Origin: Methanosphaera sp.
Lineage (GTDB): Archaea; Methanobacteriota; Methanobacteria; Methanobacteriales; Methanobacteriaceae
DNA: 61,150 nt
Direction of reading: 5' to 3'
Assembly (NCBI GenBank): GCA_017431845.1
Contig: JAFRKG010000148.1
Location: forward strand, 1-61,150
A program made the position numbers and the translations under genes. The notes below the pieces were generated by a model, which worked only from the letters and a program-made list of their open reading frames with translations, had not been told where the DNA came from and ran no database searches. Positions 1 through 61,150 of this stretch are shown here, one piece after another (the first letter of the stretch is position 1; every line of letters starts with the position of its first letter).

Positions 1-86
1 CGTGTATCGTTTTCTAATTTTTTGATTTCCTTTTGTACATCTGTAACAATTCCAGGATACTCTTTTATTAATGTTTGCTCAGACAT
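1..86 (-). CDS. 5' end of an unidentified gene (partial)
   Basis: An ATG at 84-86 on the minus strand opens a frame without stops that runs off the left edge. The 28 visible residues begin MSEQTLIKEYPGIV and become charged (KEIKKLEND), so a helical or coiled-coil start is likely. No family can be assigned from so short a piece. It is divergent from the small ORF at 166-264. Confidence 0.5.
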   Translation of the reverse strand, partial: MSEQTLIKEYPGIVTDVQKEIKKLENDT

Positions 87-165
87 ATTACTATATCTAT
101 CTCCATACATATTTATAAGTTTCTATGTCGATTACTATATTTGTTAAAATTGGAAGGTGAACACA

Positions 166-264
166 TTGGATAATGGTACAAAAGATGCTTTGAAATTATT
201 CATTGAACTAATAATAATATTTGCAGCATTATATTACATACCTATTCTTCTAACAGGAGGATAA
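166..264 (+). CDS. small single-pass membrane peptide, 32 aa
   Basis: A TTG start is preceded by a strong ribosome binding site (GGAAGGTGA at 152-160, five bases before the start). The peptide has a charged N-terminus (MDNGTKDALK), one hydrophobic segment rich in Ile, Leu, Ala and Tyr (about residues 11-29), and ends in LLTGG. The topology suggests a small inner-membrane protein. I do not recognise a family. The near-ideal ribosome binding site is the main reason to call it real. A TTG start and short length explain why gene finders would skip it. Confidence 0.55.
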   Translation: MDNGTKDALKLFIELIIIFAALYYIPILLTGG

Positions 265-352
265 TAATTTTCCACCTCCGAAATCAAATGTATCAAATAC
301 AGATATTATTTGAGTAATATAATATAAAAAAATCAAATAAAAAATATTTAAC

Positions 353-389
353 AAAAAAAAGTTTTATGGAAGACCACTATCTTCTTCCA
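353..389 (-). terminator. hairpin plus U-tract after the acetyltransferase gene
   Basis: Read on the minus strand, TGGAAGA/TCTTCCA (383-389 and 367-373) forms a perfect 7-bp stem with a 9-base loop. It is followed by a short spacer and eight consecutive T (353-360). It lies 26 bases past the stop of the acetyltransferase gene at 415, so it is well placed to end that transcript. Confidence 0.55.
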
Positions 390-414
390 AATAACTTATA
401 TTCTAAAAAGTAAC

Positions 415-981
415 TTATTCTAAATCATTTTCAATTTCTTTAATAACTCTTGCTGGAACACCAACAGCTAAAGAATTATCAGGGATATCCTTATTAACAA
501 CTGCTCCTGCCCCAATAACAACATTGCTGCCTATAGAAACTCCAGGAAGAATTGTTACATTCCCACCAATCCAAACATCATCCCCAATAACAATAGAAGA
601 AGCTTTTTCCAAATGTTTACGCCTGTCTTTAGGACTTATAGGATGACCAACAGTTGTTATTAAAGTATTTGGACCAATCAGAACATCATTTCCCATATGA
701 ACTTCAGTTACATCCAATATGGTTAAATTATAATTTGCAAAGAAATTATTTCCAACAAAAATGTTTTTTCCATTATCACAATTAAAAAATCGTTCAATAA
801 GAACATTTTCTCCAACAGAGCCCAACATTGCATTTAATTGCTTTTCACGTTCCTGATTATCTAGAGGGTCAATATTATTATATTTTTGACATTGCACTAA
901 TGCATTTTCCTTGATTGCAATAATTTCTTCATCATCATAACAATAATCTAAACCGGCTTTTAGTTTTTCTAGTTCTGTCAT
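415..981 (-). CDS. sugar O-acetyltransferase (maltose/galactoside acetyltransferase-like)
   Basis: Acetyl-CoA-dependent O-acetyltransferase of the left-handed beta-helix (hexapeptide) superfamily. The N-terminal third holds the Maa-type helical cap (ELEKLKAGLDYCYDDEE). The rest is hexapeptide repeats of the form [IV]-G-x-x-[VA]-x (for example IGDDVWIGGNVTILPGV). The family catalytic His is visible in TTVGHPI. The length of about 188 residues is normal for the Maa/LacA group. Three Met codons occur close together at the start (993, 984, 981); none has a convincing ribosome binding site, and the last one matches the usual family N-terminus. The physiological sugar cannot be inferred. It is a stand-alone gene with a hairpin terminator downstream. 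Confidence 0.85.
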   Translation of the reverse strand: MTELEKLKAGLDYCYDDEEIIAIKENALVQCQKYNNIDPLDNQEREKQLNAMLGSVGENVLIERFFNCDNGKNIFVGNNFFANYNLTILDVTEVHMGNDVLIGPNTLITTVGHPISPKDRRKHLEKASSIVIGDDVWIGGNVTILPGVSIGSNVVIGAGAVVNKDIPDNSLAVGVPARVIKEIENDLE

Positions 982-1024
982 CATAATAATCATTTCAAAA
1001 AAAAAGTATTGTTAGCATGAGTAT

Positions 1025-1321
1025 TCATGCCATTATCATTTTATTTGGTTCAAGTCGTCCTATCAATTCAGTGAATTCATCGTAATGTTCACTCATGAAA
1101 TCCGATAAGAAATATAGTTTACCATATTTCTCCCCATAAGACTCCACTATATTTAATTCTTTTAATTTAGTAAGGTGATGTTTCACTGTCCTATAATTTA
1201 AATTCAATTCTTTTGATAATTGATTTATGTTATATGGTTTTTCCTTAATTTTTTTAATTATTTTAATCCTATTATCCGAACCTTTAGTTCCTAATAAGAT
1301 CCATTGAATAATCTTTTTCAT
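1025..1321 (-). CDS. ArsR-like winged-helix transcriptional regulator
   Basis: A 98-residue protein with a classical winged helix. Residues about 15-75 contain IKIIKKIKEKPYNINQLSK, the recognition helix LNYRTVKHHLTKLKEL, and a wing (VESYGEKYGKLYFL). This is the ArsR/DUF7347-type arrangement common in methanogen genomes. There are no Cys pairs or other obvious metal ligands, so metal sensing is not supported. The C-terminal helix may dimerise. It lies 31 bp upstream of the acetyltransferase gene on the same strand, so the two may be co-transcribed. Target unknown. Confidence 0.7.
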   Translation of the reverse strand: MKKIIQWILLGTKGSDNRIKIIKKIKEKPYNINQLSKELNLNYRTVKHHLTKLKELNIVESYGEKYGKLYFLSDFMSEHYDEFTELIGRLEPNKMIMA

Positions 1322-1482
1322 AGTACCAAGTCCAATAATATTGTTAAAAATATGTTATATATATTATGCTTTAGAACTATTTAACATTTTCCAATTAAAG
1401 TAAAACAAGTTTACTAAAAAGTATGTATATTGAAATTTAGAAATATTAATCCTGGAAAGAAAAAATAAATACAGATGATTTT

Positions 1483-1743
1483 ATGAAAGAAAGAAATTTA
1501 ATAATTTTAATTGTTGGAATTATCCTCGTAGGTTTATTATTTTTTTCAAATATGAACCAGTTTAGCCTTAATATTCCAGATAACCAGGTGAATGATTCCA
1601 ATAATAATAATCAAGAAATACACCAAGAAAGCAATACCCAGTACACACAAGATACCAATAATAATAAACCTGTTGAAGAAGTATCAGAAGATACAAAAAA
1701 CATAAAACCAACTGATTCCTCATCCAAGGGAAACAACACTTAA
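1483..1743 (+). CDS. small membrane-anchored, Asn-rich exported protein
   Basis: An 86-residue protein with a basic start (MKERN), one transmembrane helix at about residues 6-22 (ILIVGIILVGLLFF), and a low-complexity tail rich in Asn, Gln, Thr, Ser and Glu. The tail composition resembles extracellular proteins of this lineage, so the helix probably serves as a signal anchor with the tail outside. There are no catalytic motifs and the family is not recognised. The gene could be a lineage-restricted surface protein. Confidence 0.5.
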   Translation: MKERNLIILIVGIILVGLLFFSNMNQFSLNIPDNQVNDSNNNNQEIHQESNTQYTQDTNNNKPVEEVSEDTKNIKPTDSSSKGNNT

Positions 1744-1910
1744 ACTCCCCATTTTATTTTTAAATAGCTCTTTTATCATGTTTTAATTAATTTTATACAA
1801 CATGAAAACAATACCACCTAATTTCTTAAAATTGATTAAACACAACTAATAAAGAGTATCATATAATAAGAAAATGAAATGAAAAAATAAATCAATGGAG
1901 CATAACAATT

Positions 1911-2582
1911 ATGAAAATATCATACTGGATTGACTACAACTGCCCCTACTGTTATATTGGAATTAACAGATTAAACAAAGCCATAAATGAATTAAAACTA
2001 AATGATGTGAAAATGGATATTCATTCCTTTGAATTAGATCCAAATGCACCAACAACTGCCAATACCACAACATTAGAAAGATTTGCAGAGAAATATAATC
2101 TAAGCAAAACAGATGCACAAAAAGAAATAGATAAAATTACAAAATGGGCTAATGAAGATAATTTAAACATAAAATACGAGACAACAAAATTTACTAATAC
2201 CCGTGATGCACACCGTTTAACCAAACTCGCAATACTGAGCAATAACCAAAGTATCATAAATAAATTCAGCAACTTATTATACGAAGCATATTTTGTTGAT
2301 AATTTAGAACTAGCTAATAAGGACGTTCTCTTAGATCTCAGTATCAAAGCAGGTTTAGAAAAAGAGGAAGTTCAAAATGTTCTTGATTCCGATAAATTTG
2401 ATAAAGAAGTAGAACTTGATGAGAGAGTTGCAGCTGATACAGGTATAAGAGGAGTTCCTTACTTCATTTTCAATAATAGACATGCAGTACCTGGAGCATT
2501 ACCAACCAGCGAGTTTATTAATGTTCTTAGAAAAATTAAATTTGAAGAAGATATTGCTAAAGAATATGCTGCTAAACAATGA
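1911..2582 (+). CDS. DsbA family oxidoreductase, FrnE-like
   Basis: A 223-residue thioredoxin-fold protein of the DsbA/2-hydroxychromene-2-carboxylate isomerase-like (FrnE) group. The redox motif CPYC is at residues 11-14 of the first strand. The helical insertion follows, and the cis-Pro segment is visible as GIRGVPYFIFNNRHAVPGA near the C-terminus, which is typical of FrnE. There is no signal peptide, so it should act in the cytoplasm as a thiol-disulfide oxidoreductase. GGAG lies a normal distance before the ATG. It stands alone between two exported-protein genes. The substrate is unknown. Confidence 0.85.
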   Translation: MKISYWIDYNCPYCYIGINRLNKAINELKLNDVKMDIHSFELDPNAPTTANTTTLERFAEKYNLSKTDAQKEIDKITKWANEDNLNIKYETTKFTNTRDAHRLTKLAILSNNQSIINKFSNLLYEAYFVDNLELANKDVLLDLSIKAGLEKEEVQNVLDSDKFDKEVELDERVAADTGIRGVPYFIFNNRHAVPGALPTSEFINVLRKIKFEEDIAKEYAAKQ

Positions 2583-2711
2583 CCCTCAACCTCATACATC
2601 TTCTCCCTCCTTTAATTGACAATACATAAAACTATTTTTTAATCAAAAAATTTTATTAAAAATAAAATATGTTTAAATAATTTACACTATATAATAATTT
2701 ATAGTGATTGT

Positions 2712-4247
2712 ATGAATAAAAAAGTTATTATAGGCGCACTTGTTATATTATTGGCTTGTTGTGGGGTATTTGCCTCACTAACTGGTCTTACAACTGGACT
2801 AGGTAATGATGGAATAAGTGCACCAAATGTAGATTTATTAAGCTTAGAAATTAAGGAGAACCTGGTTACTGCTGATTCAGTGACAACAGAAAAAAAATGG
2901 TATACAACAGACAAATCAGATACTAACACGATTCTTGTAGAAAATAATAGTACATTAAATATTACGGATTCAGCAGTGAATAAAACTGGTGACAGCTCAA
3001 GTAATGGAGATAATGTTGATTTTTATGGTACCAATTCTGCAATTCTTGTTAAAAAAGGTTCCGTTGCCAATATTGAAAAAACAGTTATTAATACTAGTTC
3101 TAAGGGTTCTAATGCAGTTTTTGTAACTAATTCAGAACAAAATAGTGAACAGACAACCAACGAACCAGGTAATATGCAGAGCATGTCCCCTAATATGCAA
3201 CAACCACCTGAAAATGAGGGTCTTGGTGGAATGTCTGGTCAAGGTTCTGGTGTACCTCCAAGTATGCCTCCTGAAGGAGATGGAGGAAATAATAATCCTG
3301 GTATGAGTAATGAAGATTATTCAAGTGGTGGTGCTACAGCTAATGTTAAAGATGTGGAAATTAATACATATAATGATAAGTCAAGAGGTCTTGATGCCAC
3401 TTATGGTGGAAAAATTTATGCAGAGAACGTGATTATTAACACAAGAGGTGGTAGTTGTGCAGCTATTGCAACTGACAGAGGAGAAGGTACTGTTACTGCA
3501 AACAGATGTATACTGAATACGGGAGTGGAAAATGGTACTGGAAGAGGTTCACCTTGTATTTATTCAACGGGAAATATTACAGTGACAAATTCAAAAGGCA
3601 CTGCTTATAATTCACAAATTGCATGTATTGAGGGTAAAAATAGTATTACGCTTAATGATTGTGATTTAAACTGTTTTGGTGGTGGAAATCGTGAAGAAAA
3701 TGGAAAATTTGTGGATCTTGGAGGATTTTTCATTTACCAGAGTATGAGTGGTGATGCGAATATTGGTACTGCAACATTAAATGTTACCAATTCTAAATTA
3801 AGTATAAATGAATCATCCGAACATTACAGTACTGCCCCAATGTTTCATGTGACAAATACGAAGGCCATAATTAATATAAAAAACAGTGAATGTAACTTTG
3901 GTAGTGGAACTTTATTAAATGTATCTGGACAAAATCAATGGGGAACTGCTGGTAGTAATGGTGGTGATCTGGAATTTAATATGAATTCTGAATCATTGAA
4001 GGGCAACATGTCTGTTGATAAAATTAGTTCTTTATCATTAAATATGGTTGATAGTGATTATACTGGAAGTGTTAATCCTAGTGACGATTATGGAAACACA
4101 ACTGTGAAGCTCGATGATAAAAGTAGTTGGACTTTAACTGGTGATTGTCATGTTTCAAGTCTTGAAAATCATGGTAATATAGAATATGGTTCATATACGT
4201 TATATGTTAATGGTGAAGCATATACTGCTTCTAATCCATACAAATAA
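2712..4247 (+). CDS. secreted right-handed beta-helix protein (adhesin-like)
   Basis: A 511-residue exported protein. Residues 1-25 form a signal peptide or anchor (MNKKVIIGALVILLACC). Short strand-turn repeats with Asn, Thr, Gly and Ser follow, typical of a right-handed beta-helix (for example NIEKTVINTSSKGSNAV and VTVTNS-type rungs). The helix is interrupted at about residues 145-210 by a linker rich in Met, Pro and Gly (QPPENEGLGG, PPSMPPEGDGG). After it comes a conserved-looking block (RGLDATYGGKIYAE, CAAIATDRGEGT, GSPCIYSTGNITV) that I associate with bacterial gut-commensal surface proteins. It has no C-terminal anchor. Function is probably carbohydrate or surface binding (inference). 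Codon choice is more T-ending than in its neighbours, which may reflect transfer. Confidence 0.7.
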   Translation: MNKKVIIGALVILLACCGVFASLTGLTTGLGNDGISAPNVDLLSLEIKENLVTADSVTTEKKWYTTDKSDTNTILVENNSTLNITDSAVNKTGDSSSNGDNVDFYGTNSAILVKKGSVANIEKTVINTSSKGSNAVFVTNSEQNSEQTTNEPGNMQSMSPNMQQPPENEGLGGMSGQGSGVPPSMPPEGDGGNNNPGMSNEDYSSGGATANVKDVEINTYNDKSRGLDATYGGKIYAENVIINTRGGSCAAIATDRGEGTVTANRCILNTGVENGTGRGSPCIYSTGNITVTNSKGTAYNSQIACIEGKNSITLNDCDLNCFGGGNREENGKFVDLGGFFIYQSMSGDANIGTATLNVTNSKLSINESSEHYSTAPMFHVTNTKAIINIKNSECNFGSGTLLNVSGQNQWGTAGSNGGDLEFNMNSESLKGNMSVDKISSLSLNMVDSDYTGSVNPSDDYGNTTVKLDDKSSWTLTGDCHVSSLENHGNIEYGSYTLYVNGEAYTASNPYK

Positions 4248-4299
4248 TATAATTTAAACCCCATTCTATTTTTTAAAAAAAATATAGTGATTAATTTTA

Positions 4300-4692
4300 T
4301 TAATCTAATTTTACAACATTTTTTATTAGGGTAAACTGGATTGGACCTTCTTGATCTACATAGAATCCTGTTTTCATATGATTTGGCACATTTTGTGGTT
4401 TTATGCTTTCATGATTTAATACTAGTTCTGCACCAACATCGCTTTTATGGAATACTTCATAAGGTGCTTCATTTATTGCATTTACCATGAGTTTCATATC
4501 TTCATCATTACCTTCATATTCATATGCCCATTCGTCTTCAGATATTTTGAATTCTATTTCATCAACTACTCCAATATCATCATTGATTAACCTGAACTCT
4601 ATTAGTTTATCATTATATTTGCATTCGCAATATTGTACTATTTCACTAACTCCGTCCATAATTAAGGCATCTAGTATATTGTTTATTTCCAT
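4300..4692 (-). CDS. acidic cytosolic protein of unknown function
   Basis: A 130-residue protein with a strong ribosome binding site (GGAGA) upstream of ATG. It is acidic (many Asp and Glu), with no signal peptide, membrane segment or recognised motif. The first half is probably alpha/beta (EFRLINDDIGVVDEIEFKIS), and the second half carries VNAINEAPYEVFHKSDVG. I cannot name a family. It converges on the beta-helix gene 52 bp away. It looks like a real gene from its composition, ribosome binding site and lack of a competing frame. Confidence 0.6.
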   Translation of the reverse strand: MEINNILDALIMDGVSEIVQYCECKYNDKLIEFRLINDDIGVVDEIEFKISEDEWAYEYEGNDEDMKLMVNAINEAPYEVFHKSDVGAELVLNHESIKPQNVPNHMKTGFYVDQEGPIQFTLIKNVVKLD

Positions 4693-4849
4693 TAAAATTT
4701 CTCCTAAATTATTATTATATGTTAGAGTTATGTATGTTATTTAAAATAATTAACACTTACTACTTTTATTAATGTGGAATTAATTTTGAATTATTTGTTA
4801 ATATTTTCTGTTTATGAATTTTTTTTGTTTAAAATGAGATAGTTTTTAG

Positions 4850-4873
4850 TTCGCTATACCCTTATATAACGAA
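4850..4873 (+). promoter_or_regulatory. inverted repeat around a TATA-like box, candidate operator upstream of mntP
   Basis: TTCGCTATA (4850-4858) and TATAACGAA (4865-4873) are inverted repeats of nine bases with one mismatch and a 6-base spacer. The right arm contains TTATATAA, a good archaeal TATA box. A repressor bound here would block TBP/TFB. It is about 210 bp upstream of the mntP start, so a long leader would follow if this is the mntP promoter. Inference only. Confidence 0.3.
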
Positions 4874-4957
4874 GTAAAAATATATTGTGTTTATTTTAAA
4901 ATTTTAAAGAAAATCATACCCTTCTAAACTAATAAAAATAACATATCACATATACAT

Positions 4958-4984
4958 GTAGTGATTAAAAAAAACTACTTTTTT
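4958..4984 (+). terminator. hairpin with U6 in the putative mntP leader
   Basis: GTAGT (4958-4962) pairs with ACTAC (4974-4978) around an 11-base A-rich loop. It is followed at once by six T (4979-4984). It lies between the candidate TATA box and mntP on the coding strand, so it could act as an attenuator. The stem is short and AT-rich sequence produces such structures by chance. Confidence 0.25.
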
Positions 4985-5080
4985 GAAATCATACAACATA
5001 AAGGAAAACTTAATACTAAAATGAAAACTATTAACAATTATAAAATTGAAAATAATATGTAATGTCAAATGAGGATTAAC

Positions 5081-5629
5081 ATGGATTACATTTCAATACT
5101 ATTAATATCAGTAGCATTAGCTATGGATGCATTTAGTGTATCCATTACAAAAGGATTTACACAAAAAGATCTAACTAAGATACAAACATTATGGTACGGA
5201 ATATTCTTCGGAGGCTTCCAGGGATTAATGCCCTTAATAGGTTTTTACTGTGGAAGTACCATCACAACATTCATATCATTCATAGCACCAATAATAGGAT
5301 TTATTTTACTATTAATTATTGGAATAAATATGATACGAGAAAGTTTAAGTAATGACGAAGAAGAAATAACAGATACATTCAGTTTTAAGGAAGTTACACT
5401 CCTTGCAATAGCTACAAGTATTGATGCATTTGCAATAGGACTTACCTTTGCATTCCTAAATACCGAACCATTCATACCATCAACAATAATTGCCATTGTT
5501 GCACTAATATTTAGTATCATAGGAATATTTATTGGTAAAAAATTAGGCAACATATTTGGTGATAAATTCCAAATTATAGGTGGAATTATCTTAATATGTA
5601 TCGGAATTAAAATACTACTTGGATTTTAA
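5081..5629 (+). CDS. mntP: manganese efflux pump MntP
   Basis: A 182-residue, six-helix membrane protein of the MntP (YebN/DUF204) family that exports Mn(II). Two internally homologous halves are visible, each with the family signature Asp: LAMDAFSVSITKG near the N-terminus and TSIDAFAIGLTFA in the second half. Glycine-rich helices (GGFQGLMPLIGFYCG; IIGIFIGKKLG) complete each half. The start is set at 5081 because GAGG lies just upstream; an in-frame ATG at 5069 would place this ribosome binding site inside the coding region. It is monocistronic. Regulation by Mn is likely from family knowledge, and the upstream region carries candidate elements. Confidence 0.88.
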   Translation: MDYISILLISVALAMDAFSVSITKGFTQKDLTKIQTLWYGIFFGGFQGLMPLIGFYCGSTITTFISFIAPIIGFILLLIIGINMIRESLSNDEEEITDTFSFKEVTLLAIATSIDAFAIGLTFAFLNTEPFIPSTIIAIVALIFSIIGIFIGKKLGNIFGDKFQIIGGIILICIGIKILLGF

Positions 5630-5980
5630 AGACACAACTCCTTTTAGTATTAACCACCCAAAAACCTTTTTTATTAACAAATAATTATTTTTTAAAACAT
5701 TCAACATAACATCCACATACTCATTTTATCATATATAACCAAAGATAATACTAATTATAAAGAAAACACATTCAAAATATATATTAAATTAAAGTAACTT
5801 TAAAAACATGAAAAAAATGAATAAATTTCATAAAGTATAATGTAAAAAACACCAAAGCTAAAAACAAAAATTTATACTTAACAAAATACAAAAAGAGTAT
5901 CATTGATATATGATTATATTAATATAACAACTCTTTTGAACAATAATATTAAGAAATGGAGGAAAATAGAGGTTTAAACT
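5630..5980. other. intergenic region upstream of the giant adhesin gene
   Basis: There is no gene here. A TATA-like sequence (TTTATACTT, about 5871-5879) lies roughly 100 bp before the adhesin start, giving a leader of about 75 bases. In that leader AAAAGAGT (5891-5898) and ACTCTTTT (5930-5937) are perfect inverted repeats around 31 bases. GAGG precedes the ATG at 5981. The remainder is featureless AT-rich DNA. Confidence 0.45.
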
Positions 5981-8900
5981 ATGATTACAAAGAAAACAAA
6001 GCTAATATGCTTATTCTTAGTAATATTATTTATTTCTTTGGCTACCGTATCGGCAACGGATAACTCAAATACAAATAACCAAACAACCGATACCATAACA
6101 GACCATACTACAACAACAAGCCAAAGTAATATAATAACACAAGACAAAACAGTCAATGATAATTCCAAAAATAAAAAAACAGAATATAATAACATAAACA
6201 CTACCAACAATACAAAATCAATAAACAAAAAAGACACGACAACATATACCAAAACAGCAACAACATTCTCACAAGTATATGCAACACATGGTGGAGACGC
6301 ATCAGTTAACGGACAAGACATAAACAATCCAACAACATTCTACCATGCATTGCAAATCATAGGACAAAATGGTGTAATAAAATTTGTTAACAGAGATGAA
6401 GATGTTAAATATGAATTCAAATCACCTATATCCATTAACGATGTAGTTCTTAGTCAAGGGACAACAAAATTTACAATAACTGTTTCTGATCCGGACAGCG
6501 GACACAAATTAATATTTGATGGATTAAACCAATCCCAGTTATTCGTTATAGAAGATGGATATGATATTAAATTCCAATACGTTAACTTTGAAGACTCAAA
6601 TGCTACTGGAGATAAAGGTACCGTTAACGGTGGTGCAATATTTGCAGTGAATTCAAACATAACCTTCCAGTCATGTAACTTCACAAACACGCATGCCGTA
6701 GGTAATGGTGGATCAATATTCCTAAGTGGAGGAACAATAAACTTTGCATGGGATAATGTATTTACCAATTGTACCTCAAAATCAAATGGAGGAGCATTAT
6801 TCCTAGCAGGAACAGGTTATACAAAATTACATAACTTAACATTTGTAAACTGTAATGCAAGCACACATGGTGGAACAATCTTTGGAACAGGAGCATACTT
6901 CGACATTGACATGAACCATTTCATAAACTCCACATCAGGCGTAGATGGTGGAACATTCTACATAAATGGTGATTTAAAACTACATAACTCAGATGTTGAT
7001 AGAAGTTATGCCGGACGAGACGGTGGACTTATACACATAGAAAACGGAACTTTATACTTTGGATTATTAACTCTAACAGATAACCATGCAGGCCGTGACG
7101 GAGGAGCAGTATACGGAACAAACATTACATTCAACCATACATCCAACATTTACTTTTATAACAATACCGCAGGACGTGACGGAGGAGTATTCTATTTCAA
7201 CAACGTTACCACCAATAAGGGTGTAGTAACAACAGCAAATAACAACAGTGCAGGAAGATATGGTGGAATATACTACATATCCAATACAAACTTCACACTA
7301 CAAAACTTAGACTCAAATATAAGCAATGCCACATTTGGAGGAGTACTATATGCATTAAATTCAACAATTAATATGCAAACAGCCAATATTAATAATTCCA
7401 ATGCATCACGAGATGGTGGAATCATTTACTGTGAAAACACTAACTTTACATCACTCAGTAACTTCAGAACCATTAATTCAACAGCAGTAAATGGAGGTGC
7501 AATGTACTTCCTTAATTCAACCGCAACAGTTTCCAATGGAGCATCATTCACCAATTCAAAAGCTGAAGAGAATGGTGGAATGATCTACTGTGAAAACTCA
7601 ACATACCACTCATCAGGAAACGTACCTTATGTTAACGGTACTGCCGGAAACAATGGTGGAGCAATATATGCAACTGCCAATTCAGAAGTATCATTAAACG
7701 AAACTCCACTAAATACAAATACTGCCGGAAACAATGGTGGTGGAATATACGTTGACGAATCAACACTTTACATCCACATTAATGCCGCACCTGGAGTAGC
7801 AAATAACACTGCATTAAACGGTGGAGCAGTATATGCAACAAAATCAAACGTTACAATAAATTCTTCAAGTATTGCAGATAACAAGGCAACCGGAACCGAA
7901 ACAGGATCAGGTCTTGGTGGAGGAGTATATGCAGATGAATGTATTATAAACATTACTGGCGGACCAACCATCAGAAGTAACCGTGCAAACAATGGTGGTG
8001 GATTATACATAACCAATTCAAATGCATCCGTAGCAGCATCAATCATAGCAAATAATGCAACCAATAAAACTGAAGATCCATTAAATGAGAGTGGACTTGG
8101 TGGAGGAGTATATGTTGCATATTCCAATATTTCATTCGTTGGAAGTGGACAGTTTACAAGTAACACCGCATCCGATGGTGGAGCAATATATGCACTTTAT
8201 TCCGATTTATCAGGATTTACTGGTGCGGGCGGAGCTCACCATGTATCAAGAAACGGTGGATTAGTATATTTAAGTTATTCAAACTTAACACTGGCTAACA
8301 ACAACTTTAACGGAGGAACTGCTGGTGCAAATGGTGGTTCATTCTATGTTGACCATGGAAACTTAACATTAAACCACGTGTCATTATCCGACAACAAAGC
8401 TGGTGCAAATGGTGGAGCAATATATTCCGTGAACGGTACTGTAACTATTGACGGTGCCCAAAGTGGAGCCAATGTTGCAAATGGTTCAGGTGGATTCATC
8501 TATGCTATCGGAGAACAGAACAATCTTACATTAAACCATTACGGAATTAACATCAACAATGCAACAGAAAAAGGTGGAGCAATCTATAACGATGAAGGTT
8601 CATTAAATATTTATAACTCAGCTTTCCAGGCAAACTTTGCAAATCAGACCGGGGGAGCAATCTATAACAATGGAAAAGTTACTTCACAGAATTTAACATT
8701 CAGAAACAACCATGGAACCGAAGGAGGAGCAATCTATAACGATGAAAACAGTACTTTCATACTGGATAACTTCTACTTAGAATACAATAATGCAAATGTC
8801 TCAGGTGGAGCAATCAATAATATAGGTAATATGTCAATATACGATGGTGCTCTAGTAGGATCATGGACAGATGCAAATGCTTCAACAATATACAACAACG

Positions 8901-11900
8901 GATATCTTAATGCAACCGCATTTGCAATCACTAACAGTTATGGTCGAGGAGAAGGAGGTTATGGAAGCGTATACAATGATGTGAACGGTACTGTAATTTT
9001 CACAGGATTCGCTGCTTCAAATAACACCAACACTTATGCCGGATTTTTATACAATGAGGGAAACACTTCATTAGAATATGGTATAATTGAAAACAATACT
9101 GGACATTTTGGTGCCGGAGGTATATTTAACAACCATGGAGGAAACATATCCGTAAATGGAGTAAACATACAGAACAATACAATAGATTATTATCCTAGAA
9201 TAACTGGTGGACAAATATACAACAATGAATCAAACATTAACATAGAATATTCTTTTGTTGGAAATGATTCTAAACGAAATTTCGAATGGACCCCTATAGA
9301 TGCGGCAATAATAAATACAAATAATGCTAATATGACAATTAGCCACTCAGATGTTGCATACAACTCAAACAGGGCAATATTTAATGAAGAAAATTCCACA
9401 GTAATTATTAATCATTCAAATATTTATGAAAACAATGCAACAGAAGGACTTGATGGAGAAGATTTGAAAGGAGCTGCAATATACAATCGTGCAACTTTAA
9501 TAATTGCTAACTCATCATACTTCTATAACAATAATGCTGCAGAAAAGGGAGGAGCTATATATGAACAATCTTCATCATATGGAGAAGGAGAAAACATAGT
9601 CATCAAATTGACCAATACCACAATAACGGATAGCTTCTTTAGAAACAACACTGCAAAAAACGGTGGAGCTCTATACGAAGACGTGAACTGTTGGCTGGAA
9701 TACAGTAATTTAACCATTGATAATGCATCATTCCAGGATAACACGGCCGCAGAAGATGGTGGAGCAATCGCAACAAGCAATTCACCAATGAATATTAATC
9801 TAGTAAATTCAGAATTTAATAACAATACAGCAAAAAACGGTGGAGCAATCAATCTCCATAATGAATGGGATACAGTAATATTCGAAAATAACACGTTCAC
9901 AAATAACACGGCAACAGAAAACGGAGGAGCACTATATATTCACAACAACACCCAATTAAATTCAAATAATGACATGTTCATAAACAATTCTGCGAATGGA
10001 AATGGTGGAGCAATAGAAAATAAAGGAATATTAAATGTAGAAAATGGAGAATTTGATAACAACAAGGCAACCAATGGTGGAGCAATAGAAAATGAACGAG
10101 ATTTAAATGTTGAAAAATCAAAATTCACTAACAATAATGCTACAGAAAACGGAGGAGCAATAAGAGATTATACTTATAGCATATGGACAGAAAGTGGTAC
10201 AATAGCTACTTCAACAGTTACATCCATTAAAGATTCAGTATTCATAAACAACACCGCTACCAATGGTGGAGCAATAGATGAAAATCATAATGTAGAATCA
10301 TTATATGGTGGCGAATCAAGTAATTCATTACATGTTGATAACACGTCATTCATAAACAACTCAGCAACCAACGGAGGAGCAATTCGTGAAACATATCAAG
10401 CTTGGGATAGTTTAGATTCTAGTTTAGATACTTTAATCAAAAATTCCGAATTCATCAACAATACGGCAGAAAACGGTGGAGCTATATTCGAAGATTTATC
10501 CAACAATTGGAAACAGGACAATCCAAGTAAAGTTATTATTGAGAACACTACATTCAATTATAATAATGCTACTACTGGTGGAGCAATTAGTATAATTAGA
10601 GAAAAAGCAAATCCGGTAAATATAGCCGTAAGTGATTCATCATTTAATAATAACAATGCTACTGGAAACGGTGGAGCAATATACAATGACGCTACCATAA
10701 CAATAGATTCAAGTAGTTTAGATAACAACACAGCACATAACGGAGGAGCAGTATATACCACAGAAAATGGAACAACCATCATTACAGGCAGTAATTTAAC
10801 CAACAACTACGCATTTGATGGTGGTTTAATTTACAATAAGGGTAGTTTAAACTTGTCTGACAGTTATGTTGCAAATAACACTGCAGGTGATGCTGAAAAT
10901 CATAACTATGTGATTATTAATTATGGTGTAGATAATACATACTTTGCTGTTACTGGAAATTACTTCTATAATAACACTGCTAATTATGATGGTGATTATA
11001 GAGACATGTTAATGGAAAATTATGGAAGTAACAAAATATTAGTGAATAATAATTTGTATTATGACAATTACTTAGAAACTTCATTTGATAGTATTTATAT
11101 TGATGAAAATCAGAAGTTATTGTTCTCTACTATGAAGTTACGTGATATCTATAATGATACTGTTGTTTCAGGGGATGTGTTAACAAATATTACTCCTGAA
11201 GGTCAGACCAGTGTTAAAGTTAGTGAGCATTCTCCTGAGGAGTATAGCGTATCTGTATTGAATTTATCTAAATTGATTGATGATGGAGAAATCAGTCTTG
11301 ATGAAATATATGATGCATTTTATAGTTTATTCTATACTACATACAACATTGAAACTGAAGCTCCTAATAAGAATTACCAGAATGCTTCCATAGAAGGTTT
11401 AACTTTATTGAAAAGTAAGAAAACCACCATATCAGTTAGTGCTAATGATACTGTTGTTTTAAATGGCAGTTTTGTTAACGGTACTTTAATTGATGAAGAT
11501 GGTGTTGGTATTGCTAATGCACGGGTTAATCTAACATTCAATAATGGTACTTTCAGTACTGTTGTAATTACTGATGAAAATGGTAACTTTAACTATACTT
11601 TCATTACTAATGTAACTGGCGTTAATAATGTGACGGCATTGTTTAAAGGTAATGGTGCTTATACGACAAGTAATGATGAAACTACATTTAATGTGGTTCC
11701 TAGAAATTCAACTGTCACTGTAAGTGCTATTGAACCTGTGTTTGTTGGTAATGATACTGTTATTAGTGGAGTTTTAGTTGACCAGTATGATGATGTTATT
11801 GGAAACGCACCTATTAATATTACAGTAAATAATGGTACCCATACTGTGGTATTTAATACTGTAACGGATGCTGAAGGTAAGTATAATGTTACTTACAAAA

Positions 11901-14900
11901 CAGTTTATGGTGGAGTGAATAATGTAACTGCAGTTTATGTTGGTAATAGTACCTATAATCCAACAAGAGCTAACAATACGTTTACTGTAGACAAGTTAGA
12001 TACTTCAATTACTGTTGGTGCTAATGAGAGTGTGAAAGTTACTAAGAATGTTACTATTAATGGTACTTTAGTTGATCAGGATGGTAAATTTGTTCCTAAT
12101 GCTAACATTACAGTTATTGTTAACAATAATACTGTTATAGTCACAACTACTGATGCTGAGGGCAAGTATAGTGTTAATTACACCACTAATGTTACAGGTA
12201 AAAATAATGTTACCGTGAAATTTGATGGTAATGACACTTATAATCCTACAAATAACACTACAACATTTAATGTTGAAAAACTGGATACAAAAATATTATT
12301 AGATCAACCTGATGACACAGTATTCCATACTAATACAACAATTACTGGTATTTTACTTGATGAGTTTGATAGGCAAATCCAATTTGCAGATGTTACACTT
12401 ACCTTACCTAACGGCACTAATGTTACTGTGAGAACGGACAAGAACGGTAAATTTAATCATACATTATATAATGCTGTTCCGGGGTTAGTGAATGTTACTG
12501 CAACTTATGCTGGTAATGACACATATAATGGAAACAACACAACTAAACATTATATTGTGAACCCGTTAGATACTGTTGTTACTGTTAATGCTACAAGTCC
12601 TGTGAAAATCACCAAGAACACCACAGTCAGTGGAGTTCTAAAAGATGTTAACGGTGATGTCATAGCATTTGCCAATATTACCGTAACAATTAACAGCAAA
12701 CCATATAATAAAACTACTGATAAAAATGGTAAGTATGAAATTCCATATACTGCAAGTATGATTGGAACCAACTATTTAACAGTAGACTATAAAGGTAATG
12801 ACAGTTATAAACCGACATACAATGAAAATACATTTGAAGTGGTTCCATTAAATACCACCACAACCATCAGCAATATTCCGGACGTATTACCTGGCACTAC
12901 GGTTAATGTTAAAGGTACTGTGAAAGACGAGTATGGTAATTTAATGCCGGATGCCAACATTATCATAATCATTAATGAGAATATGATAATTCCTAGCAAA
13001 ACAAACGGTAACGGAGCATATAACATTGAATATACTCCAACAAAACCTGGTTCCCTGGTTGCTATGACAATATTTGTTGGTAATTCAACACACAATCAAT
13101 CAAATAATGTTACAAGAGCAACTGTCAAGAAGACTAATGTAACAGTTACTGTGGATTCTGTTAAAAACACCACAATAAATAATAAGACGGATATTACTGG
13201 TAAAGTAACTGATGAATATGGTAATCCTCTGCCGGATACTAATGTAACAATCACATTGCCTGATGGAACAAATATTACGACCAAAACAAACAATAAAGGA
13301 GAATATAATAGTACTATTGACAATAAGATTACAGGAAATGTAACAGTTAAAGTTGAATTTAAAGGTAACAGCACACATGAAGCTTCAACAGCTACAACCA
13401 CTTACAATGTACGTAAATATAATGTATCAGTTACAGTTAGTGCAACCAGTCCTATAAAAATCTCTAAAAACACTACCATTACCGGAACTCTTAGGGATGA
13501 GACAGGTAAAGTTATCCCTAATGGGGGTCTAGTGTTAAGTGTTGATGATGTGAAATTTAATGTGACTACCGATAAAAATGGTAACTATAAACTGGATTAC
13601 ACAACTGATAACCTTGATAAAGCAGTTGTTACTGTATGGTTTAAAGGAGATAATGTATATAACAGTGCATTTAACATGACTACATTCAAAGTGTTACCTT
13701 TAACTACCACTACAACAGTTAACAAAATAAGTGACGTCACACCGGATACGAAGGTTACTATTACCGGAAACGTTAAAGACGAGTTTGGAAGATTAATGGC
13801 AAATGCTGATGTGAAAATAATTGTCAGCGATAATGAGATAATTAATACTAAAACCAATAATAATGGTCAGTACAGTATTGTTTACACCAACACTTCCAGT
13901 GAAGCTCACAAATCAGTTACTCCAGTATATATGGGTAACAGTACTCATTTATCATCATTAGCCACTACCGGATTTAATATACGTAAAATTAATTCCAAAA
14001 TAACAGTTAATGTACCTGAGGAAGTTACTGCAGGTAAACCTATGAATATTACTGGTAAATTAACTGATGAAGCCGGTAAACCTATCGTTAACAAAAAAGT
14101 TATCGTGAACGTAAATGGTACTGAAATTACTGTTACAACTGACAATAACGGTAATTATAAGGCCACTTACACTCCTACACAGGCTGGTACCTTACCTGTA
14201 AGTGTAACTTATCCTGGAGATAACACTTATAATCCTGCAAATGCTACTGGCAAAAATGCTATAGTAAAACGTATGAACACTAGCATAACCATAAATCCTA
14301 TTAAGGATACTGCTATTGGTAATAAGTCTAATGTTAGTGGAAAATTAACTGATGAAGATGGAAAACCGTTGGCTAATGTGCCTGTAACTGTAACTTTACC
14401 TGATGGATCAACTATCAGTACAAGGACAAATAACAAAGGAGTTTATAATGTAATCATAGATAATGATGTTGTGGGTAATGTTACTGTTAAAGCTGAAGTT
14501 AAAGGTAATTCATCCCATGCAGGTTCTGTAATGGAATTTGTTTACAATGTACGTAAATTAAATACCATTGTTAGTGTTGAATCCATTAAGGGTATTGTTG
14601 GTGAAAAAATTACATTGGTTGCAAGTGTAACTGACGAATATGGTAACCCTGTCAGTGGTGGTAATCTCGTATTTAAATTAAATGGAATTACCCTGAAAAC
14701 TGATGGCAGATTTGACACTAACAAGGCACCTCTTAAGATACATGTGGATAATGGTAAAGTGACATTTACTATAACGGCAGATTTATACTTACGTAATACT
14801 AAGAACATTACCGCTTCTTACAGTGGTTCATATAAGTATAATGCCAATAAGTCTAAAGTAGCTCAAGCACAAATACAGCTCAGATACATGAATATTAAAG

Positions 14901-15547
14901 TAAAAGTTTCACCGAAAGTTGCTAAACAGTACCAGACTGTTACTTTTACTGCAACAGTATCTGATGTTACTAAAAAGGCCACTAATAAAACAATTATTAA
15001 TCAGGACGCATATGTAATCTTTAAGATTAATGGAAATTCATTGAAAGACAAGAATGGAAATATAATTTACACCAAAGTTGTTAATAAGACTGCAACCCTT
15101 AAGTATACAATTCCACGTGGTACTGCAGGCTTATGGAGTGGAACATTAAATACCAGAAAGTATGAAGTGGAAGTTGTTTATGCTAACGATAATTTCTATC
15201 CGGTAAACAATAAGAACACTACATCTTATGGTGTTGAAAGATCTCCAGTAAACATTACTTTCAAGGAAACTAAGATAGTTAATCATTATCTTTCAATTAA
15301 AGCAACACTTAAGGATCTTAAGGGCAAGAATCTTTTAGGTACTAACAAGATTTGTCTTAAAATTAATGGTAAAACTTATAGCATAAATAATGAAACTATG
15401 TACTATTATGTTAAAGATGGTGCAGTGAGCATTAATGGTATTTACATTGATAATCCTGCCAAGATTACCAGTGTTGGAATCGTTAGCGGTGATCGTGAGG
15501 CTTATTTACCTGCACGTGCAACTACCAAGAAAATCGTTAAAAGTTAA
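5981..15547 (+). CDS. giant adhesin-like surface protein (Pmp repeats plus Ig-like repeats)
   Basis: A 3188-residue exported protein rich in Asn, Thr and Gly. Residues about 5-26 form a signal peptide (LICLFLVILFISLATVSA), followed by an Asn/Thr linker to about residue 90. From about residue 218 to 1615 there are dozens of short beta-helix rungs with the chlamydial Pmp-type motif (NNTAxxNGGAI). From about 1805 to 2960 there are about twelve Ig-like units of roughly 95 residues, each with a core such as TxxGxLxDExGxxxxxAxVxV and ending in YxGNxTYxxS. Two diverged units follow to the C-terminus. There is no C-terminal membrane anchor or sortase-like signal, so the attachment mode is unclear. 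The likely role is adhesion to host cells or other microbes. Base and codon use change near 10.8 kb (see findings). Confidence 0.85.
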   Translation: MITKKTKLICLFLVILFISLATVSATDNSNTNNQTTDTITDHTTTTSQSNIITQDKTVNDNSKNKKTEYNNINTTNNTKSINKKDTTTYTKTATTFSQVYATHGGDASVNGQDINNPTTFYHALQIIGQNGVIKFVNRDEDVKYEFKSPISINDVVLSQGTTKFTITVSDPDSGHKLIFDGLNQSQLFVIEDGYDIKFQYVNFEDSNATGDKGTVNGGAIFAVNSNITFQSCNFTNTHAVGNGGSIFLSGGTINFAWDNVFTNCTSKSNGGALFLAGTGYTKLHNLTFVNCNASTHGGTIFGTGAYFDIDMNHFINSTSGVDGGTFYINGDLKLHNSDVDRSYAGRDGGLIHIENGTLYFGLLTLTDNHAGRDGGAVYGTNITFNHTSNIYFYNNTAGRDGGVFYFNNVTTNKGVVTTANNNSAGRYGGIYYISNTNFTLQNLDSNISNATFGGVLYALNSTINMQTANINNSNASRDGGIIYCENTNFTSLSNFRTINSTAVNGGAMYFLNSTATVSNGASFTNSKAEENGGMIYCENSTYHSSGNVPYVNGTAGNNGGAIYATANSEVSLNETPLNTNTAGNNGGGIYVDESTLYIHINAAPGVANNTALNGGAVYATKSNVTINSSSIADNKATGTETGSGLGGGVYADECIINITGGPTIRSNRANNGGGLYITNSNASVAASIIANNATNKTEDPLNESGLGGGVYVAYSNISFVGSGQFTSNTASDGGAIYALYSDLSGFTGAGGAHHVSRNGGLVYLSYSNLTLANNNFNGGTAGANGGSFYVDHGNLTLNHVSLSDNKAGANGGAIYSVNGTVTIDGAQSGANVANGSGGFIYAIGEQNNLTLNHYGININNATEKGGAIYNDEGSLNIYNSAFQANFANQTGGAIYNNGKVTSQNLTFRNNHGTEGGAIYNDENSTFILDNFYLEYNNANVSGGAINNIGNMSIYDGALVGSWTDANASTIYNNGYLNATAFAITNSYGRGEGGYGSVYNDVNGTVIFTGFAASNNTNTYAGFLYNEGNTSLEYGIIENNTGHFGAGGIFNNHGGNISVNGVNIQNNTIDYYPRITGGQIYNNESNINIEYSFVGNDSKRNFEWTPIDAAIINTNNANMTISHSDVAYNSNRAIFNEENSTVIINHSNIYENNATEGLDGEDLKGAAIYNRATLIIANSSYFYNNNAAEKGGAIYEQSSSYGEGENIVIKLTNTTITDSFFRNNTAKNGGALYEDVNCWLEYSNLTIDNASFQDNTAAEDGGAIATSNSPMNINLVNSEFNNNTAKNGGAINLHNEWDTVIFENNTFTNNTATENGGALYIHNNTQLNSNNDMFINNSANGNGGAIENKGILNVENGEFDNNKATNGGAIENERDLNVEKSKFTNNNATENGGAIRDYTYSIWTESGTIATSTVTSIKDSVFINNTATNGGAIDENHNVESLYGGESSNSLHVDNTSFINNSATNGGAIRETYQAWDSLDSSLDTLIKNSEFINNTAENGGAIFEDLSNNWKQDNPSKVIIENTTFNYNNATTGGAISIIREKANPVNIAVSDSSFNNNNATGNGGAIYNDATITIDSSSLDNNTAHNGGAVYTTENGTTIITGSNLTNNYAFDGGLIYNKGSLNLSDSYVANNTAGDAENHNYVIINYGVDNTYFAVTGNYFYNNTANYDGDYRDMLMENYGSNKILVNNNLYYDNYLETSFDSIYIDENQKLLFSTMKLRDIYNDTVVSGDVLTNITPEGQTSVKVSEHSPEEYSVSVLNLSKLIDDGEISLDEIYDAFYSLFYTTYNIETEAPNKNYQNASIEGLTLLKSKKTTISVSANDTVVLNGSFVNGTLIDEDGVGIANARVNLTFNNGTFSTVVITDENGNFNYTFITNVTGVNNVTALFKGNGAYTTSNDETTFNVVPRNSTVTVSAIEPVFVGNDTVISGVLVDQYDDVIGNAPINITVNNGTHTVVFNTVTDAEGKYNVTYKTVYGGVNNVTAVYVGNSTYNPTRANNTFTVDKLDTSITVGANESVKVTKNVTINGTLVDQDGKFVPNANITVIVNNNTVIVTTTDAEGKYSVNYTTNVTGKNNVTVKFDGNDTYNPTNNTTTFNVEKLDTKILLDQPDDTVFHTNTTITGILLDEFDRQIQFADVTLTLPNGTNVTVRTDKNGKFNHTLYNAVPGLVNVTATYAGNDTYNGNNTTKHYIVNPLDTVVTVNATSPVKITKNTTVSGVLKDVNGDVIAFANITVTINSKPYNKTTDKNGKYEIPYTASMIGTNYLTVDYKGNDSYKPTYNENTFEVVPLNTTTTISNIPDVLPGTTVNVKGTVKDEYGNLMPDANIIIIINENMIIPSKTNGNGAYNIEYTPTKPGSLVAMTIFVGNSTHNQSNNVTRATVKKTNVTVTVDSVKNTTINNKTDITGKVTDEYGNPLPDTNVTITLPDGTNITTKTNNKGEYNSTIDNKITGNVTVKVEFKGNSTHEASTATTTYNVRKYNVSVTVSATSPIKISKNTTITGTLRDETGKVIPNGGLVLSVDDVKFNVTTDKNGNYKLDYTTDNLDKAVVTVWFKGDNVYNSAFNMTTFKVLPLTTTTTVNKISDVTPDTKVTITGNVKDEFGRLMANADVKIIVSDNEIINTKTNNNGQYSIVYTNTSSEAHKSVTPVYMGNSTHLSSLATTGFNIRKINSKITVNVPEEVTAGKPMNITGKLTDEAGKPIVNKKVIVNVNGTEITVTTDNNGNYKATYTPTQAGTLPVSVTYPGDNTYNPANATGKNAIVKRMNTSITINPIKDTAIGNKSNVSGKLTDEDGKPLANVPVTVTLPDGSTISTRTNNKGVYNVIIDNDVVGNVTVKAEVKGNSSHAGSVMEFVYNVRKLNTIVSVESIKGIVGEKITLVASVTDEYGNPVSGGNLVFKLNGITLKTDGRFDTNKAPLKIHVDNGKVTFTITADLYLRNTKNITASYSGSYKYNANKSKVAQAQIQLRYMNIKVKVSPKVAKQYQTVTFTATVSDVTKKATNKTIINQDAYVIFKINGNSLKDKNGNIIYTKVVNKTATLKYTIPRGTAGLWSGTLNTRKYEVEVVYANDNFYPVNNKNTTSYGVERSPVNITFKETKIVNHYLSIKATLKDLKGKNLLGTNKICLKINGKTYSINNETMYYYVKDGAVSINGIYIDNPAKITSVGIVSGDREAYLPARATTKKIVKS
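6635..10830 (+). repeat. Pmp-type short repeats coding for NGGAI rungs
   Basis: The motif encoding Asn-Gly-Gly-Ala-Ile (DNA core AATGGTGGAGCAAT or AACGGAGGAGCAAT) recurs throughout at irregular intervals of about 60-130 bp. It is usually preceded by codons for Asn-Asn-(Thr or Asn)-Ala. Repeats are degenerate at DNA level but several share runs of 15 or more bases, so slippage or unequal recombination is possible. Confidence 0.8.
11400..14870 (+). repeat. tandem Ig-like domain repeats, about 285 bp each
   Basis: About twelve tandem copies code for beta-sandwich units. Each begins with an alternating T/V strand (TxITVxA), then a GTLxDExGKPI-type turn, a DxNGNYxxxYT strand and a final FxGNxTYNPT strand. 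Copies are diverged at DNA level. They probably act as a stalk that projects the beta-helix away from the cell surface, or toward the wall. Confidence 0.75.
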
Positions 15548-15570
15548 ACAGATTATATTTTAATCCTTAA

Positions 15571-15595
15571 TTTTTCCTCTTTTTTATTTTTTTTT
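15571..15595 (+). terminator. T-rich terminator after the adhesin gene
   Basis: Within 50 bases of the adhesin stop there are three T-runs (5, 7 and 9 T, broken by CC/C and A) on the coding strand. Such poly-U tracts are the usual archaeal RNA polymerase termination signal. No stem is needed or seen. Confidence 0.5.
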
Positions 15596-15699
15596 GTTAA
15601 AATACTATTTTTATAAAACTTAATATACATCAATATTTTCGGGAATTGAAAATTAAGATTCCATCCAAAATAATTAGAAATATAACTAATTATTTTTAT

Positions 15700-15715
15700 T
15701 GTTAACATGTTAACA
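15700..15715. promoter_or_regulatory. two abutting TGTTAACA palindromes
   Basis: TGTTAACATGTTAACA is two perfect 8-bp palindromes back to back, about 155 bp before the A2-like ABC ATPase gene. The same 8-bp element is heavily repeated at 21119-21818 before the ribbon-helix-helix gene. A shared binding protein is possible (inference). Confidence 0.35.
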
Positions 15716-15872
15716 TATTATTTAATCAATTATCCATACAATTATTAACATTACTGATTAATCAGCAAAAAAAGAATTAGTATAAGAGGCTTGATTCTAA
15801 AATAATTTAATTATTTAAAATACCATAATATAATATAAGAGAAAAACAACAATAAATGGTGTCATGTTCAAA

Positions 15873-17555
15873 ATGATTAAAGTAGAAAATCTAACAAAAA
15901 TATACAAATTAAAAGATGGAAACAAAATAAAAGCATTAGACAATGTATCCTTCGAAATAAAAGATAACGAAATCTTCGGAATAATGGGAATAAGCGGATC
16001 CGGAAAATCCACGTTAATGAGAATACTAAGAGGAGTAGAATCATTTGATGAAGGAACCATAACAATAGATGACATGGTAATTACTCCAAAGACTTATAAT
16101 AACTACAAAAATGAATTAAAAGAAAAAACAGCAATACACCTCCAAAGATCATTCGGACTATGGTCAAAAACTGCAGTAGAAAATGTTATACACAAATTAT
16201 ACGGTATAAAAACTGGAGATGAAACAACAGCCGACATAAACGATATCAAAGACGAATATATGGAAGAAGCATTAGACATACTGGAAACTGTTGGTTTAAA
16301 AGAAAAAGCAAACCATTTTGCCCCAGTTCTTAGTGGTGGAGAAAAACAAAGATTAGTTCTTGCAAGACAACTTGCTAAAAAACCTGAAATATTATTATTA
16401 GATGAACCTGCTACAATGAGCAGCCCTAAAAAAAGAAAAGAAGTACTTGATACAATAAAACGAATTCATGAAAAATATGGTACAACAGTCATTATAGTAT
16501 CTCATCAGCCAGAAATTCAAAGATATATGGCAGATCGGATTATGTTAATGTTTAACGGTAAAGTTAAAAAAATTGGAGAACCTGAGGAAATTATAACTGA
16601 TTTCTTAAAAGATGAAGAACCAGAATATCCTATTGCAGACATGGACAGAACACAACCAATTATTAAAGTTAAAAATTTAATGAGAGATTTCTACTTATAC
16701 AAAGGAGGTCACGTATTAACAATCGAAGATATAAATTTTGAAGTCAACAAAGGAGAAATATTATCAATTATTGGTCCAACAGGTTCTGGAAAAACAGAAA
16801 TACTTAGAATGATAGCCGGATTTGAAAAAGCTGATGAAGGAAGCATAGAAATTCTTGCCAATGATGAATGGATAAACATGACAGAATATGGCGAAAACAG
16901 GATGAATATACGAAAAAACCTTGGTTTTATGCACCAGGAATTTGCATTAACTCCACACACACCAATTATTGAACAATTAGGATACAAAATTTCACCCAAA
17001 ACTGATGAAACATACGAACATGCACTTGAAAAAGCTAAAGAATTTGGGTTAAGTGAAGAAGCATTAGATGTTATCTATCAATTAACAGACTTATCAAAAA
17101 ATGAAGCTATAATTAAATTGGAAAAATTAAACTTAAGTCCTGAAATTCTTAACATATTATTCCCAACAATAGAAGTGGAAAAAATAATAGAATACTCTAA
17201 ACCAGTATTTGAAGCATTAGATTTACCTTTACCTCTCCTTTCAAGACAGTTCATTGAATTATCTGGTGGTCAAAAAGTCCGAGTTGCAATGGCAACAGTA
17301 CTTGCATCAAATCCAGACATATTAATTCTTGATGAACCATTCGGAGATTTAGATCCTGTTACATTAAGACAAGTAGCTAATTCATTGAAAAAAATTAATG
17401 AAAAACTTGGAACCACAATAATATTAGTTAGTCACACAATGGAATTTGTAAAAGAAGTATCTACGAGAACTATTCTTATAAATAAAGGAAAACTCATTGA
17501 AGAAGGAAACCCTGAAGAAGTAACAGATCATTTTATTGAAATGGAAAGTATATAG
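15873..17555 (+). CDS. component A2-like double ABC ATPase (paralogue of AtwA)
   Basis: A soluble protein of 560 residues with two ABC nucleotide-binding domains in tandem. Domain 1 has the Walker A GISGSGKST and the signature SGGEKQRL, followed by LLLDEPA. Domain 2 has the Walker A GPTGSGKTE, SGGQKVRV and LILDEPFGDLDP. There is no membrane domain, as in methyl-coenzyme M reductase component A2, which supports ATP-dependent reductive activation of the nickel enzyme. Unlike the second copy at 50269, domain 1 has no Cys4 insertion, and the second domain carries an extra helical insertion (about residues 375-440). I set the start at the second Met (MIKVENLTKIYK). UspA follows after 8 bp. Its role could differ from true A2. 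Confidence 0.75.
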   Translation: MIKVENLTKIYKLKDGNKIKALDNVSFEIKDNEIFGIMGISGSGKSTLMRILRGVESFDEGTITIDDMVITPKTYNNYKNELKEKTAIHLQRSFGLWSKTAVENVIHKLYGIKTGDETTADINDIKDEYMEEALDILETVGLKEKANHFAPVLSGGEKQRLVLARQLAKKPEILLLDEPATMSSPKKRKEVLDTIKRIHEKYGTTVIIVSHQPEIQRYMADRIMLMFNGKVKKIGEPEEIITDFLKDEEPEYPIADMDRTQPIIKVKNLMRDFYLYKGGHVLTIEDINFEVNKGEILSIIGPTGSGKTEILRMIAGFEKADEGSIEILANDEWINMTEYGENRMNIRKNLGFMHQEFALTPHTPIIEQLGYKISPKTDETYEHALEKAKEFGLSEEALDVIYQLTDLSKNEAIIKLEKLNLSPEILNILFPTIEVEKIIEYSKPVFEALDLPLPLLSRQFIELSGGQKVRVAMATVLASNPDILILDEPFGDLDPVTLRQVANSLKKINEKLGTTIILVSHTMEFVKEVSTRTILINKGKLIEEGNPEEVTDHFIEMESI

Positions 17556-17563
17556 GTGAAAAG

Positions 17564-17959
17564 ATGTTTGAAAAAATATTAGTTCCAACAGATGGATCAA
17601 AATTGGCAGAAAAAGCTGGTTTTGAAGCAGTGAAATTAGCTAAAAAGACTGGTGGAAAAGTAATTGTTACACATATTATTGATCAAGGTTCAACCAGACC
17701 TTATGATGAACTGGAAAGTGAAGCCCAACAATATATTAAAACAATTGTAGATTATGCTGTAGAAAATGATGTGGAATGTGAAAGTCAAATAATTTATGGC
17801 AGTCCCAAATATGATTTGATGACATTAACCCGAAAGAGTGAAGCTGATAGTATAATGTTAGGAACACATGGAAAAACAGGTATAACCAGTACTTTACTGG
17901 GTAGTTTCACACAGAATGTTATAAAAAACATTAAACTTCCAATAATTTTAATCAAATAG
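17564..17959 (+). CDS. universal stress protein, UspA family
   Basis: A 131-residue single-domain UspA protein. It starts with KILVPTDGSKLAEKA and ends with the ATP-binding signature GTHGKTG-x5-GS (residues about 107-120), so it should be an ATP-binding Usp dimer. GGTGA is just before the ATG. It begins 8 bp after the A2-like ATPase and is certainly co-transcribed with it. Its 3' end overlaps the convergent cbiZ gene by 12 bp. Its cellular role is not deducible, but the pairing suggests a link to the ABC protein. Confidence 0.9.
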   Translation: MFEKILVPTDGSKLAEKAGFEAVKLAKKTGGKVIVTHIIDQGSTRPYDELESEAQQYIKTIVDYAVENDVECESQIIYGSPKYDLMTLTRKSEADSIMLGTHGKTGITSTLLGSFTQNVIKNIKLPIILIK

Positions 17960-19009
17960 ATGTAAATTAACTGATTTAATCAACAAGTTTAATACATCCT
18001 TTTTTTCTTTTAATTTTTTTTCAGGTACTTCAACATTTAAATAATATTTAATTAATTGCTTTATTACTGTTTCAACATCATCCCATGTCAATAATTGTAA
18101 TTGAACTTCATCAATTAAGTTAACTATAGAACTAATAAATGATACATTTTCTTTATTGTTATTAAAGTGATAGAATTTGCTGGCATATGCGATTTTATTT
18201 GTTTCAGAGGATTGTTCATAGAAATCATCAAATAATATATTAAAACGTGATAAGCGACTTAATACTGTACTCTGATAGTCTATTGACATGAATGTTTGTA
18301 GATATAATGCTTTTTTTAATGCATCTCGGATACTTGTAGCTATTAGTTCACCTAATTTTGAGTGTTTACCCGCATTTTCAATATGATTTTCACTATTTTT
18401 GTTAGAAATTATTGCTATTCCATCTGTTCCAGTTCCTGTAGCAATAAAATTAGAATATTGACTTTCTATTTTTAAATCTTGGATGATACTGGATTTTGCT
18501 TCAGTAGCAGTTATGGATGCTGTAACTAATGCTCCATCTTCCAAGTTTGCATTTATAATAGTAATGATGTTTATTGTACCAAAATGTGAGAAATAATGAT
18601 TATTATATTCATAAAAAGATGCTTTATCACCTGCTTTTACAGCATTCTTATCAGCTCCAGCTGTTATGATACTAGTCACTTCTAATTTTTCATATTTTTT
18701 TGTTGAAATAGCATAATTATCCATACATGCTGATGTAATAAGACCTGCAGATGTTAGTGGGGATAAATTTAATTTTTGAAATTTATATTCTTGAAAACTG
18801 TCAAAGTCACCATTAGCCATCATATTATAATCTTCATCAGAAATACTTTGATTAACAATGTTTTTCATATTATGTTTTAATCCACCATTTAACCAGGATG
18901 AAATTAACACATTATTGTCCTGTTTTAAATTAAGAATTAAAGCATCATCTTTCTTTATTATTTTAAAAAAATTAGTTTCGAATATTTCTTCAGAATAATT
19001 AGTAGTCAT
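17948..19009 (-). CDS. cbiZ: adenosylcobinamide amidohydrolase CbiZ, extended
   Basis: CbiZ cleaves the aminopropanol arm of adenosylcobinamide or pseudo-cobalamin to give adenosylcobyric acid, which allows salvage of corrinoids. Family features are in order: ISSWLNGGLKHN near residue 37, ITAGADKNAVKAGD, GTGTDGIAII, and AGKHSKLGELI before residue 240. About 110 residues beyond the usual end of CbiZ follow, helical and of unknown role. The family assignment is from recalled motifs. Salvage fits a methanogen with corrinoid-dependent methyl transfer and the cobalt importer at 43.8-46.5 kb. It converges on and overlaps uspA. Confidence 0.8.
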   Translation of the reverse strand: MTTNYSEEIFETNFFKIIKKDDALILNLKQDNNVLISSWLNGGLKHNMKNIVNQSISDEDYNMMANGDFDSFQEYKFQKLNLSPLTSAGLITSACMDNYAISTKKYEKLEVTSIITAGADKNAVKAGDKASFYEYNNHYFSHFGTINIITIINANLEDGALVTASITATEAKSSIIQDLKIESQYSNFIATGTGTDGIAIISNKNSENHIENAGKHSKLGELIATSIRDALKKALYLQTFMSIDYQSTVLSRLSRFNILFDDFYEQSSETNKIAYASKFYHFNNNKENVSFISSIVNLIDEVQLQLLTWDDVETVIKQLIKYYLNVEVPEKKLKEKKDVLNLLIKSVNLHLFD

Positions 19010-19031
19010 AGAAACACCATAATAAGAAAAA

Positions 19032-19103
19032 TAGTCCTTAGCGGAGTCGAACCGCTGTCACAAGATCCAGAGTCTCGTAGGATTGCCACTACCCTAAAGG
19101 ACT
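19032..19103 (-). tRNA. tRNA-Gln (anticodon CUG)
   Basis: On the minus strand a 72-base cloverleaf folds fully. The acceptor is AGTCCTT with AAGGACT, the discriminator is A, the D-stem is GGG/CCT, the anticodon stem is CGAGA/TCTTG with loop CTCTGGA, and the T-stem is AGCGG/CCGCT with loop TTCGACT. Anticodon CUG reads CAG. CCA is not encoded. The AGUCC start and A discriminator fit archaeal tRNA-Gln. Confidence 0.95.
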
Positions 19104-19120
19104 ATGAGAAAAATAATACA

Positions 19121-19139
19121 TATTAATATATCTTTAAAT
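19121..19139 (-). promoter_or_regulatory. TATA box region of the tRNA-Gln gene
   Basis: On the minus strand TATATTAATA is centred about 23 bases upstream of the mature tRNA 5' end, with an A-rich BRE-like stretch (TTAAAGA) just before it. The spacing fits an archaeal promoter starting a few bases before the tRNA. Confidence 0.5.
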
Positions 19140-19364
19140 AACTATTTAAAGTTTTTTAGTAAAAAAAAAATTTTTAGAAAATAAATTTTTAAACATCCAA
19201 AATTAAGAAAAAAGAAAAAAAACTTAAGGAATATTTAAATAAAAATTAATATAATTTAATTTATTGGTGTAAATAATTAAAAATAGTCTAAAAATCATTG
19301 AAAAGTATAAATAATAAGAAAACATAAAATAGATAACAAATAATAGAAATAACTGAAAAAGTGA

Positions 19365-19907
<543 letters not shown>

Positions 19908-19925
19908 ACATGAGAGTTGTTTAAA

Positions 19926-21095
19926 ATGGGATTTATACGAGATAGTATTCATGGTGACTTGCATTTAACCGATTTTGAATTAAAAATTATTGATACTGTT
20001 GAAATGCAAAGACTAAGAAGAATAAAACAATTAGGTTTCACAAACTTAGTGTATCCTGGTGCTAATCATACACGTTTTGAACATTCTATAGGAACATTAT
20101 ACTTAGCAAACAAAGTAGGACAAACATTAGGATTAGACAATGAAGTAATATCATTACTACGAGTATGTGGATTATTACATGATATAGGACATTCACCATT
20201 TTCACACGTATCAGAAAAAGCATTAAAACACAAACATGAATATGTGACCAAAGAAATAATAGCAAATTCAAGCATCACAGATATTATTGAAGAACAATTT
20301 GATGTAAAACTTATAAACAGTATTGTTGATGGAAAAACAAAATTTGGTAAGATAATATCTGGAGATTTAGATGTAGATCGAATGGACTACTTAGCAAGAG
20401 ATTCCTATTATACTGGTGTTGCATATGGCGTAATAGATACTGAACGATTAATATACAGTTTAACATATAATGAAGACAAACTTGTACTTACACCAAAAGG
20501 AGTTCAAGCAGCTGAATCAACATTACTTGCAAGATATTTTATGTATCCTACAGTATACCAACATCATACAACAAGAATTGTCAATAGTATGTTCAAAGTG
20601 TCATTGTCACGATTATTAGAAGATGGAACTGTTACTGAGGAAGAATTAAGGTATTTGGATGATGGTGATTTAATAAATATTACTAGAAATACAAAAGGAT
20701 TACCAGAACAAACTATGAAAAATTTAGATACTCGACATTTATATAAGAAAACAGATACTATAAACTTAGCCCAATTCAATGATCCATCAGCAATAGTAGA
20801 AATGGATGAAAAATATTTAACAGAAGCAGAAGAAGAAATAGCTAAGAAATTAGATATAAAACCTGAAGAAGTTATAATAGATATGCCAGAAGAATTATCT
20901 TATAAAAAAATGAATGTTCAAGTAGAAACATCATATGGATTAAAACCTTTAACCGAAGTTTCAACAATAATTGATTCATTGAAAAAAGCTCAGTATAATT
21001 ATGCTGATTTAGCATTATTTATGTCACCAAAAAATAAAGAAAAAGCAATATCAAAAAATATTAAATTAGAAGATTATATAACCTTACCTAATTAA
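19926..21095 (+). CDS. HD superfamily phosphohydrolase (SAMHD1/dGTPase-like)
   Basis: A 389-residue HD-domain protein. It begins GFIRDSIHGDLHLTDFE and LRRIKQLGFTNLVYPGANHTRFEHSIGT, which is the signature of the YdhJ/SAMHD1-like group. The metal-binding HD is in LLHDIGHSPFSH, with the last Asp in GDLDVDRMDYL. It is likely a (d)NTP triphosphohydrolase or another phosphohydrolase; the substrate is not proven. The start is placed at 19926 because the TTG at 19917 would sit only four bases after GAG and lies outside the conserved N-terminus. It is in an operon with nadM. Confidence 0.88.
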   Translation: MGFIRDSIHGDLHLTDFELKIIDTVEMQRLRRIKQLGFTNLVYPGANHTRFEHSIGTLYLANKVGQTLGLDNEVISLLRVCGLLHDIGHSPFSHVSEKALKHKHEYVTKEIIANSSITDIIEEQFDVKLINSIVDGKTKFGKIISGDLDVDRMDYLARDSYYTGVAYGVIDTERLIYSLTYNEDKLVLTPKGVQAAESTLLARYFMYPTVYQHHTTRIVNSMFKVSLSRLLEDGTVTEEELRYLDDGDLINITRNTKGLPEQTMKNLDTRHLYKKTDTINLAQFNDPSAIVEMDEKYLTEAEEEIAKKLDIKPEEVIIDMPEELSYKKMNVQVETSYGLKPLTEVSTIIDSLKKAQYNYADLALFMSPKNKEKAISKNIKLEDYITLPN

Positions 21096-21860
21096 TATTT
21101 AACTATTTTTTTTATTATGTTAACAAATGAAAACATCAATAAAACATGGCATTTTGTAATATCATCTCCCCCTTAAATATTAAAATATAAGTTATTTTTA
21201 GTATATTTGCAATGTAAATTGGGGATCAAATATTTTAAAAAGTTAACAAAGACATCAAATATGTTAACTAAATAATTTTATCAAAACATATATTAAAAAA
21301 AGTTTACAAATAGTTAAATAAGATTAACAAAACGTTTTAAGTTTGTTAACAATTATGGAGCATATAAAATCAGAGTATATGTTATGATGGAAAAAAAGTT
21401 AATTGTTAACAAAAGTTAACTTTATGTAAATAGAGTAAATAGAACGTAAGTAGGATATAAAGTATTAAAAATAGATCTAAAAATATAATGTTAACAAAAT
21501 GTTAACAATAATTTTGGTGATAACATATGATAACAAGATGTTTTAAAAATAAAAATTTATGTTAATATTATAAAACATTTTGAAAACATTTGTTAACAAC
21601 ATTTATATAGTAGTACTCACAAACTTAGTTACAAGAAAGAAATGTTAACAAGATGTTAACTAAAAAAATATTTATAAAAAAGGTAACTAGATTGAGTACA
21701 GATAGAACAAAGGTTCACAGATACAATAGAATATCAGTATACTTTAACAAGATAAATAATTGTTAACAAATTGTTAACATACCATTTCCTGTTAACAAAA
21801 ACTAAAACATATGTTAACACTATTTTTTAATATAATTAATTTAGCTAATGGTGAATTATT
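21096..21860. other. 765-bp gene-free region packed with GTTAAC palindromes
   Basis: There is no convincing ORF on either strand. The region is dominated by GTTAAC sites (listed as a repeat), with degenerate versions such as GATAAC at 21519 and 21529. The last 40 bp hold a TATA-like element (about 21823-21835) and GGTGA before the ribbon-helix-helix gene. It is the densest non-coding repeat in the window. Confidence 0.8.
21119..21818. repeat. cluster of 15 GTTAAC palindromes, many in helically phased pairs
   Basis: Exact GTTAAC begins at 21119, 21242, 21263, 21345, 21405, 21415, 21490, 21501, 21592, 21644, 21655, 21762, 21773, 21791 and 21813. Most are within the longer palindrome TGTTAACA. 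Six pairs are spaced 10, 11, 11, 11, 21 and 22 bp start to start, that is, one or two DNA turns. From base composition I would expect about 0.2-0.3 GTTAAC in such a length. This arrangement indicates cooperative protein binding on one face of the helix (inference). The spacers differ, so it is not a CRISPR. Confidence 0.85.
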
Positions 21861-22754
21861 ATGACATCTGGTCAAGCTACTGCAAGAATTAAAAATATTG
21901 AAGAATGGCATAAGTTTAAAAAAAATGCTGAAACTAAAGGAATTAAAATTGGTGAAGCATTAGAAAGTATATTAGTAGCATATAATGAAGATAAGTTAAT
22001 AGACATTAACGAATATGAAAAATTAAAACAGGAAATTACTACTTTAAAAGAAAAGATAGAAATAGATGAAAATAAGTTACATGATATACAAGAAAAAAAT
22101 AATATTTTAGATAAAGAAGTAGCAGACCTAAATAATAAGATTTCACTATTAAATAATGAAAATAAAATATTAAAGTCAAATAATTCTGATATCAAAAATA
22201 AGTTAAATGAGTCAGAACAAGCAAATAAAAAAATTACTGAAGAGAATAATCAACTAAAAATTATAAAAAATAATAAAGAAAACACTGATTCAAAATTACA
22301 TGAAACCTTAGAAAAAATAGAACAACTAGAAAATGAGAACAAAAAACTAGAAGATCAAAATAAAACAATTGAAGAAAACAATCACAAACTAACCGAAGAA
22401 AACATAAAATTAAAAGGAAACTCTGATATACCTCTAAGAGAAAAAGAATTACTTCAAAAACAGTACGATAACTTAGAAGAGTTATATGAAAATTTAAAAA
22501 ATGAAAATACTGTTTTAAATGAATCATTGAAAACATTAACAGAAGAATTAAAACAACAACAAAAAGACACTAGAACAGCAAGAAGTGATTATAAACACAT
22601 AGTAGAAAATTTAAACAAATTACATGAAGAATTCAATGATGTTCAAAATGAAAATAAAAAGTACAATGTTATGTTCGCAGAAATCAAAAAGATGTCCATA
22701 ATGGAACGTATTCTTGGTAAATATCCTGAAGATATTAAAGAATTAAAATCTTAA
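21861..22754 (+). CDS. predicted ribbon-helix-helix DNA-binding protein with long coiled coil
   Basis: A 297-residue protein. Residues 5-45 (ATARIKNIEEWHKFKK, KGIKIGEALESILVAY) look like a ribbon-helix-helix domain: a short basic strand, a helix, a turn and a second helix. Residues about 50-270 are an almost continuous heptad-like, Glu/Lys/Asn-rich coiled coil (NENKILKSNN, EENNQLKIIKN, LENENKKLEDQN). A short C-terminal segment follows (MSIMERILGKYPEDIKELKS). There is no ATPase or membrane segment. It lies 43 bp after a dense cluster of GTTAAC palindromes, which would suit an RHH dimer that binds palindromes in cooperative arrays. Possible roles are partition or nucleoid-bridging factor, or autoregulator. 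It is monocistronic and converges on guaB. The fold call is by eye. Confidence 0.6.
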   Translation: MTSGQATARIKNIEEWHKFKKNAETKGIKIGEALESILVAYNEDKLIDINEYEKLKQEITTLKEKIEIDENKLHDIQEKNNILDKEVADLNNKISLLNNENKILKSNNSDIKNKLNESEQANKKITEENNQLKIIKNNKENTDSKLHETLEKIEQLENENKKLEDQNKTIEENNHKLTEENIKLKGNSDIPLREKELLQKQYDNLEELYENLKNENTVLNESLKTLTEELKQQQKDTRTARSDYKHIVENLNKLHEEFNDVQNENKKYNVMFAEIKKMSIMERILGKYPEDIKELKS

Positions 22755-22778
22755 TAAAAATAAAGGGGTTTAAATTAA

Positions 22779-24269
22779 TTATCTAGGATGATAATTAGGA
22801 CTTTCATTAGTTATGGTTATATCATGTGGATGACTTTCAGACATACCATTAGGAGTAATATGAACTAATTCTGCTTTTTCATGCATTTCCTTTATAGAAG
22901 AAGCTCCAACATAACCCATTGAAGATTTTAAACCTCCCATTAGTTGATAAACTATTTGACTAGCTTCTCCTTTATATGGAACAACTCCTTCTATTCCTTC
23001 AGGCACTAATTTTGTAGAATTCATATTACTACTACCTGATTGGAAGTATCTGTCTTTACCAGCACCAACTCCTCCAGTCATAGCTCCTAGAGAACCCATT
23101 CCCCTATATTGTTTGTATTTTCTACCATTTCTAATAGTCATTTCACCAGGAGATTCAGTGGTACCAGCTAATAAACTACCTACCATTACAACATTTGCAC
23201 CAACGGCTAAAGCTTTAGCTATATCCCCAGAATATCTTAATCCACCATCAGCAATAACAGGAACATCATAATCTGAAGCAACATCTGCTACACTGCTTAC
23301 AGCACTTAATTGTGGTACTCCTACTCCGGCAACAATACGTGTTGTACAAATAGAACCTGGACCTATACCTACTTTTATACCATTAATTTCAGCTTTTAGA
23401 ATATCTTCTGCAGCTTTTGCAGTTGCAATATTTCCTAGAAGAATATCTGATTCTACGTTTTTATTCATTTCACGTACTGATTCTATAATATCTGTTTTAT
23501 GTCCGTGAGCACTGTCAATTGCTATAAGATCTGCTCCAGCATCACTTAATGCCATTGCTCTGTCCATGTCAAATGGTCCACATGCTGCAGCAACTAAGTA
23601 TCTTCCTTTTTTGTCACGAACGGCGTTAGGATATTTTTTTCTTTCAAGGATATCTTTCATTGTAACAATACCAACTAGTTCATTGTTATCTGCAACTACT
23701 GGTAATCTTTCAACTTTGTTTTCGTATGCTAAATCCAATGCAGATTCTAAATCAGTATTTTCAGTTATAGTTACTACGTTATGTGTCATAGCTTCTTGAA
23801 TCTTACGATTCATATGTTTTCCTTGTAATGGTTTGATATCTCTTCTACTGATAATACCAATAACTATATTATTTTCATTGACTACTGGTAATCCACTTAC
23901 TCCTTCCATATCCATAATTTCTTGAGCATCTGATACAGTTTCTTCGGGAGATATGGTTATTACTTCTTTAACTGTTAGTTCATTAGCATATTTTACTTTT
24001 TTAACTTCTTTTACTTCTTGTTCTATAGTTAAGTTTCTATGAATTACTCCAAGTCCACCTTGTCTTGCTAGTGAAATTGCCATGTCAGATTCTGTTACTG
24101 TATCCATAGCAGAACTCATTAATGGTATGTTTAAATCAAAATTGGTAGATACTTTGGTTTGTAATGTTACATCTTTAGGTTCTATGCTGGATAAACCTGG
24201 TTTTATTAGAAAATCATCAAATGTATAAGTATCTTCTGCTTTGGTTAATTTGTCTGTAAATTTACTCAT
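22779..24269 (-). CDS. guaB: inosine-5'-monophosphate dehydrogenase
   Basis: A 496-residue IMP dehydrogenase that converts IMP to XMP with NAD, the committed step to GMP. The TIM barrel starts with [17 protein letters not shown] pair of CBS domains is inserted at about residues 95-210 ([38 protein letters not shown]). The catalytic loop [18 protein letters not shown] carries the active Cys, and [10 protein letters not shown] is the flap region. Length is normal. GGGG lies ahead of the ATG. It is single, with an 80-bp gap to mfnB downstream. Confidence 0.96.
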
Positions 24270-24351
24270 TATAATACCCCTTTATTTATTATAATTTTAA
24301 ACATTTTTTTATAAAATTTTATATTAGTATTATCTTTATTTTAAATCCTAA

Positions 24352-25056
24352 TTAAATATTATCTTTTAAATCCTGAACTAATTCTCGGTTGATGGTTCCA
24401 TTATTTCTGTCCCCTTGAGTACATACACAACCTCTTACTCCCATGATATCACAGCCTATTTTTTTAAGCATTGCTACATCATTTTTGTTTACGGAACCTG
24501 CTAATGCAACTTTTAATCCATAGTTATGACTTGTATTAACAAAGTTTTGTAATTGTTCGGTTGTCATATGATCAGTTAATCTGTGACCATCTTTAATGTA
24601 AGTATCTAACATAGCTAAGTCTGAACCACTATCTTTCGCTACTTTTGGTATGAATTCGGGTTCTATTGAGCCTGTTTTGTATGCATCTGCATATCCGCAT
24701 GCTACAACAGTAATTGAAGAATCATATTCTTTGATTGTTTTAACAACTGCTTTCATAACTTCTAATGCTTCTTCATATGTTTTTGTACCATATAATCCTA
24801 CTTTAACATAATTTGAACCTGATACAGCACTTCCGAGTGCTGCTAGAGATACTGTTCCTGGTTTATATGGTACATCACCTATGGTAGTACTAACAATTAT
24901 ATTATTATTTGCATAGTTACTTATTTCTTTGATTATCCATGGAAAGTTTGCTCCTAGTGAACCTTCTTTTGGATTTTTTACATCTAGAATATCTGCTCCA
25001 CCCATTGTTGCTTCTTTTGCTTCATCTAGATTTATTGCACTTACTAATAATTGCAT
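24352..25056 (-). CDS. mfnB: 4-(hydroxymethyl)-2-furancarboxaldehyde-phosphate synthase
   Basis: MfnB condenses two glyceraldehyde-3-phosphate molecules into the furan precursor of methanofuran. The 234-residue length and the TIM-barrel sequence match the family (DUF556). The known catalytic residues fall at the exact family positions: Lys27 (in DVKNPKEGS), Lys85 (NYVKVGLYG) and Asp151 (AMLDTYIKDG). The C-terminal CVCTQGDR is also typical. A GTGAT ribosome binding site precedes the ATG. The small ORF and pheS lie upstream on the same strand with short gaps. mfnD and mfnF lie far away at 58-60 kb. Confidence 0.95.
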   Translation of the reverse strand: MQLLVSAINLDEAKEATMGGADILDVKNPKEGSLGANFPWIIKEISNYANNNIIVSTTIGDVPYKPGTVSLAALGSAVSGSNYVKVGLYGTKTYEEALEVMKAVVKTIKEYDSSITVVACGYADAYKTGSIEPEFIPKVAKDSGSDLAMLDTYIKDGHRLTDHMTTEQLQNFVNTSHNYGLKVALAGSVNKNDVAMLKKIGCDIMGVRGCVCTQGDRNNGTINRELVQDLKDNI

Positions 25057-25106
25057 ATAATCACTCTGAAATAAATATAATTAAAAAAAAAAAATAAGTT
25101 TATGAA

Positions 25107-25256
25107 TTAAAATACTTTTAATTCTTTTAATAGTTTGTCTCGTTCTTTTTTGAGACTGTCTATTTTTTCTTTGTTTTCATCTTTGTTTTCTTTTTCGAGC
25201 ATTGTTATTGTATTTGTTATAGCTTCTAGATTTAATTCTAAAGGACTTATAACCAT
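25107..25256 (-). CDS. small charged coiled-coil protein, 49 aa
   Basis: A 49-codon ORF starts at ATG 25256 and has an excellent ribosome binding site (AGGAGGA seven bases ahead). That site overlaps the pheS stop region, so the ORF is translated from the pheS transcript. The peptide begins MVISPLELNLEAITNTI and continues as a Glu/Lys heptad-like helix (MLEKENKDENKEKIDSLKK) ending in ELKVF. No family is recognised. The coupling to pheS suggests a conserved accessory peptide, but this is inference. Confidence 0.65.
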   Translation of the reverse strand: MVISPLELNLEAITNTITMLEKENKDENKEKIDSLKKERDKLLKELKVF

Positions 25257-25268
25257 GATATATTCCTC

Positions 25269-26822
25269 CTAAAATGATTTAACATTTTTTGTTACTGGTA
25301 ATTTTCTTAACCATCCTATGTCACTTTGATATAGCATACGTATGTCTTCGACGTTACAACGCATCATTGCTAATCGTTCAATTCCTAAACCAAATGCTGC
25401 TACTTGAGTTTTTATTCCTAATGGTTCAAGTACTTCTGGCCTGAACATTCCGGATCCTCCTAATTCCATCCAACTTTTCTTTTCTGGAACATATATTTCT
25501 GATTCTACTGATAAATATGTGTATGGGAAGTAAGCTGGCCTGAATCTTACTTTGAAACCTAATTTTCTATAGAATTCTTTGAGAATACCTAAGAGATTTT
25601 TAAAGCTCATATCTTCTCCGGCAACTATACCTTCTACTTGATGGAATTCTGGTAAGTGTTTGTAGTCTAATGTTTCACGTCTAAATACTCTTCCTACTGA
25701 GAACATTTTAAGAGGAGGTTGATGTTCTGATAAGTATCTTACTGATAGACCTGTAGTATGGGTTCTTAAAACCATTTGTTTTGCGATTTCCACATCCCAT
25801 TTGTATTGCCATCCAGTACTTCCAGTATTTCCACCATATTCGTGTTCTATTTTTGTTTTTTCTACTAATTCTTGATTTGGTAAGTCTGCAATTGGTGGGT
25901 TATTCACGTAGAATGTATCTTGCATTTCTCTTGCGGCGTGGTCTTGTGGTTGGAATAACATGTCAAAATTCCAAAATGCTGATTCTAGAATTGTTCCTTT
26001 TGCTTCATCAAATCCCATGTCTATGAAGATACTTCTTATTTCTTCTATTGTTTGTTGTAATGGATGAATTTTACCTGGAAAAGTGTTTGGAGCAGATGCG
26101 TTAATATCATATCCTCGGTAATGTAGATTTTTCCATGATCCGGTTTTTAGTTGTTCGTGTGTTAATTGTGTTGCTTCTTCTTGAATAGTTACTCCTTTAT
26201 CTAGTATTTGTTTACCTAAGTCATTTAATTTAAAATTAAATTCTTGTGAAGTTTTGATATCAAATAATTCTTTTCTTTTTTTGAATTCTTGTCTGACTTT
26301 ATCATATTCCACTGGTATTTTGTCACTAGCAACCTCTTTTGCTTCGTTTATGAATTTTAGGAATTTTACTTGAGGTAGTTCTTCAATATTTGTGGTTTTA
26401 CCTTCTTCTGTTAAAGATAATTTTCCATCTTTCATTCGAACCCATCTATGTCGCATCATTACTCCTATAGAAAAGTTCATTTGTTGTTTTGTTACACCAG
26501 ATTTTTCTATGATTTCATCTATTGTGGCTTCGTCTTTTTCTTGTTCTGAAAATTCTTGTAAAGTTTTAAGGATTCTGTGTTCTGGTAAGCCTTGGTTTAC
26601 ATAGTCTTTTCCTTCTTCAGATAATTTTATTTGATCTGTTGATTTTTTATCTACCGTTATAATATCTTTACTGGATAACATTCCTGCAGCACTAGTTACT
26701 GCTTTTAGGGGCATGTTTTCATTTTTAGCTATTTCTTCAGGAGTTATTTCAGTATTTTTTGATAATTCTTTAAGTAATTTTTTTTCGTAAAGATGTAATT
26801 CGTTTATTATTTTATCTAACAT
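25269..26822 (-). CDS. pheS: phenylalanyl-tRNA synthetase alpha subunit
   Basis: The catalytic subunit of the class II PheRS heterotetramer, archaeal/eukaryotic type. The N-terminal 150 residues are winged-helix DNA/tRNA-binding modules (EITPEEIAKNENMPLKAV, EATIDEIIEKSGVTKQQ). The catalytic core carries HPLQQTIEEIRSIFIDMGFDEA (motif 1), FRRETLDYKHLPEFHQVEG (motif 2) and GLGIERLAMM (motif 3). 517 residues is normal. GGAGATG is ahead of the ATG. The beta subunit gene is not in the window. The CitG-like gene ends just 20 bp upstream on the same strand. Confidence 0.96.
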   Translation of the reverse strand: MLDKIINELHLYEKKLLKELSKNTEITPEEIAKNENMPLKAVTSAAGMLSSKDIITVDKKSTDQIKLSEEGKDYVNQGLPEHRILKTLQEFSEQEKDEATIDEIIEKSGVTKQQMNFSIGVMMRHRWVRMKDGKLSLTEEGKTTNIEELPQVKFLKFINEAKEVASDKIPVEYDKVRQEFKKRKELFDIKTSQEFNFKLNDLGKQILDKGVTIQEEATQLTHEQLKTGSWKNLHYRGYDINASAPNTFPGKIHPLQQTIEEIRSIFIDMGFDEAKGTILESAFWNFDMLFQPQDHAAREMQDTFYVNNPPIADLPNQELVEKTKIEHEYGGNTGSTGWQYKWDVEIAKQMVLRTHTTGLSVRYLSEHQPPLKMFSVGRVFRRETLDYKHLPEFHQVEGIVAGEDMSFKNLLGILKEFYRKLGFKVRFRPAYFPYTYLSVESEIYVPEKKSWMELGGSGMFRPEVLEPLGIKTQVAAFGLGIERLAMMRCNVEDIRMLYQSDIGWLRKLPVTKNVKSF

Positions 26823-26841
26823 TAATTTTCATCTCCTATTC

Positions 26842-27774
26842 TTAGTATAAACCTGTTTTTGAGTATTTATCAACTAAACCTACAAATAATGAAGCTGCTG
26901 TGAAGTCTGCTGTTGTTCCGGGATTGTATTTATTTTCTCTTAAATATTTATCGAAAGTTGTTATTTCTTCAAATCTTTCTGGTGTGGCTATTTCTGTGTT
27001 TTCGAGTATTTCTTTTGCTCTTTGAGTAACGTCTTTTGCTACTTCTTCCCCATACTTCCTATTTATTAGTGTATCTGGAACTTTTGATAGTAGTGTTAAA
27101 TAAGTTTCTAGTGTAACATCATTTTTTGAGTATTGTTGTTCATATTTACAGTATGTTGGATAACCAATTTCTGATATTATGGGTAAACCATTTATTAGTT
27201 CGTATGATATTTTATCATATTTTGATGATAATGTGAATAAATCATATAAGTTAATATTATTATTGATTATGTCATCTATTGTGTTTTTATTATTTACATC
27301 ATACTTTGTGGTTTTGTTATCTAATCCGCCTGGTTGAGCTAGTGTTATGGCTTTAGTTAATGCTACCGCATCTTCTGACCGTGTATTCTTCATGATTATA
27401 TCAACCATTTTTGGCAGATTGTATATAGATTCTTCATGTTCTAATGCACCACAACCAGCAGATATTGGTATTAATAACATTGATATGCCTAAATTAGTGT
27501 TTGTGTTAACTAATTTTTTAGTAGTTCTGATTGACTGTAGTATTGCATCACCTATTTGAATTTTATCTAATAAATTTGGATAATATTTTGATGCATTGTA
27601 TGCTACTATTTCTAGACTTTCTCTTAGAACTGTTCCGCTGATTAAGAAATCTTCATAAATCATGTCATTAAAATCTTGTGTTCTATGCACATTTCCTGGT
27701 TTTGGATAGGCACTTACTTCTAGTAATGTTGCTATTTCACCTAGTTGTGCTATGTTTCTAGAATTTAATATCAT
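26842..27774 (-). CDS. CitG/MdcB-like triphosphoribosyl-dephospho-CoA synthase family protein
   Basis: A 310-residue helical protein with the family blocks EVSAYPKPGNVHRTQDF near the N-terminus, ISAGCGALEHEE, ITLAQPGGLDN, and NPGTTADFTAASLFVGLVD near the C-terminus. In bacteria this family makes the prosthetic-group precursor of citrate or malonate lyase from ATP and dephospho-CoA. No citrate lyase is known in this group of methanogens, so the true substrate is probably another ATP- or ribosyl-transfer reaction (inference). A strong GGAG precedes the ATG. It is in the same direction and close to pheS (20 bp). Confidence 0.8.
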   Translation of the reverse strand: MILNSRNIAQLGEIATLLEVSAYPKPGNVHRTQDFNDMIYEDFLISGTVLRESLEIVAYNASKYYPNLLDKIQIGDAILQSIRTTKKLVNTNTNLGISMLLIPISAGCGALEHEESIYNLPKMVDIIMKNTRSEDAVALTKAITLAQPGGLDNKTTKYDVNNKNTIDDIINNNINLYDLFTLSSKYDKISYELINGLPIISEIGYPTYCKYEQQYSKNDVTLETYLTLLSKVPDTLINRKYGEEVAKDVTQRAKEILENTEIATPERFEEITTFDKYLRENKYNPGTTADFTAASLFVGLVDKYSKTGLY

Positions 27775-27894
27775 TTAATCTCCTTGTTGTAGTGTTTAAT
27801 AATTATATATTAAAGAAAGGTAATTATTTAGTATATATAAATTTATATTTTTAATTGGTTATTAAGTTATGGAAAAAAAAGATGTGGGTAATGA

Positions 27895-28860
27895 TTATTC
27901 TATACCAAGTAATTGAGGTACAAAATAACTAATTATCATATCAGCACCGGCTCGTTTAATGCTAAGTAATGTTTCATCAAGTAAGTCTTCAGTTATGTAT
28001 CCTTTTTCTATTCCTGCAGTAATCATAGAATATTCTCCACTTACCTGATATGCTATTGTAGGCATTTTAAATTGTTGTTTTACTTCTCTTAATACATCAA
28101 GATATGCTAAAGCAGGTTTAACTATTATAGCATCTGCTCCTTCCTGAACATCTAAACTCACTTCTCTTAGTGCTTCGTTAAAGTTAGCCGGATCCATTTG
28201 ATATGATTTTCTGTCTCCGAAACTAGGTGTTGAATCTGCCGCATCCCTAAATGGTGCGTAGTATGTTGATGCATATTTAGCAGCGTAGGAAAATATTGGA
28301 GTATTAATATAATCATATGTATCAAGAGCTTCCCTTATTGCTTTTACTCGTCCATCCATCATATCACTTGGAGCTATTACATCCACACCTGCCTCAGCAT
28401 AGCTTATGGCTATTTTTGAAAGATAGTATAATGTTTCATCGTTTTGTACATATTGATTGTTTATTATTCCACAATGTCCATGGTTTGTGTATTCACACAT
28501 ACAAACATCACCTAGAACTACAAGATTTGTCTGATCTTTTAATCCTCGAATAGTTTGTTGAATTATACCTTTTGAATCATATGCGCTACTAGCATATTCA
28601 TCTTTATGATCAGGTATTCCAAAGAGAATAGTTGATGTTAAACCACTATCTTCGAGCAGTCCTGCAAATTCTATAGCATCGTTTACAGAATACCTGTATT
28701 GGCCGGGCATGGTTGGAATTTCTTCTGGTTCACCATCTTTAGCTGATTCTTTAATATAAATAGGATATATTAAATCTTCTATCCCAACGTTAGTTTCTCT
28801 AAACATTGCCCTTATACGTTCATCTGTTCTCATTCTTCTCATTCTTATATTAGGAAACAT
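27895..28860 (-). CDS. hemB: delta-aminolevulinic acid dehydratase (porphobilinogen synthase)
   Basis: HemB condenses two aminolevulinates to porphobilinogen, the precursor of coenzyme F430, corrinoids and heme d1-like tetrapyrroles. It has 321 residues in a TIM barrel. Zn-binding Cys residues lie in [13 protein letters not shown]. The two Schiff-base lysines lie in [10 protein letters not shown] and [13 protein letters not shown], the latter with the family block PALAYLD. GGTGG precedes the ATG. speB lies 15 bp upstream, same strand, and is probably co-transcribed. Confidence 0.96.
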
Positions 28861-28875
28861 ATTTTTCTAGCCACC

Positions 28876-29763
28876 TTAATTTTTTAAACATAAAAAATCA
28901 TATATTACTTGAGCTGCATTAATACTGGTTGAATCACCTATTGTATCTGCAGAAACTTCAACTACATCTAATCCAACAATATCTTTCTGTGCTAGAACGC
29001 CAATTATCTGTTGTAATTCAAAAGGATTAATACCACATGGTGCTGGCGTACCAACTGATGGAGCATATGCTGGATCGAGCACATCAATATCTACTGTAAC
29101 ATATATTGGAGTATTAATTTTCTCCAAATGTTTAATTACTGTTGTAAATTCATATTTAATATCATAATTTGTATAATATGAAATGTTGTCTTGTTTTTTA
29201 ACATAATCAAATTCTTCTTTTTCTGCTGATCTTATTCCTAATTGTATTATTTCTTTAGGATTTAATTCATGAATTCGTCTTAAAACTGTTGCATGAGAAT
29301 ATTTTTCTCCAAGATACTCATTTCTCATATCAAAATGTGCATCTAAATGTACTATGGTTAGTTCATGAAAAAAATTTTCATCATAATCATGAATAGCTTG
29401 TATAACCCCATTTGTTACTGTATGTTCTCCACCTATCATGATAGGTTTAAGCCCCATATTAAGAAGAGATAAAACAGTATCTGTTATCATCATATGCGTA
29501 CTTTCATAATCACCATAATTTACAGTCACATCTCCTATATCATAATTAGTAACTGTTAAGGAAGTGTTAAACTTTAAGTTAAATGATTCAAAGTTATATG
29601 ATGCTTCTCTTACTGCTTTTGGACCATATCTTGCACCAGATTTGTAGCTAGTTGTACTATCGAATGCAACTCCAAAAATAGCATACCCTGATTCTATCTC
29701 TTCATTTTCAGGAATTTCAGTTGAAAAAGCAAATTTATTCATATTTTCTGTATAAAAAAACAT
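28876..29763 (-). CDS. speB: agmatinase (ureohydrolase family)
   Basis: A 295-residue Mn-dependent ureohydrolase that splits agmatine to putrescine and urea. Metal ligands are seen in order: GGEHTVT (His), DAHFDMRNEY (Asp/His/Asp) and VDIDVLDPAYAPSVGTP (Asp/Asp). The agmatinase signature loop APSVGTPAPCG favours SpeB over arginase. There is a Met at the ORF start and a second at residue 8 (MNKFAFST); the true start could be either. It is upstream of hemB with a 15-bp gap. Confidence 0.92.
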   Translation of the reverse strand: MFFYTENMNKFAFSTEIPENEEIESGYAIFGVAFDSTTSYKSGARYGPKAVREASYNFESFNLKFNTSLTVTNYDIGDVTVNYGDYESTHMMITDTVLSLLNMGLKPIMIGGEHTVTNGVIQAIHDYDENFFHELTIVHLDAHFDMRNEYLGEKYSHATVLRRIHELNPKEIIQLGIRSAEKEEFDYVKKQDNISYYTNYDIKYEFTTVIKHLEKINTPIYVTVDIDVLDPAYAPSVGTPAPCGINPFELQQIIGVLAQKDIVGLDVVEVSADTIGDSTSINAAQVIYDFLCLKN

Positions 29764-29986
29764 TTTAGATAATCTCGTGTAATATATTGAAAATAATAAA
29801 AAATATTATTCATTTAATATATATTTTAGATTTTTAAATAATTAAATTTTGGGAGTGACTAAAAAATAAATTATAATAACTTATCTATTGGTTAAAATGA
29901 TTGTTTTAAATGTTTGAATACTGATTATAATCCTAGATATGTATTTAATAAAAAAAAGGTATTGAGAAAAAGGACTTTTAATGAGA

Positions 29987-31540
29987 TTAAAAGTCGAATA
30001 ATGTTGTTTGTTTATATTTTTTTGTTTTAGGTTTTTCTTCATCTTGTTTATCTGAATTGTTATTTTTTGGAATATTCTTTTCTTTTTTTGTAGATGTATC
30101 TGTATTTTTAATGTTTTGTTTTGATTTAGATTGTTTTGACTGTTTTGACTGTTTTGACTGTTTTGAAGTTATAATTTCATCTAATTTTTCTGTGTTAACC
30201 AGTACTTTTTCTTCAGATGCTTTGTGTTTTTTTGTTTTTTCTTGTTCTTTTTTCTGTTTCTGAATCTCTTTCTCTTCTTGTTCTTGTTGTTTTTTAAGCA
30301 TTTTAATACGATTTTTTTCAATCGAGGCAGGTATTTTTCTAGAACGGAACAGTTTAACTTCATCATCTTCTAGTTTAAAATATTCTTTTAAGTCATATGC
30401 CCGTTCATTATCTTCAAATAATATTTCATAGAATGGTATGTGTTTTTCTAATTCTTTTGGTGAAGTATGCAGTTTAGGAGACATTTTATTAGTTACTGCT
30501 TCTACTAAATTTTTTCTTTTCCTACTTTTTGACATTTTTTGGAATACAGTGGAACCAGAATATCTGGCAAATTTTTTATATGTTTGTTTTTTACTAGCAG
30601 CAACACCTCTACCCATAAACAAGAATGCATATTTCCAGTAAGTATAATTTTGTGTTCTAAATGCTCTTCCAAGATTTAAATCTGCTAAAGCAATCATTTC
30701 ATAAGCTTTAGCTATTTCATCAACTCGTTCATATTCTTTTGGAATGTTTTCTGCTATGAATTCTATCAACATTGATGGTTGTGCATCAACCCTCATAGCC
30801 TCTTTTACATGTTCTGGGTTTTTACTTTTTAGCACTGTCCTAACAGTATCAAATATGTTTTGTTCTCCGTCTTTTTTTGATATAACATTAATACTGTCCA
30901 TCGTAATGTTTTTCTCTGAATCAACTATTGCTTCAAGACTTGTAATAGCTGAACGTAAATCCCCATTGCTTTGTTTACTTAAAGCTTTTAATGCTTCAGG
31001 ATCATATTGAATATCTTCCTGTGCACATATTCTTTTTAGTTGTGCATTAATAGTGTTTGAATGAACTTTCGAGAATTTTATGGCTTGACATTTTGTTTTT
31101 ATTGAAGTTAATCTTTTACTATATGGGTCGTTTGCCATCATAATTAATGGTTGTTTGGTGTTTTTTATTGTTTCATTAATTGCTCTTACTCCACCAGAAT
31201 CGTCACGTCCGTTTATACCATCAACTTCATCCATAATTAATAATTTATAACCTTCTTGGAACAGACTTCTTGTTTGTGATGCTTCACCTATGCTTCTTTT
31301 TAGGATGTCATATGATCTTTTATCACTAGCATTTACTTCTATCGTTTCAGAAAAATATTCTTTTCCAACTAAATGTGCCATTGTTGTTTTTCCAACACCT
31401 GGAGGACCCATTAATAATAATGGTTTTTGAACAATGCCTTTTGTCCAATTTTTTGCCCATACTTCTATTTCTGCTTTTATTTTAGCATTTCCAAGTACGT
31501 CACCCAATGTTTTAGGTGAATATTTTTCTACCCATTTCAA
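29987..31540 (-). CDS. rfcL: replication factor C large subunit
   Basis: Clamp-loader large subunit that, with RfcS, loads PCNA. AAA+ Walker A is GPPGVGKTT near residue 45 and Walker B is IMDEVDGI. The C-terminal third is a charged Lys/Glu/Gln linker (about residues 400-505) that ends in a clear PCNA-interaction motif, QTTLFDF, as the last residues. A run of SKQ repeats lies within the linker. The start is a TTG (31540) after AAGG; MKWVEKYSPKTLGDVLG is the family N-terminus. It follows rfcS by 12 bp and is in the same operon. Confidence 0.95.
   Translation of the reverse strand: MKWVEKYSPKTLGDVLGNAKIKAEIEVWAKNWTKGIVQKPLLLMGPPGVGKTTMAHLVGKEYFSETIEVNASDKRSYDILKRSIGEASQTRSLFQEGYKLLIMDEVDGINGRDDSGGVRAINETIKNTKQPLIMMANDPYSKRLTSIKTKCQAIKFSKVHSNTINAQLKRICAQEDIQYDPEALKALSKQSNGDLRSAITSLEAIVDSEKNITMDSINVISKKDGEQNIFDTVRTVLKSKNPEHVKEAMRVDAQPSMLIEFIAENIPKEYERVDEIAKAYEMIALADLNLGRAFRTQNYTYWKYAFLFMGRGVAASKKQTYKKFARYSGSTVFQKMSKSRKRKNLVEAVTNKMSPKLHTSPKELEKHIPFYEILFEDNERAYDLKEYFKLEDDEVKLFRSRKIPASIEKNRIKMLKKQQEQEEKEIQKQKKEQEKTKKHKASEEKVLVNTEKLDEIITSKQSKQSKQSKQSKSKQNIKNTDTSTKKEKNIPKNNNSDKQDEEKPKTKKYKQTTLFDF
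30133..30168. repeat. four tandem 9-bp units in rfcL
   Basis: GTTTTGACT occurs three times perfectly followed by an imperfect fourth copy. On the minus strand the repeat encodes Ser-Lys-Gln units in the linker just before the PIP motif. The number of copies may vary between strains because such runs slip easily. Confidence 0.85.
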
Positions 31541-31552
31541 TTTAATGCAACC

Positions 31553-32509
31553 TTATTTAACTAATAAAAATTTACTTATTAAAGCTTCGAGTTGGAGTCT
31601 TGGATTTGCTCCTTCCCTAATTCTATAATCACATTCACTCATATATTCCATTATTTTTACAAAGTTTTCTTCATCTATTAATCCTGCTGAAGACATTTCA
31701 GTTACTTCTTGATATAGTTGTGTGATTAAGTCATCTCCACTTATTCCTTCTACTATTAATATGTCCCTTAGTAAATCTCGTGCTCCTGTAAAGTCTTTAT
31801 CTAATGCTTTGTTTATTATTTTTCTAACATCTTTTGGTTTTGCTCTGCTTATTACTTCATATACTGCATCTTCTGTTATTTTATTGTCTTGTGTTGTTGA
31901 TGCTTGCAATATATTGATAGAACGTCTCATGTCTCCCTGAGTAAAGTAGACTATGTTTTCTAATGCGGATTGTTCTGCTTCTATTCCTTCTTGTTCTGAT
32001 ATGTATTGTAATCTGTTTATTATTTGAAATGCTTTTATTGGTGAAAATCGGAATATTGCACATCTAGATTGGATTGGATCTATTATTTTAGATGAATAAT
32101 TACATGATAAGATAAATGAGGATGTTTTTGTGTACATTTCCATTTCTCGGCGTAATGCTTGTTGTGCATCTTTAGTCATGTTATCTACTTCATCCAAGAA
32201 TATTATTCTGAATGGTGATCCTACTGCTTTTAATTTACAAAAACTTTTTATTTCATTTCTTACTGTATCTATTCCCCTAGCATCTGATGCATTTAGTTCT
32301 AGAAAGTTTTGTTGCCAATATTCGCCTAGTAAACTTTTAGCTAATGCGAGAGCACATGTTGTTTTTCCTACCCCTGCGGAGCCTGTGAACATTATGTTCG
32401 GCATTGAATTTTCATCTACATATCTTTTTAGTCTAGTCACTATTTGTTCTTGTCCTACTACATCATCTAATGTTTGTGGCCTATATTTTTCTACCCATGG
32501 AATATTCAT
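31553..32509 (-). CDS. rfcS: replication factor C small subunit
   Basis: A 318-residue AAA+ clamp-loader subunit. It starts with [18 protein letters not shown], then Walker [10 protein letters not shown], Walker B FLDEVDNM, and the arginine-finger motif [10 protein letters not shown] (SRC box). The collar domain follows. AGGTGA is well placed ahead of the ATG. It precedes rfcL by 12 bp and follows a small ORF by 21 bp. Four RfcS with one RfcL make the active complex in archaea (established). Confidence 0.97.
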
Positions 32510-32530
32510 TGTTTCACCTAAATGTTAATG

Positions 32531-32620
32531 TTATATTATAAGTTTAATGATTAATATTACTAATATTGTTAGTGTGATTACAAATCCTATTATCATACCA
32601 ACAATATTATATGATTTCAT
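32531..32620 (-). CDS. possible 29-aa membrane peptide
   Basis: An ATG at 32620 opens a 29-codon ORF that encodes MKSYN followed by an almost wholly hydrophobic helix (IIGFVITLTILVILII) and a short KLII end. It sits between the SHOCT protein gene (12 bp upstream) and rfcS (21 bp downstream), on the same strand. The ribosome binding site is weak (TTGTGA). The clean fit into the operon supports it, but chance is possible in AT-rich DNA. Confidence 0.4.
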   Translation of the reverse strand: MKSYNIVGMIIGFVITLTILVILIIKLII

Positions 32621-32632
32621 TTTTATTCACAA

Positions 32633-33844
32633 CTATAGATTAAGTAATTGTTTTTTCTTTTGTTCGAATTCTTCTTCTGTAATTATACCATCTTTTTTTA
32701 GTTCATAGTATCTTCTGATTTGATATACTGGGTCAAATTCTTCTGATGTTACTGTATTTTCAACATTTTGCTTTGTTTGTTGATTTACATTGTTTATGTT
32801 ATTATTAACATCATCTTTTAGTTGTGTTATTTCCTGATCTAATTCTGTTTTTGTATTGTTGATTTTTTGAGGTGTTGCTTGTGGTTCTTCTGGTTGTTCT
32901 ACGGTATCTTTGATATTTGCTGTTGGTTCTGTTATTTCTTTATTTTCTGGAGGTTGTTGTGTGTTTTTTTGTTGTTCAGACTTGTTGTTAACATCCTCTG
33001 TGGATGGTTTTTCTTCAATTACTTCTTCTTCTATATCTTCTTCAAGAATTAGTTCGTCATCTTCAAAGTCATCTAATTCTTCAAAGTCATCTATTTCATC
33101 AAACTCATCATAATCATTGATTTCTTCTATTTCCTGTTTTTTCTGAGTTTTGGTTGTTTCAGGTTGTTTTTCTTCTATTTCTTCATCTATTAATAGAATT
33201 TCTTCGTCATCATCTTCATCAATAAATTCTTCTTCGTCGAGAACAGTTTCTAAATCGTTTGTTTTTTCTGTTTTTTTATCAGTAAATTCAGTGAGATTAT
33301 TTGAATCTTTTATTGGTTTTACTGGTTCTTCTTTTTCTTCTGATTTATCGAATCTTTTACTTAAAAATCCTTTGATTTTGTTGGTTGTATCTTTAATTCC
33401 TTGTTTAGACTCGATTTCTTCTTCAAATTCATCTAATTCATCATAGTTATTATTTGTTTTGTTTTGAATTTTTGGAGGCTCTGTTTTAGAATCGATTAAT
33501 TGTTTTTTTTCCTGGTTTTTTAAATTTAGTACTGATTTATAAAAAGCTTCCAATTCATCATCATTATTGTCTACTCCTGCAAGGATGTATTTTTTTTGTC
33601 CTAAACCTATTTCTAGTTTTGGTTCTTGGAAAAAATTTCCAGGATCATAACTTAGATAACTTATTGATGATATTGATTCTATAATAGGATATTCGTTATC
33701 ATATGATTCTAAAATAATTTTATGTGATTCTAATCTGGCGGAAGCTTTTCCATAATCATTGACTTTAACTATTCCTACTCCTTCACCTTTTGCTATAAAT
33801 GATTCCATTTCTGGTTTAATTTCTGTTTTACTAAATAAAGACAT
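32633..33844 (-). CDS. acidic protein with N-terminal beta domain and C-terminal SHOCT domain
   Basis: A 403-residue protein. Residues 1-100 look like a small beta domain of the PH-like kind (VNDYGKASARLESHKIILES, YKSVLNLK). Residues 110-360 are low-complexity, very acidic, and rich in Glu, Asp, Thr and Lys. The last 32 residues (YQIRRYYELKKDGIITEEEF, QKKKQLL) are a SHOCT module, often seen at C-termini as an oligomerisation piece. No enzyme motif is present. It lies 4 bp from rnz and upstream of rfcS. The function is unknown; a role with nucleic-acid machinery is only suggested by the neighbourhood. Confidence 0.75.
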   Translation of the reverse strand: MSLFSKTEIKPEMESFIAKGEGVGIVKVNDYGKASARLESHKIILESYDNEYPIIESISSISYLSYDPGNFFQEPKLEIGLGQKKYILAGVDNNDDELEAFYKSVLNLKNQEKKQLIDSKTEPPKIQNKTNNNYDELDEFEEEIESKQGIKDTTNKIKGFLSKRFDKSEEKEEPVKPIKDSNNLTEFTDKKTEKTNDLETVLDEEEFIDEDDDEEILLIDEEIEEKQPETTKTQKKQEIEEINDYDEFDEIDDFEELDDFEDDELILEEDIEEEVIEEKPSTEDVNNKSEQQKNTQQPPENKEITEPTANIKDTVEQPEEPQATPQKINNTKTELDQEITQLKDDVNNNINNVNQQTKQNVENTVTSEEFDPVYQIRRYYELKKDGIITEEEFEQKKKQLLNL

Positions 33845-33848
33845 AATT

Positions 33849-34790
33849 TTACACCCATTCTTTTTTTATTATTTGTACTGGTTTATTGTTTTCAATTATT
33901 ATTGTCATCATATCCTCGGCATATACTGTGTTTTCAAATATTTCTTTAGCTTCGTCTTCCAAAGTTTTTGAATTTGTATAACGATTCGATAAATGAGTTA
34001 ATATTAATTGTTCTACGTTTGCATTTTTAGCTATTTTTGCTGCGTCTGCAGCTATAGTGTGTCCATTTTCGATTGCTTTATCTTGATATTCTTTGGCAAA
34101 AGTTGCTTCATGTATCAAAACTTTAACATCTTTAGCAAAGTAAATCATTTGTTCTTGAGGTATTGTATCTCCACTGTATACTAGTTTAACTCCTTCTCGT
34201 GGTGGTCCTAATACTTGTTCTGGAAGTATTTCTTTTCCATTAAGAGTAATTGGGATTCCTGCCTGTAATTTCCCAAATAATGGTCCAGGAGGAATTCCTA
34301 GTTCTATGGCTTTTGGTCTTAAAAATTTAGGTTGTTTGATTTCTTCTATTTTATATGCATAATTTGTTATTGTGTGTTTCATTTTCATTGCTTTTATTAA
34401 GAAATTGTTTTGTTGATATATTATTTCATCATCTTGTGTTATTTCATGCACTACTATTTCATATGCAATTGTGAAGAAACCTAATTTTTTAATATGTTCA
34501 ATTAATTCTATTATCCCTGGTGGTCCATAAATGTTTAATGGCCTGGTTCTTCCCCGGAATGCTAGTGATTGTATAATTCCAGGCAAACCTAGTATATGAT
34601 CACCATGTAAGTGTGTGATATAAATATCATCTATTTTCATAGGACTTACTTGTGCATCCATTATTTGTTTTTGAGTTCCTTCTCCACAATCAAATAATAC
34701 TGTTCTATCATAAACTTTTAATACAATAGACGTGTGATTACGGGTTTTGGTAGGAATAGCTGATGCAGTTCCTAAAAAAGTTAATTCTAT
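33849..34790 (-). CDS. rnz: ribonuclease Z, likely with an ATA start codon
   Basis: tRNA 3'-end endonuclease of the metallo-beta-lactamase fold. The catalytic motif THLHGDH puts His60, His62, Asp64 and His65 at normal positions when counted from 34790. From the first ATG (34661) the protein would lack 43 residues, including the family N-terminus ELTFLGTASAIPT and the FDCGEGTQ strand. The frame is open back to a stop at 34803-34805 and contains no ATG, GTG or TTG in that stretch. The codon before GAA, where the family has Met, is ATA (34788-34790). GAGGT lies nine bases before it. A family length of about 313 residues results. The next gene downstream follows after 4 bp. Confidence 0.85.
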   Translation of the reverse strand: MELTFLGTASAIPTKTRNHTSIVLKVYDRTVLFDCGEGTQKQIMDAQVSPMKIDDIYITHLHGDHILGLPGIIQSLAFRGRTRPLNIYGPPGIIELIEHIKKLGFFTIAYEIVVHEITQDDEIIYQQNNFLIKAMKMKHTITNYAYKIEEIKQPKFLRPKAIELGIPPGPLFGKLQAGIPITLNGKEILPEQVLGPPREGVKLVYSGDTIPQEQMIYFAKDVKVLIHEATFAKEYQDKAIENGHTIAADAAKIAKNANVEQLILTHLSNRYTNSKTLEDEAKEIFENTVYAEDMMTIIIENNKPVQIIKKEWV

Positions 34791-34983
34791 TATATTAATA
34801 CCTCATAAATATTTTTTTTTATTAATGAAACAATAAAATTCAATATATTATTATATTTATATTTCCTATTTTAAATAGAATATTTTTTGATTAATGTGTA
34901 ACATATATTTTATTAAATGAAGAAAAAATTCAGATAAAAAAAAAATGGTTTCTTTTACTAAAAAAAATGGAATTGATGATAAC

Positions 34984-35826
34984 ATGACAATATTTAGTGA
35001 TAATAGGATTATCGAGAATATATATGATGATATTGGATTTGAGGACATTACTACAAATAGTCTTGTTCCTGAAAATAAATGGGCTCAAGCAGAAATATTA
35101 TGTAAGGAAGATGGTGTTCTTGCAGGAATGGAGGTAGCTCATTATATTATTAATGAGTTTGGTTTGAATATTAGCAGTACTTTTTTTGATGGTGATGATA
35201 TCCGTAAGGGCGATGTTATTCTTGAATTTGAAGGTAAGGCACGGGATGTCCTTATGGTTGAAAGAAGTATATTAAATTATATGATGCATTTAAGTGGTAT
35301 TGCTACTGTTGTAAGGAAAACTTGTGAAAAAGTGAAGGAAATAAATCCTAATGTGAGAGTAGCTTGTACACGTAAAACTACGCCTGGTCTTCAAAAACTT
35401 GAGAAAAAAGCAGTTGAAATAGGTGGAGGAGATACTCATCGTTTTAAGTTAGATGATTGTGTTTTAATTAAGGATAATCACATCCAAGTTGTCGGAGGAG
35501 TTATTGAATCTATTGAGTTAGCTAAGGAAAATGTTAGTTTTACTAAAAAGATTGAGATAGAAGTTGAAAATGAAGAAGATGCTGTTCGAGCCAGTATGTT
35601 TGGAGCAGATATTGTTATGTTAGATAATATGACACCTGATGAAATTGAATCTGTTTTAAATACTTTGAAAGAGCGTAGATTAAGGGAAGATGTTTTAATA
35701 GAGGTTAGTGGTGGTATTAATCCAGATAACATTGAGGATTATGCTAAGCTTGATGTTGATGTTATTTCCAGTGGTTTTATTACAAACAGTGCAAAATCTC
35801 TTGATTTGAGTTTAAATATTTTATAA
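34984..35826 (+). CDS. nadC: nicotinate-nucleotide pyrophosphorylase (quinolinate phosphoribosyltransferase)
   Basis: NadC makes nicotinate mononucleotide from quinolinate and PRPP. The family blocks are GFEDITTNSLVP at the N-terminus, ERSILNYMMHLSGIATVVR, VACTRKTTPGLQKLEKKAVEIGG, HRFKLDDCVLIKDNHI, MLDNMTPDE and EVSGGINPDNI. The start is placed at 34984 because it gives the normal distance to the EDITT block; the ATG at 34945 adds 13 residues outside the family. It is single, with divergent rnz upstream. It works with nadM (19371) in NAD synthesis. Confidence 0.95.
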   Translation: MTIFSDNRIIENIYDDIGFEDITTNSLVPENKWAQAEILCKEDGVLAGMEVAHYIINEFGLNISSTFFDGDDIRKGDVILEFEGKARDVLMVERSILNYMMHLSGIATVVRKTCEKVKEINPNVRVACTRKTTPGLQKLEKKAVEIGGGDTHRFKLDDCVLIKDNHIQVVGGVIESIELAKENVSFTKKIEIEVENEEDAVRASMFGADIVMLDNMTPDEIESVLNTLKERRLREDVLIEVSGGINPDNIEDYAKLDVDVISSGFITNSAKSLDLSLNIL

Positions 35827-36113
35827 ACTTTTCGAAATATTTTCTTTAGTGGTATTTTCATTAAATTCATATCTTCTTTATTTTAGGAAAAGAAGTGTTT
35901 TTTACCTATATTTCTTTACTTTTTTTAAAAAAAAAATAATATTAAAATTAAGTAAATTAAATAGTCATTTCATAAGAATCAGTACACTTAAAAGAAACAT
36001 ATGAAAAATTAATCATAAAAGTAATTAAATTAACATTACATTTATTAATAAAAAATAACATAATTATTAACAGTGAATGATTTCAATAATATAAAAAAAA
36101 TAATGTGATTAGT

Positions 36114-36578
36114 ATGGCAGAATTTGAAGAAATAAATGAAGAAATCGAAGAAACTGAAGTAGAAAACTTCGAAAACGAAGAAAATTTAGAAGAAAATGAA
36201 GAATACCTAAGTGAAGACGATGAAAAACTCCCATTTGCAAAAGCAGAAGTTGTACGTCTAATGAAACAACACTTAGACGATGACAAAATGATAAGAGAAC
36301 GAGTAAAAGTAGAAATGAACAAATTCTTAGGTGACGTACTCGCAAATGTATGCAAACAATTAAATGATTATCCTTACTCAACAGTAGAATACGAAATGCT
36401 CAAAGAATCAACATACCCATACACAAATATAGAAAGAATCAATGAAGAAAAAATCAGAATACTAAAACATTTAGATGCAATTAAAGCAGATTGTGATGCA
36501 TTAAGTATGGATGTAAAAGCTACTCTTAAAATAAACGATAAACCAAACCAAGAAGAAGACGACGAAGACTTATTCTAA
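36114..36578 (+). CDS. histone-fold protein with acidic N-terminus and C-terminal coiled coil
   Basis: A 154-residue protein. Residues 1-38 are a strongly acidic tail (Glu/Asp/Asn). Residues 39-103 match the archaeal histone pattern: [16 protein letters not shown] (helix 1), DDDKMI loop, [19 protein letters not shown] (helix 2), a turn with PYSTVEY, and a short helix 3. Residues 104-140 form a further helix ([19 protein letters not shown]), likely a coiled coil. The tail is acidic again. Net charge is negative, so DNA binding is doubtful or must be local. I recall that prokaryotic histone variants with coiled-coil extensions have been described. GTGATT precedes the ATG. It is monocistronic with a T-rich stop signal after it. 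Confidence 0.6.
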
Positions 36579-36665
36579 CCATCTTTTTCACCCCCACAGT
36601 TACTTTTTTTTAAATATTTTAATCAATAAAATTAATTCTATAAGAAAAATTATAGGATTAAAAGA

Positions 36666-37592
36666 ATGAACATTAACATTAAAATGATGCCCATTTCAAT
36701 AGGCGGAGTAATATTAGGATTAACAGCAATGGGCAATTTATTCTACGATTATTTTATGTATAGTAGGGAAATATGCGATTTAATCTCAACTTTCCTTTTC
36801 ATATTAGTACTGATAAAATTAGTAAAATATCCTGAAACGTTTAAAGAAGATTTAAACAATCCAATTTTAGCAAGTATTATAGCTACATTATCGATGACAT
36901 TAATGTTGTATTCAAATTATCTTTACTTTTACATGGGTAGTTATTCCATGTTATTATGGGTTATTGCCATTATGTTACATATCTTCTTCGTTATAAATTA
37001 TATTGTGAAATTTTTTAATAAATTAGATATTAGTGATTTTACTGCCGGTTCATTTGTAGTATTTGCAGGAATACAAATGATAGCCATTACAGCACCAACA
37101 TTTAATCAAGAATTTATAGGAACGATATGTTTCTGGATAAGCTTTATACTAGTAGTGTTAGTATTTTTAATAGTAACATACAGATACATTAAAATTCCAG
37201 TTAATAATCAGACAAAACCTATTATAGGAGTTTATGCAGCCCCATTTAGTTTATGTAGTGTAGGATACCTTTCATCAGTCGCTCCCAATAATTTAATCAT
37301 GGTTGTGGGTTTTTATATTATGACTAAAATTTTGTACATAATAGTTTTAGAAAAGTTTATTGAATATAGACATTTTCCATTTTATCCAACATATGCTGCA
37401 TATACATTTCCTATTGTAATTAATACAATAACGACTCTTCAAACTATAAAGTTCTTAAAAAATAATGGAATTAATTTATGGTTTATGCAATATGAATTAA
37501 TGATAGAAATGATAATTGCAATTTTATTAGTAACATATATATTAATACAGTTCTTAATGAACATTTTTGAATTACGAAAAAAAATAGAATAA
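36666..37592 (+). CDS. TDT/SLAC1 family membrane transporter
   Basis: A 308-residue membrane protein with about nine or ten hydrophobic helices. It resembles the tellurite-resistance/dicarboxylate transporter (TDT, TehA/SLAC1) family: the N-terminus has MMPISIGGVILGLTAMGNLF, and the later blocks APTFNQ, IGVYAAPFSLCSVGYLS and FPFYPTYAAYTFPIVI match the family. Members carry anions such as malate, sulfite or nitrate; the substrate here is unknown. It faces the nitroreductase gene at its 3' end with 9 bp between stop codons. Confidence 0.8.
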   Translation: MNINIKMMPISIGGVILGLTAMGNLFYDYFMYSREICDLISTFLFILVLIKLVKYPETFKEDLNNPILASIIATLSMTLMLYSNYLYFYMGSYSMLLWVIAIMLHIFFVINYIVKFFNKLDISDFTAGSFVVFAGIQMIAITAPTFNQEFIGTICFWISFILVVLVFLIVTYRYIKIPVNNQTKPIIGVYAAPFSLCSVGYLSSVAPNNLIMVVGFYIMTKILYIIVLEKFIEYRHFPFYPTYAAYTFPIVINTITTLQTIKFLKNNGINLWFMQYELMIEMIIAILLVTYILIQFLMNIFELRKKIE

Positions 37593-37601
37593 AAAATGAA
37601 T

Positions 37602-38105
37602 TTAAATAAATTCTACTAACTCATCTATACTTTTCCTATCAGTACCACGAGGTTCAGCATTAGGATAACCCAAAGGAGTTAATAAAACAGGCTCATAATC
37701 ATCAGACAAACCAAGCAATTCAGATAATGGCTCTTTATTAAAAGCAGCAATATAACAAGTACCTAAACCAAGTTCAGTTGCTTCAAGTATAATATGATCC
37801 ATGACAATAGTAGCATCAATATCCGAAATATTCTTTCCATCCCACCTAGTCCATGCATCACTAGGTTTTGAAACAACAGCAATAATATAAGGTGCTTCAG
37901 TAAACCAATCCCATTTACCAACAAGCTTTAATTCATCCTCATGCTTTTTAGTATCAATAACAAAAATTTTAAAAGCTTGAGCATTAACTCCCGTTGGGGC
38001 TATTTGTGCTGCTCTAAGAACTTTATCTAATTTCTCCTTCTCAATTTCTTTATCAAGATAACCTCTTACACTATATCTTTCTTCCATTACATCCAACACT
38101 GTCAT
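37602..38105 (-). CDS. nitroreductase family protein
   Basis: A 167-residue flavin (FMN)-dependent oxidoreductase. Family features are RYSVRGYLDKEIEKEKL at the N-terminus, APTGVNAQ in the FMN-binding loop, MDHIILEATELGLGTCYI and LLTPLGYPNAEPRG. Length fits the shortest type, which probably acts as a dimer. The substrate is unknown. GGTGG precedes the ATG, and the ATG overlaps the stop of the ZPR1 gene in TAATG, showing translational coupling. Confidence 0.88.
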   Translation of the reverse strand: MTVLDVMEERYSVRGYLDKEIEKEKLDKVLRAAQIAPTGVNAQAFKIFVIDTKKHEDELKLVGKWDWFTEAPYIIAVVSKPSDAWTRWDGKNISDIDATIVMDHIILEATELGLGTCYIAAFNKEPLSELLGLSDDYEPVLLTPLGYPNAEPRGTDRKSIDELVEFI

Positions 38106-38716
38106 TATTCCACCTCTTCTTGATCGATTGTTGTGAAACCAGTTTGTAATTTTTCCGCTTCCTCCTGAGTTAATAATTCCTTATCTGCATCATCATCATC
38201 AATTATACTGTTACCGAAAGGATCCTCAAGTATGAGTATAGTACTGTATTCACCAATTTTTATTTTTGCTAATGAATCTATAATATTAAGTGCATTTTCT
38301 TGAACTGAGGGTTCTATTTCATTTCCTTCCAATTTTATAGCTCTAACAACAGCACTCTCAAAACGATTCAATATACCTTCTACATTAGAAACATAACCCT
38401 GAGATTTTGGGCCCGGTTCTACTTTTAAACCTAAATCAGGAAGTGTTATTGTAGCTGTTTGAGATTTTGCAACCCTCGTATTTAGTTTCGTATCATCTAT
38501 TTTTAATGTATATCTTACAGGATCATTATGTTCTAATGATATACTGTCTGATGATTGATAACCACATTCTTTACAAGATACTGCAGTTTCTAATATGTCC
38601 CCGAAGTAAGGTATGTTATCTGTTCTGTTTGTTACTTCTAGTGTTTTTTCTCCACCACATACTGGACAATCCGAATACATTACTTCTTTTGTAAAATTTA
38701 TATTATCTTCACTCAT
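38105..38716 (-). CDS. ZPR1-type zinc-finger protein
   Basis: A 203-residue protein of the ZPR1 family (single ZPR1 domain, archaeal form). A Cys4 zinc finger is formed by CPVCGG near residue 16 and CKECGY about 32 residues on. The adjacent beta-rich domain contains VEPGPKSQGYVSNVEGIL, typical of ZPR1. Eukaryotic ZPR1 binds elongation factor 1A; a chaperone-like role for archaeal EF-1A is plausible but unproven here. The start could be 38725 (MII before MSEDN). The downstream nitroreductase overlaps by one base. Confidence 0.85.
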   Translation of the reverse strand: MSEDNINFTKEVMYSDCPVCGGEKTLEVTNRTDNIPYFGDILETAVSCKECGYQSSDSISLEHNDPVRYTLKIDDTKLNTRVAKSQTATITLPDLGLKVEPGPKSQGYVSNVEGILNRFESAVVRAIKLEGNEIEPSVQENALNIIDSLAKIKIGEYSTILILEDPFGNSIIDDDDADKELLTQEEAEKLQTGFTTIDQEEVE

Positions 38717-38763
38717 AATAATCATTTATTAATTTTTTATTTCATAACATTTTTTATGAAAGC

Positions 38764-39720
38764 TTAAATTTTTGGTTTATCAATTACAAGATTATGTTCT
38801 GTTAATTCTTGTATGATTTTATCTAAACTTTCTTTATCTGGTGCAGATATATGATGACTATGTTGATTATTTGATAATTCATATAATTTTTTTACTGAAT
38901 CTTTTTGTTTTGAATCAGAAGTGATATGTTCAATAAAGTCATTAGAATTATATTCTTCATCATATTCATCTATTTTACGAACTAATGGTTCTTTAAAATC
39001 AGGTATATAATAGGAAATATCGGTAATTTTTCCACCATGTTTCGTGATAATCTGACGTTCAAGCTCAATTTTATCTATTCCATGTTGTAAAAAAACTTCA
39101 GTTGATACTTCGTTAATGATTTGTAATATCTTTTTTAATGTGTTTTCCTTAGAATTATTATTAATAACAGGTATGGATAGAGAGTTAGCTTTTCGAATTA
39201 AATCATCATTAATTATGCGATTTTCTCTGAAATAATCTAGTTGAGCTCCACCACGTTTAATAGCTATTGCTCTTGAAATGAATCGTTCTTGATGTGCTTC
39301 TTTGTCTGCAGTGAGAACAAAAAAGTATACATTAGCATCATTTTTAAATTGGTCTAAATTTATGAGACCAGGAACTAGGTGAACACCTTCAATAACAATT
39401 GAATCTTTATCTTTAATTGAACGTTTAATTACTTTTTCTACTGCGGGAATTACAAAAGAGGCATGTTCTTCAAATCCTGCTTCTATAAGTTTTTCTTCAT
39501 TTTCATAGTTTATTTTATTTCTTAAAGTAGTGTATGCATCGTATGATGATTTGTGTAATGCTGGTGCATAATCTGCGCCGATAATTCCACGAACAATTTC
39601 ACGTATGAAATCTGTTTCAATCAGATATTTTATATTCAATTTTTTTGATATTTCTGAAGCTATTGTGGATTTTCCTATACCCGAAGCAGATCCAATTAAA
39701 ATTACATATGGTTTCATCAT
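38764..39720 (-). CDS. 2-phosphoglycerate kinase
   Basis: A 318-residue P-loop kinase that makes 2,3-diphosphoglycerate, the precursor of cyclic 2,3-DPG, a stabilising solute of Methanobacteriales. Walker A is GSASGIGKST near residue 10. The later block YLIETDFIREIVRGI is family-typical, as is VIEGVHLVPG. GGTGA is well placed. It stands in a minus-strand set between ZPR1 and Hsp20 genes with no overlap. The rest (VDKIELERQ and DISYYIPDF region) is the usual C-terminal domain. Cyclic 2,3-DPG synthetase is not in the window. Confidence 0.85.
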   Translation of the reverse strand: MMKPYVILIGSASGIGKSTIASEISKKLNIKYLIETDFIREIVRGIIGADYAPALHKSSYDAYTTLRNKINYENEEKLIEAGFEEHASFVIPAVEKVIKRSIKDKDSIVIEGVHLVPGLINLDQFKNDANVYFFVLTADKEAHQERFISRAIAIKRGGAQLDYFRENRIINDDLIRKANSLSIPVINNNSKENTLKKILQIINEVSTEVFLQHGIDKIELERQIITKHGGKITDISYYIPDFKEPLVRKIDEYDEEYNSNDFIEHITSDSKQKDSVKKLYELSNNQHSHHISAPDKESLDKIIQELTEHNLVIDKPKI

Positions 39721-39784
39721 TATTCACCAAAAAAATAGTTGTTTAAAAAAAATAAAGGTTAATAGAAGTATAAAATTAGTGTAG

Positions 39785-40399
39785 TTATAATATTTCTACA
39801 TCTACTTTTTTACCTTTGATTTTAGGGAGTGTTATTGTTAGTTCATTGTCTTCAAATGAAGCTTTAACCTCTTTAATATCTACTTCAACAGGTAATGGTA
39901 TGATGTTTTTAGTTTTTCCGAAACATCTTTCTCTTCTTAATACTTCTACGTCTTCTTCATCTTCTAAGTAGTCTGGGAAGTCTATTTCTATTTCGATTGA
40001 ATCGGTTGACATTTTGATAGATATGTCCTCTTTAGAAGCTTTAGGAACATCTAATTTAATTACTAAATCTTGTTCATATTCTAACAAGTCAACTGCTGGT
40101 TTATTTGCTTTGTATTCTTCTAATGTTTTATTCCATTCGGATTGTCTGGATTTTAATGTAGTTACTACATCATTAAACATTTTTTCAATACTGTTGGTTT
40201 CTTCAGTGTTTTCATTTCCATATTCTTTGTATTCACAGTTTGTTTTTTCTTCAGTTTCTTCTTCAGAAGTTTCAGTTGATTCATTTACTGTATCTTCCAC
40301 TGTTTCTTGAGTAGTTGTTGTTTTTTCTTCTGTTTCTGTTGTTATATCGATATTTTCGTCTTTTTTATCTTCTTTTGATTTGATGTTTACTTTATTCAT
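39785..40399 (-). CDS. small heat shock protein (Hsp20/alpha-crystallin)
   Basis: A 204-residue ATP-independent chaperone. Residues about 1-65 are a low-complexity Thr/Glu/Lys/Ser stretch (DITTETEEKTTTTQETVE). The alpha-crystallin domain follows (residues about 95-204), with beta strands seen in VIKLDVPKASKEDISIK, IPLPVEVDIKEVKASFE and ELTITLPKIKGKK; the last, LTITLPK, is a family signature. The start is at 40399 after GGGATGAT. The acidic N-terminal extension is longer than in typical 150-residue archaeal Hsp20. It is monocistronic. Confidence 0.88.
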   Translation of the reverse strand: MNKVNIKSKEDKKDENIDITTETEEKTTTTQETVEDTVNESTETSEEETEEKTNCEYKEYGNENTEETNSIEKMFNDVVTTLKSRQSEWNKTLEEYKANKPAVDLLEYEQDLVIKLDVPKASKEDISIKMSTDSIEIEIDFPDYLEDEEDVEVLRRERCFGKTKNIIPLPVEVDIKEVKASFEDNELTITLPKIKGKKVDVEIL

Positions 40400-40529
40400 A
40401 AATATCATCCCTGTTTTTTTAGTGAACTAAATATATTTTAAGTTTATATAATTAATGATATATTAATTAATTATTTAAAAGTTTCTAAATAGTTACTTTT
40501 TAAGTAATAAAAAAAATTTTAAGAAGATG

Positions 40530-41576
40530 TTATTCCTGTTTTCTATGTCTTCTTCTTAAATTATATTCGGTAAATTGATCTTCTTGAGCAAATTCTTTAC
40601 CCATTGATTGTATTAACTCTTTAATTTCGTCAATTTTACTTAAATCGTTAATACTTGTTTCAAATATTGGATCTTCTATTTTTTCAGCATATTCATTAAT
40701 TACTGATTTATCTGTTAACAAATCGGTTTTATTAAATAAACATATCATTGGTGTTTCGAACACTTTTTTAATTTCACAGTATAATAAATACTGATTTTCC
40801 ATTAAAAATCCTGAAGTTTCTGATGGATCAAAAATATATATGATAATATTTCCTAAGTGTTCCAATGCAGCTATAGCATTTAATTCAATTTCATTCATGT
40901 CATTGATTGAACGATCTAGCAAACCAGGTGTATCAATTATCTGGTATTGTCTATATAACATTTCATAATTACCTATTTGTAATCCTTGTGTTGTGAATGG
41001 ATAATTAGCAACTTTTGGACTGGCATCTGTAATATTATTTAACAATGTTGATTTTCCTACGTTTGGAAAACCTGCAATAACTACTCGAACTGCATTGAAG
41101 TTAATATTTGGCATATGTTTAAGTTCTCGTTTAGCAAAATCTAGGAAATCCAGTTCATCTCCTATTCTTTTTACTACTGAAACAATTCTTCCATAAGCTT
41201 CTTTTCGTATAGGTATTGCACTTAATGAATCTGATTTTCGAATTTTATTAGTATATTGGGATTCTATTTGTTTAAGTATTCCTAATGCCCAGAATACTGC
41301 TCCTAATGAATGTTTATATTGATCTACTCCGACTACTATGTCTATGTAATCTTGATAAAATTCTGGTAATTCCTCAATAATTGGTGTTTCAGTAACGATA
41401 CGATTAAATGTACTGTTGATTACTTCACATGCTGTTTGAACTCTTACTTCTTCAATTCTCATACCTTTGACACGTGGATGTAATTTTGAGCTTCGAACCT
41501 TTGATGCTGCTTTACTTGCCCTATTAAATGCTTTGTCTATTATTTCATCAGGGGTTGGTATGTTTGGTAATTTCAT
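40530..41576 (-). CDS. Nog1-like GTPase (Obg family)
   Basis: A 348-residue archaeal GTPase related to eukaryotic Nog1, probably acting in 50S ribosome assembly. The N-terminal helical Nog1 region (residues about 1-155) includes [20 protein letters not shown]. The G domain has G1 [10 protein letters not shown]3 DTPGLLD and G4 NKTDLL. The order N-terminal helices then G domain is typical for archaeal members, which lack eukaryotic tails. AGGAGG precedes the ATG. It follows the AMMECR1 gene by 12 bp and belongs to the tldD-AMMECR1-nog1 series. Confidence 0.9.
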
Positions 41577-41588
41577 TTTTATACCCTC

Positions 41589-42161
41589 CTATTTTTCTTC
41601 AAATATTTGTGCTTGAAATGAATATAATTTTGTATTTTCATCTTTCCATGATTCAGATGATAATCCTGCTTTGTAACATAAATTTTCAAGATATGTTAAT
41701 GTGTCCCAGTTTTGTTCGACTGGTACTTGAGGTAAAAGTAATCCTCTATGATAAGAATTTTCGATAATTAGTCCATCTCGTCCTATTTCTATCAAGGTTA
41801 AATATTCTGTATACTTTTCTATATCTATCAGTTGTGGTTTAGTTAGTACACTTATTTCTAGTTGGATATTTTCAAATTCTTGTAATGATAGTGGATTAAA
41901 TCTGGGATCATCAAAGGCTGCGGATATAGAAACGTCCAATAATCCTTCTATTAATGAGTAATATGGTTCTGGATAACCTATGCATCCCCTTAAGTTTGAG
42001 TTTAAGGATAATGTTACAAAAACTCCTAATTTTTCGTCAAATATTTTTGGTAAATTCTTAGGGGGGTTATATTCGTCACCATTTAAGTAGCTTGAAATAT
42101 TATCTCTTGCTATTTTTAGAAGTAATTGGCCTTCTTCTTGTGTGAGGATAGTATTTGACAT
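41589..42161 (-). CDS. AMMECR1 domain protein
   Basis: A 190-residue stand-alone AMMECR1 protein. Family blocks are GVFVTLSLNSNLRGCIGYPEP (with the RGCIG signature), AAFDDPRFNPLSLQEFENIQLEISVLT and GLIIENSYHRGLLLPQVPVE. The biochemical role is not known; archaeal structures suggest a catalytic or binding pocket around the conserved Cys. The ATG overlaps the tldD stop in TAATG, so it is translationally coupled to tldD. It is an AMMECR1 without the C-terminal MEMO partner, as often found in archaea. Confidence 0.93.
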   Translation of the reverse strand: MSNTILTQEEGQLLLKIARDNISSYLNGDEYNPPKNLPKIFDEKLGVFVTLSLNSNLRGCIGYPEPYYSLIEGLLDVSISAAFDDPRFNPLSLQEFENIQLEISVLTKPQLIDIEKYTEYLTLIEIGRDGLIIENSYHRGLLLPQVPVEQNWDTLTYLENLCYKAGLSSESWKDENTKLYSFQAQIFEEK

Positions 42162-43540
42162 TATTGTACTCCACCAACTGTTGCTCGACTTACTCTTATG
42201 TGTGGTCCTCCATCACCTACAGGAACTGTTTGACCATCTTTTCCACAGAACCCAACACTTAGATTGAAGTCTGAACCTACTCCAGTTATGTTATTTAATA
42301 TATCTAATGTAGTTCCTGATAATGAAACATCCCTTAAATGATCACCTAATTCTCCTTTTTCTATATTATAAGCTTCTACTGCATTAAATTGGAATATTCC
42401 TTTACCTGTATCTACTTGTCCTCCACGAGATCCTTTGAGATAAATTCCGTTTGGTAAATCTTCTATTAGTTCTTCAAAGGATGATTCTCCTGGTTTAATG
42501 TATGTGTTACTCATTCGTACTAATGGTTTATTACTGACGGATGATCTTGCATTTCCGCTTGATTCTCCATCGCCTACTTTTGATGCTGTTTCTCGTGAAC
42601 TTAATACTGATTTAAATACGCCGTTTTCAACTAGTGTTGTTTTTTCTGATTTTGTTCCTTCTACATCATATGGGTAGTAGCCAAATCCTGTTTCTATTGA
42701 TGCGTCATCTATTACTGTTACTAATTCTGATCCTATTTTTTGTCCTAGTCTTCCTTTAAGTATTGAGTCGTTTTGTAGTATTATATCTGCTTCTGATGCG
42801 TGTCCTAATGCTTCGTGAATAAATACTCCTGCTAGTTCTGGGTCAAGAATTACTGGAAAATCTCCTGAGGGTGGTGTTTTTGCATCTAGTAGGCTTATTG
42901 CTTTGTCTGATATTCCTGTAGCGAATGATTCTAAATCTGCATTTTTGATGATTTCAAATCCTTGTACTCCTCCTAGGCTTTTGTGTCCTATTTGCATTAC
43001 TTCTCCATTTGATGCTACTGAATTCATGGATAAGACTGTTCTATTATTATCGCTTAGGATGTTTGTTCCTTCTGAACTTATTATTAAATCTGATGATTGT
43101 GATTCTGATAGTGAGATGTTGGTACTTTGAATTTGATCTTTTTGAGCTATTTTATGTAGTTCTTTCATTGTGCTTATTTTATCTTCTATAGTTATGTCTT
43201 CTATTTTTATTTTTGCTTTAGATTTTACTATGTCTTCTTCAGGGTTTGTTGTGGTTAATTTAACATCACTTTTAAGTTGGTTTGCGATGGTGGTTGCATT
43301 TTCTGCGACTTGTTCTACTTTTTCTATATCACTAGTGAATGCTGATCCCCATGCGCCATTTTGTAGTACTCTGATTCCTATTGCATAATTTATTCCTGTA
43401 TCAACATTATCTATTTTTCCATCTTTGAGTACTATTGAGTTATTTACTGAATTTTTTACTCTGATATCTGCATATTCGACTTTAGATTCAAGTTTTCTTA
43501 TTACTTTTTGGAAGTAGTCAACATCAATTCCTGTAGCCAT
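42161..43540 (-). CDS. tldD: TldD metalloprotease (PmbA/TldD family)
   Basis: A 459-residue TldD homologue, which with TldE forms a zinc protease acting on small or unfolded peptides. The zinc motif HEALGHASE (HExxxH) is near residue 237. C-terminal blocks FCGKDGQTVPVGDGGPHI and LSGTTLDILNNI are family-typical. A strong GGAGG precedes the ATG. TldE (PmbA) is not in the window, so it must lie elsewhere. It heads the tldD-AMMECR1-nog1 unit. The reason for this grouping is not known. Confidence 0.93.
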   Translation of the reverse strand: MATGIDVDYFQKVIRKLESKVEYADIRVKNSVNNSIVLKDGKIDNVDTGINYAIGIRVLQNGAWGSAFTSDIEKVEQVAENATTIANQLKSDVKLTTTNPEEDIVKSKAKIKIEDITIEDKISTMKELHKIAQKDQIQSTNISLSESQSSDLIISSEGTNILSDNNRTVLSMNSVASNGEVMQIGHKSLGGVQGFEIIKNADLESFATGISDKAISLLDAKTPPSGDFPVILDPELAGVFIHEALGHASEADIILQNDSILKGRLGQKIGSELVTVIDDASIETGFGYYPYDVEGTKSEKTTLVENGVFKSVLSSRETASKVGDGESSGNARSSVSNKPLVRMSNTYIKPGESSFEELIEDLPNGIYLKGSRGGQVDTGKGIFQFNAVEAYNIEKGELGDHLRDVSLSGTTLDILNNITGVGSDFNLSVGFCGKDGQTVPVGDGGPHIRVSRATVGGVQ

Positions 43541-43764
43541 ATTATATCCTCCTTGTATTTTTTTTTAGAATGATAATTATTAAATTAATTTTAAAAAAAA
43601 ATAGTTTTTTTATTTTTATATGTAATATGTTATGTTTAACATAGTAATTATAGTTTAGAAAAATAGAAGTAATAATAATATTACATTGAAGTAATAATGT
43701 ATTAAAAGTGGTGAAGAAAAGTATGATATTAAACAATATCATAAAAAAAAGTAAATTGAGAATT

Positions 43765-44604
43765 TTATAATTTCTCCAGTAATGTTTTTCGTGCATCAGC
43801 AACTGTTAAAGGATAACCAGACTCTTTAAAAGTAATATTATCCTCTTTCTCGAGCATTTCAAAAATCTGTCCTACCCAAGGTAATCTTAAATCTGCTTGT
43901 TCAATAACTTCCTTATCACTAAATACCTCTCTACAATTTCCCTGTTTTAATATTTTTCCTTTTCTTAAAACATTTATATTATCAGAGTACATAGGTACTA
44001 AATCAACATCATGAGTAGAAACTATAATAGTCATACCTTCAGCATTTAAGTCATATAATAATTGCATAATAGCTGAAGCTCCATTTGGATCTAATCCACT
44101 TGTTGGTTCATCTAAAACCATTACTTTAGGTCTCATTGACAGTATCCCTGCAATAGCTACACGTTTTTTCTGACCCCCACTTAAATGATGAGGTGCTTTT
44201 TGTGCATATTCTGACATCCCAACAACTTCTAATGCTTCTTCAACTCGTTGTTTTACTTCTGCTTCATCAAGACCCATATTCATTGGACCAAAAGCAACAT
44301 CTTCAAACACTGTTGGTGCAAATAATTGATCATCAGGATTTTGGAATACAACCCCTACTTTTGCTCTTGCTTCGAGTAAGCTTTTTTTATCATATTTTAA
44401 TGTTTTACCTTCAATAATTATTTCACCAGAAGTAGGTTCAATAATACCATTAAAATGTAAGAAAAAAGTACTTTTACCAGCACCATTCGGACCTAAAATT
44501 GAAATCATTTGCCCTTCTTCTACTTTAAAATCTATACCTTTAATAGCTTGAGTACCATCAGGATAATTATAATGTAAATCTTTAACTTCTAATATAGCTA
44601 CCAT
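43765..44604 (-). CDS. cbiO: cobalt ECF transporter ATPase CbiO
   Basis: A 279-residue ABC ATPase of the energy-coupling factor type. Walker A GPNGAGKST, Q-loop FQNPDDQLF, signature LSGGQKKRVAI, Walker B VMVLDEPTSGLDP and switch His STHDVD are all present. VEDVAFGPMNMGL is typical for CbiO/EcfA. AGGAG precedes the ATG. It is the last gene of cbiM-cbiN-cbiQ-cbiO, 20 bp after cbiQ. It drives Co(II) uptake for corrinoid and perhaps Ni uptake; the metal is inferred from CbiN/CbiM homology. Confidence 0.95.
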   Translation of the reverse strand: MVAILEVKDLHYNYPDGTQAIKGIDFKVEEGQMISILGPNGAGKSTFFLHFNGIIEPTSGEIIIEGKTLKYDKKSLLEARAKVGVVFQNPDDQLFAPTVFEDVAFGPMNMGLDEAEVKQRVEEALEVVGMSEYAQKAPHHLSGGQKKRVAIAGILSMRPKVMVLDEPTSGLDPNGASAIMQLLYDLNAEGMTIIVSTHDVDLVPMYSDNINVLRKGKILKQGNCREVFSDKEVIEQADLRLPWVGQIFEMLEKEDNITFKESGYPLTVADARKTLLEKL

Positions 44605-44624
44605 AACTTAATCTCCTTTTTTGT

Positions 44625-45422
44625 TTAAATTGTATATATATTCATTGAACCAAAGTAAAGTATTCCTAGAATAAATATTATTATAAATAAAATTATTAAT
44701 ATCCAATGTAATATAGGTATATCCTTAATTGAATCCCCATCCCGAATCATGTTTAATTGACCATTATATCCTCTGGAAGCAAGAGCTTTATATGAAATTT
44801 CACCCTGTTCCCAAGTTCTTATAAATACCATTCCGGCTAATGAAGCTAAACAGTTCATCCAACTCATATAACTATGATATCCTAACCTAGTTTTCTGAGA
44901 GTTATACATTGTACTTGTTACATCCAAGAACAAGAAGATATATCTATACATCAATATAGCTAAATCAGTTATAATTGTTGGTACGTGTAAATCATGGAAA
45001 ACCGCAAATATCCTATTCATAGGAGTAGTTAGAATTAAAAATCCTAAAGCTGCTACACCACCCAGTACTCTAAAAAATACCAATACTGCCTGATTAATAC
45101 CGCCCTTAGTTAATCCAATACCGAATAATCCTAAATCCCATATATGAGGCCCAGTACCCAAAAATGCTAAAAATATCCCTGATAAAACGGCGAATCCGAT
45201 AGGTATTGCCATGAAAGTTGCATAAAAAGAGACTGGAATCTTAGCTTTATATATAATTAAAAATGAACATAATAAAAATATTATGAACGGCATTATAGGA
45301 GATCCAGAAACTAAATTTAAAAGTATTGCTGCAATAGCAAAAATTACTTTAGAATAAATATTAGTATTCGTTAGTTCATTATGCATAGTATGATGATCTA
45401 ACGTATCTTCAAAAATCGACAT
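44625..45422 (-). CDS. cbiQ: cobalt ECF transporter transmembrane protein CbiQ
   Basis: A 265-residue T component with about five or six transmembrane helices. Family features are DPRxK-like N-terminus replaced by TNTNIYSKVIFAIAAILLN, LFLGTGP-type loop, and the C-terminal coupling helices with ALASRGYNGQLN (ARG/SRG motif). The start is set at 45422 since GGTGA immediately precedes MSIFED; the GTG at 45431 is part of that site. It transmits ATP hydrolysis by CbiO to the CbiM/CbiN substrate unit. It lies 57 bp after cbiN and 20 bp before cbiO. Confidence 0.93.
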   Translation of the reverse strand: MSIFEDTLDHHTMHNELTNTNIYSKVIFAIAAILLNLVSGSPIMPFIIFLLCSFLIIYKAKIPVSFYATFMAIPIGFAVLSGIFLAFLGTGPHIWDLGLFGIGLTKGGINQAVLVFFRVLGGVAALGFLILTTPMNRIFAVFHDLHVPTIITDLAILMYRYIFLFLDVTSTMYNSQKTRLGYHSYMSWMNCLASLAGMVFIRTWEQGEISYKALASRGYNGQLNMIRDGDSIKDIPILHWILIILFIIIFILGILYFGSMNIYTI

Positions 45423-45479
45423 ATTCACCACTTAAAAAAAAAATTTACAAAAAAAAATTATGCTAAATTAATAACATAA

Positions 45480-45779
45480 TTATTGTTGTTTTTTTACTTT
45501 TTTTCCACCATACCAGTAACCAAAGATAAATCCAATAATAATGGAACCTATAGCTGCTTGTAGACAGAATAAAAGACTTTCTATTTCACCACTAGGTGGT
45601 TCCCATAAAGGTGCTGCCCAAACTTTATAGTTAGGGTTATTTTGTTCAATATATTGTCCACCTTGATCATCGGATCCACCGAAGTAACCATCATCTTCAC
45701 CGTGACCGTTGAAGATAATTAATGGAGCAACTATTAAGATTGCTACTATTATTAATATACCAATATTTTTCCAATCCAT
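45480..45779 (-). CDS. cbiN: cobalt transport accessory protein CbiN
   Basis: A 99-residue protein with an N-terminal helix (IGILIIVAILIVAPLIIF), an extracytoplasmic loop with FGGSDDQGGQYIEQNNPNY and W(A)PLWEPPSGE, and a C-terminal helix (LLFCLQAAIGSIIIGFIFGY). This is the normal CbiN shape, which helps CbiM load metal. The start at 45779 follows GGAG and sits directly after the cbiM stop. It is co-transcribed with cbiM. The C-terminus ends in Lys-rich cytosol-facing residues. Confidence 0.94.
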   Translation of the reverse strand: MDWKNIGILIIVAILIVAPLIIFNGHGEDDGYFGGSDDQGGQYIEQNNPNYKVWAAPLWEPPSGEIESLLFCLQAAIGSIIIGFIFGYWYGGKKVKKQQ

Positions 45780-45780
45780 T

Positions 45781-46455
45781 TTAATTAGCTCCTGCTTCTT
45801 GTTCACTTATTACACCTAATTTTACAAGGATATCTGGTCTTGCATCTTGGATGTAATTGTAAATAACCATTGTTAATAGACCTTCTGCTATAGCTAAAGG
45901 TATTTGAGTTACTGCAAATATAGTTAAGAATGCTGCAAAAGTAGCTCCCATGTTTGCACCTGGGAATGCTAATGATAACTCCACAGAAGTTGCCACGTAG
46001 GTCATTAAATCTGCAACAAATGCTGTAAAGAATATTGAAATTGGTGCAGATAAGTTCATTTTTCTAAGTGCTACCCAAACTACGTAACCACATACTGGAC
46101 CTACAATACCCATTGAGAAAATATTTGCTCCGAGTGTTGTTAATCCACCGTGTGCTAATAATATAGCTTGGAATAATAATACTATTACTGATAATACTGC
46201 GGTTACTGCCGGACCAAAGAATACTGTACCTAAACCATTTCCACATGGGTGGGAACAACTTCCACTTACGGATGGCATTTTTAATGATGATAAGATAAAC
46301 ATAAATGCCCCTGAAAGTGCAAGTAATGGTAATGCGTCATCATTCTCAGCAGTTGCTTTTTTTATTTGCATTATACCATAAATTACAACTATTGCAGAGA
46401 TAATGAACCATATGGCACACCACATTGGTGGTAAGTAACCTTCCATTATGTGCAT
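45781..46455 (-). CDS. cbiM: cobalt ECF transporter substrate-binding membrane protein CbiM
   Basis: A 224-residue S component. It begins with the metal-binding signature MHIMEGYLPP (the N-terminal His is the ligand in NikM/CbiM), has the loop SVSGSCSHPCGNGLGTVFFGP, and about seven transmembrane helices. GGAGG is well placed before the ATG. It is the first gene of cbiMNQO. The upstream 500-bp gap must hold its promoter. Co versus Ni specificity cannot be settled by sequence alone, though the CbiN-type partner favours Co. Confidence 0.95.
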   Translation of the reverse strand: MHIMEGYLPPMWCAIWFIISAIVVIYGIMQIKKATAENDDALPLLALSGAFMFILSSLKMPSVSGSCSHPCGNGLGTVFFGPAVTAVLSVIVLLFQAILLAHGGLTTLGANIFSMGIVGPVCGYVVWVALRKMNLSAPISIFFTAFVADLMTYVATSVELSLAFPGANMGATFAAFLTIFAVTQIPLAIAEGLLTMVIYNYIQDARPDILVKLGVISEQEAGAN

Positions 46456-46955
46456 GTTTTATTTTCCTCCATATCATAAAAACTTATTAATTTAAAAAAT
46501 ATATTTCATTATCAAATGTCTTTTCATTCTTTAACAAAATAATGATTATTATTATATTCGCTATATTATTTAAATATGTTGATAATGATTTAATTAAACT
46601 TTAATCATTTATAAAATTATACATATTTAGGTTAACTTAAATATAATTATGTAATAGAAAATTGAAAAAATTAATAAAAAAAGAATTAACAAACGATTCT
46701 GAAAATCACTTTTAAAAAATAAAAAATCAAAAAAAATATTAATAGAAAATATTGCATAAAAAAAGTAGGTAATACACTATCTTAAAAACAATAATAACGA
46801 TAGAAAAAAATCAATAAAAAAAACAAAATAATCATGTATTACCATACAGCGAAAAATGATTAAACCAGTAATAATAAATTAAAATAAAATTATAAAAAAA
46901 TACTAGCCCATAAAGAAATAAAATAATATTATATTGTAAAAATAAAGGTGTAAAT
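46456..46955. other. 500-bp divergent intergenic region between cbiM and pyrF
   Basis: There is no gene here. It must contain the promoters of cbiM (minus) and pyrF (plus). AATGATT occurs at 46541-46547 and 46584-46590, and its inverse AATCATT at 46603-46609, making an inverted repeat with a 12-base spacer near the cbiM side. The half adjacent to pyrF is almost pure A/T. I saw no RNA-like fold and no riboswitch motif. Confidence 0.5.
46584..46609 (-). promoter_or_regulatory. inverted repeat AATGATT-N12-AATCATT upstream of cbiMNQO
   Basis: A 7-bp perfect inverted repeat with a 12-base AT spacer lies about 130 bp ahead of cbiM. A third copy of AATGATT is at 46541. It could be an operator for a metal-responsive regulator of the cobalt importer. 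The sequence is AT-rich and may arise by chance. It does not match the GTATGA-type NikR operator. Confidence 0.25.
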
Positions 46956-47603
46956 ATGATAGTAAAAAATAAAATTATCCTAGCACTTGATGTAGAAGAA
47001 GAAAAAAAAGCATTTTCAATACTAGAAAACACTACAAAATATTTAGATACCATAAAAATAGGATATCCAATTACACTAGCTTTAGGACCACAAATAATAA
47101 CAACAATAAAAGAAAACTTTGATGTGAAAATAATAGCAGATTTTAAAGTAGCCGATATTGACGCAACAAACGAAAAGATAGTAAGAAATACTTTAAATTA
47201 TGGGGCCGATTCTATCATAGTACATGGTTTCACAGGAGAAGATAGTGTAATTGCATGTAAAAATGCTGCAGAAAACTTAGGTAAAGAAATATTCTTATTA
47301 ACAGAAATGTCACATCCAGGAGCTGAAAGATTCTTAAAACCAGTCTCATTAGAAATAGCCCAAATGGGAGTAGAACTAGGAATCAGAAATTATGTTGCTC
47401 CTGCAACAAAATTAGACCGATTAGAAAAAATAAGAAAAATAGTTGGAAAAGATTCATTCATTATTTCACCAGGAGTAGGTGTTCAAGGAGGAGAAGCAAA
47501 AGAAACTTTACAATATGCTGATGCAGCCATTATTGGCCGAAGCATTTATAATTCAGATTCTCCACAAGAAACTCTAAAAAACATTATACAAACAATTATT
47601 TAA
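46956..47603 (+). CDS. pyrF: orotidine 5'-phosphate decarboxylase
   Basis: A 215-residue TIM-barrel enzyme that decarboxylates OMP to UMP. The catalytic block is KIIADFKVADIDATN (Lys/Asp pair). The beginning ILALDVEEE holds the substrate Asp, and the phosphate loop SPGVGVQGGEAKE plus GRSIYNSDSP are at the C-terminal side. GGTG is ahead of the ATG. The last 30 bp overlap the 3' end of the membrane-protein gene on the opposite strand. Confidence 0.95.
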   Translation: MIVKNKIILALDVEEEKKAFSILENTTKYLDTIKIGYPITLALGPQIITTIKENFDVKIIADFKVADIDATNEKIVRNTLNYGADSIIVHGFTGEDSVIACKNAAENLGKEIFLLTEMSHPGAERFLKPVSLEIAQMGVELGIRNYVAPATKLDRLEKIRKIVGKDSFIISPGVGVQGGEAKETLQYADAAIIGRSIYNSDSPQETLKNIIQTII

Positions 47604-48161
47604 CTTATTTGAAAATTCATAACCCAAATCAAATAAATAGAAATATACTATTGTCACAGGTTCAAAGTATAATTCGATTCCAAAGAATAAATTAGGATAA
47701 AAAACATGAATTAAACCCAATACTGATAATATAAGTACGGTTATTTTAGCAACATACCTATATTTAAGTAATTTATGAACAAAAGTTAAATTAAAACCTT
47801 TTTCTTCTTTTTCATCAACAAAATCATTACCTTTTTCATCGAAATACATTGCAAGAATACAAACAAACAAACAAGGCCAACTTAAATGAGGAAATCCAAT
47901 TAAAATCAGAATTAATATGAAAAGAACTGCTGAAATAATATGATTTAAACTATCAACCTTATTAGCCAAAGCAGTACCTACAAGAATACTTAAGAATATA
48001 CAAGCAGCATCCACACAATTAACAGATAAATAAACAGTACATATAACACACAGAATACCAGAAACTACTGACAATATTAAATTATCCATTTCATCCATCA
48101 AATCATCAGATGTCTTCATAAAATATCCTGATAAAGCAAAAAGAATAGCATTAATTATCAA
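47574..48161 (-). CDS. uncharacterised multi-pass membrane protein
   Basis: A 195-residue protein with about six hydrophobic helices. The start is TTG at 48161, seven bases after GGTGAT, which lies just past the dys stop, so the two are co-translated. A small conserved-looking motif KTSDDLMDEMDN follows the first helix and may bind metal or substrate; aspartates in membrane enzymes of the UbiA type came to mind, but the second Asp motif is not clear (FDEKGNDFVDEKE). I do not assign a function. Its 3' end overlaps pyrF by 30 bp. Confidence 0.7.
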   Translation of the reverse strand: MIINAILFALSGYFMKTSDDLMDEMDNLILSVVSGILCVICTVYLSVNCVDAACIFLSILVGTALANKVDSLNHIISAVLFILILILIGFPHLSWPCLFVCILAMYFDEKGNDFVDEKEEKGFNLTFVHKLLKYRYVAKITVLILSVLGLIHVFYPNLFFGIELYFEPVTIVYFYLFDLGYEFSNKLNNCLYNVF

Positions 48162-48167
48162 TAGCTA

Positions 48168-49088
48168 TCACCCATTTATTTTATCTAACGCGCTTGCAAC
48201 AATTAAGGGGAACAATACTGTTGCATCACCCACCACTGTAACAAGATTAGAACCTTTTTTAGCTTTAGCCCAAGATTTAGCTTCTTCTAATGGTGCTCCA
48301 CTTAAACTACCACCCTCACTTCTATCCAATGTAATTTGAATACCGGCATCTATTCCACCCGTAAGTATGTTAGAAGCCAGAGCGTAATGTTTAGGTAATC
48401 CTCCACCAAGCATGCATGCTGTTACTTTTTTACAGCCATATACAAAATCAGACAAATAAGCCATATCCCCAACTGCACTTATAGTAAAATCATTATCTTG
48501 ACAATAAATCCATAATTGTAATCCAATCATACAATCAATTAAACCCGGAGCAAAAATAGGCACATTATTTTTTGCAGCAGTTGCAATGAAAGAATTATCA
48601 TCATCAACCAATAGCCCAATTTCATAGATAAACTTTTGAATAGAAATAGTATCATACTTTTCATTAATCTTAGCAAAAATTTTATGTATTTCCTCTTCAA
48701 AAACTTCAAAATCCTCAGACTTAGTATAAATATCAGCTATACGGCCCATCCCATTATCTTGAAGTACTTCATCATCTTCCCCCGTACTAATATAATGTCT
48801 TCCACCAAATGATTCTACTAAATCATGGGTTAAATTTGCTCCACTAGAAATTATCAAATCAACATAACCCCAATCTACCAGATCACGTACTACTTTTCTT
48901 AAACCTCCTGGAATCATTGGCCCAGCTAAGCTTAAAAATATTTTTGTATCTTCATCTTTTATAGAATCCGCTAACAGTTTTGTTGCATGAGAAATTCTTC
49001 CAGCACCCAAAACTCCTGATTCATCTAATTGTTCCATAAAATCTGAAATTGTCATGTTATTTGTAATTTCTATATGTTTAACTTTCAT
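48168..49088 (-). CDS. dys: deoxyhypusine synthase
   Basis: A 306-residue NAD-dependent enzyme that transfers the aminobutyl group of spermidine to a lysine of aIF5A. Core family blocks are ADSIKDEDTKIFLSLAGPMIPGG, RKVVRDLVDWGYVDLIISSGANL and, near the C-terminus, LSGAPLEEAKSWAKAKK, where the Lys after SWA is the catalytic Lys. The start is at 49088 (MKVKHIEITN) because GGAG lies nine bases ahead; the upstream TTG lies before that site. The substrate spermidine links to the agmatinase gene speB. Confidence 0.94.
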   Translation of the reverse strand: MKVKHIEITNNMTISDFMEQLDESGVLGAGRISHATKLLADSIKDEDTKIFLSLAGPMIPGGLRKVVRDLVDWGYVDLIISSGANLTHDLVESFGGRHYISTGEDDEVLQDNGMGRIADIYTKSEDFEVFEEEIHKIFAKINEKYDTISIQKFIYEIGLLVDDDNSFIATAAKNNVPIFAPGLIDCMIGLQLWIYCQDNDFTISAVGDMAYLSDFVYGCKKVTACMLGGGLPKHYALASNILTGGIDAGIQITLDRSEGGSLSGAPLEEAKSWAKAKKGSNLVTVVGDATVLFPLIVASALDKING

Positions 49089-49131
49089 AAAAAAAATCTC
49101 CAAAAAAATAACTTATAAAAAAAAATTAAAA

Positions 49132-50016
49132 TTAATTAGTAAAACTTACTAATCTACGTAAAACATCAGTAAAAGTAACCATACCAGTTATTTCTTCATT
49201 TTCATCTAATAAAATTAACATAGAAACATCATTTTGATATAAAGTACCCATACTATGCATTAAAGTATTTGTTTCTTTAGCAATAGCAACATCTTCATCA
49301 ATGAAATCTTTTACTTTGGCTTCAAACTTGTTTTCAGCAACCATTTTAATAACATCAGAATATTTAACTATTCCTTTAATTTCATCATCCACAATTACTG
49401 GTATTCCCTTAATATTGTGTTCAATCATCAGTTTAGTTACTTCTGTTAATGATTCATCATAACCTATAGAACAGGTTATTGGAGTAGCCAAATCTTTAAC
49501 TTGAACATTAGGTATACTTAATATACCCTCTGTTTTGAGTAATAATGCATTATCAACATCATCTCTTCCAATAATTGTTCCAAAAACTGTTAAGTTGTTT
49601 ACAGGAGTTGGACCTATTTTAATCTTATTATCTAAATCTAATTGTTTAATATCCCCCAGTACTGTGATTGTTGCTTCACATGCACCTGGACGTAAGATAT
49701 TAGTAAATTCAATTTTGTTAACTGATATGTCAGATACAGCCTGATCATTTACAAATATAGGAACATGTATTTCACAAGGATCATTTTCTATATTTAATGT
49801 ATGATAAGCATCAAGTGTAGGCTTATAACCACCCCTTGGACCAGGAACTCCTTGAACTAAACCTAAACTCCGTAATGATTGCATTTGATTCCTGATAGTA
49901 CCTGCATTTCTTCCCATCAAATCGGCTATACTTTCACATTTTACAGAGGTACATTTAGATTTTCTATATAAATTAATTAAACTTTGTAATATCTCTTTTT
50001 GTACTGAAGTAAGCAT
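49132..50016 (-). CDS. HTH transcriptional regulator with two CBS domains
   Basis: A 294-residue protein. Residues about 1-60 are a winged helix (KCESIADLMGRNAGTIRNQMQSL, GPRGGYKPT). Residues about 65-165 are a middle domain (ILRPGACEATITVLGD). Residues 170-294 contain a CBS pair (LTEVTKLMIEHNIKGIPVIVDDEIKGIV, MGTLYQNDVSMLILLDENEEITG). This architecture is common in Methanobacteria and suggests a regulator that senses an adenosyl ligand such as AMP, ATP or SAM; the target is unknown. The start is set after GGTGG at 50016. It is divergent from atwA with 250 bp between them. Confidence 0.8.
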   Translation of the reverse strand: MLTSVQKEILQSLINLYRKSKCTSVKCESIADLMGRNAGTIRNQMQSLRSLGLVQGVPGPRGGYKPTLDAYHTLNIENDPCEIHVPIFVNDQAVSDISVNKIEFTNILRPGACEATITVLGDIKQLDLDNKIKIGPTPVNNLTVFGTIIGRDDVDNALLLKTEGILSIPNVQVKDLATPITCSIGYDESLTEVTKLMIEHNIKGIPVIVDDEIKGIVKYSDVIKMVAENKFEAKVKDFIDEDVAIAKETNTLMHSMGTLYQNDVSMLILLDENEEITGMVTFTDVLRRLVSFTN

Positions 50017-50268
50017 AGCTACCACCTTTATAAATCTTTTGAGATTATGTGAAAAATTAACATATGTTCTCTTAAAAAAAACTCTGTATATTATGTTTAT
50101 ATTTGAGATATAATAAAAAGGTTATGATAAATAATGATAAATTCATTTATTTCAAAAAATATAATATTAATTAACTAGAAAAATACTTCCATATAAATAG
50201 TAATCAAAAAAATAATTTGATATGGTAAATTAACAAATGATTATAACAATTCAATTTTAGGTGCAATA

Positions 50269-51867
50269 ATGAGTTTTATAGAAGTTAAAAATGTTACAAA
50301 GAATTTTGATAACACTCCCGTATTAAAAAATATTAATTTAGAAATAAATGAAGGAGAAGTATTAGGAGTTCTTGGAAGAAGTGGTTCAGGTAAGTCTGTG
50401 TTACTTAATATGTTAAGAGGGATACCAGAATACCAGCCAGATGAAGGAGAAATTTTTTACAATATATCAATATGTCCTGAATGTGAACATGTAGATGTTC
50501 CTTCAAAAGCAAATACCCCTTGTTCTTGTGGGGGAAGATTAAAAGAACAAAAAATTAACTTATGGAAAAGTACTCGTTCTGAATTTGCTGCAATAAAAAG
50601 ACGAATTTCCATCATGTTACAGAGAACTTTTGCATTATACGAAGAAGAAACCGTTATAGAAAATATAATGAAATCATTCGAAGATCAACGAGATCCAGAC
50701 AATATCAATAAGGCAATAGAATTACTAAAAATGACTAGGATGGAACATCGAACAACACATATTGCTCGTGATTTAAGTGGTGGAGAAAAACAAAGAATTG
50801 TACTTGCAAGACAATTAGCAAAAAATCCAATGCTATTCCTAGCAGATGAACCAACAGGAACATTGGATCCAAAAACTGCTACATTGTTACATAATGCTTT
50901 ATTAAGTGGAGTTAAAGATAAAAATATTACAATGATTATCAACTCACACTGGCCAGAAGTAATAGAAGACTTATCTGATCGAGTTATATGGCTAGAAAAT
51001 GGAGAAATAAAAGAAGAAGGAAATCCATCAGAGATAGTAGCAGAATTCGTTGAAGAAATACCATTGCCACCAAAACATGAAGCAGTAGCTATAGGTGATT
51101 CATTAATTAAAATGACTGACTTAAAAAAATATTATTTCTCTGTATCAAGAGGAGTAGTTAAATCAGTGGATGGAGTAACATTAACCATTAATGAAGGTGA
51201 AATAGCAAGTATAGTAGGTTTAAGTGGTGCTGGAAAAACAACACTTTCCAAAGTAATTGCAGGATTAGTTGAACCTAGTGATGGAGAAATAGAAGTTAGA
51301 CTAGGTGAGGAATGGATAGATATCTCACAAAAAGGACCACAACATAGAGGTCGTGTAACACCACACATAGGCTTATTACATCAAGATTTCAGTTTATATC
51401 CATATAAAACAATTCTTGGAAACTTAACTGATGCAATTAGTTTAGATTTACCATCAGAATTTGCAAAAATGAAATCATTACACGTTTTAACTGCTGTCGG
51501 ATTTAAAGAAGAAGAAGCAGCTTCACTATTAGAAAAATATCCTGACCAGATGAGTGGAGGAGAACGTCACAGAGTTGCAATTGCACAAGTATTAATCAAA
51601 GAACCTAACATCGTAATTTTAGATGAACCAACAGGAACAATGGACCCAATTACAAGAAGACATGTTACTGAATCAATATTAAATGCACGTGAAGAATTAG
51701 ATCAAACTTTCATTATCATTTCACACGATATGGACTTTGTTCTAGAATGTTGTGATACTGCAGCACTAATGAGAGATGGAAAATTATTAGATCATGGAAA
51801 ACCAGAAGACATTGTGGATAAATTAACTTCACAAGAAAAAACAAAAATGCTTAACAAACAATTATAA
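50269..51867 (+). CDS. atwA: methyl-coenzyme M reductase system component A2 (AtwA)
   Basis: A 532-residue soluble double ABC ATPase required for ATP-dependent activation of methyl-coenzyme M reductase. Domain 1 has Walker A GRSGSGKS, then a Cys ribbon (Cys69, Cys72, Cys85, Cys87; CPECEHV and CSCGGR), signature [10 protein letters not shown] and [11 protein letters not shown]. Domain 2 has [19 protein letters not shown] and [10 protein letters not shown]. The Cys4 insert is typical of true A2 and absent from the copy at 15873. GGTGC lies before the ATG. It is preceded by a divergent HTH-CBS regulator gene. Confidence 0.92.
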
Positions 51868-51895
51868 AATTTCTCCACCCATCCCTCTTTAAGGA

Positions 51896-51917
51896 AACTT
51901 TTTTTTGAAAAAAAAAT
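51896..51917. terminator. bidirectional T/A-tract terminator between atwA and cofH
   Basis: Eight T (51899-51906), a G, then nine A (51908-51916) separate the two convergent stop codons. Each strand thus presents a U-tract to its own transcript. This is the simplest archaeal termination arrangement for a convergent pair. Confidence 0.6.
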
Positions 51918-51922
51918 AGATA

Positions 51923-52972
51923 TTATAAGAATTCATACTTAGTTGTACGTTCTTGTGGAATTCGGCCAATATCATTGATTAATTGATGAATCTTTTCAAC
52001 AGATAAATAGCCACCATAACCACCACCTGCAGCTGTGGATATTTTATCTTCAATCATTGTCCCACCAATATCATTTGCTCCACAATTTAAAGCAACTTGT
52101 GTCATCCTAAGACCTAATTTAACCCATGAAACTTGAATATTAGGAATAACATTTCCAAAAATAATCCTGGATATTGCATGAACTTTCAAGTCTTCAATGC
52201 CTGTTGCACCATTTGAAATTTTTCCCAGTTCATTATTTTCTCCAAGAAATGTCATAGGTACAAATTCTGTAAATCCCTTAGTTTCTTCCTGGATTTCTTT
52301 AAGTAAAAACATGTGATTAATTCTATCTTCCCATGATTCTATACTACCATACATTATTGTAGATGTTGTTGGAATTCCTAATTGATGTGCTTCTTTTACT
52401 ACTTGAGCCCATTCATTAGTAGTTAACTTATTTGGACATATTTGTTGACGAATTGAATCAACTAAAATTTCTGCAGATGCTCCCGTCATCGTATCCATAC
52501 CTGCATCTTTTAATAATTTTAATGCTTCATATGTTGTTATATCAGAATTTTTAGCTGTTTGAAAAACTTCTGCAGGACTTAAAGCATGCAAACATATATC
52601 ATAATTATCTTTAATATTCTTTATTAAATCACAGTAATAGTTTATATCCATGTCCTTGGTTATGCCACCAAACAAACATATTTCTGTGGCTCCAACGGAT
52701 TTTGCTTGTAATATACTATCAGATATTTCTTCATTGGTCATCATGTAATTTTCATGATTTCTGAAAGAACAAAATTTACATCCAATGATACAATGGTCTG
52801 TTATGTCTATCGCCTTATTAACCACATAGGTTACTTTTTCTCCTACAATTGTTTTTCTTAATCTATCTGCAGTATCAAATAATTCAAATTGATTTTCTGA
52901 GTGAACCAAATCTAAAGCAATTTGTGGAGTTATTTCATTATCTAATGTTTTATAATAAATTTTTTCTAGCAT
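51923..52972 (-). CDS. cofH: FO synthase subunit CofH (radical SAM)
   Basis: CofH joins tyrosine-derived radical to 5-amino-6-ribitylaminouracil in the making of FO, the chromophore of coenzyme F420. It has 349 residues. The radical SAM cluster is Cys61-x3-Cys65-x2-Cys68 (CIIGCKFC). The CofH-specific KFCSFRN sequence, GATEICLFGG, LHALSPAEVF and the C-terminal GGTMIEDKISTAAGG match the family. GTGAT precedes the ATG. CofG is not in the window. It works with FAD synthetase and other flavin-like pathways near it. Confidence 0.95.
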   Translation of the reverse strand: MLEKIYYKTLDNEITPQIALDLVHSENQFELFDTADRLRKTIVGEKVTYVVNKAIDITDHCIIGCKFCSFRNHENYMMTNEEISDSILQAKSVGATEICLFGGITKDMDINYYCDLIKNIKDNYDICLHALSPAEVFQTAKNSDITTYEALKLLKDAGMDTMTGASAEILVDSIRQQICPNKLTTNEWAQVVKEAHQLGIPTTSTIMYGSIESWEDRINHMFLLKEIQEETKGFTEFVPMTFLGENNELGKISNGATGIEDLKVHAISRIIFGNVIPNIQVSWVKLGLRMTQVALNCGANDIGGTMIEDKISTAAGGGYGGYLSVEKIHQLINDIGRIPQERTTKYEFL

Positions 52973-53096
52973 TGAATCACATGCCCCTAATAATGTAATT
53001 CTAGAATTAGATTTAATGTTCTTAGTTAAAATAAGTATTGAAAAAAATAGTATTTGATAAACATATCTTGAAAAAATAGGTTGGGAAATTGAAAAA

Positions 53097-53387
53097 TTAT
53101 TCAGGTAAGTTTAATTTCCATAGATAATATAATTCTTCAATTTTATCCTGTTTTTTAGATCGTTTTTTAGATTTCTTTTTAAGAGTAGATTCTTCACCAG
53201 TCCAATCGTCAACTACTTCATCTAAGTAGTTTGCTATTTCTTCATCATAATAACGAGTACCTATGGTGTAACATTCTGCTTCGTTACGAATATAAATTAT
53301 TCCTGGCTTATCGTCATCACCAGCACCTTTTTCGTTCATAATATCGGTTATTTTTAATAATATGTCATAATATTTCTTTGCTACCAT
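53097..53387 (-). CDS. small uncharacterised protein with basic segment
   Basis: A 96-residue protein with AAGGAGA ahead of the ATG, so translation is well supported. The front half is helical (YYDILLKITDIMNEKG) and includes a Tyr-rich stretch (CYTIGTRYYDEEIANYLDEV). Residues about 70-80 are a basic patch (LKKKSKKRSKKQDK), which could bind nucleic acid. I do not recognise the family. It lies 82 bp after ribL, same strand. Confidence 0.65.
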   Translation of the reverse strand: MVAKKYYDILLKITDIMNEKGAGDDDKPGIIYIRNEAECYTIGTRYYDEEIANYLDEVVDDWTGEESTLKKKSKKRSKKQDKIEELYYLWKLNLPE

Positions 53388-53469
53388 GAAGATATCTCCT
53401 TAAAATTAACGTAAAATATAATATTACTATTTATATTTAATACAGTATATTAATTTTTAGTACAAAAAA

Positions 53470-53925
53470 TTAATCACAGTCTTCGAAAACTTTTTCATCA
53501 AAATGGGTTTGTTTAATTTTTTTAATGATTTTACAAGTACTATCCAATTCAAATTTCTTATAATCTTCGATTTTAACTACTTTAATTCTTAAACCTATAT
53601 CTTCTAGTTGTTTTTGTAGTTTTATTGGAGAAAATTTTTGATCAGGACCTATTGCTATAATATCTGGTTGAATTTCTTGAACTATTTTAAAAGGATTTCC
53701 TTCATTACCTATGAAAACTTTATCAACTATTTCTAATTTTGATATTAATTCTGCTCTTTGGTCTTGTGGCATGATAGGTATTCGTTTATGTTTTTCAACT
53801 GTTTTATCTGTTGCAATTATAACAAATAATTCTGCTTTGGTTCCACCCAACTTTTTTGCTTCTTCTAAATAAAAAACATGCCCTGGATGTAAAATATCAA
53901 ATGTTCCGGAAGCCATTACTTTAAT
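53470..53925 (-). CDS. ribL: archaeal FAD synthetase RibL, probably with an ATT start codon
   Basis: RibL adenylylates FMN to FAD. The nucleotidyltransferase motif is GTFDILHPGH (HPGH) and the later block is RAELISKLEIVDKVFIG. C-terminal Cys residues (SCTCK-like: DSTCKII) fit the air-sensitive archaeal type. The first ATG (53914-53916) starts at MASGTFD, four residues before the core, and lies 18 bases past the GGGGGA ribosome binding site (53934-53939 region). The codon nine bases upstream, ATT (53923-53925), gives the family-like start (I/M)KVMASGTFD and a spacing of nine. No ATG, GTG or TTG exists between the upstream stop (53944) and this ATG. hisA ends 18 bp upstream. Confidence 0.85.
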   Translation of the reverse strand: MKVMASGTFDILHPGHVFYLEEAKKLGGTKAELFVIIATDKTVEKHKRIPIMPQDQRAELISKLEIVDKVFIGNEGNPFKIVQEIQPDIIAIGPDQKFSPIKLQKQLEDIGLRIKVVKIEDYKKFELDSTCKIIKKIKQTHFDEKVFEDCD

Positions 53926-53943
53926 ATTATCAGTTCCCCCATA

Positions 53944-54657
53944 TCATTTTTGAAATTTAAGTGTGTCTTCGAAATTGATTAAACCTTTATATAATGCTGA
54001 TCCAATGACAACATAATCCGTGCCCAATTCTGATAAAATTTTTAAGTCATTTAATGATGTTATTCCACCAGAATAGATGATTGGAATATTTATATTAGAT
54101 AATAATTCCTTAACTGGTTTTAAATCAACACCACCAAGTAATCCTTCAACATCAACATTCGTGAATAATATTGAACCAGCACCTTTTTCTTCAAAAATTT
54201 TAGCATATTCTACTGGTGATTTATCTGTATATTCTGTCCATCCATGAGTTACAACTTTATTATCTTTACTATCTAATGAAACACAGATTCTTTCTGAACC
54301 ATATTCATCAGATAGTTGTGTTATATACTCGGGATTCTTTATTGCCATTGTCCCTATTATTACGGTATTAATTCCAGACTCAAGTAATTTTTTTGCATCT
54401 TCTATTGTTCTTATTCCTCCACCCATTTGTATAGGTACTTCTGATTTTTGGATAATTTTTTTAACTATTTCAAGGTTTTCTCCACTGCCTAATGCACCGT
54501 CCAAATCTACTATATGTAACCTTTTTGCGCCTTTATTAATCCAGTGCATTGCTACTTCATCAGGATTATCTATTATTACTTGTTCAGTTCCTGGTTCTCC
54601 TTGAACTAATTGAACACATTTACCATTTTTAAGGTCTACTGCAGGAATTATTATCAT
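53944..54657 (-). CDS. hisA: phosphoribosylformimino-AICAR phosphate isomerase HisA
   Basis: A 237-residue (beta/alpha)8 isomerase in histidine synthesis. The general base is in MIIIPAVDLKNGKCVQLVQG near the N-terminus (the Asp of VDLK). The mid block is PIQMGGGIRTIEDAKKLL and the second catalytic Asp is in GWTEYTDKSP. The end IYSGGITSLNDL and ALYKGL is family-typical. Length is exact for archaeal HisA. It is followed by ribL. No other his genes are in the window. Confidence 0.96.
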   Translation of the reverse strand: MIIIPAVDLKNGKCVQLVQGEPGTEQVIIDNPDEVAMHWINKGAKRLHIVDLDGALGSGENLEIVKKIIQKSEVPIQMGGGIRTIEDAKKLLESGINTVIIGTMAIKNPEYITQLSDEYGSERICVSLDSKDNKVVTHGWTEYTDKSPVEYAKIFEEKGAGSILFTNVDVEGLLGGVDLKPVKELLSNINIPIIYSGGITSLNDLKILSELGTDYVVIGSALYKGLINFEDTLKFQK

Positions 54658-54794
54658 GAAATCAACTCTTTTGAATTATTATTATAAATATTAGTATGTT
54701 ATATTAATTACATTTAATTTTCTAATCTATCCCTAATTAATTTAAAACATAAGATACATAATAAGTATTAATAAATTTTTGAGAATTGTAATCT

Positions 54795-55622
54795 ATGAGA
54801 AGAGTTGCATTAAAAATTGCTTATATCGGTACTAACTTTCATGGTTATCAACGTCAACCTGATTATCGTACAGTTGAGGGAGAACTTTTAAAAGCTTTTT
54901 TTGAAGCGGGAGTGATAACAGATACTTGGAAAGCACATTATTCTGTTGCTGGTAGAACTGATAAAGGAGTGCATTCTACTGGTAATGTTATTTCATTTAT
55001 TACTGATGAGGAAATAAGATTAAATTATTTGAATGGTTTATTGCCTAAAGATGTTAAGATTATTGGAGAAGCTAAAGTGCCTTATGGGTTTAAAGTAAGA
55101 TTCCCATTATCCCGAACTTATACTTATGTTCAACCATTAACACCTTTTGAAGAAAGTAAATTAGATATAGATCAGATGAAAGAGGCTATGCAATACTTTA
55201 TTGGAGAACACAATTTTAGAAACTTTTCTAAACGTAATGAAAAGAATCCTAATAGAAAAATTTTTGACATGCAATTATTTGTTGAAGATAATTTGTTAAT
55301 TTTTAAAGTTATAGGGGAAAGTTTTCTATGGAATATGGTAAGAAAGATGGTGACTTCTTTAATGTGGATTGGTCAAGGAAAGCTTGATTTAAATGATTTT
55401 AAAAGATTGTTTGAACCAATTGACTTAAGGGAAAGAATTAGATTACAGCCTTCTCCTGCTAATGGTTTAATTCTTAGTGATATGGATTATAAAAATATTA
55501 AATTTAAGGATTGTGAATATTCTAAAAATAAATTAATAACGGAATTACAGAAGCAATATATTTACCATAACCAAGAGAAATTAACAAATTTAAAAATGAT
55601 GAAATTATTAAGCAAAATATAA
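54795..55622 (+). CDS. truA: tRNA pseudouridine synthase A
   Basis: A 275-residue enzyme that makes pseudouridine at positions 38-40 of the tRNA anticodon arm. The catalytic Asp is in AGRTDKGVHSTGNV near residue 56. The family N-terminus is KIAYIGTNFHGYQRQ and the core has FRNFSKRNEKNP and SFLWNMVRKMV. Length is normal. It leads a plus-strand set; wecB begins 10 bp after its stop, so it is likely the first gene of that transcript. Confidence 0.95.
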   Translation: MRRVALKIAYIGTNFHGYQRQPDYRTVEGELLKAFFEAGVITDTWKAHYSVAGRTDKGVHSTGNVISFITDEEIRLNYLNGLLPKDVKIIGEAKVPYGFKVRFPLSRTYTYVQPLTPFEESKLDIDQMKEAMQYFIGEHNFRNFSKRNEKNPNRKIFDMQLFVEDNLLIFKVIGESFLWNMVRKMVTSLMWIGQGKLDLNDFKRLFEPIDLRERIRLQPSPANGLILSDMDYKNIKFKDCEYSKNKLITELQKQYIYHNQEKLTNLKMMKLLSKI

Positions 55623-55632
55623 GTGATGTTAT

Positions 55633-56946
55633 ATGAAGATTGGTGTTGTATTGGGTACAAGACCCGAAATTATTAAAATGTCCTCGATTATTGATGAAAT
55701 CAGTAATAGAAATCATGAATGTGTAATAATACATACAGGACAACATTATGATATAGAAATGTCAAAGCAATTTTTTTCAGATTTAAATCTTCCATTGCCA
55801 AAATATAATATAGGAATCGGTTCCAATACTGCAATTCAGCAAGTTAGTAAGATTATTGTAGAGTTAGAAGAGATACTGGTTAATGAGAAGATAGATATTG
55901 TGTTAGTGCAGGGAGATACTAATGCTGTTTTAGCTGGTGCATTAGCAGCAAATAAGCTTAAAATACCTGTAGGTCATGTTGAAGCAGGACTTAGATCATT
56001 TGATAAGGATATGCCAGAGGAAACTAATAGGATACTGGCAGATAATTGTTCTACCTTATTCTTTGTTCCTACTGTAGAAACAGCAATAAATTTACAGAAC
56101 GAGGGAATTAATCATAACAGTATACACGTTACTGGAAATAGTATTGTTGATGCATGTCAAAGAAACTTAGACATTGCCTTAGAAAAAAGTGATGTTGCAA
56201 ATTATATTAAATTTGAAAACTATATTGCATTAACATTACACCGAGCGGAAAATGTTGATAATCCGGAACGTTTAAGAAATATTATAAACTGTTTAATAAA
56301 ATTAGAACATGACATTGTTTTCCCTCTTCATCCACATACTAGAAAATCTTTAGAAACTAATGGATTATATGATCAAATAGCAAACAGTAAACATATTCAG
56401 ATTACAAAACCTTTAGGTTACCTTGATTTTCTATACTTATTATCCAATAGTAGAATGATATTAACAGATTCCGGTGGAGTTCAGGAAGAAGCCATCACAT
56501 TAAACATACCATGTGTAACTCTCAGATACAATACTGAACGTCCAGAAACTATAAGTGCTGGTGGAAACATACTAGCTGGAACTGATGAAAAAGAAATAAA
56601 AACCAACATTGAAAAGATATTGAACAATGAAAATGTTTATGAAACTATGGTTAAAGCCGTGAATCCTTACGGTAGTGGAAATACTTCCAAGATCATACTT
56701 GATATTATTGAAGACAGTTTTAATAATAATTCATTGAAAATTAGACAATCTGAGGAAATAATGGATTTTAAAGGTTATTATCTTAAAGTGATTGATGAAG
56801 AAATGACTGTTAAAGAATTTGAGGAAAAATATGAAAACCATATTATAGAACAAATATTTTATGAAAATACTCCAGAACTTATTGAAGATACAAGTGATTT
56901 AAAAGATAAAGTTATTATTGTTAAAAAATTTGAACAACTGAAATAA
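55633..56946 (+). CDS. wecB: UDP-N-acetylglucosamine 2-epimerase (non-hydrolysing), extended
   Basis: WecB converts UDP-GlcNAc to UDP-ManNAc. Family blocks are GTRPEIIKMSSII at the N-terminus, HTGQHYD, VQGDTNAVLAGALAA, HVEAGLRSFD, TLHRAENVD (catalytic area) and ILTDSGGVQEEAI. The protein has 437 residues, about 70 more than common bacterial WecB; the added C-terminal part is acidic and ends VIIVKKFEQLK. GTGATG is the ribosome binding site. A UDP-sugar dehydrogenase follows after 5 bp, so the pair probably makes UDP-ManNAcA for cell-surface glycan. Confidence 0.92.
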   Translation: MKIGVVLGTRPEIIKMSSIIDEISNRNHECVIIHTGQHYDIEMSKQFFSDLNLPLPKYNIGIGSNTAIQQVSKIIVELEEILVNEKIDIVLVQGDTNAVLAGALAANKLKIPVGHVEAGLRSFDKDMPEETNRILADNCSTLFFVPTVETAINLQNEGINHNSIHVTGNSIVDACQRNLDIALEKSDVANYIKFENYIALTLHRAENVDNPERLRNIINCLIKLEHDIVFPLHPHTRKSLETNGLYDQIANSKHIQITKPLGYLDFLYLLSNSRMILTDSGGVQEEAITLNIPCVTLRYNTERPETISAGGNILAGTDEKEIKTNIEKILNNENVYETMVKAVNPYGSGNTSKIILDIIEDSFNNNSLKIRQSEEIMDFKGYYLKVIDEEMTVKEFEEKYENHIIEQIFYENTPELIEDTSDLKDKVIIVKKFEQLK

Positions 56947-56951
56947 ACGGG

Positions 56952-58256
56952 ATGATTAATGTGAATTTTGATACTATTAAAGTAGGCATATTTGGTCTAG
57001 GACATATTGGCTTACCTACTGCAGCAATTCTTGCAGATAATAATATTAAGGTATTAGGTGCTGATGTGAACAAGAATATTGTTGATAACCTTAATTTAGG
57101 AAAATGTACTTTTGACGAACCAGGACTTGAAGATTTGGTTAAAAAGGTTGTTAAAAATGGTTTTTTATCTGCTACTGATGATTTAGAATATGCTGCGAGG
57201 GTATCTGACATATTGATTGTGATAGTTCCCACACCTGTTTATGAAGATAAAAAGGCAGATTTGTCTTATGTTGTTTCTGCTTGTGAAAGTATCAAAAAAG
57301 GTTTGAAAAAAGGAAAATTAGTTATTATTGAAAGTACCGTTCCTCCTGAAACGGGAATTAATGTTGTTAAACCGTTACTTGAAGAATCTGGATTAAAATG
57401 TGGTGAAGATTTTTATCTTGCTTACAGTCCTGAAAGGGCTTTGCCGAATAATACTATTTATGAAATGACTCATAATGTTAGGATAGTTGGTGGTTTCAAT
57501 GATAAAAGTGCTGACTTAACCGCCAAGCTTTATTCAAATATTACTCAGGGAGACATAATTAAAGTAAAAAACATTACAAGTGCAGAAATGGTTAAATTAA
57601 TGGAAAACACTTATCGTGATGTTAACATTGCTTTAAGTAATGAATTGGCTTTGATTTGTGAAAAAATTGATGTGAATATTAATGAAGTGATAGAAGCTGC
57701 CAATTATCATCCTAGAGTAAATATTCATACACCTGGCCCTGGTGTTGGTGGTCATTGTATTCCTGTTGATCCATATTTTTTAATAGAAGTTGCTGAAAAA
57801 TATGGTGGTAGTGCACAGTTAATTTCGGATTCACGTATGATTAATAATGGTATGCCGAAACATGTTCTTGAATTAATTTTGAATAATGAGAATATTAACA
57901 GTCAGAGTACTATTGGTATTTTAGGTATTGCTTATAAAGGAAATGTTGAGGATATTCGTGAAACGCCATCCGTAGATCTTATAGGTTTATTATTAGATGA
58001 AGGTTTTGATGTTTTTGTTAATGATCCTTTTGTTAAAGATGAGATTATTGAATCGTTTAATGTTAAATCAGTAGATTGTGAAGAAGTTCTTTCATGTGAT
58101 TGTGTGGTATTGATGACTGATCATGATATGTATAAGGAGATTACTCCTGATATGATAAAAAATAAATTATTCATTTCAACCAGACCAATTTTAGATTCTG
58201 ATATATTTAGAAATGCTGGAATTAAATTTGAAGCAATAGGTGACATAGACTATTAA
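56952..58256 (+). CDS. wecC: UDP-N-acetyl-D-mannosaminuronate dehydrogenase (WecC-like)
   Basis: A 434-residue NAD-dependent UDP-sugar dehydrogenase. The NAD-binding site is GIFGLGHIGLPTA near residue 15. The active site is GPGVGGHCIPVDPYFL, with the catalytic Lys/Asn block SAEMVKLMENTYRDVN. The C-terminal part has ETPSVDLIGLLLDEG. The pairing with wecB suggests the substrate is UDP-ManNAc, giving UDP-ManNAcA; the alternative is a related UDP-HexNAc. It is in one transcript with truA, wecB and mfnD by small gaps (5-10 bp). Confidence 0.88.
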   Translation: MINVNFDTIKVGIFGLGHIGLPTAAILADNNIKVLGADVNKNIVDNLNLGKCTFDEPGLEDLVKKVVKNGFLSATDDLEYAARVSDILIVIVPTPVYEDKKADLSYVVSACESIKKGLKKGKLVIIESTVPPETGINVVKPLLEESGLKCGEDFYLAYSPERALPNNTIYEMTHNVRIVGGFNDKSADLTAKLYSNITQGDIIKVKNITSAEMVKLMENTYRDVNIALSNELALICEKIDVNINEVIEAANYHPRVNIHTPGPGVGGHCIPVDPYFLIEVAEKYGGSAQLISDSRMINNGMPKHVLELILNNENINSQSTIGILGIAYKGNVEDIRETPSVDLIGLLLDEGFDVFVNDPFVKDEIIESFNVKSVDCEEVLSCDCVVLMTDHDMYKEITPDMIKNKLFISTRPILDSDIFRNAGIKFEAIGDIDY

Positions 58257-58266
58257 GGTTTTCCTC

Positions 58267-59268
58267 ATGAAATTACTTGTTTTTGAATATTCTAGTGTGT
58301 GTTTAGATGATAATCTAGTCTTTGAAGGTTTTCATATGTTAAGGGGACTTTTAAATGATTTAGAACATGTTTCTTTTTTTGATACTTATTTTTTAATCGA
58401 TGAAAAATTAGATGTTTTCAGTTATGAAAATTGTAAAAGTATTTGTTTGGATTGTGAATTGTTTGAATGGTTAGATACGTATATTAATCAATTTGATTAT
58501 TGTTTATTTGTTGCTCCCGAAGATAATTTGATTCAATATAGGCTCACCAGTTTATTGGAAGAGAAAAATATTAAAATTTTATGTCCTGATTCTAGGGCAT
58601 CTTTTGTTTGTTCCAGTAAGTTTTTAACATATAATAATATACCTGATGATATTTTAAAAATTAATACTTTGAAAATGAAGAGAGATTCTGTTGATTTAAA
58701 TAAAATTGAAGAAGATTTTAAGTATAATTTTATTATTAAACCTGATGATAGAACTTCTTCTGATTTAATTTATCACATTACTAACAAAGATGAATTTGAA
58801 AGTGTTTTGAATGTTTATTCAGATAATAATATTAATACTATTTTAATACAGGAGTATCTTTCTGGAGAATCAGTTAGTGTTAGTGTAGTTTGTTATGAAG
58901 ATGATGTAAATTGTATTAGTGTTAATTCCCAAATGATAAAAAGTGAAAATAATTGCTTGGAATATATTGGATGTACTTCACCTATAGAACATGATTATAA
59001 AACTGAATTATATGATATCAGTAAGAGAATAATTAAAGAAGTCCCCGGTTTAAAAGGTTTTGTTGGTATTGATTATATAATACATGATAAGAAAATCTAT
59101 TTTGTGGAAATTAATTCCAGAATCACAACCCCCTTCATTATATTACAAGAGAAATGTAATGAAAATTTAACAGAGAACATTATTAAAACAATACATAATA
59201 AAAAAACAGAAAAAATAACATTCAACGGAAAAGGAAAATTTATAAAAACTAATAATATAGGCAAATAG
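58267..59268 (+). CDS. mfnD: tyramine-L-glutamate ligase MfnD (ATP-grasp)
   Basis: MfnD joins glutamate to tyramine in methanofuran synthesis. It has 333 residues with an ATP-grasp fold. N-terminal LVFEYSSVCLDDNLVFEGFHM is like known MfnD. The ATP-binding Lys is in FIIKPDDR, the family loop QEYLSGESVSVSVV follows, and the metal site at FVEINSRITTPF completes the domain. The next gene is mfnF, with a 100-bp gap. wecC ends 10 bp upstream. The assignment is by motif and context. Codon use is strongly AT-biased like its neighbours. Confidence 0.8.
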   Translation: MKLLVFEYSSVCLDDNLVFEGFHMLRGLLNDLEHVSFFDTYFLIDEKLDVFSYENCKSICLDCELFEWLDTYINQFDYCLFVAPEDNLIQYRLTSLLEEKNIKILCPDSRASFVCSSKFLTYNNIPDDILKINTLKMKRDSVDLNKIEEDFKYNFIIKPDDRTSSDLIYHITNKDEFESVLNVYSDNNINTILIQEYLSGESVSVSVVCYEDDVNCISVNSQMIKSENNCLEYIGCTSPIEHDYKTELYDISKRIIKEVPGLKGFVGIDYIIHDKKIYFVEINSRITTPFIILQEKCNENLTENIIKTIHNKKTEKITFNGKGKFIKTNNIGK

Positions 59269-59377
59269 AACTATTACAATTATTTTCCAGATAATAAAAC
59301 ATCTGAATCAGACAAATCATACTCCATAACAAATAATATAATACATATAAAAAGAACATGAAAAAAGGGTGAAAAAT

Positions 59378-60421
59378 ATGAAAATAATAGGTTTAGATAT
59401 TGGTGGAGCAAATACAGACTGCAGCATAATAGAAATTAAAGATAAAAAAATTGTTAATCTAAAAAATTACCGAGAATATTTTCCAATGTGGAAAAATAAG
59501 GACCAATTACAGGATTGTTTAAAAAAATTTTGTAGAAATGAAGAAGACATTGATGTAGTTTGTGTTTCGATGACTGCAGAATTAGCTGATGGATACAATA
59601 GCAAAAAAGAAGGTGTTGAAGACATTTCACAAAAAGTAATGGAAATATTCAACGACAAAGAAGTTTACTTTGTTACATTTGAAGGATTAAAAACATATAC
59701 CCAATTAAAAGAAAATCCCCTAAATGCAGCTGCTGCAAATTGGATAGGAACTGCAGAATTAATAAAACACATAGGAAAAGATTGTATTTTTATAGATATG
59801 GGTTCTACAACAACCGATATTATTCCTATTAAAAACTTAAAAGAATCAGCTTCAGGACATACAGATTTAGAACGTTTAAGTACTGGTGAATTAATATATA
59901 CTGGAATGTTAAGAACTAACCTTACATCAATAGTCCATACAGTCCCAATTTATGGAAAAAGCACATGTGTAAGCAGTGAACTTTTTACAATAACAGGAGA
60001 CATACACAGAATACTAAATAACATACAAGAAGAGGATTATACTTGTAATACACCGGATGGAAATGATAAAAGTATAAAATCCTGTAAAAGACGATTAGCA
60101 AGATTAGTATGTGCTGATTTAGATACACTAGATGATGAAGAAATAATTAAATTAGCAGAATATATAGAAAAAAAGCAATTAGAACAGATTGTAACGGGAC
60201 TAAATAAGGTAGTAACCAGAACAAAAATAGATACTGCCATCATAGTTTCATATGGTAGTGGAAACTTATGTCAAAAAGCAGTTGAAAAATTAAATATGAA
60301 CGTTATACCGTTAGAAAAATACATATCTAAAAAAGTTATTAATGTCATAACTTCATTAGGTGCTATTCAAATGTATTTAGATAAAAAGGATAAAAATATA
60401 GTATTATTAGAAGAAATTTAG
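59378..60421 (+). CDS. mfnF: methanofuran biosynthesis protein MfnF (ASKHA fold)
   Basis: MfnF joins the furan unit to tyramine-glutamate by ether formation, giving the methanofuran core. The 347-residue protein has the hydantoinase/acetate kinase type phosphate loops: LDIGGANTDCSII near residue 5, IFIDMGSTTTDII, and YGSGNLCQKAV near the C-terminus. Family name in older annotation: H4MPT-linked C1 transfer pathway protein. The start is set at 59378 because GGGTGA lies just upstream; a GTG at 59369 is inside that site. It is convergent with carS (5 bp between stops). Confidence 0.82.
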   Translation: MKIIGLDIGGANTDCSIIEIKDKKIVNLKNYREYFPMWKNKDQLQDCLKKFCRNEEDIDVVCVSMTAELADGYNSKKEGVEDISQKVMEIFNDKEVYFVTFEGLKTYTQLKENPLNAAAANWIGTAELIKHIGKDCIFIDMGSTTTDIIPIKNLKESASGHTDLERLSTGELIYTGMLRTNLTSIVHTVPIYGKSTCVSSELFTITGDIHRILNNIQEEDYTCNTPDGNDKSIKSCKRRLARLVCADLDTLDDEEIIKLAEYIEKKQLEQIVTGLNKVVTRTKIDTAIIVSYGSGNLCQKAVEKLNMNVIPLEKYISKKVINVITSLGAIQMYLDKKDKNIVLLEEI

Positions 60422-60426
60422 TATGA

Positions 60427-60990
60427 TTAATACCAAACATCTTTTAATTTTATAGCATATGCAAATATGTTTGCACCCAAATGGAAAAATATACTTAGAA
60501 TTAATATAATAAGAATTACTTCCCAGGACAATTTAATGACGATGGAAACAAACAATAATGAAACAATTACAAAATCTAGTTGATCAAGTAATGGTACAGG
60601 TTTTCCTCGTTCAAAATTTAATCTTCTTTTAATGAAACTACCTATGATATCACCAATTAATGCACCAAATCCTAAAAGAAAACCAATCAATAATCCCCGT
60701 AAAACATTTCCAGATAGAAAAGTTATCTGTGAAGATGAAATGTTAAATAATGTTGATAAAATTCCATAATCTGCTAATAATCCCAGCAATCCACCAACAA
60801 TCATACCAAGTAGGCCACCACCAATTAAGCCTCTCCAAGTACAACCATCACCAGTAAATCTTCTGCCATCCCAAGCATTTTTACCAAAATCAATGGGTGT
60901 TCCTCCCCCAAATACTAATGCTGAACCATTAGCAAAGTAAGCTGGAATCATTAAATAAATTGAATATAAAACTGTTAAAATAAAATCCAT
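60427..60990 (-). CDS. carS: CDP-archaeol synthase
   Basis: CarS transfers CMP from CTP to unsaturated archaetidic acid, giving CDP-archaeol, the donor for archaeal phospholipids. The 187-residue membrane protein has about five helices. Family motifs are [21 protein letters not shown] near residue 28 (cytidylyl-transfer site) and [12 protein letters not shown] with [14 protein letters not shown] toward the end. This is the archaeal form of the CdsA fold. It is alone on its strand at the right edge. The 160 bp to the right of it hold only AT-rich promoter-like sequence. Confidence 0.94.
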
Positions 60991-61150
60991 AGTATCTCGT
61001 CTTTTCTTTATATATAATATTATCTAATTAATTTATAAATAATTTTACATTTTGAAAAATATGAAAAATAGAAAATGTAATGTTAATACTAGTTTAAAAA
61101 CTTAAAAATAAAATATTACTAGATAAAAAAAAATTAAAAAATAATCTAAC

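Follow-up and report, generated by a model that had tools for sequence, protein, structure and literature searches.

A phased palindrome array and its coiled-coil gene in Methanosphaera: a candidate single-protein partition or anchoring module

The palindrome array and its neighbourhood

Methanosphaera are gut methane-making archaea. The window analysed here, the whole 61,150-nucleotide stretch of a Methanosphaera contig, contains an array of GTTAAC palindromes in front of a gene encoding a 297-aa protein (Table 1). The array ends 42 bp before the start of this gene, and both lie between an HD-domain gene and a guaB-like gene, the product of which we take to be an IMP dehydrogenase. The HD-domain and 297-aa protein genes both run rightwards and the guaB-like gene beyond them leftwards; the initial annotation, which had argued from gene polarity against an ordinary bidirectional origin at this place, had misread these orientations. 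Further to the left, the window also contains a gene (5981-15547) for a 3188-aa repetitive, surface-protein-like product.

Table 1 Coordinates of the array, the adjoining genes and related site pairs (window positions, unless a locus is named)
Feature	Position	Strand	Basis
HD-domain gene, left flank, outside the module, marks the insertion place	19917..21095	+	
Fifteen-site GTTAAC array (mostly TGTTAACA); putative targets of the 297-aa protein	21119..21818	.	
Site pair, spacing 10 bp	21405..21420	.	
Site pair, spacing 11 bp, TGTTAACA-N3-TGTTAACA	21490..21506	.	
TATA-like box TTTATATA within the array, candidate promoter of the 297-aa gene	21602..21609	+	
Site pair, spacing 11 bp, just 3' of the TATA-like box	21644..21660	.	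alignment
Site pair, spacing 11 bp	21762..21778	.	alignment
297-aa protein, putative array binder: ribbon-helix-helix-like (RHH-like) N-terminus 1-42, coiled coil ~49-276, conserved tail	21861..22754	+	
C-terminal conserved region, residues 224-297, common to paralogues	22530..22751	+	
guaB-like gene, right flank, outside the module	22779..24269	-	
Extra GTTAAC pairs in CbiZ-like gene (G006, G015)	L040:10824-10840; L042:2638-2654		
Extra GTRYAC pairs of G008, G018, G004	L044:8405; L046:9505; L047:5856		

A count gave 15 exact GTTAAC sites in 700 gene-free bp, as initially annotated, with site-to-site distances of 123, 21, 82, 60, 10, 75, 11, 91, 52, 11, 107, 11, 18 and 22 bp. The six short spacings reported at first (10, 11, 11, 11, 21 and 22 bp) are correct, and one of 18 bp joins them. 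Across the window GTTAAC occurs 38 times against 19.6 (s.d. 4.3) in 100 shuffles of the window, which yield about 0.22 sites per 700 bp, within the range of an earlier hand estimate of 0.2–0.3; elsewhere in the window, any 700 bp contain four at most. All seven GTTAAC pairs of the window's own assembly that are 10–22 bp apart fall in the array, as do 7 of the 11 such pairs in the near-complete genome G060, which belongs to the same species. TGTTAACA has 163 copies in G060; the array accounts for 11 of the matches listed (100 of 163, up to 1.39 Mb), among which no second cluster is present. Equally dense clusters elsewhere had been named at the outset as an argument against a special locus, and there is no second one in the window either.

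Chance or composition could in principle produce such words in an A+T-rich intergenic region (~20% G+C here), but the enrichment has a z of 54, where 30 dinucleotide shuffles give no more than 10.5, and sites and phase are kept in relatives while the sequence between the sites diverges. The probability of an artefact of this kind is practically negligible.

Linkage, helical phasing and the downstream protein

Orthologues of the 297-aa protein were identified in G005, G006, G009, G012 and G015 (67–74% identical) and in G060 (99%). In all seven genomes, the window's own included, the gene sits between the HD-domain and guaB-like genes with no ParA gene adjoining it, and in all seven it is accompanied by the array; the motif is thus retained in relatives that share the gene order, the comparison that the initial annotation had proposed. 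Seven relatives that lack the gene here (G003, G004, G007, G008, G013, G014 and G018) have 0 or 1 GTTAAC, and no cluster, in ~4.2 kb around the HD-domain gene, with the guaB-like gene in view in six of them. G006 and G015 have an extra ~100-aa ORF between the gene and guaB. These two genomes also carry an extra 11-bp-spaced GTTAAC pair inside a nearby CbiZ-like gene, ~100 bp before its 3' end.

The seven intergenic regions (own included) contain 15–19 GTTAAC each, over 600–860 bp. The six arrays that come from different species give 70 neighbour distances no longer than 60 bp, which are not independent counts because the arrays share descent. Of these, 43 are 10, 11 or 20–22 bp (random placement, 2000 draws: mean 7.5, maximum 17) and 27 are 10–11 bp (mean 3.4, maximum 11). 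Longer steps also cluster near multiples (29–31, 40–43 and 50–52 bp), and the vector length of the six arrays at 10.5 bp is 0.84 against a random maximum of 0.38. For the window's 15 sites alone, absolute phase over 700 bp is weaker (best 0.55, at 10.4 bp).

An alignment of the seven genomes has a TATA-like sequence at the position of the window's candidate promoter, and the sites around it keep their places: the pair just 3' of it is found in 7/7 at a spacing of 10 or 11 bp, and two sites occupy the position of the pair starting at 21762 in 7/7, 20 bp apart in G009. Distal sites and the intervening sequence have turned over, yet the distal sites stay in phase. Autoregulation of the 297-aa gene is plausible, since the TATA-like box lies inside the array. 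The stretch 21690-21745 (GAGTACAGAT...TTCACAGATAC), between two groups of sites, has no GTTAAC and is partly conserved in the seven genomes; it is possibly a leader or another binding site. An Rfam search of 20900-22000 with E up to 1 gave no match.

Pfam and NCBIfam returned sub-cut-off matches of the coiled-coil kind for the 297-aa protein, with no initiator domain in either and no RHH match in Pfam. Its AlphaFold2 model (mean pLDDT 82; residues 1-7 below 50) predicts a non-helical segment 1-12, helices 13-25, 30-42, 49-185 and 193-276, and two short tail helices. Both this arrangement and the alternation of residues in ATARIKN suggest an RHH-type reader at the N-terminus. The full model is compatible with a strand-helix-helix order; the model of residues 1-55 alone is incompatible, residues 3-25 being one helix instead of a strand, and it has no PDB fold match. 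Aligned by hhalign, the N-terminus reached a probability of 24% with CopG (E 0.0008, 39 columns) and 0.1% with Arc, and no RHH chain is present among the PDB profile matches; the RHH assignment is thus not confirmed by these comparisons. Matches of the tail to PDB sequences were weak, the best (E 0.023) being to a designed helical protein.

Relatives with other DNA words

A relative of the 297-aa protein with an upstream array is encoded at a different locus in each of G004, G008, G014 and G018, close to what is presumably a phosphosugar mutase-like gene. Three of these proteins are 74–80% identical to that of the window over the last 74 residues and 35–39% identical over the first 50. The 558–947 bp upstream contain 16–21 sites of the forms GTATAC, GTACAC/GTGTAC and GTAAAC/GTTTAC, many in 11-bp pairs. 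GTRYAC-N5-GTRYAC pairs number 4–6 in each of the four genomes, inside the array for all 4 of G014 and for all but one in G004, G008 and G018, and the remaining 16 genomes searched have 0–2 apiece. The window's word and that of the second clade have TGT..ACA in common and differ in two central bases. In this comparison, therefore, reader and word differ together and the tail remains similar. G008, G018 and G004 each have one extra 11-bp GTRYAC pair outside the intergenic array, inside a neighbouring gene.

The design recurs on pNP174, a plasmid of the window's species (Methanosphaera sp. ISO3-F5), where 30 TTACC occur within the 891 bp before the paralogue WP_323737601.1; of their spacings, 29 in all, 17 are 10–12 bp and five are 20–23 bp. 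Contig C175 of the window's own assembly has the same paralogue and iteron arrangement, and the family match on the second contig of G060 has coordinates equal to those of the match on the ISO3-F5 plasmid. The plasmid gave no match to the ParA family PF13614, and none to an actin- or tubulin-type motor among the 9 plasmid proteins scanned; MCM and primase are also encoded there, neither adjoining the module. A second array, of 16 TGTGCTAC/GTAGCACA repeats, lies at ~120.1–120.7 kb of pNP174 (L131:12600-13164), 3' of the paralogue and before a TelA-like gene.

The array could instead be an oversized operator, by which the coiled-coil protein represses its own promoter, its real job being elsewhere in the genome. 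The TATA-like box in the array, the retention in position of the sites around it above all others and the commonness of lone TGTTAACA sites, as counted in G060, accord with this explanation, but the number and extent of the sites go far beyond the needs of a one-promoter repressor, distal sites turn over without losing phase, and the plasmid counterpart has its 30 iterons. We consider an operator unlikely.

Beyond these cases, a search of 20 genomes of the genus by tail profile identified members of the protein family in 18, G002 and G010 (97–98% complete) being without one by this profile. Weaker tail-profile matches occur in six other genomes of the taxonomic family (24/138 in total) and in one more of the order (25/150 in total). 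The only plasmid records with relatives are two versions of pNP174; phage records contained none, and of 395 pattern matches in viral contigs none was confirmed. Upstream 7-mer enrichment with z of at least 21.8 was found for 18 of the 44 family genes with at least 400 bp upstream, near copies (G000/G060, G008/G018 and C175/pNP174) being counted among the 18, and for 1 of 221 controls, which include two missed family members (L185, z 19.0; L195, z 15.6). The sole control to reach 21.8 is a purine-rich stretch in the window. Genes outside the 44 are those missed by the tail pattern (G014 1005 kb, G016, G071, G029 and G000 C120), those with too short an upstream region (G001 C54 and G004 C4) and the weaker tail-profile matches.

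The other 26 genes, at least two of which (G000 C178 and G001 C61) start within a longer frame and carry no information here, have no clear upstream array, and the array is therefore not a property of the whole family. They include the common ~245-aa type, in which no array was seen upstream except in G003, where an AAGTATG repeat is weak (z 14.4); the G003 protein had been considered for the window type, and the alignment places it in the ~245-aa type. For the longer RKSIQIK type, the repeat seen in G007 is weak (GCAGATA, z 15.5), whereas G017 has a clear set of TGCAACATT. Modest repeats precede two more family members, one in G014 (TAAAACA x18, L185 upstream of 2545, minus strand) and one in another genus, G071 (CATACCA x5, L195 upstream of 5288, plus strand); on account of these, the design may reach beyond Methanosphaera.

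A centromere-like reading

We propose that array and gene form a portable single-protein, centromere-like module for partition or anchoring, and put the probability of this at roughly 0.55. A motor-less centromere best accounts for the co-occurrence of gene and array, the joint difference of reader and word, the conserved tail and the 11-bp plasmid iterons without ParA. The same comparative evidence, with the retained phase, fits what was suggested initially, namely that a palindrome-binding protein acts cooperatively here on a centromere-like or heavily autoregulated target; the binding and segregation parts of that suggestion are what we infer. Dimers of the protein would bind the palindromes via the RHH-like N-terminus, and a spacing in multiples of ~10.4 bp would set them on one face of the helix, so that their long coiled coils could project jointly in one cluster. 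The conserved tails may dock on a shared host partner (a ParA-type ATPase, the nucleoid, the membrane or the division apparatus), in which case the array-carrying DNA would be held or distributed at division; sites around the TATA-like box would autoregulate the gene. With reader and word varying and the tail similar, one partner could serve the chromosomal and the plasmid copies with no cross-talk between them. The chromosomal copy may serve in segregation, in anchoring or merely in DNA organisation.

A wider and more tentative proposal, for which we would not claim even odds, is that of an undescribed archaeal class of motor-less partition modules, with varied readers on a coiled-coil rod, arrays of their own and one partner. 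If such a class exists, plasmids and chromosomes of one cell would use parallel, non-interfering centromeres.

By analogy, the module would work like pSK1 Par, RacA or RocS, probably with another DNA-binding fold. The centromere of pSK1 Par is reportedly rich in repeats and situated upstream of its gene; here as there, one gene is present with no motor gene beside it. Par of this staphylococcal plasmid is described as an N-terminal DNA-binding domain, namely a winged helix-turn-helix of the MerR type, followed by a central coiled coil and a C-terminal region (PMC11500499). The predicted architecture of the 297-aa protein (N-terminal domain, coiled coil, C-terminal region) agrees with that layout; Pfam gave no match to a MerR-type winged helix-turn-helix, and residues 1-42 are modelled as a segment and two helices. 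Unlike pSK1 Par, the present module is archaeal, is also chromosomal and has a proposed RHH-like reader, the likeness being one of architecture. RacA of Bacillus and RocS of Streptococcus are chromosomal proteins described as having a DNA-binding domain, a coiled coil and a C-terminal anchoring part, and RacA binds repeated centromere-like sequences (PMC11500499). Both have winged-helix readers, in contrast to the RHH-like reader proposed here, and RocS has a membrane amphipathic helix.

In archaea, the RHH protein SegB is reported to bind palindromic sites, of which two precede its own operon, with the ParA protein SegA encoded beside it and SegB sites scattered over the chromosome (PMC12284271). 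Repeated palindromes near the gene of a (putative) binding protein are common to SegAB, ParABS and the present locus; the last differs from SegAB in having its sites packed into a single dense array and no ParA gene next to that of the putative binder. Arrays of short repeats also lie near the genes of the ParG, omega and ParR kinds, plasmid systems which encode a ParA or ParM motor. Those are small RHH proteins devoid of the coiled coil and tail, and no motor was found here. For ParG, the RHH assignment is given in PMC5016525.

No report on such a module was found among the literature matches listed, and the words 'partition' and 'segregat' are absent from the main text of the ISO3-F5 genome announcement (PMC11008217). 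The genus has a cultured, completely sequenced member, ISO3-F5, and the module is compact, comprising a defined DNA word, one candidate binder and natural variants that differ in word and reader. To our knowledge, the segregation of chromosomes and plasmids in methanogens is largely open. With these features, and with a plasmid version the stability of which can be measured, the module makes archaeal partition directly testable. The same holds for the recognition code that links a small reader domain to its palindrome, and the conserved tail should retrieve the host partner. A portable handle with different words on chromosomes and plasmid may help to move or anchor DNA at division.

The position of the module in the genome bears on two further alternatives. 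Between the related module and cdc6-1 there are ~287 kb in G008 and ~321 kb in G014, and in G014 the module is away from the minimum of the GC skew (near 0–0.1 Mb; maximum near 0.65–0.83 Mb; sampled in 20 stretches of 20 kb). Skew analysis had been suggested by the initial annotation for recognising an origin or terminus; neither the sampled skew nor the cdc6 positions support one, and such a role is not likely. A role as replication iterons, in which the array would serve as an origin or in copy control and the protein would be the initiator or a handcuffing factor, would agree with the iteron-like 11-bp repeats on a plasmid that encodes MCM and primase. Against this stand the distances from cdc6-1, the lack of an initiator domain in the Pfam and NCBIfam searches and the location of the plasmid MCM and primase genes away from the module, and we regard it as highly improbable.

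PF13614 gave one strong match in each of four genomes, 17–23 kb from cdc6-1 in three of the four, and ParA matches are distant from the module in the genomes searched; along the 2,506 kb of G060, the window's module lies at 470 kb and the strong ParA match at 2,487 kb. With its own ParA near cdc6-1, the chromosome would not depend on the module alone. This ParA, the 26 family genes with no clear array and the two nearly complete genomes devoid of the family all weigh against an essential role. An organiser or anchor of one chromosomal region, which we would call RacA- or MatP-like, perhaps a domesticated plasmid partition module with no role in segregation, is an explanation that suits this separate ParA, the chromosomal location away from cdc6-1 and the optional presence of a module that moves between loci. 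Among the matches listed, however, one cluster was seen and not many dispersed ones, and the same design occurs on a plasmid; we find a pure organiser quite unlikely. The G060 locus L197:6331-7476 has a ParA-type gene followed by that of a 122-aa protein, which has no Pfam match and starts with MAEGSLGRGLDALI, to our eyes similar to a ParB N-terminus; the two are possibly the main chromosomal partition pair. Because G060 has this ParA-type gene and 122-aa protein, and two nearly complete genomes do without the family, the module is accessory.
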